From assembly GCA_002796325.1 (NCBI GenBank), contig PCXA01000018.1, positions 206,707-270,706 of the forward strand: a DNA stretch of 64,000 nt, written 5' to 3'. Each line of letters opens with the position of its first letter. Position 1 is the first letter of the stretch. The position numbers and the translations under genes were made by a program. This stretch comes from Deltaproteobacteria bacterium CG11_big_fil_rev_8_21_14_0_20_47_16. GTDB lineage: Bacteria; UBA10199; GCA-002796325; 1-14-0-20-47-16. The notes beneath the pieces were generated by a model, which had not been told where the DNA came from, ran no database searches, and saw only the letters and a program-made list of their open reading frames with translations. Shown here piece after piece: positions 1 through 64,000 of the stretch.

Positions 1-1734
1 GAGATGGGCAATGCGGTATTGCATGATTTAAAAGTTAAAATGGATGCACTGGCGGTCAAGATGCAATCGCCCGATGCGGATATTGAAAAGCTGGGGATGG
101 AATTTGCGCATCTTCAGGCCGATTTCGACCACCAAGAGGGGTATACGCTGCGTGCTAGGGCTGAGCAGATGCTGATGGGGCTTGGATTTGCAGTTAATGA
201 CATGGAGCGAAAGCTTTCTGAGTTTAGTGGTGGGTATAAGGCGCGCATCTTGCTTGCCAAATTGCTTATGGGTGAACCCGACCTGTTGCTTCTGGACGAG
301 CCCACCAACCACTTGGACTTAACGACCATTCATTGGTTGGGTGATTACATAAAAGGGATGAAACAAACCGTGGTGGTGGTGAGCCACGATCGCGAATTTT
401 TGAATCTGACGAGCGACCATATTCTACACATCGCGGCCAGTCGCATTACTGATTATACCGGTAACTACGATGAATATCGCCGCATGTATGCCATTCGCGC
501 AGATATCGAGTCAAAAGTGACCGCCAAGGCCGAAGACCGTATTAATCAACTCCAACGCTTTGTGGATCAGTTTGGTGCCAAGGCCAGCAAGGCCCGTCAG
601 GCACAGAGCAAGGCCAAGATGATTCAGAAGATGGAAGATGAATTGGAGGGGCTTGAGCGCGTAGCTGTCGTTGAAAAAGCACCCACATTTGATTTTGGGC
701 AGCGCATCCAGTCGACCGAACATATTTTGCAAGTGAAAGGTTTGGCCAAGTCGTACGATGATGAGATGATTTTTGAAAATGTAAAGTTTGCACTGCGCCG
801 GGGTGATCGTGCGGCAATCGTTGCACCCAATGGTGTTGGTAAAACCACGCTACTTAAGATTTTGGCGGGAGTGCAGCCCGAAACGGAGGGATCTTACCAT
901 TGGGGCCATGCCGTCGAAATTGGTTATTTTGCACAGCAGCAAAAAGAAATTCTGCCTGAGGCAATGAATATTTTTGACTATATGTGCTCGCTTTCCAATG
1001 GTCAGTTGATGCCTAGAATTAGAACCATTTTGGGGCGTTTGATGTTTTCAGGAGACACGGTGAAGAAACCCATGGGTGTGCTCTCCGGTGGAGAACTTTC
1101 GCGTGTGGTTTTTGGCCAGATCATGTTGCAACAGCCCAACACGTTAATATTGGATGAGCCCACCAACCACTTGGACATGGAATCGCGTGAAAATTTGCTC
1201 GCAGCGTTAAAGGAATACCCCGGAACCATTCTTTTTGTGAGCCATGATCAGTATTTTCTGGATCAACTGGCCACACGCATCATTCGCTTGGACCGTCATC
1301 AAACGGATGATTACCTGGGTGGCTATCAAGACTACCTGCGTAAGAACGGCATGGATTATCTGGGACACGTAGTTGCGGAATCCAAGCCGACAAAGCATCG
1401 TGAGACCACACAGGTGGAGTCCAAGGAAGGTAGTGTTTCTAAAGAAGGGCAGCGTAAGGAACGTGCTGCTGAGCGTGCCAAGGTCAATGAACGACTCAAA
1501 CCACTTCAAAAGGAATTGGCCGCATGTGAGGAAAAAGTGGCGACACTAGAAGCCCGTCTCAAGGAAATCACTCATACGATGGCCCATCCAAAACGTGTGG
1601 ATGGCAAGACTGATTGGGACTCGGTTGCGGGGTTGGGCAAAGAAAAGAAGCAGATCGAGACGGACTTAGCCCACTTGGAAGCGGAGTGGGAACAGTTGCA
1701 GAAAGAGATTGAAGCAATCCAGGCCGCGGTGTAA
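1..1734 (+). CDS. ABC-F family ATPase (Uup/EttA-like), 5' truncated by window edge
   Basis: LSGGELSRV and FSGGYKARILLAKLL signature motifs, two LLLDEPTNHLD / LILDEPTNHLD Walker B motifs, GVGKTT Walker A of the second domain, C-terminal coiled coil; first Walker A lies upstream of the window. Confidence 0.93.
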   Translation, partial: EMGNAVLHDLKVKMDALAVKMQSPDADIEKLGMEFAHLQADFDHQEGYTLRARAEQMLMGLGFAVNDMERKLSEFSGGYKARILLAKLLMGEPDLLLLDEPTNHLDLTTIHWLGDYIKGMKQTVVVVSHDREFLNLTSDHILHIAASRITDYTGNYDEYRRMYAIRADIESKVTAKAEDRINQLQRFVDQFGAKASKARQAQSKAKMIQKMEDELEGLERVAVVEKAPTFDFGQRIQSTEHILQVKGLAKSYDDEMIFENVKFALRRGDRAAIVAPNGVGKTTLLKILAGVQPETEGSYHWGHAVEIGYFAQQQKEILPEAMNIFDYMCSLSNGQLMPRIRTILGRLMFSGDTVKKPMGVLSGGELSRVVFGQIMLQQPNTLILDEPTNHLDMESRENLLAALKEYPGTILFVSHDQYFLDQLATRIIRLDRHQTDDYLGGYQDYLRKNGMDYLGHVVAESKPTKHRETTQVESKEGSVSKEGQRKERAAERAKVNERLKPLQKELAACEEKVATLEARLKEITHTMAHPKRVDGKTDWDSVAGLGKEKKQIETDLAHLEAEWEQLQKEIEAIQAAV

Positions 1735-1745
1735 ACGCCTCCATT

Positions 1746-2717
1746 ATGTCTTTCCCCATACATCGCAGTCGCCGGTTGCGCCGGCATCCTGGAATTCGAA
1801 GGCTTGTGGCTGAAACACGCCTGCATCCAGCGGATTTGATCCAGCCACTATTTGTGTGCCCAGGCACCAAGGTACAGCATGATATTGCGGCAATGCCGAG
1901 TGTTGCCCAGATGTCAGTGGATCTATTGGTTGAAGAAGCCAAGCGTCTTGGCGATTTAGGAATCTCAGCAGTGCTTCTGTTTGGCACACCCCAGAAAAAG
2001 GACGATACCGGGAGTGAAGCCTGGTCGGACAGTGGTGCAGTACAGCACGCGCTGCGTGCGCTTAAAAAGGAATGTCCTTCATTATATTTAATTACCGATG
2101 TTTGTTTGTGTGCGTACACCAACTGTGGTCACTGCGGATTGCCGAGCGACCATGGCACGGTGTTGAATGATACTTCTATTGAGTTACTAGGCCAGATAGC
2201 GGCCAGTCATGCCAAACATGGTGCAGATATGGTGGCGCCATCCGATATGATGGATGGGCGTGTGGCTGCCATTCGCCGCGCACTCGATAATGCCAAATTT
2301 CAATACACACCCATCATGAGCTATGCCGCCAAATATGCATCCGCATTTTATGGACCGTTCCGTGAGGCACAAGATTCCACGCCGCAGTTTGGTGATCGCA
2401 AGACCTATCAAATGGATCCCGCCAATCGTCGGGAAGCGGTGCGCGAAGTGCTGCAAGACATTGATGAAGGTGCGGACATGGTGATGGTGAAACCTGCCAT
2501 GCCATACCTAGATGTGCTGAGCGATATTCGTGCTGCAGTCGATGTGCCGGTAGCTGCCTATCAAGTGAGTGGTGAGTATGCGATGATCAAGGCCGCTGCT
2601 CAAAATGGCTGGCTGGATGAACGTGCCGCAGCATTCGAGTCGCTACTTTCTATTAAGCGCGCCGGTGCAGACAATATTATTACTTATTTTGCAAAGGACA
2701 TCGCAGCACAACTCTAA
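1746..2717 (+). CDS. hemB: Delta-aminolevulinic acid dehydratase (porphobilinogen synthase)
   Basis: DVCLCAYTNCGHCG metal site, MVKPAMPYLDVL, YQVSGEYAMIKAAAQNGW. Confidence 0.96.
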   Translation: MSFPIHRSRRLRRHPGIRRLVAETRLHPADLIQPLFVCPGTKVQHDIAAMPSVAQMSVDLLVEEAKRLGDLGISAVLLFGTPQKKDDTGSEAWSDSGAVQHALRALKKECPSLYLITDVCLCAYTNCGHCGLPSDHGTVLNDTSIELLGQIAASHAKHGADMVAPSDMMDGRVAAIRRALDNAKFQYTPIMSYAAKYASAFYGPFREAQDSTPQFGDRKTYQMDPANRREAVREVLQDIDEGADMVMVKPAMPYLDVLSDIRAAVDVPVAAYQVSGEYAMIKAAAQNGWLDERAAAFESLLSIKRAGADNIITYFAKDIAAQL

Positions 2718-2718
2718 C

Positions 2719-5433
2719 ATGGCTAAGCTTCCCACACTGTATCTCATCGATGGCAGCTCTTACATTTTTCGGGCCTTCTATGCAGTGCGGCCGCTGTCGA
2801 ATTCTAAGGGACTTCCCACCAACGCATTGTACGGATTTACACAAATGATCATGCGCTTGTTGAAGGATGAAAAACCCAGCCACTTGGCCATCATATTTGA
2901 TTCCAAAGAACCCACTGAACGCGAAGAAATTTTCCCAGAATACAAAGCCAATCGCTCAGAACCCCCTGATGACTTGGTGCCGCAGTTCCCCTATTTTAGT
3001 CAGATCACAGAGGCCTTGGACATCCACACTGTATTGCAGCCGGGCGTAGAAGCCGACGACATCATTGGAACCATGGCACATGCGCATGAAGCTGCGGGTG
3101 GCGATGTGGTGATTGTGACTGGGGACAAAGATTTCATGCAGATGGTGTCCAAGCATGTGACGCTGCTGGATACCATGAAGGAAAAACGCAATGGCATTCC
3201 TGAAGTGAAGGAAAAATTTGGTGTTAAGCCCGAAGAAGTGGTCGAAGTCATGGGCTTGATGGGTGATGCCGTTGATAATATCCCAGGCGTTAAAGGGGTG
3301 GGGCCCAAAACAGCAATCAAACTCATTCAAAAATTTCATACGGTTGAAAATCTTTATAAAAATTTGGACAAAGTAGAACCCGGTAGCCTTCGCCAGAAAT
3401 TACAAGAGCAAAAAGAGGGCGCCATGATGTCGCGTAACTTGGTGGAGATCCGAAAAAATATTCCACTTGAGTACACATTAGATGGACTTAAGTATGTCGT
3501 TCCATCACCTACAAAGTTCGCACCACTATTCCAAGATTTAGGATTCACACGCTTTTTAAAAGACATGAGTGTTCCGCTATCACAGTCCACCGATACAGCT
3601 GTGCGCGTTGAAAGTATCAGCGACACGCTTCCTGTCTCAATGTCTCAGAGCAACGAAAGTGCTGACCCCATTCGCGTTATATCGATTCCAACGGATTTGA
3701 CAAAGTGGGTATCAACAGTTGGCGCAGATCCGGTTGCCTTTTCGGTGGTAACCGATGAAGGGCACGCCATGCGTGAGCCGATTGTGGGAGTGGCGCTTGC
3801 CTCACCCAAAGCGGGCACCATTTACTGTCCAATTGGGCATCACGTTTTAGAATCCCAACTCCATTTGGATGATTTAAAGGCCGGTATTGCACCGCTTCTT
3901 ACCACCAAACACGTGTGGTGGGGGTATGACGTGAAGCCCCAGTTGGAAACATTGCATTCACACGGCATTACGATTTCAGGCCGCACCGAAGATGGTTTGC
4001 TCATGCAGTATCTCATGGGTGGGTCCACGCCAAAAAATGCAGAAATTTATTTAGAGCGCGAGGGTGTGGCATTGCCAAATTTGGCTGAGTTGTTGGGAAA
4101 AGGGGCAAAGAAGAAGGCCATATGTGAAATGGATGTTACCACAATTGCTTCATGGGCAGGCGCGATTGCAAGTGGCTTGATGCAGCGGCTTCCAGGTCTT
4201 AAGTCAGAGTTGGGTGATGTCAAATCGCTATACAATGATATGGAGTTGCCGCTCTCACATATTTTACAGGACATGGAGGAAACGGGAGTTTTGATTGATG
4301 CCGATGCTTTGGCCGATGCACACGATGAGTTTGCCGAGCGCCTTGCTGCACTCGAAGCTGATATCTATGCGCTTGCGGGAGCGCCATTTAATATTCAATC
4401 ACCTAAGCAATTGTCTGAGATGCTTTTTGGGAAGATGCAAATCCCCGTCGTTAAAAAAACAAAAACGGGTGCATCAACAAACAGTGATGTTTTAGAAGAA
4501 TTGGCGCCCGCATATCCCATTGCACAGCGCATTCTGGATTATCGTCAATTGGCCAAGTTACAATCGACTTATGTGGATGCGTTGCCACTATTGAGAGATC
4601 CTCAAACAGGCCGCATTCACACCAGTTATAATCAGGCGGTTGCGGCAACGGGGCGTCTGTCATCGAGTGACCCCAATTTGCAAAACATTCCAATTCGCAG
4701 TGAAGACGGTCGTAAAATTCGGCGTGCCTTTGTAGCTGCAAAGGGCTGCCGTCTTGTTTCAGCAGATTATTCCCAGATTGAGCTGCGCATTTTAGCCCAT
4801 ATTACAGATGAACCACTTCTGATTGAGGCATTTAAAAAAGATGAAGATGTCCACTCACTGACCGCATCTCAAATTTTCAATGTGCCATCGGCAAAGGTTA
4901 CTAAAGAACAGCGTGCTGTTGGTAAGACGGTGAATTTTGCAGTGCTCTATGGCCAATCCGCATTTGGTCTTTCTCGGCAATTGGGAATTCCTGCAGGTGA
5001 GGCCAAGCAATACATTGATAACTACTTTGAAAAATATTCTCGTGTGGCGGCATATCGCGAACACGTTTTGGAAACGGCACGCGAGACGGGTTATGTTGAA
5101 ACACTATTTGGGCGCCGCCGTTATTTTCCTGATTTGAAACATGCCAACAAGGGGTTGCGTGCTGCAACGGAGCGTATGGCATTTAATACGGTGTTGCAGG
5201 GAACTGCTGCAGACATCATGAAGCGGGCCATGATTCGGGCATCCCACTCGTTATGCGACGTACCAAATGCCAAAATGATTATGCAAGTTCACGATGAATT
5301 GGTTGTCGAAACCCCCAAAGATAGTGTAGGAGCGGTCGAGACAATTCTCAAGGCGGACATGGCTGCAGCGGCCAAACTAAAAGTGCCGCTGACAGTGGAT
5401 GTAGCCAGTGGATTGAATTGGGATGACTGTTAG
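2719..5433 (+). CDS. polA: DNA polymerase I; start set at MAKLPTLYLIDGSSYIFRAFYA rather than the longer ORF start at 2605
   Basis: 5'-3' exonuclease domain (GVEADDIIGT, GDKDFMQ, GDAVDNIPGVKGVGPKTA) and family A polymerase motifs (DYSQIELRILAH, RAVGKTVNFAVLYGQS, MQVHDELVVE). Confidence 0.97.
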   Translation: MAKLPTLYLIDGSSYIFRAFYAVRPLSNSKGLPTNALYGFTQMIMRLLKDEKPSHLAIIFDSKEPTEREEIFPEYKANRSEPPDDLVPQFPYFSQITEALDIHTVLQPGVEADDIIGTMAHAHEAAGGDVVIVTGDKDFMQMVSKHVTLLDTMKEKRNGIPEVKEKFGVKPEEVVEVMGLMGDAVDNIPGVKGVGPKTAIKLIQKFHTVENLYKNLDKVEPGSLRQKLQEQKEGAMMSRNLVEIRKNIPLEYTLDGLKYVVPSPTKFAPLFQDLGFTRFLKDMSVPLSQSTDTAVRVESISDTLPVSMSQSNESADPIRVISIPTDLTKWVSTVGADPVAFSVVTDEGHAMREPIVGVALASPKAGTIYCPIGHHVLESQLHLDDLKAGIAPLLTTKHVWWGYDVKPQLETLHSHGITISGRTEDGLLMQYLMGGSTPKNAEIYLEREGVALPNLAELLGKGAKKKAICEMDVTTIASWAGAIASGLMQRLPGLKSELGDVKSLYNDMELPLSHILQDMEETGVLIDADALADAHDEFAERLAALEADIYALAGAPFNIQSPKQLSEMLFGKMQIPVVKKTKTGASTNSDVLEELAPAYPIAQRILDYRQLAKLQSTYVDALPLLRDPQTGRIHTSYNQAVAATGRLSSSDPNLQNIPIRSEDGRKIRRAFVAAKGCRLVSADYSQIELRILAHITDEPLLIEAFKKDEDVHSLTASQIFNVPSAKVTKEQRAVGKTVNFAVLYGQSAFGLSRQLGIPAGEAKQYIDNYFEKYSRVAAYREHVLETARETGYVETLFGRRRYFPDLKHANKGLRAATERMAFNTVLQGTAADIMKRAMIRASHSLCDVPNAKMIMQVHDELVVETPKDSVGAVETILKADMAAAAKLKVPLTVDVASGLNWDDC

Positions 5434-5493
5434 ACTAACAATCGATTTGGGTGCGTGGTGTGTCCGAATCACAAACAATGGAGGGAGAGCAGA

Positions 5494-5907
5494 ATGAAAC
5501 GTTTAAATATCGCAATTGTAATGGGATTGGTTCTTGGACTTGCCGCTTCTGCCAGCGCATTTGATGTAGGCGGGGCCATGAAGAATGCTGCCAATAACGC
5601 TGCCAAAAAAGGTAGTCAGGCTGTTGTTGAGTCCCAAATCAATAACGATTTGGCCAAAACAACGTGTGCTTGTAACAGTGGCAAAATTGATGAAAAGTGC
5701 TTGGCTAAGGTAGCTGCTAAATTGAAGACCGAACATGCATTGGCTGAAAAGAATGGATTTGCTGATTTTAACATCCATATTGATGCTGATAAGACATGCG
5801 CAAAGTCTGCCGAAACACAAATGACAACACTTGTGGGTTGGGCTGATACTTATGTAAATGCCAAGAAGAATACAAAGACGCTGAGCTTTTCAGTGAAACT
5901 GAACTAA
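5494..5907 (+). CDS. Small secreted protein with signal peptide and several Cys
   Basis: MKRLNIAIVMGLVLGLAASASA signal peptide; purine-rich RBS ggaggga upstream; followed by a terminator. Confidence 0.8.
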   Translation: MKRLNIAIVMGLVLGLAASASAFDVGGAMKNAANNAAKKGSQAVVESQINNDLAKTTCACNSGKIDEKCLAKVAAKLKTEHALAEKNGFADFNIHIDADKTCAKSAETQMTTLVGWADTYVNAKKNTKTLSFSVKLN

Positions 5908-5932
5908 TTTGTTAACAGAGAGTATAAACGAA

Positions 5933-5966
5933 GGGCCATGGTCTTAACCAACCATGGCCCTTTTTG
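5933..5966 (+). terminator. Rho-independent terminator
   Basis: Perfect 10-bp stem GGGCCATGGT/ACCATGGCCC, 8-nt loop, then TTTTT; between convergent genes. Confidence 0.85.
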
Positions 5967-5982
5967 TTTGGAGGGAACAAAA

Positions 5983-7056
5983 TTACTGATGAAACTCCAT
6001 TGCAAAATCACCAATTTGAATTTGGTCGCCTTCTGAAAGCACGTGTTCCTTCACGCGCTCACCGTTGACGTAGACACCGTTTGAACTTTGAAGATCCTCA
6101 AGAACAAACTCTTTTCCAGCTTGTCGAATAATGGCGTGCTGTCGTGAAATGCGCGCTTCCTTGAGGACAATGTGGTTTGTGTGTGCACGCCCAATGGTTG
6201 TTTCTTTACCAAGTGGGTATTTGGGGTTGTCCGATGCACCCCGTGTGACGGTTAAATAGGCAGTGCCAGGTTTAATACCCGGCGCTGTGGCAGAACTAAT
6301 ACTCGCCGAGCCCGTTGAAGTTGCATCTCCAGTATTTTGTCCAGGGGCAAAGACCTGGGTGCGTTGTGTGGGGGGAGGTGCGGGTGGTGGTGCGACGCCC
6401 GTTGGCCGCTCGCTGACATCATCCCCAGATGCAAAGTAGTCCTGTGATTTTTCTTGAGGTAGTTGGTAATCCTTTTTTGCGCCAGCCTTACTACGCCGTG
6501 CGGGTAGTGTTGATGTAGAACCTGTTGATGGACGCGGGGGGCTAGAAGATGGTGCTTTGACCGCTGCAGGTGTGGGTTGAGACGGTTCGAGCGGTTTTGG
6601 CGAAAAATCAGAAAAAAGCACCTCGTATTTTTTGATGTTGCCATTAATGGCATCAATAATTTTTTGAAACTTACCTAACTTATCCTTTGCTTCTTGTGTG
6701 CGTTCGGTGAATTCTGCTTCATCGAATTCGCCCAATTGTTTCCGGAATTCTAGTTCTTCAACGGCTGTTTTTTGAGTTTCAAAGTTAGTGGTTACTTTTT
6801 GACGTGTGTCGTACAAGGTAGCCAGTTCGCGATCGACTTCGGCCTTTTTCTCTAAAAGAGCCTTTGTGATTTCTTCAAACTTGGTACGATATTCACCGCA
6901 GACACGCTCATAGACTTGGGGGCTGACTTGATCTTTGGTGGCCTCAATCTTGGCCATACGCTCAGCGACCGTGCTGCGTTCTTGGCGAAGCTTTTCAGCC
7001 TCATCCAGAAGCGTTTGATTGATAGGGAACTGAACTTCCGCAGCATCACCGGCCAT
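5983..7056 (-). CDS. Coiled-coil protein with C-terminal FHA domain
   Basis: C-terminal TTIGRAHTNHIVLKEARISRQHAIIRQ...LEDLQSSNGVYVNGERV; GGAGG 7 nt upstream of ATG at 7056. Confidence 0.9.
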   Translation of the reverse strand: MAGDAAEVQFPINQTLLDEAEKLRQERSTVAERMAKIEATKDQVSPQVYERVCGEYRTKFEEITKALLEKKAEVDRELATLYDTRQKVTTNFETQKTAVEELEFRKQLGEFDEAEFTERTQEAKDKLGKFQKIIDAINGNIKKYEVLFSDFSPKPLEPSQPTPAAVKAPSSSPPRPSTGSTSTLPARRSKAGAKKDYQLPQEKSQDYFASGDDVSERPTGVAPPPAPPPTQRTQVFAPGQNTGDATSTGSASISSATAPGIKPGTAYLTVTRGASDNPKYPLGKETTIGRAHTNHIVLKEARISRQHAIIRQAGKEFVLEDLQSSNGVYVNGERVKEHVLSEGDQIQIGDFAMEFHQ

Positions 7057-7189
7057 GCACAATCCTCCACCTTCGTTTTAGCAAAATAACATAAAATTCA
7101 TTGTTTTTCAACAATTTGTTCAAGTCAATTGTGTGAATCCTCAGATATCACTTGAAGGGTTAAATGGCTCTAAAATAGGGCTTAGAGGG

Positions 7190-7222
7190 CAAAAAATAAC
7201 CCCCGGGCACTATGCCCGGGGG
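7190..7222 (-). terminator. Strong minus-strand hairpin terminator
   Basis: Perfect 10-bp stem CCCCCGGGCA/TGCCCGGGGG with 3-nt loop; on the minus strand followed by TTATTTTTT. Confidence 0.75.
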
Positions 7223-7296
7223 TCCAAGGGGGTTCATGGCCTCCACTTTTTTGGAGCGAAGGCATTACTGTATATAGTATCGGCGCGTAGGAGGCC
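7200..7296 (-). ncRNA. Candidate structured small RNA or leader upstream of the FHA gene
   Basis: Inverted repeat GGCCTCC (7238-7244) / GGAGGCC (7290-7296), nested CTCCA/TGGAG hairpin (7241-7256), then the terminator hairpin. Confidence 0.4.
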
Positions 7297-7301
7297 TAAA
7301 G

Positions 7302-7330
7302 TTGCTTGTTTAAGTGATATTTAATAAAAT
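7302..7330 (+). promoter_or_regulatory. Candidate sigma-70 promoter for hemC
   Basis: TTGCTT - 17 nt - TAAAAT, about 70 nt upstream of hemC ATG. Confidence 0.45.
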
Positions 7331-7402
7331 TATTAAAAATCAAATAGTTATACCTATTTAATTTGCTTTGCCAGATGTGACGGGCTGAGGTAGGAGGGAT
7401 TT

Positions 7403-8305
7403 ATGTCACTTCCAAAACAACTCAAAATTGGTACCCGTGGTTCGCCCTTGGCGCTGTGGCAGGCCAATTGGGTGGCCTCTCAAATTCGTGCAAAGGCCCC
7501 TGAGACCCAGGTGGACTTGATTCAGGTGGTAACCTCTGGGGACCGATTGAAGGATGTCTCACTCAAGGATCAGGGTGGGAAGGGACTCTTTGTAAAAGAA
7601 ATTGAAGAGCAGCTTCTGGAGGGTCGTATTGATCTAGCTGTGCATAGTGTCAAGGATGTGCCAGGAAAATTACCGAAGGGGTTATTGCTGTCTGCAATTC
7701 TAGAACGCGCAGATCCGCGCGATGCATTTCTGTCACGTGTGGCAACATCACTCAAAGACTTGCCTCAAGGTGCAACGGTTGGCACCTCGTCACCACGGCG
7801 TATGGTTCAACTCAAACAGATGCGTCCAGACCTTCATATTGTTGAGTATCGTGGCAATGTGGAAACCCGCATGCGTAAAATGGAAGCAGGCGAAGTTGAT
7901 GCAACAATTTTGGCCGTTGCGGGTCTGGAACGACTGGGATTAACCGATCATATTTGTGATTACTTTAAAATTGAAGAAATGATTCCAGCGATTGGGCAAG
8001 GGGCTGTTGGTATTGAAACAAGGCATGACAATGCCGATTTGAATGTATGGCTTCAGGAAAACATCCATCATCGTGAAACAGGTCTTTGCGTTGCGGCAGA
8101 ACGTGCCTTGTTGTTGGCCATCGAAGGGGATTGTCATACTCCGGTGGCAGGTCATGCGCAACTGCATAGGGATGAGCTTCATATGTGGGCATGCTATGCC
8201 ACTCCAACGGGTGAGCGTGTTGTACACGTGGAGTCTGAGGGCCGTGCATTGTCACCAGAGCGCTTGGGTGAACATGTGGCGCAGGAGCTGCAATGTCAGC
8301 TGTGA
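7403..8305 (+). CDS. hemC: Hydroxymethylbilane synthase (porphobilinogen deaminase)
   Basis: KIGTRGSPLALWQANWV, HSVKDVP, GTSSPRR, IPAIGQGAVGIE. Confidence 0.97.
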   Translation: MSLPKQLKIGTRGSPLALWQANWVASQIRAKAPETQVDLIQVVTSGDRLKDVSLKDQGGKGLFVKEIEEQLLEGRIDLAVHSVKDVPGKLPKGLLLSAILERADPRDAFLSRVATSLKDLPQGATVGTSSPRRMVQLKQMRPDLHIVEYRGNVETRMRKMEAGEVDATILAVAGLERLGLTDHICDYFKIEEMIPAIGQGAVGIETRHDNADLNVWLQENIHHRETGLCVAAERALLLAIEGDCHTPVAGHAQLHRDELHMWACYATPTGERVVHVESEGRALSPERLGEHVAQELQCQL

Positions 8306-9051
8306 GAATCTGTATCACATCCCCTCAGCCGGGTAATGACCGATTGGCAGCAATGCTCAAAAATGTTGGCTTGGATGTTTGGCAAATGCCTGTTTTGGAA
8401 TACGCTCCTCCGCATGATGATTATGCAGCGCTTGATCACGCGATTAATGAACTTTCAGTTTACCGGTACGTTGTATTTACAAGTCCCCATGCCGTGACGG
8501 TATTTTCAGATCGCCTTGCGGCCCATGGGGATGCACCTATCGCACACTTGCAATTTGCTGTTGTGGGGGAAGCGACTGCCAAGCTGTGTGCCGAGATGGG
8601 TTTTTCAGTGCATCACATTCCGACAAAATCAACAAGTCAGGCTTTAGGTGACTTGTTGCGTACCCAAGTTCCTTCAGGGAGTAAGGTTTTGTTTCCCCAG
8701 GTGGAAGCAGGGCGTCCAGAGTTTGTGGAAGCGATGGCACATTCAGATGCCAACGTGACAATTGTGGCTGCATATTCAACACAACCAACAAGTCTCGATG
8801 TTGGATATTGGAAGCGACAACTTAATGGGTCAGAGTGGCAGGGGCTTGTTGTAACAAGTCCTCGGGGTCTTCGTACATTTCTGGATGTGTTTGGTCATGC
8901 CTGGTGCCACGAGGTGATGGAGGTCCGTCCACTATTTGTAATGGGAGCAACAACGGCACAGAGTGCGGACTACTTAGGTTTTAGACATATTCAAATTCCA
9001 GAGCACAGTACTCTGGAATCTTTGAGTCGTTGCATCTCGGAGTATTTCTAA
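8293..9051 (+). CDS. hemD: Uroporphyrinogen-III synthase family
   Basis: Overlaps the hemC 3' end; VFTSPHAVTVF, VGEATAKL, VVTSPRGLRTFLDVF pattern. Confidence 0.85.
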   Translation: MSAVRICITSPQPGNDRLAAMLKNVGLDVWQMPVLEYAPPHDDYAALDHAINELSVYRYVVFTSPHAVTVFSDRLAAHGDAPIAHLQFAVVGEATAKLCAEMGFSVHHIPTKSTSQALGDLLRTQVPSGSKVLFPQVEAGRPEFVEAMAHSDANVTIVAAYSTQPTSLDVGYWKRQLNGSEWQGLVVTSPRGLRTFLDVFGHAWCHEVMEVRPLFVMGATTAQSADYLGFRHIQIPEHSTLESLSRCISEYF

Positions 9052-9800
9052 GGATTCTTGGGTTGATCAGAAGGTGGTGCGGGTGGTGGCTCAATAGTGA
9101 TAGTGCCTGAGCCATCAACCTCTGCACTACCAACGCTACTGTCCTTGACGGAGTATCGATTGATTGTAAACTTAGTGCTTGTTTTTTCGGTTTCAGAAAT
9201 AGGTACTAAGATATTATCCAAGCTGGGCTTTGCCTTTTGTAATGCATCAGAAATCCATTTTTCAGGTTCACCCTTAGTGTAAAAGCGACTGTCGGGTGCA
9301 TCAATAAATGTGCACAACGATTGCCAGTCTTCCAAAATTTTTTGTTTGAATTGAAGACCTAGCTTTATCGAAGTATCTCCATCCTCTGTGACCGTCATTT
9401 CATATGGAACGCCGGCGACATTGACTTGTAACAAGCATTGTCCCGATGTCCACTTGGCCAAGTATCCTTTAATTTCTGTTTTAATCGTTGCATTGCCGCG
9501 AATAAGTGCTGTCTTGGATACAATGACGCCGCTTAATCGAATACGATAAGTAACAGTGAAATTATCTGAGCTGGGAGCGGAGAAGAGATAGTGCAATTTC
9601 ACAGTGGCGTCCAAATCGACTAGTCGTTCCCCAGATTTTGGCTTGGGCGCAGCTGCTTGTGGCAATGCATCTTCGAAAAGTCCTTGATCAAATTCATCGG
9701 GAGGTGGGGGTGGTGGTGTTGGAGCGTCGTTAGCCGCATGGCAGACGTGCCAAGAGAGGGAAAGCAGTATCAAGACAATAAGGGCACGCATCACAGCCAT
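9048..9800 (-). CDS. Secreted protein of unknown function, proline-rich N- and C-termini
   Basis: Signal peptide MRALIVLILLSLSWHVCHA; long ORF convergent to hemD. Confidence 0.7.
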   Translation of the reverse strand: MAVMRALIVLILLSLSWHVCHAANDAPTPPPPPPDEFDQGLFEDALPQAAAPKPKSGERLVDLDATVKLHYLFSAPSSDNFTVTYRIRLSGVIVSKTALIRGNATIKTEIKGYLAKWTSGQCLLQVNVAGVPYEMTVTEDGDTSIKLGLQFKQKILEDWQSLCTFIDAPDSRFYTKGEPEKWISDALQKAKPSLDNILVPISETEKTSTKFTINRYSVKDSSVGSAEVDGSGTITIEPPPAPPSDQPKNP

Positions 9801-9895
9801 CGTACTTCATATGTTGGCACACAACTGGCTGATATTTCCAGTGATTTTTTATTCAGACCTTGCCTTTGTGAAGCACATTACCTACAAGGCGCTCC

Positions 9896-11197
9896 ATGAT
9901 TCCACGCTATAGTAGACCTGAAATGACCGCCCTTTGGACGGATGAGGCGCGGTGGTCCATTTGGCTGCGCATTGAACTGGCTGCCTGTAAAGCCTGGGCC
10001 AAGTTGGGCAAGATCCCCCGGAAAGACCTACAGACAATATTAAAAAAGGCCGACTTTGACCCCAAACGGATCCCCAAGATTGAGGCCGAAGTGAAGCACG
10101 ATGTGATTGCATTTTTGACATCGGTGGCTGAAAAAGTCGGGCCGTCGAGTCGCTATATTCACCTGGGTATGACATCGAGTGATGTATTGGACACGACGTT
10201 GGCGTGCCAGCTGACTGAAGCCCTGGACTTGATTGTGGTGGATGTTAAACGCTGTATGGTCATTCTTAAAAGACGCGCACAAAAGTATCGGATGACACCC
10301 ATGATGGGGCGTTCCCATGGGATCCATGCGGAACCTGTGACCTTCGGACTAAAGTTGGCGCTATGGTATTCTGAATTTGAACGTAATCTGGAACGCTTGC
10401 AGCAGGCGCGTAAGATGATTGCAGTAGGCAAAATTTCGGGGGCAGTGGGCACGTTTGCGAATGTACCCCCCGCTATTGAAAAAGCGGTGTGTACGGAATT
10501 GGGGTTAAAACCAGAGCCTTTGGCCACGCAAGTCGTGCAGCGTGATCGTCATGCGCAGTACTTTACAACATTGGCAGTGCTTGCAGGAACAATCGAAAAA
10601 ATTGCGGTTGAGATTCGTCATTTGCAACGCACCGAAGTTTTAGAAGTGGAAGAACCCTTTACCAAGGGCCAAAAGGGTTCGTCTGCAATGCCACACAAAC
10701 GCAATCCCATTTTGTCTGAAAACCTCACAGGTCTAGCTCGTCTTGTGCGCGCCAACAGTGTTGCCGCAATGGAAAATATTGCGCTGTGGCATGAGCGCGA
10801 CATCTCGCATTCATCGGTGGAGCGTGTGATTGGTCCCGACAGTACTATTTTGGTCGACTTTATGTTGTCACGCCTGGCAGGTCTTTTGGATGGTATGGTG
10901 GTGTATCCCCGTCGCATGGCATCCAATATGCAAAAGTCGCATGGCTTGATTTTTTCACAGCGTGTTCTACTCGCGTTAATCGAAGCGGGTATGAGTCGTG
11001 AAGAGGCGTATCGTGTGGTTCAGAAGAATGCGATGAAGGCTTGGGATGAAGAAAGTGACTTTAAGGAGTTTTTAAAGAAGGATCCTCAGGTTTCTAGCTT
11101 TTTGACGGACGCTGAAATTGGTAAGTTGTTTGATTTGCGTCATCACTTGAAGCATGTCGATACATTGTTCAAGCGTGTATTCGGGAGTGGGCGATGA
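9896..11197 (+). CDS. purB: Adenylosuccinate lyase
   Basis: GMTSSDVLDT, GRSHGIHAEP, KGSSAMPHKRNP. Confidence 0.96.
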   Translation: MIPRYSRPEMTALWTDEARWSIWLRIELAACKAWAKLGKIPRKDLQTILKKADFDPKRIPKIEAEVKHDVIAFLTSVAEKVGPSSRYIHLGMTSSDVLDTTLACQLTEALDLIVVDVKRCMVILKRRAQKYRMTPMMGRSHGIHAEPVTFGLKLALWYSEFERNLERLQQARKMIAVGKISGAVGTFANVPPAIEKAVCTELGLKPEPLATQVVQRDRHAQYFTTLAVLAGTIEKIAVEIRHLQRTEVLEVEEPFTKGQKGSSAMPHKRNPILSENLTGLARLVRANSVAAMENIALWHERDISHSSVERVIGPDSTILVDFMLSRLAGLLDGMVVYPRRMASNMQKSHGLIFSQRVLLALIEAGMSREEAYRVVQKNAMKAWDEESDFKEFLKKDPQVSSFLTDAEIGKLFDLRHHLKHVDTLFKRVFGSGR

Positions 11198-11898
11198 GCG
11201 AAAAACTCTACGAAGGTAAGGCGAAAGTTCTCTACGCAACAGATGACCCCCAACAAGTCATTCAATATTTTAAAGATGATGCCACAGCGTTCAATGCGCA
11301 GAAACGCGGCACCATTGTGGATAAGGGTGTCATGAATTGTGCAATTTCCTCTAAAATCTTTCAGGAACTTGAAAAGGTGGGCGTGCCTACGCATTTCATT
11401 TCCCAAAAGTCCGAGCGCGAAATGCTGGTGAAGCGTTTGAAGATTGTGCCAATTGAAGTTGTCGTGCGTAATGTGATTGCGGGCTCTTTGGCCAAACGTA
11501 TGGGTCGTCCCGAAGGTGAATCGCTCCCCAATACAATCGTTGAACTTTATTATAAAGATGATGCTTTGGGTGATCCCATGATTAACGATGATCATGTGTT
11601 TACATTTAAGTTGGCAACCCCCGATGATCTGACAGCGATTCGGCGTATGGCTGTGCAAGTGAATAATTATTTGAAGTCGTTCTTTGATCGACTGGGAATT
11701 CGTTTGGTGGATTTTAAGTTGGAATTTGGTCGCGATGTGACGGGTCAATTGGTCTTGGGTGACGAAATCACGCCCGATGGCTGTCGTTTGTGGGACAAGG
11801 CCACCAATGAAAAAATGGATAAGGATCGGTTTCGCCGGGATTTGGGTGGAGTCGAAGAAGCCTATCAAAAAGTCTATCAACTGGTGACAGGAGCGTAA
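11194..11898 (+). CDS. purC: Phosphoribosylaminoimidazole-succinocarboxamide synthase (SAICAR synthetase)
   Basis: LYEGKAKVLYATDDP, VVVRNVIAGSLAKRMG, LVDFKLEFG. Confidence 0.96.
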   Translation: MSEKLYEGKAKVLYATDDPQQVIQYFKDDATAFNAQKRGTIVDKGVMNCAISSKIFQELEKVGVPTHFISQKSEREMLVKRLKIVPIEVVVRNVIAGSLAKRMGRPEGESLPNTIVELYYKDDALGDPMINDDHVFTFKLATPDDLTAIRRMAVQVNNYLKSFFDRLGIRLVDFKLEFGRDVTGQLVLGDEITPDGCRLWDKATNEKMDKDRFRRDLGGVEEAYQKVYQLVTGA

Positions 11899-11900
11899 TC

Positions 11901-12137
11901 ATGTTGGCCAAAGTTTATGTAACGTTAAAGCAAGGTGTGTTGGACCCACAGGGAAAAGCCGTAGGGCATGCACTTGGGACACTCGGGTTTAAAGAAGTCG
12001 AAGATGTTCGCATTGGAAAATATATTGAAGTAACATTGCCAGATCTCCCCAAAGATAAAGCCGAAGCGCGAGTGAAGGAAATGTGTGAGGGATTGTTGGC
12101 TAATACCGTCATTGAAAGTTACCGGATCGAACTTTAG
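11901..12137 (+). CDS. purS: FGAM synthase subunit PurS
   Basis: Size (78 aa), VTLKQGVLDPQGKAVGHALGTLGF, immediately upstream of purQ/purL. Confidence 0.95.
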   Translation: MLAKVYVTLKQGVLDPQGKAVGHALGTLGFKEVEDVRIGKYIEVTLPDLPKDKAEARVKEMCEGLLANTVIESYRIEL

Positions 12138-12143
12138 GTGCAT

Positions 12144-12800
12144 ATGAAAGTCGGCGTCATTACATTCCCCGCCAGTAATTGTGATCAAGACTGCGTCAGC
12201 GCTGTGAAGCGTATGGGCGCGTCTGTTGTTTCACTTTGGCATCGTGATGCAAGTGTTCAAGATGTGGATGCGGTGATTATTCCAGGTGGATTTTCGTATG
12301 GTGACTACCTGCGTTGCGGTGCCATGGCAGCACATTCACCGATTATGGCTGCGGTAAAACAGTTTGCAGCCAAGGGCGGTCGCGTCCTTGGGATTTGTAA
12401 TGGTTTCCAAATCTTAACGGAGTCTGGGTTGTTGCCTGGTGTGCTCATGCGCAATGCCCATTTGAAATTTGTGTGCAGAACGGTTGCAGTGAAAATTGTG
12501 AACACCCAAACAGCAGTTACCTCTCGTTATAAGTCGGGCCAGATATTGCAAATGCCGGTGGCACACATGGAAGGTAATTATTTTGCCGATGCTACGACTT
12601 TGGCAACTCTCAAAAAGAATAATCAAATTGTATTTCAATATGCGGATGGCCAAAATCCCAATGGGGCCATCGATAATATTGCAGGGATTTGTAACGAAGC
12701 ACGCAATGTCGTTGGCTTAATGCCTCATCCTGAACGCGTTTGCGATCCACTTTTGGGTGGCACCGATGGTGTCGAACTCTTTAAGGCCTTACTCCAATGA
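12144..12800 (+). CDS. purQ: FGAM synthase glutaminase subunit PurQ
   Basis: [32 protein letters not shown] at 12144 preferred over GTG at 12138. Confidence 0.95.
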
Positions 12801-14989
12801 CCATTACACCTGATCAAATTGCATCCCATGGTTTGTCACCGGATGAATATTCCCGAATTTTGGAACTGATTGGTCGCGAACCCACACTGACAGAGTTGGG
12901 TATTTTTTCGGTCATGTGGAGCGAACATTGTAGCTATAAAAGTTCACGCATTCATTTGAAAAATTTTCCCACAAAAGGTCCGCAGGTCCTGCAAGGTCCA
13001 GGTGAAAACGCAGGTATTGTGGATATTGGTGATGGTGATGCCATTGCCTTCAAAATGGAATCCCATAATCATCCATCTTACATTGAACCCTACCAAGGTG
13101 CGGCCACCGGCGTGGGTGGAATTTTGCGTGACGTCTTTACGATGGGGGCGCGGCCGATTGCAAATTTGAATAGCTTGCGCTTTGGTGAACCAAGTCATCC
13201 CAAAACAGCACACTTAGTGCGTGGTGTCGTCGCAGGTATTGGTGGTTATGGTAACTGCGTGGGTGTTCCCACCGTTGCTGGCGAAATTTATTTCGATGCC
13301 TGTTACAATGGGAATATTTTAGTGAATGCAATGACGGTCGGCCATGTGCGACAAGATGAGATTTTCCGTGGTTTTGCGAGTGGTGTGGGTAATCCGGTTA
13401 TTTATGTGGGCTCCAAAACCGGGCGTGATGGGATTCATGGTGCCACAATGGCGAGTGATGTGTTTGACGACGCAAGTGATGAAAAGCGCCCAACTGTTCA
13501 GGTTGGTGATCCCTTTACTGAAAAATTATTACTCGAAGCCTGTATCGAAGCCATGAAGACTGGTGCGATTGTGGGTATTCAGGACATGGGTGCGGCAGGG
13601 CTCACCAGTTCATCATTTGAAATGGCATCGCGTGCAGGAACCGGTATTGTGATGGACTTAGACAAGGTGCCAAATCGTGAGCCCGGCATGACCGCCTATG
13701 AATTGATGCTCTCTGAATCCCAAGAGCGTATGTTGATGGTCGTGACTAAAGGCCGCGAGTCTGAAATTTTAGAAGTATTTGAAAAGTGGGAGTTGGATGC
13801 GAGTATTGTGGGCGAAGTCACCAACGATGGTCGTATGAAAATTATTCACCATGGTGAAGCGGTGGTCGATCTTCCTGTTGCGCCACTCGCAGATGCGGCG
13901 CCACTTTATGATCGTCCACGTCAAAAGCCAGAGTGGTTAGATGCGCTTAATAATGCAGCACCTGTCCAAAAGACATACTCTGATTGGAATGCGATATTGC
14001 TCCAGATGATGGGCTCTGCCAATTTGTGCAGTCGGGCATGGGTGTATGAGCAGTATGATCAATCTGTGGGAGCAAATACCGTAACGCTGCCTGGGAGCGA
14101 TTCGGCAGTTGTCCGTGTGGATGGCACTAAGAAGGCTGTCGCAACAGCGGTGGACTGCAATAGTCGCTATTGTTATTTGGATCCCTATTGGGGTGGCGCG
14201 CATACGCTTGCAGAGTGCGCCCGCAATGTCTCGTGCAGTGGGGCACTGCCACTTGCGGCAACAGATTGCTTAAACTTTGGTAACCCTGAGCGCCCTGAAA
14301 TTATGTGGCAGTTTGAGCGTGCCGTAGCAGGTGTGAGTGATGCTTGCCGTGAACTCAATGTCCCCATCGTTTCTGGCAATGTGAGTTTATACAATGAGTC
14401 CGTAGGCTCAGCGATTTATCCCACGCCAACAATTGGTGTGGTGGGGCTGCTCAAAGATGTGTCCCGTCATGTGACATCTCATTTTCAAAAGAAGGGTGAT
14501 GTTGTTATTTTGTTGGGTGGCAATGAATTGTCTCTGGGTGGAAGTGAATTTGCTTGGGTGATGGAAAAGCGTGTTGCGGGGCGCCCACCTGTTTTGGATC
14601 TGAAACTCGAGAAAAATGTGCAGGCTCTCCTTCGTGAGTGGATTGCTCAGGGAAAGCTGCTTTCCGCACATGATGTGAGTGACGGTGGTATTGCTGTGGC
14701 ACTCGCCGAATGTTGTTTTAAAAATGAATTGGGTGCACAGATAGAGCTAAAATTTGATGATCCGATGATGGGACTTTTTGGTGAAGGCGGGTCGCGAATC
14801 ATTATCACCTGTGAGCGTGATTCTGTGACCAAACTATTTGATCATGCAAAGAAGATGGGAGTGCCCGCGTTGCCTGTTGGAATTGTGGGTGGTACTCATT
14901 TAAAAATTGGAAAATCGATTAATGTAGAAGTTGCAGCATTGAAGCATGAGTGGTCCAATGGGTTCTCAAACGTTGTTGGGAAGGAATAA
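12797..14989 (+). CDS. purL: FGAM synthase subunit PurL (small type, with PurS/PurQ)
   Basis: [32 protein letters not shown]. Confidence 0.97.
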
Positions 14990-14991
14990 GT

Positions 14992-16341
14992 ATGTGTGGC
15001 ATTGTGGGTGTTTACAATTCTGAAGAAGCGGCAAACCTGGTCTATTTGGGGCTTTACGCGCTTCAACATCGTGGACAGGAAAGCGCCGGAATTGCAACGG
15101 GTGATGGTAAACAGATTCGTCAATTCCGTGGCATGGGCTTGGTTGCTGATATTTTTTCTGAAGATGTCATGAAGAAACTTCCAGGACATTGTGCAATTGG
15201 TCACACGCGATATGCAACATCGGGTGAAACAGTTCTATGTAACGCTCAGCCATTTGTCATGAACTATGCCAAAGGGTGGTTGGCCATTGCACATAATGGA
15301 AATTTGACGAATGCGACAAAGCTGCGCAAAGAATTGGAAGCAGGTGGTTCCATTTTTCAATCCAGTATGGATTCGGAAGTCTTCATGCATTTGATTGCCA
15401 ATGAACCTGAACGATCACTGAAGGACCGCATTATTTCAGCCTGCCAAGATGTGGAAGGTGCCTATTCACTTCTCTTCTTGGGAGAGGATCTAATGATTGC
15501 CGTTCGCGATCCGTATGGTTGGCGTCCACTTGTCATCGGTAAAAAGGGTGACACCTATGTTGTTGCTTCAGAGACCTGCGCTTTGGATTTGTTTGGTGCG
15601 ACGTTTGAACGCGCCGTTGAGCCGGGTGAAGTAATCATTTGGAATAAAGAGGGCATGAAGAGCTACATGCTCCCCACAAAGCCGGCTAGGCGTGCGCAGT
15701 GTGTGTTTGAATATATTTATTTTGCGCGCCCCGATAGTGATGTTTTTGGACGCAATGTGTATCAGATGCGTGTGGGGTATGGAAAAGAGTTGGCCAAGAA
15801 ACACCCAACGAAAGCCGATATTGTCATTCCAGTGCCTGACTCTGGCGTGCCAGCCGCCATCGGTTATGCAGCAGAAGCAGGGCTGCCATTCCAAATGGGA
15901 CTCATTCGTAATCATTATGTGGGCCGTACGTTTATTGAGCCGCAGCAATCTATCCGTAACTTTGGTGTGAAGCTCAAATTGAATCCAGTGCGTGAAATTT
16001 TGAAGGATAAGCGTGTGGTGGTGGTGGATGATTCGATTGTACGTGGCACTACATGCAAAAAAATTGTTGGTATGTTGCGTCGGGCTGGTGCCAAAGAAAT
16101 TCATATGCGTATTTCAGCACCGCCAACCAAGTGGCCCTGCTACTATGGGATCGACACACCGACACGTGAAGAACTAATTGCTGCCTCTCACTCCATTGAG
16201 GAAACTTGCAAATTTATTGGTGCAGATTCATTGGAATACCTTACAGAAGATGAACTCTTCTGGTTCGATAAGAAGCCAGGCGAGTGGTTTTGTGATGCCT
16301 GTTTTACCGGAAACTACCCCACGCCAGTTGATATAAAGTAA
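14992..16341 (+). CDS. purF: Amidophosphoribosyltransferase
   Basis: MCGIVGVYN Ntn start, YALQHRGQESAGI, VVVDDSIVRGTT. Confidence 0.97.
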   Translation: MCGIVGVYNSEEAANLVYLGLYALQHRGQESAGIATGDGKQIRQFRGMGLVADIFSEDVMKKLPGHCAIGHTRYATSGETVLCNAQPFVMNYAKGWLAIAHNGNLTNATKLRKELEAGGSIFQSSMDSEVFMHLIANEPERSLKDRIISACQDVEGAYSLLFLGEDLMIAVRDPYGWRPLVIGKKGDTYVVASETCALDLFGATFERAVEPGEVIIWNKEGMKSYMLPTKPARRAQCVFEYIYFARPDSDVFGRNVYQMRVGYGKELAKKHPTKADIVIPVPDSGVPAAIGYAAEAGLPFQMGLIRNHYVGRTFIEPQQSIRNFGVKLKLNPVREILKDKRVVVVDDSIVRGTTCKKIVGMLRRAGAKEIHMRISAPPTKWPCYYGIDTPTREELIAASHSIEETCKFIGADSLEYLTEDELFWFDKKPGEWFCDACFTGNYPTPVDIK

Positions 16342-16394
16342 TCAGTTGTAAGCAACTTTTTGCGTGATCTGCCGATACTATATGTGGAGGTAGC

Positions 16395-16859
16395 ATGGCA
16401 AAGCCCATCCAAAAGCATCAGCATATTTTCGCGACAGGCAAGGGGACTTATTATCCAGGTCGTACAAAACCGCTTGTCGGCATTAGATTATCGCCACTCG
16501 CTGCCTACCTTCAATCTCACTACTCTACATTTGCATCTCCTTGTGGCAATAAAGGTGATGTGTATAAAATTACATTGGTGGGGCAACCCGCGCTATTTCG
16601 GTACGCATTACTGAATGATCGTATTATGCATCATAGTTGCAGTGTCGTTGGTAAGGCAAAAGATGATGACGGGAAGAATCTGATGCCTCACGGATCAAGC
16701 GTGCCACTGGTTGATCTATCCGTTGGTCTTGCCGAATATTTTGGGATTAAGGGCAGAAAGGGAATTGCACAATTTAAAGTGCGTCCCGTACCCCATGATC
16801 AATACGATGCAGTGCTAGACTTGATAAAGAGCGGTGTCCTGGTTGCTCATGCTAAATAG
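16395..16859 (+). CDS. Hypothetical protein, possible double-psi beta-barrel-like C-terminus
   Basis: 154 aa ORF; VDLSVGLAEYFGIKGRKGIAQFKV loosely resembles RlpA-type motifs; RBS-like ggagg upstream. Confidence 0.6.
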   Translation: MAKPIQKHQHIFATGKGTYYPGRTKPLVGIRLSPLAAYLQSHYSTFASPCGNKGDVYKITLVGQPALFRYALLNDRIMHHSCSVVGKAKDDDGKNLMPHGSSVPLVDLSVGLAEYFGIKGRKGIAQFKVRPVPHDQYDAVLDLIKSGVLVAHAK

Positions 16860-17994
16860 TCGCAAGTGCTTGATCGACGTCTTTAATTAAATCATCCACA
16901 TCTTCGATACCCACAGACAACCGAATGAGTCCGTCGCTAATACCAATTTTGTCGCGCTCGCTGGCTGGAATGGCCGCATGGGTCATGAGTGCTGGGTAGC
17001 AGAGTAATGACTCTACGCCCCCCAAGCTTTCAGCAAGTGAAAAGAGCTTGAAGGATTCCATAACTTTCTTCGTTTGCGCCACATCGCCCTTAATTTCGAA
17101 CGACATCATACCCGAAAACCCACTCATTTGCTTTTTTGCAAGTGCATGTTGGGGGTGTGATGCAAGACCGGGGTAGAAGACCTTGGATACTTTAGGATGT
17201 TTGGATAAATGTTCTGCAATGGCTTGCGCATTTTTGGCATGTTGCTCCATGCGGATGGCCAAGGTTTTTAAACCACGCAATGTGAGATAACAATCCATCG
17301 GCCCAGGAACAGCACCAACGGCTTTTTGAATGAATTTTAATTTTTCATACACGTCGTTGTTGTTTGTCATCACACAGCCACCAATTACATCGCTATGACC
17401 GCCAATGTATTTGGTTGTGCTGTGCAATACAATGTCTGCACCTAGCGCCAATGGTTGTTGGAAGTACGGCGACGCAAATGTGTTGTCGACAATCGTTAAA
17501 CAACCCTTTTCTTTGGCTGCTTTCGCAATGGATTCAATGTCGATGACGGTCAAAAGTGGATTGGTAGGGGATTCCAGCCATACCAATTTTGTTTTGGGGG
17601 TCATGGCATTAACAAAGGCATCGGGCCCTGTAGGATTTACAAATGTAAAATTGAGACCCAAATCTTCCATTACCATTTTAAAGAGTCGGTATGTGCCGCC
17701 GTAGACTTCGCTGGAAACCACCATGTGGTCACCGGCCTTCATCAGGTGGCAGATTGCTGCGGTGGCAGCGCAACCAGATGCGTAAGCCAATCCATGTTGC
17801 GCATTTTCTAGTGACGCCAAACAGTCTTCTAGTGCAGTGCGCGTGGGATTTCCTGCGCGACTGTAATCATAACCTTTGGTGACGCCAACGGCATCTTGGG
17901 TAAATGTAGATGTTTGATATACAGGAACAATCGTGGCACCCGTTGCAGGATCGGCACCTTGTCCGACATGAATGGCCTTCGTAGCAAATTTCAT
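16852..17994 (-). CDS. Cystathionine gamma-lyase/synthase family PLP enzyme
   Basis: YDYSRAGNPTRTALEDCLASLE, GLAYASGCAA, LHSTTKYIGGHSDVIGG. Confidence 0.94.
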   Translation of the reverse strand: MKFATKAIHVGQGADPATGATIVPVYQTSTFTQDAVGVTKGYDYSRAGNPTRTALEDCLASLENAQHGLAYASGCAATAAICHLMKAGDHMVVSSEVYGGTYRLFKMVMEDLGLNFTFVNPTGPDAFVNAMTPKTKLVWLESPTNPLLTVIDIESIAKAAKEKGCLTIVDNTFASPYFQQPLALGADIVLHSTTKYIGGHSDVIGGCVMTNNNDVYEKLKFIQKAVGAVPGPMDCYLTLRGLKTLAIRMEQHAKNAQAIAEHLSKHPKVSKVFYPGLASHPQHALAKKQMSGFSGMMSFEIKGDVAQTKKVMESFKLFSLAESLGGVESLLCYPALMTHAAIPASERDKIGISDGLIRLSVGIEDVDDLIKDVDQALATI

Positions 17995-19352
17995 GCATGC
18001 TCCTTTTGGTTCTGCCAGTAGTTGATTAAGTCGATTCGTGAAATAACGCCAACAGGCTTGCCATGGTCTTGCACTAAAATTGCGTGTGTTCCTGCAATCA
18101 AGAGGCGATAGGCCTCAGAAATGTTGGTTGTCACATCTAGCGCGGGAAGTGGTTTGCCCATAATGACGCCGACTGTTTGGTGTGACAGGTTGGCACCGTC
18201 ATACATGAGCTTCATGAGTGTGTCTTCATGGATGCTACCCACGCTCTTGCCATCATCAATAACGGGAATTTGAGAAATTTCATGCTCGTGCATGAGCGTT
18301 ATGGCGTCACTTGCCGAGTTTGCAGATGTAACGGAAAGAATCTTTTGTGTTTCTGTCTTGGTTGCCAAAATTTCACTGATGTTTGTTTTCTTGGGTGCAA
18401 AATGGACGAAGCCATTTTCTTGTAGCCACTGATCTGAAAATATCTTGGTGATGTAATTGCGACCTGTATCAGGCAAAACCACAACGATGTTTTTGGGTTC
18501 GGTGAGGCGCATGGCATATTTAATGGCGCCAGAAACTGCTGTGCCAGAGGAACCCCCAACCATTAAGCCTTCTTCGCGGGCCAACCGGCGTGTCATATAG
18601 AAGGATTCCTTGTCGCCCACGCGAATCATTTCATCGATCAGCTCGTGGTGAAAATTACGTGGGATAAAGTCTTCACCGATACCCTCGACTTTATAAGGCT
18701 TGGGTGTATCACCTGAAAGAATGGAGCCTTCTGGATCAATCCCCACCACAAATATCTTTGGATTCTTTTCTTTGAGATAGCGAGAGATTCCCGAAATAGT
18801 GCCGCAGGTGCCCATGGCAACGACCAATACATCGATTTTCCCTTCAGTTTGTTCCCAGATTTCAGGTCCTGTTGTCAGATAGTGCGCCATGGGGTTTTCA
18901 GGATTATTATATTGGTCCGGGCGAAATGAGTTGGGAATTTCTTTGGCAAGCCGGTTGGCCACTTGAATATATTGTTGGGGGGAATCGGGTGGAACGTCTG
19001 TTGGTGTCACCACAACTTCGGCACCATAGGCACGAAGTAAAGCCCGCTTTTCTTCACTCATCTTGTCGGGCAACACGCAAATACAGCGATAGCCTTTTAC
19101 TGCAGCAACCATTGCAATGCCAACGCCCGTGTTGCCGGCAGTGGGTTCAATGATGGTGCCACCCGGTTTGAGGAGGCCTGCCTTTTCAGCGGCTGCAATC
19201 ATTTGAATGCCCACACGGTCTTTGATGCTGCCACCCGGATTCATGCATTCTACTTTGGCGTAAATGGGTGATGAAATATCACCAATGACTTTGTTCAACT
19301 TTACAAGTGGTGTGTGACCTACGGCTTCTAAGATGTTATTTGCGACTTTCAT
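17991..19352 (-). CDS. Cystathionine beta-synthase-like (PLP fold plus CBS pair)
   Basis: VGHTPLVKLNKV, NPGGSIKDRVG, PTAGNTGVGIA; C-terminal tandem CBS domains; start at MKVANNILEAVGHTP. Confidence 0.93.
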   Translation of the reverse strand: MKVANNILEAVGHTPLVKLNKVIGDISSPIYAKVECMNPGGSIKDRVGIQMIAAAEKAGLLKPGGTIIEPTAGNTGVGIAMVAAVKGYRCICVLPDKMSEEKRALLRAYGAEVVVTPTDVPPDSPQQYIQVANRLAKEIPNSFRPDQYNNPENPMAHYLTTGPEIWEQTEGKIDVLVVAMGTCGTISGISRYLKEKNPKIFVVGIDPEGSILSGDTPKPYKVEGIGEDFIPRNFHHELIDEMIRVGDKESFYMTRRLAREEGLMVGGSSGTAVSGAIKYAMRLTEPKNIVVVLPDTGRNYITKIFSDQWLQENGFVHFAPKKTNISEILATKTETQKILSVTSANSASDAITLMHEHEISQIPVIDDGKSVGSIHEDTLMKLMYDGANLSHQTVGVIMGKPLPALDVTTNISEAYRLLIAGTHAILVQDHGKPVGVISRIDLINYWQNQKEHA

Positions 19353-19442
19353 TGAACCCCCAGTTGGTGAATGATGCAAAGCGGCATAAACAAAGCAAAT
19401 CCTTTGACAGTATTCAAGGGAAAGACTTAGGAAAAAGCATCC

Positions 19443-20606
19443 ATGTCCCAATTTAACTTCTTTCAGTTCGGTGTACCCACCCATATTGTCTTTGGTGAAG
19501 GTGTTGCATCTGATTTTTCAGCAGAGTTGGCCCGTTTTGCCATGAAACGACCCATGTTGGTCTGTGATCATTTTTTGAGAGAGAGTGGCGCGATTGGCGC
19601 AATACGAGACGGTTTGCTGCAATCTGGACTTCACATTGCCGGTGAATTTTTTGATGTGGCGCATCCCGCGAGTGTTCGCATCGTAAAAGAATTGGCATTC
19701 GAGGCACGTGAACAGAATGCTGACAGTTTTGTCGTGATTGGCGGGGGATCGGTCATGGATGTGGCCAAGGCAGCCAACATTTTACTGACCCATGGTGGTG
19801 ACTTGGTTGCTGACTATTCAGGTGCTCAAACGATTCCGGGTCCACTCAAGCCACTAGTGGCCATTCCCACAACCGCAGGTACAGGTAGTGAAGTCACTCA
19901 GGCAGCGGTGTTGTATGATGAATCCCAGGGTGTAAAGCTGAGTTTTGTAGATGATTATTTGCGTCCCCATCTTGCAGTATTGGACCCACTACTAACGTTG
20001 AGCCTGCCACCATTTTTGACAGCGGCAACCGGCATGGATGCACTGACCCATGCAGTAGAAGCGTGGACAAGTGTGCAGTCGAATCCATTTTCAGACGCAT
20101 TAGCCAAACATGCCATTCATTTGGTGATGCATCATTTGCTCCCTGCTGTGATTGATGGCGATGATCTGGATGCACGCAAAGGGATGCTGACTGCATCCAC
20201 CATGGCAGGAGTAGCGTTTGATCATGCGATGGTGGGTGTGACTCATGCAATGACGCATGCGGTGGAAGCAGTTGCCCATGTCCATCATGGTACGGCCAAT
20301 GCCATTTTATTACCGTGGGGGATGACATATAACCGCGATGTATGTGCAGACCGATACGTGGAGTTGGCATCGCGCGTGGGCATAACAGGCAAGTGTGATG
20401 TTGATACGATTATTCAGCAGATGCGCCAATTAGTCGTAGAGTTGGAGCGCAAGTGTGGTCTCCCAACACGCCTACGCGATGTGAATGTGCAAAAGGATCA
20501 ACTTCCCAAGATTGCATCACTGGCAGCACAAGATGGCACAACAGTTTATAATCCGCGCGAAGTGGATGAAGCTGAGATTCTAAAACTGCTCGAACAAGCG
20601 TGGTAG
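19443..20606 (+). CDS. Iron-containing alcohol dehydrogenase
   Basis: VIGGGSVMDVAKA, PTTAGTGSEVTQAAV, MDALTHAVEAW, HAMTHAVEAVAHVHHGTANAILLP. Confidence 0.95.
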   Translation: MSQFNFFQFGVPTHIVFGEGVASDFSAELARFAMKRPMLVCDHFLRESGAIGAIRDGLLQSGLHIAGEFFDVAHPASVRIVKELAFEAREQNADSFVVIGGGSVMDVAKAANILLTHGGDLVADYSGAQTIPGPLKPLVAIPTTAGTGSEVTQAAVLYDESQGVKLSFVDDYLRPHLAVLDPLLTLSLPPFLTAATGMDALTHAVEAWTSVQSNPFSDALAKHAIHLVMHHLLPAVIDGDDLDARKGMLTASTMAGVAFDHAMVGVTHAMTHAVEAVAHVHHGTANAILLPWGMTYNRDVCADRYVELASRVGITGKCDVDTIIQQMRQLVVELERKCGLPTRLRDVNVQKDQLPKIASLAAQDGTTVYNPREVDEAEILKLLEQAW

Positions 20607-20614
20607 GGGGATAA

Positions 20615-21010
20615 ATGGTCTATTTTAAATCGTCGGAAGAACTACAGAAAGTGTTGGGCGGTTTTTTTCAACTCTTAGGGCAACATCCGCAATTGGGCCC
20701 AAAGTTTTTACATTCTAAATTAGTTGTCCGATTTAATTATCGTGAACCGGAATTAAGTATTACTGCAGATTGTACAGGCTCAAATGTTATAATTACATTC
20801 AATGACACCACCAAAAAACCTGAAGTGGAAATGGATATGAAGGCGGATGTGGCTCATGAATTTTGGATTGGCAAAATTAATTTGCTCGTGGCGTTGGGGC
20901 GTCGCCAAATGATTGCACGGGGGCATATTCCCAAAATTTTAAAACTTCTCCCCATTCTTAAACCCGCCCACGAACTCTATCGGCAATACATCGAATCGTT
21001 TTCACTTTAG
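20615..21010 (+). CDS. SCP2 sterol-binding-like small protein
   Basis: 131 aa; VEMDMKADVAHEFWIGKINLLVALGRRQMIARG pattern. Confidence 0.6.
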   Translation: MVYFKSSEELQKVLGGFFQLLGQHPQLGPKFLHSKLVVRFNYREPELSITADCTGSNVIITFNDTTKKPEVEMDMKADVAHEFWIGKINLLVALGRRQMIARGHIPKILKLLPILKPAHELYRQYIESFSL

Positions 21011-21033
21011 TCGCCTCAAGACTTTTTCTAATG

Positions 21034-21260
21034 ACAACCAAATTTACCTCGCCGTCTCGCTCGTCGGGCACGACGTCGGTTTTTCGTTACGGCGAAAAAC
21101 CGCTTACCCTTCGCCTCTCGGCTACGGGTACTTCTTCGTCCACCCGCTACGCAGGTACCCGGACTCGGTCGTCACTCTCGCCGTGTGTGGCAAAGAACCA
21201 TGGATACACACAGCGAAGAGAGTCACACCGAAGCGAGACGGCGTCGTTAAATTTGGTTGT
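21034..21260. repeat. Large multi-branched inverted-repeat element (E1)
   Basis: Terminal 13-bp IR ACAACCAAATTTA/TAAATTTGGTTGT; 11-bp subterminal IR GCCGTCTCGCT/AGCGAGACGGC; internal 10-bp hairpin CGGTTTTTCG/CGAAAAACCG; 7-bp CGGGTAC/GTACCCG. Confidence 0.85.
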
Positions 21261-21261
21261 A

Positions 21262-21366
21262 GCCAATGGCATTTTTGCCATCGTCATACGACTACGCTCA
21301 TAAACGCGCCTTGATACTCAGTACAACGTAGTTCTCCGAATGAAATGGCGAGCTCACTTGAGTGAA
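21262..21366. repeat. 105-bp dispersed repeat, half-palindrome copy (E2)
   Basis: Matches 56942-57046 with about 5 mismatches. Confidence 0.9.
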
Positions 21367-21412
21367 GTATTGGCGCGGGCTGGGTGACGCCCGGAGGTTC
21401 CCTACGAATGAA

Positions 21413-22438
21413 CTATTTGCAAGCTGGAATTGGGAATGGTTGGCGCATGACAGGGGTGAGGCCGCGGGCGCGGACCCAGTTGAGAACCTGATCGGTATTG
21501 TTTTCAATGGTGGCACCCGCTAGCTGAGTCACTTGATCTTCAAGCGGAATGTCAAAATCGTTTGCACCATAGAGTAGTGCTTCGGGGCCTTTTTCATGTT
21601 GGGTTAAGATCGATGCCCGAACGTGGGGAATATTATCAAGATACAATCGTGAAATGGCAATAGTGCGCAGGTAGTCATCGTTACTTGTAACGCTGCCACC
21701 CAATGCCGTGTTTTGAGATTGGTATGTCCACATCAGAAAACTTGCAAAGCCACCGGTTTCATCTTGCAAGTTGCGCAAGTGGCGAAGGTGCTCCACGCGT
21801 GCCTCATAGGGTTCACCAAATCCAATAACCATTGTGGCGGTTGTCCCCATACCCAAGCGCTGCGCGGTGCGCATGCCGTTAATATACTCTGCAACCGAAT
21901 ATTTTTTGGGGGACAATTTTTTGCGCCATTCGTCGGTTAAAATTTCGGCACCACCACCTGGAATCCAACGAAGCCCCGCAGCCATCAAGCGCTTCAAACA
22001 GTCTTCAAGTGAGATTTTGGAACTTTTCGCAATCCAGATTGCTTCCACAATGGTGGGCCCATAGATTTCAATGCGATCACCGTAACGCTCACGCATGGCG
22101 CGAAAGAGGGTTTCATAGTGTTCGACCTTCAGTTTGGGGTGAAATCCGCCTTCCATGGCAACCATGGAGCCCCCACGCTCCACTAACTGGTCTACTTTGG
22201 CGAAGATTTGATCCTGTGTGAGTACGTAGGCATCTTTGTCACCGGGGCGGCGATAAAAGGCGCAGTAGACGCAATCGGCCACACAGACATTGGTCAGGCT
22301 GACAATGCGCATGATGACATAGCTGGCAGTGTTGTCGGGGTGGTGTTGCAATTTAGCTTCAGAGGCAAGTTGAGACAGTTCTTCTAAGCTGCTGTTTTTA
22401 AAGAGGTTTATTGTTGCTTTGTCGCTTAGTCGGCTCAT
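21413..22438 (-). CDS. mqnC: Cyclic dehypoxanthinyl futalosine synthase (radical SAM, MqnC)
   Basis: CVADCVYCAFYR CX3CX2C motif, GGFHPKLKVEHYE, WIPGGGAEIL. Confidence 0.9.
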   Translation of the reverse strand: MSRLSDKATINLFKNSSLEELSQLASEAKLQHHPDNTASYVIMRIVSLTNVCVADCVYCAFYRRPGDKDAYVLTQDQIFAKVDQLVERGGSMVAMEGGFHPKLKVEHYETLFRAMRERYGDRIEIYGPTIVEAIWIAKSSKISLEDCLKRLMAAGLRWIPGGGAEILTDEWRKKLSPKKYSVAEYINGMRTAQRLGMGTTATMVIGFGEPYEARVEHLRHLRNLQDETGGFASFLMWTYQSQNTALGGSVTSNDDYLRTIAISRLYLDNIPHVRASILTQHEKGPEALLYGANDFDIPLEDQVTQLAGATIENNTDQVLNWVRARGLTPVMRQPFPIPACK

Positions 22439-22500
22439 GGTAGTCTGGCGCATAGCCCTTTCGACGCGGCCTGTCAAATCCCCGCAACTTTTTCGGAAAT

Positions 22501-23640
22501 ATGCCGATGAGTAGGGTGATGAAATCAACTTCCCCAATTGCCTATATTGTAGTGGCATTGACCATGCTGGGTGCTGCTGCGTGTACTAAGCCAAATGTCT
22601 TTGCTGATTATCGCCAGGAAGTCTTTCCACAGACCGCGATTAATGAATCAAGTGAGAAGGTCATTCGGATTGTAAATCCCTATTCCGACCAAGCCCAGAA
22701 AATTGGTGGTATCGGTTTTGATGGGGGTGGCAATCAGGATGGGAATTTTGAAATCGCCCACATTGTGGTTGCAGGTAAAATTGTTCCCAAGTCCAACATC
22801 GTTGTGCCGGCGGGTGCAACATTGGAAGTCCATATGGTGTATCATCCCCAAAAAATGGTGACGACATATGCGCAATATGGGGGGTGGGTGACGGGTGAAC
22901 CAATTCGCGAGGTGCCACTCGCACCGAATGAAAGTGCACCGAAAGCGTCGGAAACACCGGTTCATCGTGGCATGCTGGATATCACTTATCATTCACCTGA
23001 AGAAGGTATCGTACAAGTAGAGCTCGTGGGCACAGCTGAGCCGGGTAAAAATGGAGAGCGTGAATCAGGTGGTGGTGCAGGCAGTGAATGTGAAGCAAAA
23101 GATACAACGGCGTGCTTTAAGGGAACATTCTCGATCACCATTGAAGGTTTGGTTAAGGGTGATCCAATTGCATATCCTATGAGTGGTCCAGTGCCCATTG
23201 AGATTGAATCGGGTACGGCGCGTATGTCCATGGATAAATTCCCACATGTCCTGATTGTCTTAAAGGGGAATGGCCCAGGAGAGCCGCTTGAGGGGCAACC
23301 GCTATCATCACTTTCAATTGTTGTATCTGGTGCTAAAGGTATTACGGCTGTTGGATCGTTTGATGGTAGCAGCATTAGTTTGCAAGGTGTGGGAATGCGT
23401 ATTCGTATTCGCCCTGGTGAGATACTAGAAGAGGATATTAATCCTAGCATGGATGCCATGGCAGACTTTGAAATTAACGATATTGATCTTAATACGACAG
23501 AACCACTGACAACAGGTGAAATTACATTTAATCTGGATACGACTCTGTCAGATAAACCCTCTGGCAATGAGATTATTGATGGCTTTTTGGCCGGAGCCCA
23601 TGTTGTTGTAGAAATGAAGGGTCTGCTTGATTTGCCATAG
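22501..23640 (+). CDS. Lipoprotein of unknown function
   Basis: Lipobox-like LTMLGAAACTK; beta-rich secreted composition. Confidence 0.75.
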   Translation: MPMSRVMKSTSPIAYIVVALTMLGAAACTKPNVFADYRQEVFPQTAINESSEKVIRIVNPYSDQAQKIGGIGFDGGGNQDGNFEIAHIVVAGKIVPKSNIVVPAGATLEVHMVYHPQKMVTTYAQYGGWVTGEPIREVPLAPNESAPKASETPVHRGMLDITYHSPEEGIVQVELVGTAEPGKNGERESGGGAGSECEAKDTTACFKGTFSITIEGLVKGDPIAYPMSGPVPIEIESGTARMSMDKFPHVLIVLKGNGPGEPLEGQPLSSLSIVVSGAKGITAVGSFDGSSISLQGVGMRIRIRPGEILEEDINPSMDAMADFEINDIDLNTTEPLTTGEITFNLDTTLSDKPSGNEIIDGFLAGAHVVVEMKGLLDLP

Positions 23641-23661
23641 CAATCCTGTTAGACGCGCCCC

Positions 23662-24753
23662 ATGCCTCAAACAATGATTCCCAAAAAAGAGCTGGTTCAA
23701 GAAGCACGAACTGTTGCAGCAGCACTTGCACAGTATTCTACCATGGTAGTTGTGGGGATTGGTGGTTCAAGCCAGGGCTTGCGCGCTATTACCTCTGCAC
23801 TAGGTGCTCGTAAAAAAACGATCATCATTTGCGACGATCTCGATCCCATTGCGTTTCAGATGGCGACACAACATGTGGACTGGAAAACGACATGCATCAA
23901 TGTTGTGAGTAAGTCAGGTGGTACGCTTGAAATTATGGCGCTAGCTTCTGTTGTCGTTGATTTCTTGAAGAAAGCTGTGGGAGAAGACTGGATCCATCAT
24001 GTGGCTGTGACCACAGATCCACAAGTTGGTTTTCTAAGGCAGTGGGCCAAGCAACATGATTTGAAGACCTGCCAAATTCCAGCGAATGTTGGTGGCCGCT
24101 TTTCCATTTTTACAGCGGTGGGATTGTTGCCACTGTGTTGGGCAGGCTATGATATTGATGCACTGTTGTTGGGTGCTCAATCTGCTCTTGCAGATGCAGC
24201 GCCAAAAAAATGGGCAGAACAACAAGTTGAGTGGGACAGATCAGGTCGTTCAATAGCCGTCGTTATGCCTTATAGTTCTCACTTATCAGATTATGCCCGT
24301 TGGTTTGTTCAGTTGTGGGCAGAAAGTTTGGGAAAGAGTGAAGTGGGGCAGACACCACTCGTTGCAATAGGTACAGCAGACCAGCATGCACAGCTGCAAA
24401 TGTTTGCTGAAGGCGCCAAAAACAAATGTATTCGTTTCATCATCGTTAAATCATGGTTGCAGGATATAGTCGTGCCAGAATCTATTAATCCTGAAACGAG
24501 TTACCTATCTGGCAAATCATTTGGGCAATTGCTGACAACTGCAGCTGAGACTACCGCTCAAGCATTGGAGCAGGTGGATTGCCCCTCATATACAATTGCA
24601 CTACCTGAGCTCAATGAAACGGCATTGGGGCATTTGATGATGTGCGATATCATCATGACTTTGGCAGCTGCCAAGCTCTATGGTGTGAATCCATTTGGGC
24701 AGCCAGGTGTTGAGCTGGGTAAAAAGTTGTGGCGGCAACGAATCGAAGCGTGA
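23662..24753 (+). CDS. pgi: Glucose-6-phosphate isomerase, compact form
   Basis: VVGIGGSSQGLRA, GGRFSIFTAVGLLPL, GTADQHAQLQMFAEG, NPFGQPGVELGKKL. Confidence 0.85.
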   Translation: MPQTMIPKKELVQEARTVAAALAQYSTMVVVGIGGSSQGLRAITSALGARKKTIIICDDLDPIAFQMATQHVDWKTTCINVVSKSGGTLEIMALASVVVDFLKKAVGEDWIHHVAVTTDPQVGFLRQWAKQHDLKTCQIPANVGGRFSIFTAVGLLPLCWAGYDIDALLLGAQSALADAAPKKWAEQQVEWDRSGRSIAVVMPYSSHLSDYARWFVQLWAESLGKSEVGQTPLVAIGTADQHAQLQMFAEGAKNKCIRFIIVKSWLQDIVVPESINPETSYLSGKSFGQLLTTAAETTAQALEQVDCPSYTIALPELNETALGHLMMCDIIMTLAAAKLYGVNPFGQPGVELGKKLWRQRIEA

Positions 24754-24766
24754 TAAACCCTTCCTC

Positions 24767-25210
24767 ATGTTTCATTCAGGTTTGACCAAACCAGAGCGTG
24801 AACTCCGAACCCTCTTGCGATTTTGGCTCGTGGCCTTCTTCTTAGTCGGTCTTGTATTTGCCACTTTTCCAGACGATGTGAGCGCGTTTTTGAATACGGT
24901 AGGCCAATACTTACGTTGGCCTGGCCCTGAATTGCCACCCATGCAGGGACATTTATGGCATGTGCTGGCGATTTCCCTCATGGGCATTTTGGTGGTGATT
25001 TGCTCACGTGCGATTAAAGAGTTGGGGCATTCACTTTTATTGGTGAGGTTGTTGATGATGGCCAAATCCATTTCGGGTGTGGGGTACATTATTGCGTTGG
25101 GTGGAACGACGTGTTTCGCATATTTGGCAGGTGCAGTCATTGATCTGGGGATAGCAGGATTAACCTATTTTTATTATCGGCAGGTTGTTGCACTGAAGGG
25201 GTCACAGTAG
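24767..25210 (+). CDS. Small integral membrane protein
   Basis: Several hydrophobic helices; ATG at 24767. Confidence 0.65.
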   Translation: MFHSGLTKPERELRTLLRFWLVAFFLVGLVFATFPDDVSAFLNTVGQYLRWPGPELPPMQGHLWHVLAISLMGILVVICSRAIKELGHSLLLVRLLMMAKSISGVGYIIALGGTTCFAYLAGAVIDLGIAGLTYFYYRQVVALKGSQ

Positions 25211-25212
25211 TC

Positions 25213-26181
25213 GTGGTTAAGTCCAAACAAAAAGTGGTTGCAATTACTGGTACCAGTGAATTTTTGGGTGGCTTGCTTTTAAGAGCACTCATTAATGAAG
25301 ACTGGTGTGAGCGAATTTTGGCGTTAGATGAATATCCTCCCACGCACCATGCAAAGGTGATTTACCACCCAATTCAGTTGGAACATATGGAAAGTGAAAA
25401 GGAGCTACATCGGTTTTTGGATATGCACGGGTGTACAACTTTTATTCATGCAGCATCGCCGCAGCATCCCATGCGTAATTTGGAACGTCTGCATGAAATT
25501 TTATCGGTGGGTAGTATGTATTTGCTTAACTTGGTTGCTAAGACACACGTAAAGCATTTGATTCTGGCCAGTACTACCGAAGTGTATGGTGCAACATCAA
25601 CAAACCCCAATATGCTTACTGAAACATCGCCGCGTCATGCCAGTCGTGGTAATCCATTTTTACATGACAAAATCGATGTTGAGAAACAGTTTGAATATTT
25701 TGGTGAACACCATCACGATGTAACCATCAGCATTTTGCGAATGTGTACCATTTTAGGACAAACGTCCCGGACATGGATGACACGATTTTTACGTCAACGG
25801 CTGATTCCAACTGTTGCAGGTTATGATCCACTCGTACAATTTGTGCACGAAAATGATGTAATTCGTGCATTTCTGCACCTTATACAGCATCCACATCAAG
25901 GGGCATTTAACATTGTGGGGGACGGGGTAATGCCGTTATCGCGCGCAATTGCAATGGCTGACAAAACGGCAGTTCCCGTACCATCGCCACTGTTTTATAT
26001 TACTGCGGATATGTTGTGGCAGGCCAGTGTGAGTCCCGTGCCATCGGCAAGCATTGACTACTTAAAGTATGGATGCGTGGCAGATGGTGGCAAGGCACGT
26101 CGTGAATTAAAGTTTGAACCTGTTTATAATTCAGAAGAAGCGCTGATGACATTTTTGGATGCGCATCGTGAGGAAGAGTAA
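25213..26181 (+). CDS. NAD-dependent epimerase/dehydratase (extended SDR-like)
   Basis: VVAITGTSEFLGGLLLRAL N-terminus, EVYGA, VHENDVIRAFLHLIQHPHQGAFNIVGDG; GTG start. Confidence 0.85.
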   Translation: MVKSKQKVVAITGTSEFLGGLLLRALINEDWCERILALDEYPPTHHAKVIYHPIQLEHMESEKELHRFLDMHGCTTFIHAASPQHPMRNLERLHEILSVGSMYLLNLVAKTHVKHLILASTTEVYGATSTNPNMLTETSPRHASRGNPFLHDKIDVEKQFEYFGEHHHDVTISILRMCTILGQTSRTWMTRFLRQRLIPTVAGYDPLVQFVHENDVIRAFLHLIQHPHQGAFNIVGDGVMPLSRAIAMADKTAVPVPSPLFYITADMLWQASVSPVPSASIDYLKYGCVADGGKARRELKFEPVYNSEEALMTFLDAHREEE

Positions 26182-27053
26182 TGGCACGCAAGAAGAAATC
26201 AGCCAAAAAACATGAAGTTCTGGAACGTTTTGAAATGGCGGTCATGCAGACTGTTATGGGTGTGTGCTCGCTATCTGCTGATTCCCAACAAACGGACGAC
26301 TTTGGGTGTGACATGCAGTTTGTGCAAGCTGTTGCGCCTATTTTTGATTGGCTTTACACCGACTACTGGCGTGTTCAAACCATTGGCATGTCTAATATTC
26401 CTGCCACGGGGCGCGGACTGATTGTCGCGAACCACTCTGGTACTTTACCATTCGATGGCGCCATGCTGAATTTGGCTGTGATGCGCAATCACCCCCACAA
26501 ACGCTTCATGCGGTTTTTGGTGGAGGACTTTGTGTTTCACTCACCGTTTATGGGGGTGACCATGAATCGTTTGGGTGGCGTGCGCGCTTGTCCTGAAAAT
26601 GCCACCCGACTTTTAGAGCAAGATGATTTGGTGGCTGTGTTTCCCGAAGGTGTGAAGGGTCTCGGCAAATTATATGAGGACCGGTATCAACTGGCGCGCT
26701 TTGGTCGCGGTGGATTTGTGCGAGTTGCCGCTGAAAATGACACACCCATTATTCCCTGTGCCATTATTGGTGCTGAAGAAATTTATCCCATATTATGGAA
26801 GTCGGATATCTTGGCCAAGTCACTGGGAATTCCATACTTACCTATAACACCGCTTTTCCCGATGTTTGGTGGATTTGGCCTGATTCCGCTGCCGAGCCAG
26901 TGGGTGATTGCATTTGGTAAGCCCATCCATGTACCGAAGTCGGTTTTGGATGATCCGCTCAAAATCCACGAAAAATCGCTCGATATCCGCAATGTGATTC
27001 AGCAGATGGTTGATACGCTGCTCAAATCACGTAAATCGGTCTGGCAATTTTAG
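26181..27053 (+). CDS. PlsC-like 1-acyl-glycerol-3-phosphate acyltransferase family
   Basis: GLIVANHSGTLPFDGAML (HX4D) and AVFPEGVKG motifs. Confidence 0.88.
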   Translation: MARKKKSAKKHEVLERFEMAVMQTVMGVCSLSADSQQTDDFGCDMQFVQAVAPIFDWLYTDYWRVQTIGMSNIPATGRGLIVANHSGTLPFDGAMLNLAVMRNHPHKRFMRFLVEDFVFHSPFMGVTMNRLGGVRACPENATRLLEQDDLVAVFPEGVKGLGKLYEDRYQLARFGRGGFVRVAAENDTPIIPCAIIGAEEIYPILWKSDILAKSLGIPYLPITPLFPMFGGFGLIPLPSQWVIAFGKPIHVPKSVLDDPLKIHEKSLDIRNVIQQMVDTLLKSRKSVWQF

Positions 27054-27117
27054 CGTCACGTGATTGTCACAAGAGCTGCCGCAACAAATCCATCGGGTGG
27101 CCGATACATCTATATAT

Positions 27118-30916
<3,799 letters not shown>

Positions 30917-30917
30917 G

Positions 30918-31124
30918 TCATCCTCCTCCAACAGCATGGACAATTTCCACGCGGTCCCCGGCAGTAATTTGTAGCTCTGCATGGTGTGATTTTGGGATAA
31001 TACGATCGTTAACGGCAACGGCAACACCCGTGACAGGGGCTTTTAAACTTTGTAGCAGCTGCAATACAGTTTGGGGCTGTGAGTACGCTTGGGGTTGACC
31101 GTTAATTGTAATGGTATCTGTCAT
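30918..31124 (-). CDS. thiS: Sulfur carrier protein ThiS
   Basis: 68 aa, [15 protein letters not shown]-terminal HAVGGG. Confidence 0.95.
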
Positions 31125-31125
31125 T

Positions 31126-31200
31126 GCAATCCCTTCGGCGGCATTATCCGCATCAGGTTATGAGGGTATATTCTCAGCCCGCTGGGCACCCCTTGCTCAA
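31126..31200 (-). promoter_or_regulatory. TPP riboswitch (THI element)
   Basis: Minus strand GGGGTGCCCAGCGGGCTGAGAATATACCCTCATAACCTGATGCGGATAATGCCGCCGAAGGGA immediately upstream of thiS. Confidence 0.96.
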
Positions 31201-31230
31201 AATCAAATGGGCGCCTATCAAAGGCGCCCA
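31201..31230 (-). terminator. Terminator hairpin for the upstream minus-strand lipoprotein gene
   Basis: 9-bp stem TGGGCGCCT/AGGCGCCCA followed on the minus strand by TTTGATTTT. Confidence 0.7.
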
Positions 31231-31266
31231 TTCAAGTCAAACACCAAACCAATCTTAGGCAGCGTC

Positions 31267-32655
31267 TCAGTATTGGCCTGTGGCTGTGCCTCCGGTAACA
31301 GTAAAGTTGGCGTACTGGCAATTAGTGGTACCGGTGCCATCGCTCTTGAGCAGAAGACCAATTTTTTTGGAACTACCGTAGTTAACTGTTTTAGTGACAA
31401 TATCCGTAAATGCGCCCGATGAACCTACACGATAACTCACCGTAAGCGAGGTTCCAGATTGGGCAATTTTTAGGAAGAGTGTTCCTGCAAGTACAGACGA
31501 ATCACTACCTGCCCCTAGCGAAGCAGATAGATTGTCACTGCTTCCATCAACATATGCCGCATTAATAACGATGTTTCCTCCATCAGGCTCAACTAAGGCC
31601 ATAATTCCGGTTTGTTGTGATGATTCATCTTGAATCCAAAGGCCGCAAATGTCGTTAGATGAATTGATACCACTGAAAGTTGGAATTGATACAGTGACAG
31701 TGACATTGTCGTTCGCAAATGTTTTGTTTTCTTGAACAAATGAAAATCCAGATGTTGTGGATGTGCTCATATTCAATACATCACCAGCGATGGCGATCGT
31801 TGCGCCACTAGCATTCGCTGCTGTCCAACAGGAACTTAATGTACTCGAATTGCTGAAGTCATCAGAGGTAGAACAGCCTGTAGTATAATTATAACTGGTT
31901 GCAGCGAGTGCGTTGCCATTAGAGTCCTCGATCGTCTCGGCCAAGTTCAAAACACAGTTTGAAATCTGGGGCAACGCAGCTGTCGGTGTAATGGTGTAGA
32001 TTGTGTTGTCAGCTGTTGCAAGGGTAGGGCTTAGCGACGTACCGCTGGGACACTGAAATGTTGTTCCAGCAGTAACAGTGCTGTTGGACATGGCTGTTGA
32101 AAATGTTAATGTCAGTGGCGCTGTTGTGGCACCTGAAATGTCTGTGGTGCCTGATGTGGCAATGGTGCCACTGCTTCCCGTACTTAAAACGGTACCTGAT
32201 AGCGATGCTGTTGGCGTGGATGCAGAGGCTGTTGTGAATGTATAGCTTGCAGCTGTTACTGCTGTCGCAGAGGCGTTGGTTACCCCTGCACTGACTGATA
32301 ATGTGCATGCCGTGCCAGTTGGCATTGATGTAGATGGCGTGATGGTGAATGCCGTACTCGTGTCACCAGATGTAACGCCGGCAATCGTAACTGTCTGTGC
32401 CGAGCTACAAGTCAATGTGATGTTACTGGTAGATGCTGTGCTGGATAGCATTGCTTCAGAGAAGGTAAGTGTGAATGCAGAATCAATAGCAATGCCTGTG
32501 GTGCCGCTTGTATTGATTGTAGTACCACCAGTGGTGGCGAGTGAGGATACCGTGGGGCCTGAAGATGGCGATGTTGTACTAGTGCTACTGCCGCAGTGGA
32601 CAAGCAGAAGGACCACTCCCGCCGAAAGCAAAATTTGCTGTATCCGCGTATGCAC
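31267..32655 (-). CDS. Lipoprotein with SbsA-type Ig-like repeats and C-terminal lectin-like region (paralogue A)
   Basis: LLLVHC lipobox; two repeats with FTLTFSEAM / LTLTFSTAM; C-terminal CSTSDDFSNSSTLSSCWTAANASG; GTG at 32655 with GGAGG upstream preferred over ORF start at 32778. Confidence 0.75.
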   Translation of the reverse strand: MHTRIQQILLSAGVVLLLVHCGSSTSTTSPSSGPTVSSLATTGGTTINTSGTTGIAIDSAFTLTFSEAMLSSTASTSNITLTCSSAQTVTIAGVTSGDTSTAFTITPSTSMPTGTACTLSVSAGVTNASATAVTAASYTFTTASASTPTASLSGTVLSTGSSGTIATSGTTDISGATTAPLTLTFSTAMSNSTVTAGTTFQCPSGTSLSPTLATADNTIYTITPTAALPQISNCVLNLAETIEDSNGNALAATSYNYTTGCSTSDDFSNSSTLSSCWTAANASGATIAIAGDVLNMSTSTTSGFSFVQENKTFANDNVTVTVSIPTFSGINSSNDICGLWIQDESSQQTGIMALVEPDGGNIVINAAYVDGSSDNLSASLGAGSDSSVLAGTLFLKIAQSGTSLTVSYRVGSSGAFTDIVTKTVNYGSSKKIGLLLKSDGTGTTNCQYANFTVTGGTATGQY

Positions 32656-32829
32656 ACAACCTCCAGTTGTTGGCCTCAACGTACTGACTAAGAGCAACTC
32701 TTGTGCCAAATGTTTGGACAGTTTTGTTTTGGAAAACATATATATATCAATGTGTTGTTCTTGCTTCTGGGTTTTCAAATTGAGAAGCGGGGGTTTAAAA
32801 TACCTGTATATGGGTGAATAACGTCAAAC

Positions 32830-34395
32830 TCACGGTACTGATATGTAATAGACGCCTGCAGCTGTGGGATGATTCATGGAGCCCACTCCACCTAAGTCTT
32901 TAGTGAGAGTTAGGCGATAAACAGTACCTGGTGTGAGGTGGTGGGTTAGCGTAAGGCGTGTATAGTCATGGCTCCAATTTTCAACGGAAAAATCATCGTC
33001 GCCGATGAGGTTGTTGCCATAGTTAACCGGAATGTTTCCTTCGTAAGGTTCCAGAATGATGTTACCCGAATTAAATGATGCAAGATAAGGTTCATAAGAA
33101 AGAGACAGTAAAATTGTGGGCGTTAATGTGACTGATGTCGGGTTTGAAGCGTCTGTTGATAAAAGCTCACCATTAATGGTGGCTACTACTGCAAATTCAC
33201 CATCTACCTTGGCATGACAATCAACTTGATTGTTATCGAGTGCAAAGCCAGAACATACGCTATTGGCAATTTCCACGGGTGGTGCAGTGGTGATATCGTC
33301 CAATAATGCACAATTAACACTTTCATCTGCGGAGAAACTGATCGGTGCAACATCTTGTACAGCCATGGGTGAATTTTGTTCGACGATTGCAAGATATGGG
33401 TTGCAGTCTCTGGGATCGCTGCTTTTATTGCCATTGGCATCCCAGCATTCTGTTTGATCTGTGTGTCCATAAATCAAATGCCCTGCGCCATTGAGAATTT
33501 GATACTGAGAAGGATCCAATATAATGGGTCCAGCGTAATCGATTCCAAAAGCAGAAAAGATACGTTCTTGAACAACCTCAGTTTCACCTGCTCTTTTATA
33601 AAATGCGGATAGCGTTGCGTTTGTCTGCTCTTGGATCATTTCCCCTTTACGCGTGCGAATTGTACTGTTGTCATCGGTGGGATCGTAGTGTTCGCTATCA
33701 ATAACCTTTGATGTGTATTGAGCACTATCATTTAATGAACCTGTTGCATTGATAATATGCCGATTCCCATTTTCCAAATTTTTTGATGTAATGATCGCGG
33801 TATCGCCTGTGATGGTTTGAGAACTGTAGAGGGTTTGTACTCCTGCTTCACAAGCATATAAATTAAATTTTGATAGGTTGCCAGAATCATCCTTCACAAG
33901 GCGAAATCGAAAGATCACATCAGACATTCCATGTCCAACATCTACCTTGATAGAAGCATTGTGGTAGTTACCATCATACATGTTGACGCCAGCATTGGTG
34001 AGTGATGGGGCCACATAGTTTTTGAGAAGACATAATTCCAAGTCCGTTTGCGCACCATCGCTCATCATGCCCCAAAAAAAATTACGTGTTTCGCAGGCAT
34101 TCAAACTGTTGCCAAACTTGCTGGTGAGTCCCATGCCTTTAGCAACACTCTGATTTGCAGCCTTCACTGATTTTGCCGATATGTTGGCGCCGCCATCCAT
34201 GACAACGGGCCCCGTAATATAGAGTAGGTCACCCACCGAATCGAGCGATGGAATTTCAACTGCAACTGGGATTCCCACGCCACCCGATGGTGCAGCATTG
34301 CCACCGGAGCCTGGTGGGCTACAGGAAATCAAGCTGATGCCCATTATGGCTGCGGTAAGGATGAACAGGAACGATCTTGTAATGTTAGACTTCAT
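32830..34395 (-). CDS. Lipoprotein, large secreted (paralogue B)
   Basis: MKSNITRSFLFILTAAIMGISLISC lipobox; NAAPSGGVGIPVAVEIP. Confidence 0.75.
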   Translation of the reverse strand: MKSNITRSFLFILTAAIMGISLISCSPPGSGGNAAPSGGVGIPVAVEIPSLDSVGDLLYITGPVVMDGGANISAKSVKAANQSVAKGMGLTSKFGNSLNACETRNFFWGMMSDGAQTDLELCLLKNYVAPSLTNAGVNMYDGNYHNASIKVDVGHGMSDVIFRFRLVKDDSGNLSKFNLYACEAGVQTLYSSQTITGDTAIITSKNLENGNRHIINATGSLNDSAQYTSKVIDSEHYDPTDDNSTIRTRKGEMIQEQTNATLSAFYKRAGETEVVQERIFSAFGIDYAGPIILDPSQYQILNGAGHLIYGHTDQTECWDANGNKSSDPRDCNPYLAIVEQNSPMAVQDVAPISFSADESVNCALLDDITTAPPVEIANSVCSGFALDNNQVDCHAKVDGEFAVVATINGELLSTDASNPTSVTLTPTILLSLSYEPYLASFNSGNIILEPYEGNIPVNYGNNLIGDDDFSVENWSHDYTRLTLTHHLTPGTVYRLTLTKDLGGVGSMNHPTAAGVYYISVP

Positions 34396-34712
34396 GCAGT
34401 TGCTTAGAGCAAAAATTGGGCCAAATATAATTTTGTCCAAATTTTGAATTACTTTTAAATATCAAGTAGTTGAAATTCCTAATATGAGAATGTTTCTTGT
34501 AGTTTTGAAAATGGTGAGTATGTTTTGTCAATTTAAATGGGTGCTTTGCTACCTGTAAAGTTTCTTCCAGCTGCGTTGGTTTTACATCACCTGGTGTGTA
34601 TCAATTCACCTCTTTTCGAGGATTGTATCAAAATGAGTTTTTTTAAGTATTTGTTAAATAAGGGGTTTATCCCTGTATTGTTTGGCATTGTTATTGCTCT
34701 TATACCTGACAT

Positions 34713-35978
34713 ATGTGCCGTTCGCGTCTACATGCGGGTGTTACTATTGTGATCCTACTGCTGGAAATTTCGTGCGGCGGGACGGCGAACAACTCTACTG
34801 TCACAACTGTCAATTCAGACAATGGATCGGTTACATATGGGATTCCTGCAACAACATCAGTGGATGGTATTACGACAGATATGTGTGGAACAGTCGCATG
34901 TACGGAAGGGGCGACACCTGGTACCACGCCGACTGCTCCGTATAGTGGTTTCCCCTCAAACATTACAGCACCAACGGTGAGTTCAATTGTTGTTAACAGC
35001 ACATATACAATGAGTACGTCGGGTAACAACAGCTTTCCACTGCGTGGTAGTGGGAGCAGTTACGATAGTTTTGTCATTACATTCGATGAGGCCATGCTTA
35101 CGGACCAAGAGGCTGGGAGCAGTGGGGTTCCCGTGGATGCGGCTGATATTGACTTCTTGTGTACGGGTGATGATTCAACACAAAACCGCGTGAGTGGTGC
35201 CACTATTCAGTACAGCACCAGCACAACTTTGGCATTTTCATTACGTGCAACACTTCCGGCTGATACGGCTTGCACGCTTGTACTCAATGGTGCTGAAAAT
35301 GGTATTGGTGGTACGCAACGTATTCGTGATCAATATCATAACCCTCTGATTAAAACGACATACACAATTAATACAGGTTGTGGCGTGTCCGACGACTTCT
35401 CAAATGGATTAAGTTGCTGGACGGCGGTGAATACGGACAATGGTACATTCAGTGCCAGTAGCAGTGTCCTGACACTTTCAATTCCGGGTGCAGTTACATC
35501 AACGGCGGCTGGACAAAGCCCGACGGCCGCTGGTTTGTTAAAAACGGGCATTCGCAAATTAGCTGAAGCAGACTACATGCGCTTTGGCATCACAATTGAC
35601 TCTATTACAGGATTCTTAAATGACGGTGATGGTGTTGGGTTACGTGTGTCTGACCCCGATGGCAACTATATCGTGTTTATGGTGTCCAGTGATGCAGGTA
35701 CGAATAAATACCGTGCACTATATGGTACAACTTCTACTGACACAGACACATTCTATGCCTCAACATATACAGCTGGGGATGAGATGTATATCCAACTGAC
35801 AGCGACAACAGTATCCATCGTATTTGATGATGGTGCGGGTGGTGGTGGGACTGTGGCCAACATTAGTTTGGCGATGGATTTAACAGACTTGGATGTGCAG
35901 ATACTGGGTATGAAGAATGGATCTGGTACGGCAAGTACAGTGACCATGTCCAACTTCTATGGAACCTTTGCGGAGTAG
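34713..35978 (+). CDS. Lipoprotein with Ig-like and lectin-like regions (paralogue A')
   Basis: TIVILLLEISCGG lipobox; FVITFDEAML; CGVSDDFSNGLSCWTAVNTDNG shared with paralogue A. Confidence 0.75.
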   Translation: MCRSRLHAGVTIVILLLEISCGGTANNSTVTTVNSDNGSVTYGIPATTSVDGITTDMCGTVACTEGATPGTTPTAPYSGFPSNITAPTVSSIVVNSTYTMSTSGNNSFPLRGSGSSYDSFVITFDEAMLTDQEAGSSGVPVDAADIDFLCTGDDSTQNRVSGATIQYSTSTTLAFSLRATLPADTACTLVLNGAENGIGGTQRIRDQYHNPLIKTTYTINTGCGVSDDFSNGLSCWTAVNTDNGTFSASSSVLTLSIPGAVTSTAAGQSPTAAGLLKTGIRKLAEADYMRFGITIDSITGFLNDGDGVGLRVSDPDGNYIVFMVSSDAGTNKYRALYGTTSTDTDTFYASTYTAGDEMYIQLTATTVSIVFDDGAGGGGTVANISLAMDLTDLDVQILGMKNGSGTASTVTMSNFYGTFAE

Positions 35979-35984
35979 ACGGCT

Positions 35985-37127
35985 ATGATGAAACAGGTAA
36001 GACATTTCTTGAGGAAGTCATGGCACGTAGGCCTGCTAGGGTTGGTCTTAGCTGTTAGTGGTGCATCGTGTGCTATTACTAACAATGCAGCGCCATCGGG
36101 CGGTAGTAGTGCACCAATCGCAGTAGAAGTGCCGATGATTGTGCCAGCATCTATTGGTGTGGGTGGCGGTCTGGTAGGATCAGCAAATATTTCATCACCA
36201 CTGGGTAAGTCGATTATGGCGGCGATTGCGCCAGGTACCTATTTGAGCGTTAATGAAGAAGTGGATACGACGACTACCATTCTAAATAATTTTGTGGATG
36301 ATGCTCTGGCGTCTGTGTTTTTGGATAATGGTACACCAGTTGAATTAACATCAAGCATCAGTAAGCACTCTGCAACAGTGACACTAAGTAGTGGTGTGAT
36401 ATTATACATCGACTATAAGGCGTTTGAGTTTACTGCATTTACGACGACGGATCCTGTTGGCATTAATCCTGGTTCACAAACCTGCTCTGGCAATAATGCG
36501 GATCCAGCTACGACAGGAAAAGCCATTTGCATGCGTGTTTGGAAGTTATCCCCTGGGCAAGTCGTTACGGAATCAACGGATTTACGGTATATGGAAGCTT
36601 TGTTCACCGTGAAACCAACAGCTACAAATGATGGTGCTGGGTCGTTCCATATTGTTGCACCAATTCAAAACAGTGAGCCGTTCCAAGGTGGCTACTCATA
36701 TAATCGCAGCGGTGATAACCGTGAAGTGTTCGCAAATGTTAACATTCTTGATCCTGTATTGGAATTTGAGGCATACGGCGATCGATTGTATGTTAGTGAC
36801 GAAGTTGATTCAGGGGATGTGCTGCACTATTTAAATAAGGCAGGTTTCCAAAGTAATGCAGCGAGCTTGTTGACAGCATATTTTTATGACACTGGATCCT
36901 ACATCCGAGAAAATATTAAATTCACCAATACCAGGGGTACAGAGGAAATCGTGGTGCGCAATGCTTGTGTGAATCGCACGACAGGTGTGCAAGACGTGAG
37001 TGGCACCAGTTGTACCGGGATTGCTGCAATTACGGATAGCTTCTTTGAGCCCGCGGTGCCAACAGATTACACATTCCAGGCTGACTTCTACCTACAACCA
37101 CCGAACGGAATTGACCCAACGAACTAA
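35985..37127 (+). CDS. Lipoprotein (paralogue B')
   Basis: LAVSGASCAITNNAAPSGGSSAPIAVEVP matches the N-terminus of paralogue B. Confidence 0.75.
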   Translation: MMKQVRHFLRKSWHVGLLGLVLAVSGASCAITNNAAPSGGSSAPIAVEVPMIVPASIGVGGGLVGSANISSPLGKSIMAAIAPGTYLSVNEEVDTTTTILNNFVDDALASVFLDNGTPVELTSSISKHSATVTLSSGVILYIDYKAFEFTAFTTTDPVGINPGSQTCSGNNADPATTGKAICMRVWKLSPGQVVTESTDLRYMEALFTVKPTATNDGAGSFHIVAPIQNSEPFQGGYSYNRSGDNREVFANVNILDPVLEFEAYGDRLYVSDEVDSGDVLHYLNKAGFQSNAASLLTAYFYDTGSYIRENIKFTNTRGTEEIVVRNACVNRTTGVQDVSGTSCTGIAAITDSFFEPAVPTDYTFQADFYLQPPNGIDPTN

Positions 37128-37129
37128 GT

Positions 37130-37825
37130 TTACCGCCGGCGTCCGAAGAGTCGCAGTAAGCTCAGGAACAAGTTGATGAAGTTCAGGTACAGGGCCAGCG
37201 CCATCATGAGCGATGCCTTGCGCGATTCATCTGAATCCGAAGCAAAGAATTTACCCATCTCTTTGGCGCGTTGCGTGTCATAGGCGGTGAGTAATGTGAA
37301 GACGATCACGCCAATGAAACCAATCATCCAACCCATCGAATCACTGTGGGTAAACATATTCACGACACTCGCAATCACAACTCCAAAAAGTCCCATAATC
37401 GCAAAGCTGCCCACTTGGGTGAGGTCGCGCTTGGTAACTGCACCATAAATACTCATGGAGACATACATGCCTGCGGTAATTGCAAATGTGCCGGCAATGG
37501 ATGCCGATGTGTACGCCAGAAAAATAACGGAGAGGGTGACGCCGTTCATGGCGGCATAGGTGACGAAAAGTAGTGAGGCCACAGTGCTCGTAATTTTATT
37601 CAGCAAAAAGGAAAACCCAAGAACCATTGCCAGTTCAGCGATCATGAGTCCCATGAACACACCGGGTGTTTTGAACACGAATTCCATGACAGCGGGTGTC
37701 GTGACCACAAAAAATGAAACGACCGCTGTGAGTCCCAATCCAAATCCCATCCAGCCATACATGCGGCTCAAAAATTGATTGGTGGTGGCTGAAGCCGTAA
37801 TAGGTCGTGCGTTGAGTTCTTGCAT
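37130..37825 (-). CDS. Bax inhibitor-1/YccA family membrane protein
   Basis: Seven-helix pattern, FLSRMYGWMGFGLGLTAVVSFFV, TAYDTQRAKEMG; start MQELNARPITASA. Confidence 0.92.
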   Translation of the reverse strand: MQELNARPITASATTNQFLSRMYGWMGFGLGLTAVVSFFVVTTPAVMEFVFKTPGVFMGLMIAELAMVLGFSFLLNKITSTVASLLFVTYAAMNGVTLSVIFLAYTSASIAGTFAITAGMYVSMSIYGAVTKRDLTQVGSFAIMGLFGVVIASVVNMFTHSDSMGWMIGFIGVIVFTLLTAYDTQRAKEMGKFFASDSDESRKASLMMALALYLNFINLFLSLLRLFGRRR

Positions 37826-37835
37826 GCAGATCTCC

Positions 37836-38618
37836 TTATATCGTTTGTGTCCAATTGTTGTTGGGTGGCACCACAACACAACGGTCGCCCATGTTGTGCA
37901 TAAGCATGGCACCTTTAAATGTTTCGACATCACCCTCGCCCGGGTGACGGTTCCAGCCAAAACTTCCCCAGTGATTGGGAATGACAAATTCAGGGTTCAA
38001 TTCTTGTGCGGCCTCTGCGGCTTGTTTGGGGGACAAGTGCGCCATATGATTCCAGGGCACAGAGACCATTGTGCCCACTGGTAGAAGTGCCACATTGATC
38101 TTCATGGTATTGCCAATTTCTTTAAAATGGGTACCCGCGCGGGTATCGCCAGCAAAGTAGACGGACTTGTTATTATACCGGATGACCCAGCCACAGACTT
38201 TTCGAAAGCGCCACGGTAGTATTTTGCCGCCATTGTGGCGTGCCGGAACTGCTGTGATCGTAAGTCCTGATGGTAGAGCGAAATGGGTCCACCAATTGAG
38301 TGCAATGATCGGATTTTGGATAGTTGCCCGCAGTGCCATTGCCATGCCTTCTGGTACAAAGACAGGCACAGAACCAGGAATGAATTTGAAGCTGTCGATA
38401 TTAAGGTGATCAGGGTGAGCATGGCTGATGACAACCGCATCCAGCGTTGGAAGCTGGCCAGGATCCGGCATCTCACTTTGTCGCTTCCACAGCAGGCATC
38501 GGCTGCCAAAGTGGGGATCCGTCAAAACATAATGCCCACCCAAACCAATGAGTTGAGTGCTATGCCCAAAGTTTTGGACGGAAACTGAAATTTGCGATTG
38601 CTCTTGTGGCTCGGTCAT
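37836..38618 (-). CDS. MBL-fold metal-dependent hydrolase (NAPE-PLD/UlaG-like)
   Basis: VVISHAHPDHLNIDS, VYFAGDTRAGTHFKEIG, NPEFVIPNHWGSFGW. Confidence 0.88.
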   Translation of the reverse strand: MTEPQEQSQISVSVQNFGHSTQLIGLGGHYVLTDPHFGSRCLLWKRQSEMPDPGQLPTLDAVVISHAHPDHLNIDSFKFIPGSVPVFVPEGMAMALRATIQNPIIALNWWTHFALPSGLTITAVPARHNGGKILPWRFRKVCGWVIRYNNKSVYFAGDTRAGTHFKEIGNTMKINVALLPVGTMVSVPWNHMAHLSPKQAAEAAQELNPEFVIPNHWGSFGWNRHPGEGDVETFKGAMLMHNMGDRCVVVPPNNNWTQTI

Positions 38619-38635
38619 TTTATGCAACGCCCCTC

Positions 38636-39802
38636 ATGTCACCCATATCCGAATCGCCGACAACTTCCACAGAAATTTTTCGTCCCACAATTGCAACGGT
38701 GGAGCGCGCTGCATTACTGCATAATTTAAATGTGATTCAAAGGGAATTGCCCAAGGGCGCAGAAATTTTAGCCATGGTGAAGGCCGATGCCTATGGTCAC
38801 GGCGCAGTTCACGTGGCGCAATGGTTATCCGATGCAGGTGTGACGGCATTTGGTGTCGCAACCATTGAAGAGGGTGTGGCACTTGTGATGGCGGGAATCA
38901 AAAAGCCAATTGTTGTAATGGGGGGCTTGCAGGGGGCATCTGACAGGGCGGCCAAGGCGTGTATTCAATTTGGCCTTATTCCGGTTATCCATTCAACACA
39001 AGCCATTGAGTGTTTGGCAAAAGTGGCAGGCCCACAATCTGTTACGGCCCACTTAAAGATCGATACCGGCATGGGTCGTTTGGGAATTCGACCAGAGTCA
39101 TTGTCCGCGTTGCTACGTGTTTGGAAGCAGCACGCGAACCTTAAGTTGGGCGGTGTTATGACGCACTTCGCCAATGCGGGGGACCCGAAAGTCTTGACCG
39201 AACAGTTGCATGTCTGGAACAAATGTGTGAGAGAGGTCCGCTCTGAGCTGGGGACAATTCCATGTATTCATGTGGCCAATAGTGCTGCCATTTTACGGCA
39301 TGTTGTGCCGGAAATTGAAGCCGGCGAAACCATCTTGGTGCGGCCTGGAATCGCGCTGTACGGCAGCTCCAGCTATTCAGACGATTTAAAAACGCACCCA
39401 TTGCAAGTGGTTATGTCGGTGAAAAGCCGCATTGTGCTCGTGAAGCATGTGCCCAAAGGAACTCCCATCAGTTATATGGGGGCGTATCAGTTGCCAGAAG
39501 AGGGGCGCGTTGCGGTGGTGCCGATTGGATATGCCGATGGATATCCGTGGGCCGCTCAGGGAAATGCTCAAGTATTGGTTAAGGGGTGTCGCGTTAAAGT
39601 GGCTGGCCGCATCACAATGGATATGTTGATGCTGGATGTATCCGACTATCCCGATGTACAGGTGGGGGATGAGGTTACGTTAATTGGTAGCCAAGGCACT
39701 GAAACCATCACCTCAGACGATGTTGCAGGGTGGGCAAGTACAATCTCTTATGAAATTATGTGTCACGTGGGGCCTCGGGTGCCGCGTGTCTATGTGGAGT
39801 AG
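38636..39802 (+). CDS. alr: Alanine racemase
   Basis: AMVKADAYGHGA, KIDTGMGRLGI, VRPGIALYG, RITMDMLMLDVSD. Confidence 0.96.
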   Translation: MSPISESPTTSTEIFRPTIATVERAALLHNLNVIQRELPKGAEILAMVKADAYGHGAVHVAQWLSDAGVTAFGVATIEEGVALVMAGIKKPIVVMGGLQGASDRAAKACIQFGLIPVIHSTQAIECLAKVAGPQSVTAHLKIDTGMGRLGIRPESLSALLRVWKQHANLKLGGVMTHFANAGDPKVLTEQLHVWNKCVREVRSELGTIPCIHVANSAAILRHVVPEIEAGETILVRPGIALYGSSSYSDDLKTHPLQVVMSVKSRIVLVKHVPKGTPISYMGAYQLPEEGRVAVVPIGYADGYPWAAQGNAQVLVKGCRVKVAGRITMDMLMLDVSDYPDVQVGDEVTLIGSQGTETITSDDVAGWASTISYEIMCHVGPRVPRVYVE

Positions 39803-39805
39803 TTG

Positions 39806-40621
39806 ATGAATCGGATGTTGGGCGGAATCGAATATGTTGCGGATTATGCGGGCGGTATGGCGATTAATGCCTGTCGTGGTTTGGGCAATTGGTCGTTATT
39901 TGTTTGGGAAGCCATGCGCTGGCTTACCCACGCCCCATACCGCATGCGTCTCTATTTCCAACAGATGGAATTTATCGGTGTGCGTTCGGTTCCGATCATT
40001 GCATTGACTGGGCTTTTTGTAGGTGCTGTCTTTGGGCTGCAAACGGGTAAAGCCTTTGCCCTGTTCAATGCCGAAACTTTGGTGGGGGCCACGATTGGGT
40101 TGTCACTCGCGCGCGAAATTGGTCCGGTGTTTACCGCACTCATGGTGACTGCGCGTGCCTGCTCAGCAATGGCCGCAGAGCTCGGTACCATGCGTGTTAC
40201 TGAGCAAATCGATGCACTGGAAACCATGGCGGTGGACCCCATTCACTATTTGGTTGTGCCACGTGTTGTAGCGGCCACACTCATGACGCCACTGCTCACC
40301 GGCATTTTTATTTTTATCGGTGTGTTTGGCGGTTACTTGGTGGGTGTTCAATTGCTGAATATTGATGAAGGCTCCTTTTTAAACAAGTTATATTATTACG
40401 TCGATGTGAATGACTTGATTGGTGGTTTAGTGAAGTCGGCGTTCTTCGGGTTCGCGATATCACTCATTAGTTGTTACCAAGGCTTCAATACTCGCAACGG
40501 TGCCGAGGGTGTAGGTCGCGCTACTACGCAAGCCGTGGTGATTTCGAGTGTTACGATTTTGATTTTGGATTACTTCCTGACGTCTTGGATTTTACACGTC
40601 TTTAAGAGCACGATCATATGA
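39806..40621 (+). CDS. mlaE: MlaE family lipid transport permease
   Basis: FVGAVFGLQTGKAFALF, LAREIGPVFTALMVTARACSAMAAELGTMRVTEQIDALETM. Confidence 0.95.
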   Translation: MNRMLGGIEYVADYAGGMAINACRGLGNWSLFVWEAMRWLTHAPYRMRLYFQQMEFIGVRSVPIIALTGLFVGAVFGLQTGKAFALFNAETLVGATIGLSLAREIGPVFTALMVTARACSAMAAELGTMRVTEQIDALETMAVDPIHYLVVPRVVAATLMTPLLTGIFIFIGVFGGYLVGVQLLNIDEGSFLNKLYYYVDVNDLIGGLVKSAFFGFAISLISCYQGFNTRNGAEGVGRATTQAVVISSVTILILDYFLTSWILHVFKSTII

Positions 40622-41397
40622 CCGGTGATGCCATTGTATTTCATGATGTTTGCAAATCTTTTGGTACTCAAAAGGTACTTAGAGGACTTAATTTAACCAT
40701 CCCACGTGGGAAGATTACAGTCATTATTGGCCGAAGCGGTGGGGGAAAATCCGTTATCTTGAAGCATATGATTGGCTTGCTGCGCCCTGATTCGGGCGAG
40801 GTCACCGTCGATGGCACCAACTTGTCGACATTGGACTCCATGAAGCTGCGCGAAATTCGCACCAAGTTTGGCATGCTCTTTCAAAATGCGGCCCTGTTTG
40901 ATTCCATGAATGTCTTTGATAATGTCGCGTTTCCAATGGTAGAGCATAGTGATCTTGATAAAAATAAATTAGCCAAACGTGTGAAGGAACTGTTGAGTCT
41001 CGTTGGATTGCCAGATATCGGACATAAGATGCCGTCGGAATTGTCAGGTGGTATGCGTAAGCGTGTGGGATTGGCACGTGCTATTGCCTTAAAGCCTGAA
41101 ATTATGCTGTATGACGAACCCACTACAGGGCTTGATCCAATTATGACCGATGCGATTGACAATTTGATCCTCTCCATGCAAAAGGAGCTCGGAATTACAT
41201 CTGTAGTCATTAGTCATGATATTGCAGCAACATTTCACGTGGCTGATAAGATTGCCATGTTAAGTGAGGGGGAAATTATCTTGTCTGGAACTCCCGACGT
41301 ATTTAAAAAAACTGATGTTCCATTTGTTAGACAATTTTTGGAAGGACGTTCCACGCCGTCTGCAAGTGGCCTCAACGATATTAAGGACCTACGTTAA
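40618..41397 (+). CDS. mlaF: MlaF family lipid transport ATPase
   Basis: GRSGGGKSVILKHMIGLL, LSGGMRKRVGLARAIAL, LYDEPTTGLDP. Confidence 0.95.
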   Translation: MTGDAIVFHDVCKSFGTQKVLRGLNLTIPRGKITVIIGRSGGGKSVILKHMIGLLRPDSGEVTVDGTNLSTLDSMKLREIRTKFGMLFQNAALFDSMNVFDNVAFPMVEHSDLDKNKLAKRVKELLSLVGLPDIGHKMPSELSGGMRKRVGLARAIALKPEIMLYDEPTTGLDPIMTDAIDNLILSMQKELGITSVVISHDIAATFHVADKIAMLSEGEIILSGTPDVFKKTDVPFVRQFLEGRSTPSASGLNDIKDLR

Positions 41398-42698
41398 TGA
41401 AGCGTGAAACAATGGTTGGCACGTTTGTGCTTATTGCTCTTGTGATTATGGGCTACATGACACTCAAAGTGGGTGGTGGCTCTGATTTTGCGGGTGGCAA
41501 AACGTATTATGTTACCGTGAACTCAGCGTTGGGTATTAATGACAAAACGCCAGTGCTGATTGCAGGTTACCAAGCAGGTGTTGTTGCCAAAATTTCGCTT
41601 GATGATTCCCGTCGTGCACGTCTTAAGCTTTCTGTGCAAAAAGATGTGTTCCTTCCAGAGGGAACACAAGCTGCTGTCCGTGCTAAGGGCGCTTTGGGTG
41701 AAACCTTTGTTGAAATTGTTCCCGGTCCAGTGGGTCAGCCGGAATTGGCGGATAACTCAGAATTGATTTATAATGGTTCTGGCGGTGATATTAATAGTCT
41801 GGTGTCACGATTGAATGACATGACACCGGGTGCTGCCCATGCAGTTGATAATTTGGATAAGTTTACAACGGTTCTTAAAGATCTGATGATTCGCAATGAA
41901 CAAAATGTGAATCGCATTTTGGAAAATTTCGCGATGTTGTCTTCTGATTTGCGAACAACTATTTCAGGTGCCGGGCCAAATGTTCAAGAAACTGCTGAAC
42001 GCATTGCAAGTATCACCCAAAAGGTTGATGAAGGACGCGGTACGGTGGGGCGCTTGATCAATGATGATTCAACAGTCAATAAAGCCAATGAGGCTTTGGA
42101 TAATATTAATGGTCTTGTAGGTGGTGTTCACCGTATGCAAACTGATATTGGCTATCATACGGAATATCTAGCTAATAAGCGGGACTTCAAAAACTATGTG
42201 CATTTGGATTTGAAGCCGCGTCCGGATCAGGCTTTCATTTTGGAATTTGTGACCAACCCGTATCCACCACCAAGCGTCAGCATTCAGCAATCCAATATCT
42301 CTGTGGGCGGGGCCACGACGTCGGTCTACTCCGTCAACAGCGTGACTCAGCGAAACAAGTTCTTGGTGTCTGCTGAGTTGGCCAAGAAGTTTTATAACTG
42401 GCGATTGCGCGGTGGTATTATTGAATCCCGCGGTGGTGTGGGTCTTGATTATATGAATGGTCCCCTTTCTGCAGGAACATCTGTTTGGGACTTTGGTTCC
42501 AACGACGGTCGTACACCACAGGTTAAGGTGTATGGTAACCTAAATGTTACGAAGAGCCTCTACTTGACAGGTGGTGGTAACGACTTGCTCAATTCAACAC
42601 AATCACGAAGCTGGATTGTTGGTGCTGGTGTGAAGGTGAGTGATGATGATGTTAAAGGTCTCTTAGGACTCGGTGCTAGCACCGTTGGAAACAAGTAG
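41397..42698 (+). CDS. mlaD: MCE domain lipid transport protein (MlaD-like)
   Basis: MKRETMVGTFVLIALVIMGYMTLKVGGG, LGINDKTPVLIAGYQAGVV MCE pattern. Confidence 0.92.
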   Translation: MKRETMVGTFVLIALVIMGYMTLKVGGGSDFAGGKTYYVTVNSALGINDKTPVLIAGYQAGVVAKISLDDSRRARLKLSVQKDVFLPEGTQAAVRAKGALGETFVEIVPGPVGQPELADNSELIYNGSGGDINSLVSRLNDMTPGAAHAVDNLDKFTTVLKDLMIRNEQNVNRILENFAMLSSDLRTTISGAGPNVQETAERIASITQKVDEGRGTVGRLINDDSTVNKANEALDNINGLVGGVHRMQTDIGYHTEYLANKRDFKNYVHLDLKPRPDQAFILEFVTNPYPPPSVSIQQSNISVGGATTSVYSVNSVTQRNKFLVSAELAKKFYNWRLRGGIIESRGGVGLDYMNGPLSAGTSVWDFGSNDGRTPQVKVYGNLNVTKSLYLTGGGNDLLNSTQSRSWIVGAGVKVSDDDVKGLLGLGASTVGNK

Positions 42699-42699
42699 T

Positions 42700-44238
42700 A
42701 TGATTGAGCGTGCCCTCATTAGTGTTTCTGACAAATCTGGAATTCTTGATCTTGCCAAGCAACTGCATGCCATGAACATTAAGATTCTTTCCACAGGGGG
42801 GACCGCTAAGGTTATTTCAGGTGCAGGTATCCCTGTTGTTGAAGTGTCTGATTTTACAGGGTTCCCTGAAATTTTAGATGGGCGTGTTAAAACACTGCAT
42901 CCTAAGGTGCATGCAGGGCTACTTGCACGTCGTGATATTCATGATGCAATTATGCAACGAGAAGGGCTTCCTTATATTGATTTGCTGGTTGTGAATTTTT
43001 ATCCATTCGAGAAAGCTGTTTCAGATCCCCAGTGCTCACTTGCAGATGCCGTTGAACAAATTGACATTGGTGGTCCGGGTATGGTGCGCTCTGCAGCCAA
43101 GAACTATACTGATGTAGCCGTTGTGACGGATCCATCAGATTATGAAGTGATATTACGGGAGTTGTCTGAAAAAAGGGAAGTGACGCGATCGACACGATTT
43201 CGACTGGCCCAAAAAGCATTTGCACGAGTGGCTGAATACGACGCCGCGATTTGTCACTATTTGACACAATTTACTGATGAGTCACAGAAAAGTGACATAC
43301 CGGAAACAGTAGTGGTTTCTGGAAGGCGTATTCAATCATTGCGCTACGGTGAAAATCCCCATCAATCGGCTGCGTGGTATCAAACCTCAGCAACTGGTTT
43401 GTCTGCGGCACAGCAACTGCAGGGGAAAGAGCTGTCTTATAATAATATTCTTGATGCAGATGCAGCCCTTGAAACAGTCCGTGCGTTTTCTGAGAAGACA
43501 GCATGTGTCATTGTAAAACATGGTAATCCCTGCGGGATTGGGGTTGAACAAAAATTGAATGACGCCTTTGTACGTGCACAAGCAACAGATCCTGTGAGTA
43601 GCTTTGGTGGCATTGTGGCACTATCGCGTCCTTTAGATGTAGAAACGGCTGAGGCAATTGCCAAAACTTTTTTTGAAGTGGTGATGGCACCAGGCTTTGA
43701 TGCAAAAGCGCTGGCGATTTTAGAATCCAAAAAGAATTTACGTCTGTTGAAAGTGCCGTGTGCTGCGGAGCTGCCAACCTCAGATCCAATATTAAGATCT
43801 GTACAGGGAGGATTTCTGTGGCAGATGCGGGACTGTGAATTTCAAGATTTAGGGTCGATGCGTATTGTTACGACGCGTGCACCCAGTCGAGAAGAGTTAC
43901 TTGCACTTGATTTGGGGTGGCGTGCTGCCCATTATGTCAAATCCAATGCAATTGTCTTTGCAAATGCAACGGGAACAGTCGCCATTGGTGCGGGCCAGAT
44001 GAGTCGAGTGGACTCTGTGCAATTGGCAGTCATGAAGGCTCAGCTCCCCCTCAAAGGCACAGTCGTTGCGTCAGATGCGTTCTTTCCGTTTGCAGATGGG
44101 CTTTTGGCGGCTGCCAAAGCCGGTGCAACAGCTGTCGTTCAACCTGGCGGTTCTGTCCGCGACGAAGAAGTCATTGCAGCTGCCAATCAGCATAACATGG
44201 CCATGATTTTCACAGGCACACGCCACTTCCGCCATTAA
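42700..44238 (+). CDS. purH: Bifunctional AICAR formyltransferase / IMP cyclohydrolase
   Basis: ALISVSDKSGILDLA, EILDGRVKTLHPKVHAG, VIVKHGNPCGIG, DAFFPFADGL. Confidence 0.97.
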   Translation: MIERALISVSDKSGILDLAKQLHAMNIKILSTGGTAKVISGAGIPVVEVSDFTGFPEILDGRVKTLHPKVHAGLLARRDIHDAIMQREGLPYIDLLVVNFYPFEKAVSDPQCSLADAVEQIDIGGPGMVRSAAKNYTDVAVVTDPSDYEVILRELSEKREVTRSTRFRLAQKAFARVAEYDAAICHYLTQFTDESQKSDIPETVVVSGRRIQSLRYGENPHQSAAWYQTSATGLSAAQQLQGKELSYNNILDADAALETVRAFSEKTACVIVKHGNPCGIGVEQKLNDAFVRAQATDPVSSFGGIVALSRPLDVETAEAIAKTFFEVVMAPGFDAKALAILESKKNLRLLKVPCAAELPTSDPILRSVQGGFLWQMRDCEFQDLGSMRIVTTRAPSREELLALDLGWRAAHYVKSNAIVFANATGTVAIGAGQMSRVDSVQLAVMKAQLPLKGTVVASDAFFPFADGLLAAAKAGATAVVQPGGSVRDEEVIAAANQHNMAMIFTGTRHFRH

Positions 44239-44246
44239 AGTCACAA

Positions 44247-44511
44247 CATAATGTCGCTTATACGGCGATCTTCGTAAGGGAGCAGCATGCCGTTCCAACT
44301 TTTCACACTGTGGCCGCCGTATTCTGAGCCGATGTGATCCCGGCAGGGCGGCTCTCGGAAGAGCGTGCATCTAAGCCTATAAACTGCACGCTCTGAGAGA
44401 GCAGCGTGGCGTTTTTTCGGCGTATGAGAAAAAACGACCACCGGCGCCCGAAGGGACCACATCGGCGAAGTCAGGCGGCCAGTGAGGAAAATTCGTATAA
44501 GCGACATTATG
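44247..44511. repeat. Large multi-branched inverted-repeat element (E3) between purH and purD
   Basis: Terminal 18-bp perfect IR CATAATGTCGCTTATACG/CGTATAAGCGACATTATG; GCCGATGTGATCCC/GGGACCACATCGGC; AGAGCGTGCA/TGCACGCTCT; CGTTTTTTC/GAAAAAACG. Confidence 0.88.
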
Positions 44512-44585
44512 GTATTGGCGACACGGCCTAGGGGAATAGAGTTTTTTATGTACTCTTTTGGGGGCATTCGTTAAGCATGCGTCCC

Positions 44586-45854
44586 ATGAAGATTCTAGTA
44601 ATTGGCGGTGGTGGGCGCGAGCATGCCATTGCATTTGCATTGTCGCGTAGTCAGCATGCCCCCCAACTATTCGTGGCGCCGGGTAATCCGGGGATTGCTG
44701 CACTTGCAACTTGTGTGGATATTCCCGTTGATAATATCAACAAGCTTCTCTCTTTTGCTCAAACTGAAAAAATTGATATGACAATTGTAGGGCCAGAACT
44801 GCCATTAAGTCTGGGGGTGGTGGATACATTTAGAAATGCGGGTCTCCCCATTATGGGACCCACACGCATGGCCGCACAATTAGAATCCAGCAAGTCGTTC
44901 GCAAAATCATTTATGGATCGTCATCATATTCCCACTGCAAAGTGGGGAACGTTTACCGATATTGCCAAAGCCCTTCATTATTTGAAATCTCAACAGTACC
45001 CAGTGGTGATCAAAGCAGATGGTCTTGCTGCAGGAAAAGGCGTTGTGATTGCGCAAACGGCAGATGAGGCCCAAAAAACATTGTCGGACTGGATGGGTGG
45101 TAAACAGTTGGGTGGTGCAGGTCAGAGCGTGGTGATTGAAGAATTTTTACAGGGCCGTGAGATTTCCATGATTGCTATTGCCGATGGTGAGAAGGCTGTA
45201 TTGCTTCAATCAGCAGCGGATCATAAGCGTGCTTATGATGGTGATCAGGGGCCCAATACGGGCGGAATGGGAGCTGTGAGTCCCGTACCATGGGTGAATG
45301 CTGCATTGGTGGAACGGGTTCGTACCGAAATTCTAGAACCTACCATTGCCGGTATGGCGCTAGATGGCATGCCATTTTCTGGCTTTTTGTATATGGGTAT
45401 TATGGTGGTGGGGCAGACACCCCATGTCTTGGAGTACAACGTACGACTTGGTGATCCTGAAGCACAAGCCTTATTGCCACGGTTGCAAACTGATTTTGTA
45501 GAGCTGTGTGGGCGATCGGCCGCAGTTGCGCTTTATCAACAAGAACAACTTAAATGGGATTCGCGTTCGTCGGTGTGTGTGGTAATGGCTGCAGAGGGCT
45601 ATCCAGGTACAGTAGTTACAGGGTCCGAGATTCAAGGTATTCCATCCCCTACAGAAGATGCGGTCGTGTTTCAGGCAGGAACTTGCATGAAAGATGAAAA
45701 GCTACAAACTGCAGGTGGCCGCGTTTTAGGAGTTACAGCGTTGGGTGACACATTGGAAGGTGCACAGTATCGTGCCTATGATGTCGCTAAAAAAATTCGT
45801 TGGAAGGGTGCCTGGTATCGTCATGATATCGGTAAGTCACTGGTGAAACTATGA
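44586..45854 (+). CDS. purD: Phosphoribosylamine-glycine ligase
   Basis: MKILVIGGGGREHAIAFAL, VIKADGLAAGKGVVIA, LEYNVRLGDPEAQALLPRL. Confidence 0.97.
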   Translation: MKILVIGGGGREHAIAFALSRSQHAPQLFVAPGNPGIAALATCVDIPVDNINKLLSFAQTEKIDMTIVGPELPLSLGVVDTFRNAGLPIMGPTRMAAQLESSKSFAKSFMDRHHIPTAKWGTFTDIAKALHYLKSQQYPVVIKADGLAAGKGVVIAQTADEAQKTLSDWMGGKQLGGAGQSVVIEEFLQGREISMIAIADGEKAVLLQSAADHKRAYDGDQGPNTGGMGAVSPVPWVNAALVERVRTEILEPTIAGMALDGMPFSGFLYMGIMVVGQTPHVLEYNVRLGDPEAQALLPRLQTDFVELCGRSAAVALYQQEQLKWDSRSSVCVVMAAEGYPGTVVTGSEIQGIPSPTEDAVVFQAGTCMKDEKLQTAGGRVLGVTALGDTLEGAQYRAYDVAKKIRWKGAWYRHDIGKSLVKL

Positions 45855-46495
45855 GTAAAATTTTGCATGTTGATGCGCGGGATCCGGAACCCCATGTGAT
45901 TGCTGAAGCAGTTGAAGCGTTGAAGGCGGGTCAGGCAGTGGCGTATCCTACTGAAACGCTCTATGGATTGGCCGTTGATGTGACGAGTGATAAGGCCGTT
46001 AAACATCTATATGATCTGAAGCGTCGTGACTATGGATTGCCTGTGGCCATCTTGGTGGCAGACATGAAAATGCTGCAAGACTATGTTACCAACATTCCTG
46101 AGCCGGCACGGGGAATGGTGAAGCAGTTTTGGCCTGGAGCGTTAACGATCTTGTTTACGGCGGGCGACAAAATTTCCAGAAGCCTTATGACGAACACAGG
46201 TAAGATTGGTATTCGCATTTCATCACATCCTGTCGCCACAGCTCTTGTGCGGGCGTTTGGAAAGCCAATTACAACAACGAGTGCAAACTTATCTGGGTAT
46301 CCGCCATCACTACAGGTGAAGCATGTTAAAAAGTACTTCTCAGATCGTATTGACTGCATTTTAGATGGCGGCGAATGCAGGCCTAGCTTGGGATCAACCG
46401 TTGTAGATGTCTCAGAAGATACTATGGCCATCATTCGTGAGGGCGCCATTCAGGCAGATTGCGTGATTCGGGCGTTTCAGGGAAAACCTGCCTAA
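45851..46495 (+). CDS. L-threonylcarbamoyladenylate synthase (Sua5/YrdC/TsaC family)
   Basis: YPTETLYGLAVDVTSDKAV, KRRDYGLPVAILV, FWPGALTILF, TTSANLSG. Confidence 0.95.
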   Translation: MSKILHVDARDPEPHVIAEAVEALKAGQAVAYPTETLYGLAVDVTSDKAVKHLYDLKRRDYGLPVAILVADMKMLQDYVTNIPEPARGMVKQFWPGALTILFTAGDKISRSLMTNTGKIGIRISSHPVATALVRAFGKPITTTSANLSGYPPSLQVKHVKKYFSDRIDCILDGGECRPSLGSTVVDVSEDTMAIIREGAIQADCVIRAFQGKPA

Positions 46496-46513
46496 GCCCT
46501 CTGGAGAATTTTC

Positions 46514-46828
46514 TTGAAAGTCAAAACCAAACTCGAAACTATTTCAGATATACTTTCAAACTATTTTGCCAAAGATCCAACTGCGCAAAAAAAGCTTAAA
46601 CAGTATTCCGTTTTTGCCGTTTGGAATGATGTTGTTGGAGCACGCATCGCCAAACACACTCAGCCGGTCAAAATGATGGACCTGACGCTGGTGGTGCGTG
46701 TAGAGTCGGCAGCCTGGTTACAGGAGCTTCAGTACATGAAACCACAAATTCTTAAGAAAATTCATGCTCATGTGGAGCCATCCCTGGTTCAGGATATTCG
46801 ACTGGAAATAGGCCGTTTAGAGGAGTAG
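46514..46828 (+). CDS. DUF721 (DciA-like) protein
   Basis: AVWNDVVGARIAKHTQPVKMMDLTLVVRVESAAWLQELQYMKPQIL. Confidence 0.82.
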   Translation: MKVKTKLETISDILSNYFAKDPTAQKKLKQYSVFAVWNDVVGARIAKHTQPVKMMDLTLVVRVESAAWLQELQYMKPQILKKIHAHVEPSLVQDIRLEIGRLEE

Positions 46829-46901
46829 GCTTTTAGGGTTGACAAAAATGGGTGGATGGGAAAAAGCCATGCACCCTTTAAACCTTTGATATGAGGTGGT
46901 T

Positions 46902-47267
46902 ATGAATAAAAAAGACCTTAAGCGGTTCCGTGACATGTTAACTGAGCGTTCTGAACAGATTTTAGAGTCGCTCAATGCAACCAAGGACGCGACTCGGGTT
47001 GTTGATCCAAGTGATTTGCCCGACGAAGTGGATCAGGCCTCCAGTGAAGCGGATCAGTCCATGCAGTTGCGCTTGCGTGACCGCGAAAATGTGCTCCTCA
47101 AAAAGATTTTAAAGACCATTCAGAAAATTGATGACGGTGATTTTGGTATCTGTGAAAAGTGTGGTGATGATATCGATATCAAGCGTCTTGAAGCACGTCC
47201 TGTAACCGATCTTTGCATCCGCTGCAAAGAAGAAGAAGAACGCCGCGAAAAAACCTACGCAGGCTAA
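46902..47267 (+). CDS. DksA/TraR family zinc-finger protein
   Basis: CEKCGDDIDIKRLEARPVTDLCIRCKEEEERRE. Confidence 0.93.
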   Translation: MNKKDLKRFRDMLTERSEQILESLNATKDATRVVDPSDLPDEVDQASSEADQSMQLRLRDRENVLLKKILKTIQKIDDGDFGICEKCGDDIDIKRLEARPVTDLCIRCKEEEERREKTYAG

Positions 47268-47303
47268 TCTATTGAAGCTGATTATACGTAGTGGCCTATG
47301 TGG

Positions 47304-47331
47304 TTGCCTTGCAATCTTGTGCTATTATTAT
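47304..47331 (+). promoter_or_regulatory. Candidate sigma-70 promoter upstream of rsmI
   Basis: TTGCCT - 16 nt - TATTAT in the dksA/rsmI intergenic region. Confidence 0.3.
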
Positions 47332-47421
47332 GTTGCCGTGTTGTTATGTCCGTACTTTGCATAATCCATTTTATGCTGCACAACCCTTGTCAGCGAGCAA
47401 AATCCATTCTATGAACGCACT

Positions 47422-48093
47422 ATGTCCGGAACACTCTACATCGTCTCAACGCCTATCGGAAATCTGGAGGACATGACCCAGCGGGGCATCCGCATTTTGG
47501 GTGAAGTGGATTTGGTGGCCGCCGAAGATACACGCCGCACGAAAAATCTGCTCAATCACTTGGGAATCCGCACGCCACTCACCAGTTTTTTTGCGCATAA
47601 CGAAGAATTCAAATCAGATGTGATCTTGAATGCATTGGAAAAGGGAAAGAACGTTGCGCTTGTCAGTGACGCCGGAACACCGGGACTTTCTGATCCCGGT
47701 TACAAATTGATTTGCGAAGCAATCGAACTCAAAATCCCAGTGGTACCAATTCCAGGGGCTTCTGCATTGTTGGCTGCATTGGTGCCCAGTGGTATGCCCA
47801 CGCATCGTTTTACGTTCATTGGGTTTTTGCCCGACAAAAAGGGGCGTCGCACATCACTCCTGGAAGAAGTTAAAGAATTGCGTCACACCTTGGTTTTTTA
47901 TGTAGCAAAATGGGATGTGCAAAAAGTACTGCGTGAAATGGCAGATGTGTTGGGTGATCGTGATGCCGTTATTTGTCGCGAGCTCACCAAGGTTCATGAA
48001 GAATTTCGTCGCGGAAAGTTGTCGGATCTGGCGCAACATGTAGAGCGCAATCCACCACGCGGGGAATTCACGCTCTTGGTAGCGGGGGAATAG
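47422..48093 (+). CDS. rsmI: 16S rRNA 2'-O-ribose C1402 methyltransferase
   Basis: LYIVSTPIGNLEDMTQRGIRIL, EDTRRTKNLL, VSDAGTPGLSDPG. Confidence 0.96.
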   Translation: MSGTLYIVSTPIGNLEDMTQRGIRILGEVDLVAAEDTRRTKNLLNHLGIRTPLTSFFAHNEEFKSDVILNALEKGKNVALVSDAGTPGLSDPGYKLICEAIELKIPVVPIPGASALLAALVPSGMPTHRFTFIGFLPDKKGRRTSLLEEVKELRHTLVFYVAKWDVQKVLREMADVLGDRDAVICRELTKVHEEFRRGKLSDLAQHVERNPPRGEFTLLVAGE

Positions 48094-48095
48094 GT

Positions 48096-48749
48096 ATGCA
48101 AGTCAATTGGAATCCCTATTTGCCATGGATTGGCATAGGTATCGTTGCGGTGCTCGTGGGCATTTGGATTTATGTGCGTGCGCGAAAGAAGCGGATATTA
48201 TTTCGTAAACTTCTTTCCGTCATTGCACAACAAATGCACCTGCAATATCCCAGCATTAAACCGTATCCAGTAACCACACTCCATGGCCGCTATTTTTCAT
48301 ACGAAGTTGCAGTAGAAGCCAAAACGCAATCCGATCCCCATTATCCGTGGATCTTTCGCATCCATTTGGAACTGCAACATCAATTGGAAGGGCGCCTCTA
48401 CATTCAAAGTGAAAATAAGCCCGCTAAAATCGCGCGTCTCTATGGCATGGAAGTGATTATTACCGGGAACAGCACTTTTGATAACCAGATTTTGGTCTGT
48501 TCCACTGATGAAGCCAGTGCCCAATTACTTTTTACACCCTATCTGATCGAGCGTTTCATGCGCGTGCAATTTCCACCGTTTCATATTGATTTTCACAAAC
48601 ACAATGCATACGCCGAAATCACATTGCATCGTACAGAAGACATTGCGCTCACATCTCATCTTGTCGCACTGATGGTGGAGATTGCCGAATTTCTGCATCA
48701 AGGTAAACACAGTCTTGAACCCTTCGATCCACCCCCGATGGCGGCTTAA
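48096..48749 (+). CDS. Hypothetical membrane-anchored protein
   Basis: Single N-terminal TM WIGIGIVAVLVGIWIYV then soluble domain; ATG 2 nt after the rsmI stop. Confidence 0.65.
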   Translation: MQVNWNPYLPWIGIGIVAVLVGIWIYVRARKKRILFRKLLSVIAQQMHLQYPSIKPYPVTTLHGRYFSYEVAVEAKTQSDPHYPWIFRIHLELQHQLEGRLYIQSENKPAKIARLYGMEVIITGNSTFDNQILVCSTDEASAQLLFTPYLIERFMRVQFPPFHIDFHKHNAYAEITLHRTEDIALTSHLVALMVEIAEFLHQGKHSLEPFDPPPMAA

Positions 48750-48880
48750 ACGAGCAAATAGGTAACTTTCTACCCCAAATTTCCCCATTCTTCTTGCTTT
48801 GATAAAATAAGCAATGCTCCTTGATTGTTAAAAAACGTATAAAAAACATTATCTTGCGTGTTTATTGGGGGTGGGTCACT

Positions 48881-48896
48881 TGGCACGACTTCTGCA
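48881..48896 (+). promoter_or_regulatory. Sigma-54 (-24/-12) promoter
   Basis: TGGCACGACTTCTGCA: GG-N10-GC spacing, near match to TGGCACGNNNNTTGCW, 36 nt upstream of ATG. Confidence 0.75.
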
Positions 48897-48931
48897 TTCT
48901 CTAGCTAACGAACAACAAGGGGGATGTGAGA

Positions 48932-49330
48932 ATGAAAATGCCAAGAGATGAAATGCCAGATGTTCAGCATCACGAATCAGAGGGTGCGACTACCACTCCA
49001 TTAGACCGGCTACGCTCAATGTCGACTGTGGCCCACAAGGTTAAGAGTAAGGGGCAGCAGCGGGCGGTCGATGCCATGTTGGCCGTGTATAATGGGCGAC
49101 TCACTTATACATTCATTGCCGGTCACGAAGTGGCATCCATTCACTTTGATCAAAACCGAGGCGAGATTTTCTATAAAGGCCATAATGTCCGCAATATGAC
49201 GCTGGGCGAGGAGGTTCGTGGCTATTTATGGGAGCTGGCAGAGGTTTTAACCACAGATCCCAAGGGAAATGACTATGCGGGCGATTATTCCGCAACTTTG
49301 AGGAAGCTTCTGGACGATAACCATATATGA
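48932..49330 (+). CDS. Hypothetical protein, first gene behind the sigma-54 promoter
   Basis: 132 aa ORF with gggggatgtgag RBS region; no family recognised. Confidence 0.65.
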   Translation: MKMPRDEMPDVQHHESEGATTTPLDRLRSMSTVAHKVKSKGQQRAVDAMLAVYNGRLTYTFIAGHEVASIHFDQNRGEIFYKGHNVRNMTLGEEVRGYLWELAEVLTTDPKGNDYAGDYSATLRKLLDDNHI

Positions 49331-49980
49331 GCTGGATTTCTCACATTCGAGAGCGGGTGGAACGGGTCAGGGGTAGCAAAACGACTGGCACGGAAAAAGC
49401 CACACGTACCGACCTTCCATTAGATCACCAACTGAGCTTTAATTCTGACACAGGCGACACCTGGCAATTTGATGGCAACCATATCATGCGTAATGGTGAT
49501 GATGTGGAAGAGTGTATTGAAAATCCAAAATCGAGTGTGAAGGAATGGCAGGATGTTTCGGCCGGGATTGATCAATACAAGGCCCATGTGTTTGCACGTG
49601 CAGCAGCGCGGTATGCGCGCTTGGTGCAAGTGGCTGATCGGATACAAAGCCGAATCATGTTTCACATGAAACGTATCTTTGATGAAAAGATGAGCGCGGT
49701 GCAATTGCGCTGGGGGGATGGTGCCGCATTGCTGAATAACGTCAATGTGCGGGCGCTAATGGCCATGTACCATGTACGGCCCACTGAAAAGGCGAAATGC
49801 TATTTAAATGGCTTGAGGGCAAAACTCGGCTTGATCTTGTCGGGTGCACACGCTAGTCCGGCTCATGCGCGCGTGAAAGACCTTGCGCAGGACCTGTATG
49901 ATGAAATTACTGACTCGCTATCCGTTTCCACCATTGATCATCGTTGCCTGCCTGCTCCTGGTGGGCGTCGTCCTATCTAA
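49327..49980 (+). CDS. Hypothetical protein
   Basis: 217 aa, ATGA overlap with the upstream gene; no family recognised. Confidence 0.65.
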   Translation: MSWISHIRERVERVRGSKTTGTEKATRTDLPLDHQLSFNSDTGDTWQFDGNHIMRNGDDVEECIENPKSSVKEWQDVSAGIDQYKAHVFARAAARYARLVQVADRIQSRIMFHMKRIFDEKMSAVQLRWGDGAALLNNVNVRALMAMYHVRPTEKAKCYLNGLRAKLGLILSGAHASPAHARVKDLAQDLYDEITDSLSVSTIDHRCLPAPGGRRPI

Positions 49981-52168
49981 TTACGTCGGCATTCTTTCCA
50001 TTCACTTTCCAGATCGTCCTGCATTTCTGCCCAAGTCTGCTGAAATCTGTGAAGGTCGTGTGTCGCGTATGGCATCACAGCGTTTGCGAGGATTGCGATT
50101 ATGGGTCGATGACCTTCATTGCCGTGATGGGGAATGGATGCAACCCGTATCTGGTGTTGCGCAGCTTACGGTGATGGGTGGCGCACCATCACCGTTGATC
50201 GGGGATCGCATTCGGTTTCGTAGTCATTTGCACACACCACATCGTTATCACAATCCTGGGGCACCCGATTGGGAACGTAAAGCGCTTGCTGATGGCGTGG
50301 CATGGACGGGGTCCATTGAAAGCGGCGATTGGATGATGGTGGTGAAAGAGGGGGCGTGGTCACCGCTGCGATGGGTTGATCAGTGGCGCCAAAAACTGGC
50401 TCAGCAGATTTCCACTATCTCAGATCCCTATATTCAAGGTAGTGCGTCGGCATTGTTGCTGGGTAATGCTGGTTTGCTGCCAGACACCTTGGGTGATCAT
50501 CTGCGCTATTTGGGAATTATTCATTTGTATGTCATTTCAGGATTGCACGTCGCAATTGTGGCATGGGCAGCGTACGAATTAATTTATTGGTTGCTGTCAC
50601 GTCGTTCGCGGTGGGCATTGCGTTACCCACTGTGGCGATGGTCAGCGGCTGGTGCCATTGTGTTGGTATGGATCTATGCAGCATTGGTGGGCATGGGCGT
50701 TTCTGTCATTCGTGCGAGTGTGATGATCAGTGTGTATTTGCTGGCCCGAATCCGCGATCGACATGCGCACGTGGGTGCAGCCATTGCACTTGCAGCGATT
50801 ATTTTAATTCTGCAATCACCACACGTGATTTTCCTACCCGGTTTTCAGTTGAGTTTTGTGGCCGTGATGGCACTTGTGGGTATTTATCCAAAACTCATTC
50901 AACGGTTCAAAATTGCACAGCTCCGATCGCGCACGCTGCGCTGGATAGGCGAAGCGATCATTGCCGCATCGGTTGCCACATGGGCGACAGCGCCACTGGT
51001 GGCCTACCATTTTCATCAGACACCATTATTGAGCGTGCCTGCAAATTTATTGGCTGCGCCATACACCACACTGGTGTTGATGCCATTGGGGTTATTATGG
51101 ACCGTCTGTTCTGCCATTCCAGGAGTGTCCGCATTTCTACAACACTTGTGGGTTTGGGCAGCCACACCATTTGTGCATGTCATTTCTGTGAGTGGTGAAT
51201 GGGCTATGAACAGTCTGTGGACATTCACGCCCACAATTTTTGAAATCGTGTGGTGGTATGCGCTCATTCCACTCTCTTTGTGGGAGAGAGCTCGGGTGAA
51301 GGGGATTATGACGTGGTGTGCAGTGGGGCTTCTTATCGTCTCGCTTCACAGTTATAATTATTATAAAGCGCAACCCCTTCAGATTACTTTTTTGGATGTG
51401 GGGCAGGGGGCATCTGTTCTCATTGAATTTCCCAATCGCAAAACCATGTTGATTGATGCTGGTGGTGCACCTGGAAGTGATTTTGATATGGGACGTTGGG
51501 TGGTTGCACCAGCGCTGCTGGCGCGCGGCATTGCGCATGTGGATACGATTGCCCTGACACATCCGCATCCTGATCACTACGGTGGCATGGCGTATATCGC
51601 TGAACATTTTCATCCAACCACGTATTTGACCAATGGTGCTGTGGGTGAGGAGCGTGATCCGCAGTGGTCGGCATATATGCAGCGGATGATGGATGCCGGG
51701 ATGCAGGCAACAGCTGTGCACAATGGTATGCAATCAAACGAAGGTGATGTACAACTCACATGGCGACATCCGCCCGTTACGGGACCGGATCCCATCCAAA
51801 ACACCAATAACGGATCCCTTGTTGCGGATATTCAATATGGTGATTTTCGTGCAGTGATTGTGGGTGATGTGGAGAAAGAGGCGGAGGGTAAATTATTGCA
51901 GACTGATGAGTTGGGTCCCGTAGATGTCATGCAGGTGCCGCATCATGGTAGCCGTACGTCCAGCACAGAGGCATTTTTGAATCGGCTAAAGCCCAAGATT
52001 GCCGTGGCTCAGCTGGGATTTGAAAATCGCTATGGCTTTCCACACCAGGAAGTGGTGGCGCGCTATAAAAGGCTGGATACGGCATTGTTCCGAACCGATT
52101 TGGATGGTGCCATTAGCATGTCCACAAGGCCAAAATCTGGAATGATTATTAAAAAAATAGGAAATTAA
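49901..52168 (+). CDS. comEC: ComEC/Rec2 family DNA uptake channel with MBL domain
   Basis: HLYVISGLHVAIVAW, FLDVGQGASVLIEFP, LTHPHPDHYGGMAYI, VPHHGSRTSS. Confidence 0.95.
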   Translation: MKLLTRYPFPPLIIVACLLLVGVVLSNYVGILSIHFPDRPAFLPKSAEICEGRVSRMASQRLRGLRLWVDDLHCRDGEWMQPVSGVAQLTVMGGAPSPLIGDRIRFRSHLHTPHRYHNPGAPDWERKALADGVAWTGSIESGDWMMVVKEGAWSPLRWVDQWRQKLAQQISTISDPYIQGSASALLLGNAGLLPDTLGDHLRYLGIIHLYVISGLHVAIVAWAAYELIYWLLSRRSRWALRYPLWRWSAAGAIVLVWIYAALVGMGVSVIRASVMISVYLLARIRDRHAHVGAAIALAAIILILQSPHVIFLPGFQLSFVAVMALVGIYPKLIQRFKIAQLRSRTLRWIGEAIIAASVATWATAPLVAYHFHQTPLLSVPANLLAAPYTTLVLMPLGLLWTVCSAIPGVSAFLQHLWVWAATPFVHVISVSGEWAMNSLWTFTPTIFEIVWWYALIPLSLWERARVKGIMTWCAVGLLIVSLHSYNYYKAQPLQITFLDVGQGASVLIEFPNRKTMLIDAGGAPGSDFDMGRWVVAPALLARGIAHVDTIALTHPHPDHYGGMAYIAEHFHPTTYLTNGAVGEERDPQWSAYMQRMMDAGMQATAVHNGMQSNEGDVQLTWRHPPVTGPDPIQNTNNGSLVADIQYGDFRAVIVGDVEKEAEGKLLQTDELGPVDVMQVPHHGSRTSSTEAFLNRLKPKIAVAQLGFENRYGFPHQEVVARYKRLDTALFRTDLDGAISMSTRPKSGMIIKKIGN

Positions 52169-52239
52169 GCAACTATTTTGGAGTACGGACGATATGTGTA
52201 TGGCCATTAAGTTAATCAATAAATGAAGTGGAGGGTTGT

Positions 52240-54096
52240 GTGGTGATTACTAAGTGTCATGTTAATTTTCAGGGAGCGTTAAAAAAGACGGTAGAAGGAA
52301 TTTACAATGCCATTCTCCAAAATGGTGAATCATGCGAAAAGATAGACCAAGGATATACCGTTGTTAATTATGCAGGTATTCATTGTGCAGATAGCAACTC
52401 CAAAACTTGTATTAAGGGCAGTGGAGACGGTGTTTTGGAATCTTCAGAGGTCTTGGAATATGTACTTAATAACTATGAAAAATATCGGGAAATAATTGAG
52501 GGCCAACTCAATTTAAAGTTGCCTTGGGTATTGGACGACCTTGACCCCAAGACAGATTTTGACACAAAAATTCGTGAGCAGGTTCAAACGGCAATTGATG
52601 CATTAGATAAAATTCTTAAGGCAAAGGGTCTTGTTAAAGGTTCAGCTGAATATAACGAAAAGCTTGCTGTGGGACTGCATTGGTTTGTGGCAATGCCTGT
52701 ATTAAAATCGCCTCTGGATATTCCATTGGTTAATCAAAGAATAGCAGATGAAATGAAGAAAGATGGGTTGGAGGATTTTACAAAGTATTTGCAAGCTAAG
52801 GGGGGACTAAGAGTTGATGGCGATTACTCAAGAGAATATTCAGCTTTAGATGCAATTCGATTTCATCAAGGTGAATGTACTGAGATGTCGAAAATATTGT
52901 ATGCTGTTCTCAAGATGGCCCATCTGAATCCCCAGTTTTTGGATGTAGAAATCTACAAAGAAAAGCCAGAAAATGTATATATGCTCGGTCAATATCTAGT
53001 TACGCCAAGAAACATTAGCCATGTATGCATCGCTCTTAAGAATGGTGATAGAATGAGAATGTTGGATCCAACGCTTTTGACTTCGGATGCCACGTATCAG
53101 TATTATCGTCCACTTTCTCTGAGATTATATTTGAGTGAGGACTACAGTGGCCTTGGTGCCGCATGGTTTTTTAAAAATGACTACGATTTGGCACTTGATG
53201 AATATGATAAGGGGGTTGCCTTAGATCCAGATGCTGCGAACATCTATGAAAATCGTTCTATCACATTTTTCAAAAAGGGAGATTACGATCGCGCCATCGT
53301 TGAGGCGAGGAAAGGGATTAAAATTCACCCTAAAAGGGCAGAGCTATATTGCGCTCTTGCCAATGCGTTACGTGAGAAGGGGGAATTGGATAAAGCAATT
53401 GAAGCCTTTATTAAGGCAACAGAGGTAGACACTCAATATGCTGTTCCATACTCTAATCTTGGTGTTGTGTGGCAAATGAAAAATGATTTGGATAAGGCAT
53501 TTTACTATTATAACAAGGCGGTCGAATTGGATTCAAAAGATGCAGTAGCCCGCTCTAATCGGGGCAATATTTGGGGGCTTCGAGGGAAGCTTGACTTGGC
53601 AATTCAAGACTACACAGCCTCTGTTCTCTTGGATCCTAAGCGGCCAGAACCATATATGAATGGTCTTGTTTGTCGATGGCTGAAAGGGCAATCTAATGAA
53701 GCAATAGATGATGCTGCAACGCTTATCCAGATGACTAATGGAAGATTGTCAGAGATTGTCGTCGCCGTTGCTTTTTCATTTTCTATGTTTGTGTCGCAAA
53801 GTGCATATGGAAAACAACAGAAGATTGCGAAGCAATTTAAAATCGATACTGGTATTGAGATGGGGAAATTCACAGTTCATGCCTTAACGTGCTACGCACT
53901 TTGGAAGGGTGGGAAGCATTTCATGGCTGAGATGGAATTTGATAATGTGATTGGATCTAATCTAGCTTTACAAAAACATCTTTCCCCTTCAACGAAGAAG
54001 TATTTTCATCGAGTGCTTTCTGCGATGCCAGACAAAATGAGTGAATCAGATATTTTTGGAGAGGCGCTCAAAAAACTAAAAAGAAAAATTCGCTAA
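52240..54096 (+). CDS. Transglutaminase-like domain plus TPR repeat protein
   Basis: HQGECTEMSKILYAVLK ... SHVCIALKNGDRMRMLDPT (Cys/His/Asp pattern) followed by tandem TPRs; GTG start about 52240 with GGAGGG upstream. Confidence 0.75.
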   Translation: MVITKCHVNFQGALKKTVEGIYNAILQNGESCEKIDQGYTVVNYAGIHCADSNSKTCIKGSGDGVLESSEVLEYVLNNYEKYREIIEGQLNLKLPWVLDDLDPKTDFDTKIREQVQTAIDALDKILKAKGLVKGSAEYNEKLAVGLHWFVAMPVLKSPLDIPLVNQRIADEMKKDGLEDFTKYLQAKGGLRVDGDYSREYSALDAIRFHQGECTEMSKILYAVLKMAHLNPQFLDVEIYKEKPENVYMLGQYLVTPRNISHVCIALKNGDRMRMLDPTLLTSDATYQYYRPLSLRLYLSEDYSGLGAAWFFKNDYDLALDEYDKGVALDPDAANIYENRSITFFKKGDYDRAIVEARKGIKIHPKRAELYCALANALREKGELDKAIEAFIKATEVDTQYAVPYSNLGVVWQMKNDLDKAFYYYNKAVELDSKDAVARSNRGNIWGLRGKLDLAIQDYTASVLLDPKRPEPYMNGLVCRWLKGQSNEAIDDAATLIQMTNGRLSEIVVAVAFSFSMFVSQSAYGKQQKIAKQFKIDTGIEMGKFTVHALTCYALWKGGKHFMAEMEFDNVIGSNLALQKHLSPSTKKYFHRVLSAMPDKMSESDIFGEALKKLKRKIR

Positions 54097-54413
54097 TACA
54101 GATTTTCCCAAGACACAATTCGCCATCCGAAGGGATCGTTGCGCTGAATCATGCACAGTACGTGTGAGGTGAGCCCCTCTTTATTGGTGAGCGTCATGGT
54201 GGCTTGCACCATGCCCTTGTGGACTTCTTGAATGCTTTCTACTTCTACTTTTTGAATTTTAGCCAAGCCAAACGTGCTGGTCTTGTATTTTCGGCCATAC
54301 TTGTTGAAATAGTGTTTGCCCAAATTGGCGGCCTTCTTTTCACTGGGTTGGCGCGCACAACCGACAACCGCTACACAGAGAATAAGGGCAATAAAAATAG
54401 GTTTGATTCGCAT
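54093..54413 (-). CDS. Small lipoprotein
   Basis: MRIKPIFIALILCVAVVGCARQ lipobox. Confidence 0.75.
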   Translation of the reverse strand: MRIKPIFIALILCVAVVGCARQPSEKKAANLGKHYFNKYGRKYKTSTFGLAKIQKVEVESIQEVHKGMVQATMTLTNKEGLTSHVLCMIQRNDPFGWRIVSWENLY

Positions 54414-54467
54414 GGGGACCCAAATAGCAGAACGGGATTGGGAGTAAAGATTAAGATGCGGAATGTG

Positions 54468-55619
54468 TTAGCGGGTGGGAATGCGAATTTCAACCCCATC
54501 TGGAATTGGAATACGGCCCGAAATGACGGCATCTTGTAGGCTCGGATTCAGATTCTCAATTACAGCAACGCTGGTGCGCTGTTTGCGCGCCAAATCCTTA
54601 ATGGGAATGGGCTTGTTGATACTAATGGTCTTGTAGGACAGTTGAGGCAAGTGTTTCATCTGTGGAAAATAGATATTGCGCTTGTCGTAGACATCACAGG
54701 CTGCCAAAAATTCAGGATAGTAGTTTCGCGATGCAAACCCATAGGACCCTTGCCGGTGATTGCGAATGATTTTGCTGATATCGCGCGTTCCCAATGCCGC
54801 GACTGCACGATTCAGATGTCCCAGCCCCGCATTGTATGCGTTGATCGTTAACGGCCATGTTCCCAGAATATCGTAATCATGTTTGAGCATGCGGGTCGCG
54901 GCATAGGTTGCAAGAAGGGGGTCGTTACGTTCATCAATGGACTTGGTAATCCGCAGGCCATAGCGGCGTCCGGTTCCCGGCATGAATTGCCACACTCCAC
55001 TGGCGCCCGCATGTGAAATGGCCTTCATGTTAAACATGGATTCCACCATGACCAAGCGCGTGAGTTCAATGGGAAGTCGTGCATTTTTAAAAATAGCTTC
55101 GAATTTGGGCATGTACAGTTCCGCATACGTGAGACCAATCTCAAATCGGGTCTTTTGACCAGTTTGCGCCCGCAGACGCTTTTTATCAGCGGCCTCCTCA
55201 AAAACGTTGCTGTTAGTGTGTTTGCGCCAGATGGCCTTGATGCGTTTTGCTTCAGGGGATAGGGCGGCATCGGGTGGGTTGTTGGCCAATGTTAATAATA
55301 TTTTTCGGACGCGTTCTTTGGCGTCATTTACGCGATCTTGCCGTGCCTTCTTCACTGAGTCTGCACAGAAATCCAGGCATGGTAGGTCCTGCAAATTTAC
55401 CGTGCCATAAATGACGCCCATGTATTCGGTATCATGCAGAACAGCGGTATTGTTGTCATACTTGGAATAGACGTCGATCCAAAACTGAACGTCGGGTTGC
55501 AATGTCTTTGGGGTTTGCGTCCAACTGGGTGCTGACGGTCCTTTAGATGCTGCAGCAACAGTATCAATACAGGAAAAAATGGCAAAAAATGAAAAAATGA
55601 TGGCTGATAAACGACGCAT
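54468..55619 (-). CDS. Lytic transglycosylase (SLT domain, LysM-like C-terminus)
   Basis: VMVESMFNMKAISHAGASGVWQFMPGTGRRYGL, INAYNAGLGHLNRAV. Confidence 0.92.
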   Translation of the reverse strand: MRRLSAIIFSFFAIFSCIDTVAAASKGPSAPSWTQTPKTLQPDVQFWIDVYSKYDNNTAVLHDTEYMGVIYGTVNLQDLPCLDFCADSVKKARQDRVNDAKERVRKILLTLANNPPDAALSPEAKRIKAIWRKHTNSNVFEEAADKKRLRAQTGQKTRFEIGLTYAELYMPKFEAIFKNARLPIELTRLVMVESMFNMKAISHAGASGVWQFMPGTGRRYGLRITKSIDERNDPLLATYAATRMLKHDYDILGTWPLTINAYNAGLGHLNRAVAALGTRDISKIIRNHRQGSYGFASRNYYPEFLAACDVYDKRNIYFPQMKHLPQLSYKTISINKPIPIKDLARKQRTSVAVIENLNPSLQDAVISGRIPIPDGVEIRIPTR

Positions 55620-55696
55620 ATCCGCTCACCGTAGCATAGATTGAAAATGCATGAAAGGCTGTTGCGTCCCGATTCTGAAAAATATATGAAAGAGGC

Positions 55697-56752
55697 ATGG
55701 CACATATCGCAGTAGGACAATGTTTTATCGTGGGGTTCGATGGCACAACGCCGCCACCCGATCTGATTCAACTCATTCGTGAAGAGGAAGTGGGTGCGAT
55801 CATTTTATTTCGTCGCAATATCGAGTCTGTTGATCAACTGCGTCGGTTAACATCACAACTTCAAGAAATTGCAGGTGGTAATTTGCTAATTGGGATCGAC
55901 CACGAAGGGGGGCGGGTTTTTCGCATGCCACCGCCGTTTACGCAAATCCCCAGCATGCGTGCTGTGGCAGCCTATGCCCAAAAATTTCCTGAAGAGCGCA
56001 TTGCGTACAAGTTAGGTCAGCTCATGGGCCGCGAGCTTTCTGCTGCGGGCATTCACATCAACTTTGCGCCAGTGCTGGATTTGGATACCAATGCGAATAA
56101 TCCTATTATTGGCGATCGTGCGTTTAGCGCGGATCCACTGCGTGTGGCCAACTTGGGCTGTGATTTGCTAGAAGGACATATGAATGTGGGGGTTGTGCCT
56201 TGTGGTAAACATTTTCCAGGGCACGGCGATACCTATGAAGATTCACATCATGCGTTGCCACACGTGCCACACACACCCGAACGCATGGACATTATGGAGT
56301 TGGTGCCATTCCGTGCGGCCATTCATCATGGAGTGCCCATGCTCATGACCGCGCATGTCGTCTATGAGGGATGGGATACGGAACGTCCTGCCACTTTATC
56401 ACCGCGCATTATTGAATCAGTGCTGCGTGATCAGTGTGAATTTGATGGTGTGGTCATTACAGACGATCTGCACATGCAGGGCATTGCCAAATTTTGGGAT
56501 GTGGGAACCGCATCGCGCATGGCACTCACTGCGGGATGCGATTTGTTGGCGGTTTGCCGATACCCCGAAACGGCGCGTCAGGGAATTGAAACCGTGAAAA
56601 ATGCGGTGGCTGATGGTCAGATTTTGGTGGAGCGTTTAGAAAAAAGTATTGCCCGCATTCAGTCACTCAAAAATATTCTCATATCTCCTGCGCCTGATGC
56701 CACATGCATCGGCTGCGCCTCCCACAAAGAACTGATTCGCAAAATTCTTTAA
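55697..56752 (+). CDS. nagZ: Beta-N-acetylhexosaminidase
   Basis: LIGIDHEGGRVFR, FAPVLDLDTNANNPIIGDRAF, CGKHFPGHGDTYEDSHHALP, VVITDDLHMQGI. Confidence 0.95.
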   Translation: MAHIAVGQCFIVGFDGTTPPPDLIQLIREEEVGAIILFRRNIESVDQLRRLTSQLQEIAGGNLLIGIDHEGGRVFRMPPPFTQIPSMRAVAAYAQKFPEERIAYKLGQLMGRELSAAGIHINFAPVLDLDTNANNPIIGDRAFSADPLRVANLGCDLLEGHMNVGVVPCGKHFPGHGDTYEDSHHALPHVPHTPERMDIMELVPFRAAIHHGVPMLMTAHVVYEGWDTERPATLSPRIIESVLRDQCEFDGVVITDDLHMQGIAKFWDVGTASRMALTAGCDLLAVCRYPETARQGIETVKNAVADGQILVERLEKSIARIQSLKNILISPAPDATCIGCASHKELIRKIL

Positions 56753-56811
56753 TACGTACACCAGCGTTCGGTGACCAAACCCCAGCAGGCGTATGGCGCA
56801 GTTACGCTGGC

Positions 56812-57033
56812 GCTTGCCATTTCCTCCTCCGACCCTACGTTGTACTGAGTGGCGCAATCGCTCCGTCATGACTCGACAAAAATGCCTTGGCCACAAAACG
56901 AGCTTGAATGTCCTCCTGCCTGTCGGCCTTCAATCTCGGTGGCCAATGGCATTTTTGCCATCGTCATACGACTACGCTCATAAACGCGCCTTAATACTCA
57001 GTACAACGTAGGTCTCCGAATGAAATGGCAAGC
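56812..57033. repeat. Large imperfect palindrome (E4); its right half is the 105-bp dispersed repeat
   Basis: GCTTGCCATTTC/GAAATGGCAAGC (12 bp), CCTACGTTGTACTGAGT/ACTCAGTACAACGTAGG (17 bp), CAAAAATGCC-TTGGCCAC/GTGGCCAATGGCATTTTTG. Confidence 0.9.
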
Positions 57034-57052
57034 TTATTTGAGTGAAACGAGT

Positions 57053-57111
57053 ACACCCAAATTTAGCGACGTCGTGCCCGACGAGCGAGACGGCGAGGTA
57101 AATTTGGGTGT
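57053..57111. repeat. Compact inverted-repeat element (E5), shares a module with E1
   Basis: 13-bp IR ACACCCAAATTTA/TAAATTTGGGTGT; 57066-57111 matches the reverse complement of 21034-21079 at 44/46. Confidence 0.88.
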
Positions 57112-57134
57112 GGTGGTTAGGTAAATTTACTGAT

Positions 57135-57163
57135 TTGGCGCGGGTTTAGGGTTGGTATATAAT
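57135..57163 (+). promoter_or_regulatory. Candidate sigma-70 promoter for the 57.3-61.4 kb cluster
   Basis: TTGGCG - 17 nt - TATAAT. Confidence 0.5.
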
Positions 57164-57290
57164 TTGCTTATACATAGAGGGACTGGGGAATTCCGACTTG
57201 AGGGGTTCCTTGTAAGTTGTTGAAATATAAAGAAAACACCCATTTCAAGGTGGGGTGGGATGTCAATAAAACGACGGAAACTGGGGTATT

Positions 57291-58388
57291 ATGTCCGCAT
57301 TTGGGCCCAATGATTGGAAGTTAACAAAGCAAGTACCTGGTGCTGCGGGTACGGGCATTTTGCGTCCTGCAAGCGATGATCAAAAGCGTGGCGATAAAGG
57401 CCTGCCCAAGGATCAGAGACCGCCCGCTAAACCAGAGCCTTCGCACAATGCCAAAGCAGGGCCAGCAGTACATGCACAGCCAAAAACTGGTGCAGCTGGG
57501 ACACGAGCAACAGCCGATTCCAAGGTAATTCCAAAAGCAGAAACACACGGCGAAACGCCAGTGGCACACGGAGAAGGACGCTCAACCACTGGAACAGCGC
57601 AACAACATCAGACAGATCCTCATAAGCATTTTTTGCATTCTCAAGGTCAAAATAAACAATTGGCCCAACTGTTGCGTGGGGGGCAACCTGCACAAGCTAC
57701 AAAGCCGCCACCCCAAGGGTCCTTTACGGCAATGATGCACCCTGATGCAAAAGGGACAGCCTCGGCATTATTGACGAAGCCATTTGCGAAGGCGCCAGTG
57801 CCTTCTAAACAACCAGGTAAACCCACTGTAACGCTGCAACCCAGTGTTCCGACAACACCAGGTGAAGAGGCGCAAAGTGGTGTGCAAGAACAGATGGTGG
57901 CGCAAAAAACGCCACCCCCATTTGTTGAGAAGCCCACGACAAAACGTGGTGAACGTCGGGAAGAAGTGAAATCAAATCGTGATACATCCGATACCTTGGG
58001 GCGCGTCCTGGCAGGTGCAGCGGACAAGCGTGTTGGTGGTGTGGGGTCGCAGGTATTTGGTGAAGGTGGCTTTGGTGGATTTAGTGATGGTGCCCAGGAA
58101 GAATATGGCGATCTGTCACAGTTGTCGGGTGCAGGTCCAATGCCGCACTTGCCCGTTGTCCTGGATAAGAGTTTGCAGGATCCCCGTTTTGCAGAGGCCA
58201 CAAAGGGGATGTATCATGCATTGGGATTGTCTTATACGGTGAGTGGTAAACAAGAAATTTATGCGCAAGTTGCTGTGGATGTGAAGATGGCCAACGAAAC
58301 ATATGTCGGAATATCTGAACGCGCACCGGATGTGCCCGTTGGTGCAGCGTATATTACGGCGAATGGTCGCGGAAAGGTGATTGCATAA
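57291..58388 (+). CDS. Hypothetical protein, long Pro/Gln/Ala-rich probably disordered N-terminus
   Basis: Low-complexity N-terminal two thirds, conserved-looking C-terminal ~90 aa; stop overlaps next start (TAATG). Confidence 0.7.
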   Translation: MSAFGPNDWKLTKQVPGAAGTGILRPASDDQKRGDKGLPKDQRPPAKPEPSHNAKAGPAVHAQPKTGAAGTRATADSKVIPKAETHGETPVAHGEGRSTTGTAQQHQTDPHKHFLHSQGQNKQLAQLLRGGQPAQATKPPPQGSFTAMMHPDAKGTASALLTKPFAKAPVPSKQPGKPTVTLQPSVPTTPGEEAQSGVQEQMVAQKTPPPFVEKPTTKRGERREEVKSNRDTSDTLGRVLAGAADKRVGGVGSQVFGEGGFGGFSDGAQEEYGDLSQLSGAGPMPHLPVVLDKSLQDPRFAEATKGMYHALGLSYTVSGKQEIYAQVAVDVKMANETYVGISERAPDVPVGAAYITANGRGKVIA

Positions 58389-59863
58389 TGAGTTTCATTT
58401 CACCATGGGGGATGTCAGTGTGGCAGTCACCATTTGTGAACGTGACATCCGAGACCTATTCATCAGCGGAAACGGTGGGTAGTTGGACCTGTGCATGGAA
58501 TAGTCCCATTGGTGGATTTTCAAGTGGCTATGGGCATGGTGGTCATTCGCTGTGCCGTCCTGGTGAATATCAGCCCGGTTGGGCCAATCGATTTTTTAAT
58601 AATGATGCGCCAACGCCCCAACAGTCCCGTGAGTATGATCGTGATCCGGGTACGCGTGCCCAACGGTATGTGAATGCGGCCTATTCTCAAAAATGGAATC
58701 AACAATTACAGAAGTGGGAGAAGGCCACCGCCTATGATGCGTATTCCAGCAATCAACATGCGGCGCGCAGTGAAGATGCACGGCGTGATGGCACTGAAGG
58801 TTATGATGAAGAGATGATGTGGCTGGCGGACTCCTCAAAAGAATGGATGAACAATGATCAAAAGCGCATGGATTTTTTCCACGCAGTGCAAGAAATGGGC
58901 GGCACACCTTACGGAAATGGTGTGAAGGCAGCGCTGGCCAATTTAATTGCGCCGGGATCGACATCTGTGACTGATGATGTGGGCGGTGAGCTCGCAAAGC
59001 ATTTGAGGGCTTCTGAAAAACCAGCGGGCGAGAAGACAGCGGATGCTTATATGAATGCGTACATTGCCAAGTTGGGTGGCGAAGCGAAGGTGTGGGAATG
59101 GCTGCGCCCCATGCTCGATGCCGTGTGGCAACAGGCACAAGCCCGTGGCGGATATTCACAGCCACAATCCACCAGTGATTACAAAAATGATCTGCGCAAA
59201 AAAGGACTTAGCGCGGATGAAGCGGCGATCGTTGCAGACACAGCACTTGCTGGAAAGAAAGACTATAACGCGCGCAAAATTGTGGCGGACTTTACTGATT
59301 TAACCCACTTGCCCAATATGATTGGCGACGATGAAAAGAAACGCAAGCGCCACGAACAGATTTGTGTTGCCGGTCTCAAGGCGCTTGGTGTGTCAGATGA
59401 TGGTCAGATCAATAAATATTACGCCCAGATCCAGGAGAAAATTCAGAAAGCAGCCAATAGCCAGAAACCAGTCTACGATTTTGCCGCGTTCATGAAAGAA
59501 GCGAAGCGCATGGTGGATGCAGGTGAAGCGCCAAGTGATTCGCAGTCGGCTGCGGCTTCGCCTGCACAAGCGCCTCAGGCCGGGGCTGGGCACCGTGGTG
59601 GTCGAGGGCACCGTCGTACAACGCCCACAGCGTCTGAGATGCAAAAGCTCCGGGCACTTGCTGCGAAGCAAAATGCACATCAACCCCTAACACCAGATGA
59701 GCAGCAATTTGTGGCCAATATGCAAAGGCGGTTCCCAGCACTATTTGAGCCGGCACCTGCTGCACCCAGTGCAACACCGGGTGCGCCAGCAAGTGGTGGT
59801 GGAACAGTCAGTAATTTATTGAATGGTGCCCGAAATTATTTGGGCAATTTGTTTGGACTTTAA
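58388..59863 (+). CDS. Hypothetical protein, Ala/Pro-rich C-terminal tail
   Basis: TAATG coupling with the previous gene; no family recognised. Confidence 0.7.
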   Translation: MSFISPWGMSVWQSPFVNVTSETYSSAETVGSWTCAWNSPIGGFSSGYGHGGHSLCRPGEYQPGWANRFFNNDAPTPQQSREYDRDPGTRAQRYVNAAYSQKWNQQLQKWEKATAYDAYSSNQHAARSEDARRDGTEGYDEEMMWLADSSKEWMNNDQKRMDFFHAVQEMGGTPYGNGVKAALANLIAPGSTSVTDDVGGELAKHLRASEKPAGEKTADAYMNAYIAKLGGEAKVWEWLRPMLDAVWQQAQARGGYSQPQSTSDYKNDLRKKGLSADEAAIVADTALAGKKDYNARKIVADFTDLTHLPNMIGDDEKKRKRHEQICVAGLKALGVSDDGQINKYYAQIQEKIQKAANSQKPVYDFAAFMKEAKRMVDAGEAPSDSQSAAASPAQAPQAGAGHRGGRGHRRTTPTASEMQKLRALAAKQNAHQPLTPDEQQFVANMQRRFPALFEPAPAAPSATPGAPASGGGTVSNLLNGARNYLGNLFGL

Positions 59864-59875
59864 AAGGAGTCGGTT

Positions 59876-61390
59876 ATGGCATTCGGAATTAATCCATTAG
59901 TAGGTGGCCTGAGTTTCGGTGGTGGTATGGATGTATGGGACACCATGAACCTGGGTGCCCAAGCCACAGGGACACCGGGTTATGGATTTTCATTGATGCC
60001 ATCGGGTGGCATGGCATTTCCCACATATGGATTTGGGGCTCCGCGTACCAGTTATTGGGGAAGTTCAGACTTTCGAGGTGTGGCGGACATTGCGATCGGA
60101 TCCAATGATCTGCAACGCGGTACCTATGGCTTGGGTGGATTCGGTGGATATGGTGGGTTTGGATCACCAATGATGGGTGCTTTTAACATGGCCTATCCGT
60201 TTAGTAATTTGGGCCCGATGATGGCGCAACTGGCAGAGAACTTGGCGCCGGCTTCATTCCCTACGTATGCTGCGGGTCCCGCCAATGCTGTAACGCCGTC
60301 TGCACCACCGCCTCTTGCGTCAGAGCCAGCTACCCAAAATCCAGCACCTGATGTTGAAAAGGATGCATCTGCTTCCCCAGCTTCAACAACTGGTACCAGT
60401 GCTGCGTCGGGTACTCCGGCTGCGGGACATCGTGTGGATGAAGCCAAAGTGCGCCGTGACTTTAATGTGCCCGGCGTAAACGTCTTGGGTGTAACCGATG
60501 ATGGTCGTGTACGCATTAAGCCGGATGCCAGTTATGATCCGGCGGCATCCAGACGTGAATTGGCGTCGAGTTTACGCAAACTGAAACGTGATGGCGTGAA
60601 GGATGTCATTGTAGGGGATACGGGTACGACAGCGATTCCTGTGCAGGCGCGTACGGGGAGCAGGAGTGTTCCTGTAATGGAGACAAAACCCGATGGAACA
60701 AAGGTGCCAAAAATGGATGCGGCGGGTCGTCCGGTCACAAGACGTGTGCCAAGTTATGGGCCCAACACACGGGCTGTATCAGATGCACTGAATGCGGCAA
60801 AGCCATCTGCGGCACCGGCATCATCGCCATCAAGTGGGACAAGCGTGCCACCACGTGCTGCAGCAGGAGCAGGCAGTGGTACAGCGGGAGGACCTCCACC
60901 AGCTGCTCCAGTTGTACCGCCCCCAGTGCCAGCGCCGACACCACCAGCAGGTAGCCGTGCAGCAGGCGCTGCACCAGCACCGTCGAGAGCTGCATCGAGA
61001 GGCGCTGTTCCAGCACCGTTTGTGCGTAACGCCGCTGCAGCAGCAGCAGATCGTAGTCGTGCAGATGAAGTTATGTACCAGGCGTGGATGTCGCGTGCAG
61101 TCGCGCGTGCCAATTTAAAGGGAAGTGGTGATGCCCATATTGAGCGGCGCGGTAATCGCAATATTTTATCAATTCGAGTTAAAGATTTTGCGTCAGGTTT
61201 TGCTCTTGTGCGTGCCTTGAGTGAAAGGCCCCCCGCCAATAAGCCGGTCGCTATTGAACTGGTTGCACAAAATCCAGATGCCAACTCAGCAGCGCAAAAC
61301 ATTGCAGGTATTGTGAATGAACGTATTGCAAAAGGGAACACCCCATGGAATGCCGGTAGCACGATTCTGGTAGTTAAAAGGGATAGCTAA
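59876..61390 (+). CDS. Hypothetical protein, Gly-rich N-terminus and Pro/Ala-rich linker
   Basis: aaaggag RBS just upstream; GGFGGYGGFGSPMMG, APAPSRAASRGAVPAPF. Confidence 0.7.
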   Translation: MAFGINPLVGGLSFGGGMDVWDTMNLGAQATGTPGYGFSLMPSGGMAFPTYGFGAPRTSYWGSSDFRGVADIAIGSNDLQRGTYGLGGFGGYGGFGSPMMGAFNMAYPFSNLGPMMAQLAENLAPASFPTYAAGPANAVTPSAPPPLASEPATQNPAPDVEKDASASPASTTGTSAASGTPAAGHRVDEAKVRRDFNVPGVNVLGVTDDGRVRIKPDASYDPAASRRELASSLRKLKRDGVKDVIVGDTGTTAIPVQARTGSRSVPVMETKPDGTKVPKMDAAGRPVTRRVPSYGPNTRAVSDALNAAKPSAAPASSPSSGTSVPPRAAAGAGSGTAGGPPPAAPVVPPPVPAPTPPAGSRAAGAAPAPSRAASRGAVPAPFVRNAAAAAADRSRADEVMYQAWMSRAVARANLKGSGDAHIERRGNRNILSIRVKDFASGFALVRALSERPPANKPVAIELVAQNPDANSAAQNIAGIVNERIAKGNTPWNAGSTILVVKRDS

Positions 61391-61431
61391 TTCCGGTTGC
61401 CAAGGGCTGGCAAACGCCCTATGACGGCCGC

Positions 61432-62565
61432 ATGGAAATCACACTCATTGTCATCTCTTTCGTTTTGCTCGGTGGTGCAGTAGCAATTTGGCTGCGTTCC
61501 CGGAAACCCCAAGTCGATTCCAACCTTCAATTGATGCAACAGGTCCAACAACTGCAAGGTGAGTTGGGTCGTGCCTTGGAAGCCAACGCGCAGACCGTGA
61601 ATCAGCAAATGGCGGCATTGCAGGGGCAGATTGCACAAAGCCTGCAACATCAATCCACAATCCTACAATCCACCAACCAGGGTCTGTCGACACGCATGGA
61701 CACGACCACACAGTCGCTCAATCACCGATTGGATGCGGCAGCACGGGTTATTGGTGAGGTTAAAAATGAATTGGGGAAAGTTTCTACGAGCATGAAAGCT
61801 GTTTCAGAAATTCAGGATATATTAAAGGCCCCCAAATTGCGGGGTGGTTTTGGCGAAATCTTTCTAGGAGACTTATTGGAACAGATTTTGCCGCGTCGCT
61901 ATTTGCTCCAGCATCGCTTTCGCAACGGGACTGCTGTAGATGCAGCGGTTATGTTGGGGGATAAATTGATTCCCATTGATTCCAAGTTTCCTTTGGAAAA
62001 TTTTACCAAAGCCAGTGCTGCTGAAGGGGATGATGCACGGAAGCTTGCGCGACGCCAGTTTGCAACAGATGTGCGCAAACATATTGATGCAGTTGAAAAA
62101 TATATTTTGCCTGACGAAAATACATTTGAGTTTGCGCTGATGTATATTCCTGCCGAAAGTATTTATTACGAAGTGGCTGTTAAGAATGACTGGGGAACCG
62201 AAGATCGGCCAATCCTGGAATATGCGTTGCGTAAGAAAGTCATTCCAGTGTCCCCGAACACGCTCTATGTCTATTTATACACAATCAGTCTGGGGCTGCG
62301 TGGCATGGCTGTTGAAAAAAATGCGCAGCTTGTGATTGATCGCATGATTCGTCTGCAAAAAGAGATTACCCGATTCCAAGACGAATTTGGCAGGGTGGGC
62401 ACCCATTTGACCAATGCAGCCACGGCTTATGCCAAGACGGATAAACGGTTGGGGGTTATTACCGAGCGTATGCGTGTGTTTTCACCCGAAGAATCGGTTA
62501 GCGAGTCTGATACAGCTGATGCGATTGAATATACTGCGCCACCGGTTCTGGGACCAGGGCAGTAA
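61432..62565 (+). CDS. rmuC: RmuC family DNA recombination protein
   Basis: N-terminal TM plus coiled coil, GGFGEIFLGDLLEQILP, PIDSKFPLENF, YVYLYTISLGLRG. Confidence 0.93.
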   Translation: MEITLIVISFVLLGGAVAIWLRSRKPQVDSNLQLMQQVQQLQGELGRALEANAQTVNQQMAALQGQIAQSLQHQSTILQSTNQGLSTRMDTTTQSLNHRLDAAARVIGEVKNELGKVSTSMKAVSEIQDILKAPKLRGGFGEIFLGDLLEQILPRRYLLQHRFRNGTAVDAAVMLGDKLIPIDSKFPLENFTKASAAEGDDARKLARRQFATDVRKHIDAVEKYILPDENTFEFALMYIPAESIYYEVAVKNDWGTEDRPILEYALRKKVIPVSPNTLYVYLYTISLGLRGMAVEKNAQLVIDRMIRLQKEITRFQDEFGRVGTHLTNAATAYAKTDKRLGVITERMRVFSPEESVSESDTADAIEYTAPPVLGPGQ

Positions 62566-63028
62566 TAGAGGTTCCGTCTTGCACTGCCTTTCGAATGTTG
62601 GTTGCACTGACATTGGGAATGGGAGAGCGGGGACCGCGGGGCACCAATAGCAGTGGTGCGAGTGTTGGAATCTCAGCGCCATCCTTCCAGTGTGAAAGAA
62701 CCTCATCCGAAATATCTGATCCTACAATGAGCGACCAATCATGGGAAAACTTTTGTTTTAAAGCGCGCAATGTTTGCACGGTATAGCTGGGGGTTGATAG
62801 TTGTGATTCAAAGTCGGACACTATGACGTGTTCGATTCCTTGAAATGCCAGTTGGCACATGGCAATACGATCTAAAAAAGGGGCGATGGTTTTTCCATAA
62901 GGGTGATCAAGACAAGGAATTACCCACACTTCATCAACCCAATCATTGCGCAAGACGTGTTGGGCGATGCCGATGTGACCATTGTGAGGCGGGTTGAAAG
63001 AGCCACCCAATATTCCGATGCGTGCCAT
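62498..63028 (-). CDS. nadD: Nicotinate-nucleotide adenylyltransferase
   Basis: IGILGGSFNPPHNGHIGIA, PSYTVQTLRALK, VSATNIRKAVQDG. Confidence 0.94.
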   Translation of the reverse strand: MARIGILGGSFNPPHNGHIGIAQHVLRNDWVDEVWVIPCLDHPYGKTIAPFLDRIAMCQLAFQGIEHVIVSDFESQLSTPSYTVQTLRALKQKFSHDWSLIVGSDISDEVLSHWKDGAEIPTLAPLLLVPRGPRSPIPNVSATNIRKAVQDGTSITALVPEPVAQYIQSHQLYQTR

Positions 63029-63078
63029 TGAGAATTGCTTTGACGGATTTTAAGAAATGCGTCAATTGAAAGATACAG

Positions 63079-63873
63079 ATGAAATTAAATCGCGCCATTA
63101 TCGTTTATAAGGAAGCCCGCCCCGGTGTTACCGGTGTGGCCAATCATTTGGCCACATTAGATGAGCTGTATTCATTGCTCAAAGAACTGGGTGTGGATTT
63201 TGAAAGTTGCAAAGTGGGGCAGTTGTGCAGCTCAGAAGGCACTGACCTGGTGATTACGGTCGGTGGCGATGGTACCGTGCTCACCACATCGCATTATGTG
63301 ACTGATAAACCCATTTTGGGAATCAAATCATTTGGTCAAACCAGTGTGGGTTACTTTTGTGGTGCCACCCAAAAGACGATGCGCAAATATATTCAGGATC
63401 TGGTGGCAGGAAAACGCAAGCCCACTCATTTGCACCGCCTACAAGTTTTGATTGATGGTAAGCCACTGCGTGAATTGGTGTTAAATGAAATTTTGTTTGC
63501 CCACGCATTGCCGGCATCAATGACCCGATACGAATTGACTGTTGGACGGCGCAAAGAGGAACACCGTAGTTCAGGTGTGTGGATTAGCACCGCAGCAGGA
63601 TCGACAGCCGCCATTTATGCAGCAGGTGGTACACCGCTGCCCATTACCTCCAAGCAAATGGAATATCTGGTGCGGGAACCGTACTATCATGGAAAGTATT
63701 ACCGCCTGGTGCAGGGAATTTTATCTGAGACAGCGCGTATCCAAATTCGTTCACATGTGGCCGAAGGGATTATTTCTATCGATGGGTCACACATCCAATA
63801 TCCTGCCCCCGAAGGTGCCGAGATTACCGTGGCAGCTGCCAAGCATCCATTGAAGCTTTATTGGCGGAAATAG
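63079..63873 (+). CDS. nadK: NAD kinase
   Basis: VITVGGDGTVLTTSHYV, GVWISTAAGSTAAIYAAGG. Confidence 0.92.
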   Translation: MKLNRAIIVYKEARPGVTGVANHLATLDELYSLLKELGVDFESCKVGQLCSSEGTDLVITVGGDGTVLTTSHYVTDKPILGIKSFGQTSVGYFCGATQKTMRKYIQDLVAGKRKPTHLHRLQVLIDGKPLRELVLNEILFAHALPASMTRYELTVGRRKEEHRSSGVWISTAAGSTAAIYAAGGTPLPITSKQMEYLVREPYYHGKYYRLVQGILSETARIQIRSHVAEGIISIDGSHIQYPAPEGAEITVAAAKHPLKLYWRK

Positions 63874-63902
63874 AATTTAGCCCGTATCGTCATTTTCCAC
63901 CC

Positions 63903-64000
63903 CACAACATAATGTCGCTTATGCGGCGATCTTCTAAGGGAACGGCATGCTGCTACCCTCGGCAACAAGGCTCAGTAGGCGTATGGCGCAGGAGCTCCGT
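63903..64000. repeat. Partial copy of the palindromic element family (E6), cut by the window end
   Basis: 63903-63950 matches the left end of E3 (44242-44290) at about 45/49; 63973-63991 matches 56783-56801 at 18/19. Confidence 0.85.

Follow-up and report, generated by a model that had tools for sequence, protein, structure and literature searches.

The structured DNA that fills the gap between purH and purD, here called E3, is best explained, with moderate confidence, as one copy of a non-coding, dispersed and non-autonomous hairpin-forming element that resembles an oversized REPIN or MITE. In the window, by which we mean the whole 64-kb stretch of DNA that was analysed, both genes are on the same strand, with the purH stop codon at 44236–44238 and the first purD start at 44577; E3 begins 8 bp past the stop codon and runs on the plus strand from 44247, the start of its left 18-bp arm, to the CTAG at its right outer end (44531). 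The earlier note had described a perfect 18-bp terminal inverted repeat, and this is indeed present: the left terminal core CATAATGTCGCTTATACG (44247–44264, plus strand), which carries the dif-like motif CATAA-N6-TTATRCG, has a perfect inverted copy at 44494–44511 (minus strand). With up to 3 mismatches allowed, the pattern of this repeat was found three times in the window, against 0.04 expected by chance. The same note ended the element at 44511 (265 bp); its left end and inner part stand, but the right end has to be moved, since the repeat continues for about 20 bp to 44531. This right outer arm, GGTATTGGCGACACGGCCTAG (44512–44531; CTAGGCCGTGTCGCCAATAC on the minus strand), is common to other copies of type A, the group to which E3 belongs, and belongs to an outer inverted repeat with CTAG/TTAG at its ends; in E3, the left arm of this repeat is degenerate and adjoins the purH stop codon.

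All the nested arms listed earlier for E3 could be found, including the GCTCTC/GAGAGC flank. Arm search and folding gave the stems TGGCCGCC/GGCGGCCA (44311–44318/44474–44481, spanning 44311–44481) and GCCGATGTGATCCC/GGGACCACATCGGC (44328–44341/44453–44466, spanning 44328–44466), both without strand assignment; the latter pairs at 13 of 14 positions and bears a three-way junction. This junction and its two hairpins constitute the module M2 (44345–44448, plus strand), recognised by the covariance model R3, which was trained without E3 and whose best match in the 64-kb window is E3 (47.7 bits, E 9.9e-9). Hairpin 1 (AGAGCGTGCA/TGCACGCTCT, 44360–44394) and hairpin 2 (CGTTTTTTC/GAAAAAACG, 44410–44436), both on the plus strand, were each identified from the arms, the fold and the R3 match. 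The multi-branched fold anticipated from the nested arms was obtained on both strands, about 10 standard deviations beyond shuffles: −82 kcal/mol for DNA (z −10.7), and −144 and −134 kcal/mol for RNA of the plus and minus strands (z −10.9 and −10.1), with no shuffle equally stable in any of these. At gathering score, Rfam gave no family at E3, and a search of eight loci with E as high as 0.5 gave no relevant one. Within the window, Rfam recognised a single feature, a TPP riboswitch at 31112–31203 (minus strand, 67.9 bits).

E3 belongs to a family dispersed in many copies through the host genome, a draft assembly that is broken at the repeats. In this genome, E3 as query matched 18 times and a longer copy, L023, 37 times. 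Allowing for one mismatch, the terminal core CATAATGTCGCTTATRCG was counted 13 times, always within the E3 family, and the outermost common sequence YTAGSCCGTRTCRYCA nine times, always in type A elements. Nine type A loci were assembled (E3 and L020 to L027), in unrelated surroundings, so that E3 is not a single-copy structure. A second group, type B, has different ends and shares its internal modules with type A, and altogether more than 20 loci contain related pieces. Eight contig ends fall inside such repeats (C2, C4, C5, C8, C9, C14, C15 and C16), which shows how these repeats break assemblies; therefore, the true copy number is higher than the assembled one. The window itself holds a further type A copy, truncated where the window and contig end (63876–64000, plus strand; left outer arm and core 63908–63925), and two related composite repeats on the minus strand, one at 56761–57104 with an M1 module (56847–56995, minus strand) and an M2 remnant (57067–57104), and the other at 21041–21403 with a disrupted M2 (21065–21230, minus strand) and half of an M1 (21259–21338, minus strand). 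L023 contains a 220-bp block bearing M1 that is missing from E3, where it may have been deleted, or which L023 may have gained by insertion; the M2 of E3 also differs from that of L023. Two other composites contain a structured block between TTGTGCGGGA and TCCCGCACAA arms (L041 1230–1400 and L051 170–330), possibly a third module. No parent insertion sequence with type A ends was found in the assembled contigs of this draft, where the outer end occurs only in these elements. The flanking tetranucleotides, CTAG/CTAG at L024 and CTAG/CTAA at L022, are palindromic and lie within the inverted repeat, so they are no sure sign of a target site duplication. As regards the MITE-like element proposed in the earlier note, the multiple copies, the dispersal and the terminal inverted repeats are borne out, while the mobility of the family is what we infer.

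The host-genome copies fold as mosaics of nested hairpins built from two kinds of unit, each with a core of about 150 nt plus arms. M1, absent from E3, is a long stem hairpin with internal G-A mismatches, and M2, kept in E3, is a T-shaped three-way junction with two hairpins. In the tip, middle and outer stems of M1, the sequences differ between copies and the pairing is kept; the tandem G-A internal loops are conserved as well, and so is the loop at the tip. In a plain MAFFT alignment of 9 copies, double changes were found in 21 of 44 pairs, and this is the cleaner evidence, as the larger alignment of 39 copies was fitted to the structure; in the latter, 90.8% of cells are paired, double changes affect 40 of the 44 pairs, and 394 double-change cells compare with 117 in shuffles, whereas slid controls drop to a paired fraction of 33–48%. 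The structure of M1 is thus conserved through compensatory changes.

Both modules recur elsewhere in the class. When 60 relatives were searched at the DNA level, two weak matches turned up, both in other families of the class; they are homologues of M2 and M1 with the same architecture and different stems. A first M1 model found M1 in 13 class genomes; retrained on 39 copies, and with at most 10 candidates scored per genome, it found M1 in 16 of the 47 class genomes and nowhere among 242 genomes that lie outside it. The M2 model matched in G041, G012 and G010, and M2-like junctions in G008/G020 and G021/G043/G026 were recognised from folds read by eye, the best model match there having E 0.014. 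Multi-copy three-way junctions of this M2-like kind (L118–L124 in G043 and L112–L117 in G008) have almost mismatch-free outer stems of at least 30 bp and fold at −75 to −163 kcal/mol; in L116 and L117, an identical extra hairpin, GATGCGACGCTTTCGCGTCGC, is inserted in the second hairpin. The sister species G021 and G043 have one M1 site in common, so some copies are stable. At L108 (G043:C209), about 120 bp of other sequence interrupts the M1 hairpin relative to its sister G021. Empty sites, sought in relatives, were obtained only in part: G020 has an M1 where the corresponding leuS flank of G008 has none, and both G026 and G008 lack an M1 seen in a sister species, but changed neighbours or divergence blur the junctions. 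No match was found by blastn among phage records with E3 or among plasmid records with L023.

One strand of M1 is preferred as the folded one, whether as RNA or as single-stranded DNA. On this strand, G-U exceeds A-C in the core (84 versus 39) and in the arms (38 versus 13), and G-A exceeds C-T in the arms (91 versus 9), although the p values of this bias are optimistic because the M1 copies are related. Since palindrome upkeep alone would be symmetric, the asymmetry indicates that it is the fold of one particular strand that is conserved; in M2, strand bias is absent. The M1 strand shows no consistent relation to the strand of the upstream gene, and its 3′ side is more often toward the 3′ end of the next gene. 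Neighbouring modules have a fixed arrangement: all ten clean pairs, in six genomes including the host genome, point outward, comprising seven M1/M1 pairs (L030, L038, L066, L074, L082, L172 and L187) and three M1/M2 pairs (L023, L075 and L171). L070 and L087, judged by eye, are also outward, and the exception is the truncated composite at 21041–21338 of the window, whose two remnants are on one strand. In class genomes the modules often stand side by side; in the host genome they are packed within the longer terminal arms of types A and B.

The arms around the modules are specific to each locus. The outer stem of M1 in other class genomes reaches about 20–60 nt beyond the core and is exact over up to 42 bp. 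Across 50 entries, which represent 49 distinct copies as one locus was entered twice (L075 and L171), the arm self-pairing score had a mean of 25.6 and a minimum of 15, and every entry paired with itself above all of its shuffles, which scored at most 12. Arms from different genomes had a mean pairing score of 7.2, and cross-pairs within one genome a median of 9, with a minority of related copies. The outer arms therefore pair within each copy and are unrelated between most copies, a combination that none of the systems named below explains. When G021 and G043 are compared, both bases of a pair in one arm have changed, from G-C to A-T, and a position that is mismatched in one species is paired in the other.

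Movement of the element could depend on an enzyme that acts in trans and recognises the hairpin when it is extruded or single-stranded, by analogy with the role proposed for RAYT transposases in moving REPINs; the need for hairpin recognition, helped by template-switch correction between the arms, would keep the arms paired. Y1 transposase genes (PF01797) occur in 39 of the 47 class genomes, with up to ten in each and many encoding 200–350 aa. They are found in 14 of the 16 genomes with M1 and in 25 of the 31 without it (Fisher p 0.70, 47 genomes), and none of the 29 inspected Y1 loci had M1 or M2 nearby, which leaves an association of M1 with RAYT/Y1 unsupported. A derivative of the IS200/IS605 type is likewise unsupported, as M1 and M2 hairpins were not found at the ends of the Y1 genes inspected. 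A more detailed version of the mobile element seems doubtful: M1/M2 would be class-specific, and on insertion of the folded strand about 30 bp of adjacent DNA would become perfectly duplicated in inverted orientation on the two sides of the element, in place of a direct target duplication; the host-genome copies would in addition have gained dif-like ends at which Xer can invert the interior.

The terminal cores also suggest that types A and B could be Xer modules, in which XerC/XerD invert, exchange or insert the interior between inverted dif-like ends, much like pdif modules or the hairpin attP of CTX phage. Both ends of both types carry a CGYATAA-N6-TTATG core, with the full 11-bp arms matching only partly, and the type A ends, the type B ends and a probable chromosomal dif, CGCATAATATATATTATG (L044 1353–1372; G000:C15:87354), are alike only over CATAA-N6-TTATRCG, for which 13 of the 14 exact matches genome-wide are element ends. 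The flank of this dif, ATAATGTCGC, is identical to a ten-base stretch of the type A core, set in another register, possibly by chance. The centres of the dif-like sites also agree within one element. Outside and inside the type A core there are two kinds of flank each, and by their combination (read from one end in four copies that are cut by contig ends) E3 (right end), L020, L022, L023 and L026 are standard, whereas 4 of the 9 copies (L021, L024, L025 and L027) have an interior swapped relative to the outer arms, the exchange falling inside the 18-bp core. Type A interiors thus occur in both orientations, for which Xer recombination and strand switching within the palindrome are both conceivable sources. 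This reading, our first favourite, was demoted because elsewhere in the class the arms differ from locus to locus and do not resemble dif, so that matched centres follow from pairing alone. Moreover, the outer arms run about 20 bp past the dif-like site as inverted repeat, the type A sites are related by descent, as are the type B sites, and the dif candidate was not confirmed by the GC skew of the host genome. We now regard Xer modules as quite improbable; the swapped interiors and dif-like ends nevertheless offer a direct way to test an involvement of Xer.

A folded strand under selection would also be expected if M1 and M2 were repeatedly duplicated structured RNAs, encoded by genes of their own or forming part of transcripts, and we keep this as a possible, though tentative, alternative. 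The extensive covariation of M1, the excess of G-U and G-A on one strand and the conserved tandem G-A and tip loops all fit it; however, single-stranded DNA would yield an equal asymmetry, wobble pairs are few (about 3–6% of pairs), M2 is unbiased, the M1 strand does not follow the upstream gene, and Rfam gave no family. Of the structured RNA module suggested earlier, the structure is thus upheld by extensive compensatory change in the internal modules, while the RNA nature is conjectural. The palindromes might instead be passive, inserted or duplicated once and kept paired by template switching between the arms during replication, with a functionless folded strand. Near-perfect arms that are unrelated between copies, the matched double change between sister species and an M2 that is about 97% Watson-Crick without strand bias point in this direction, but template switching alone is strand-symmetric, M1 is clearly biased, its loops and internal mismatches are conserved, and the outward arrangement is fixed, so we consider the passive account unlikely. 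It is scarcely credible that the gap holds a common terminator or the remnant of a protein gene: E3 does start close behind the purH stop codon, but no T tract directly follows the stem, the small frames across E3 follow the palindrome, and both proposals are contradicted by the copy number and by the model match, which shows a three-way junction common to other loci.

The preferred reading, a hairpin element moved in trans, describes a family that, as tested, is not REP/REPIN or Rfam and probably not pdif; it appears to be new, no description of it having been found in the open-access literature or Rfam. A family of very large hairpins present in about a third of the class genomes, in none of those searched outside, missing from Rfam and with an M1 strand clearly selected to fold is unusual. 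If RNA, it would be a new abundant RNA class; if mobile, a hairpin element several times larger than a REPIN. BIMEs and RIMEs are mosaics of palindromic units between genes, and the E3 family is likewise an intergenic mosaic of palindromic units, but its units differ, its nested hairpins are much larger, and its structure is conserved class-wide. The hairpin attP of CTX phage and the integron attC are recombination sites formed when one strand folds, and they belong to phages or gene cassettes, whereas the E3 family has neither a phage or plasmid match nor a cassette gene. Like bacterial MITEs, it is short, non-coding and multi-copy with terminal inverted repeats; unlike them, it has an interior in which structure as well as sequence is conserved, and no parent IS was found in the assembled genome. 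With the pdif (XerC/XerD) modules of Acinetobacter (PMC12907356), it shares two inverted dif-like sites around a segment and interiors in both orientations; however, it is without an internal gene, chromosomal and dispersed, its outer inverted repeat extends past the sites, and its ends match only the core of the 28-bp site. REPINs, inverted REP doublets that form hairpins with compensatory changes in their stems and are linked to RAYT/Y1 transposases (PMC3116915), are similar in being intergenic and dispersed, in having two inverted hairpin units with compensatory stem changes, and in the folded single strand as proposed substrate (PMC3116915). They differ in that their units measure tens of bp rather than the roughly 200 bp of the E3 family, and the short conserved unit of about 20–40 nt that characterises REPs is not seen in M1 or M2; the three-way junction of M2, the locus-specific outer arms, the nested composites and the lack of a RAYT association further set the E3 family apart.
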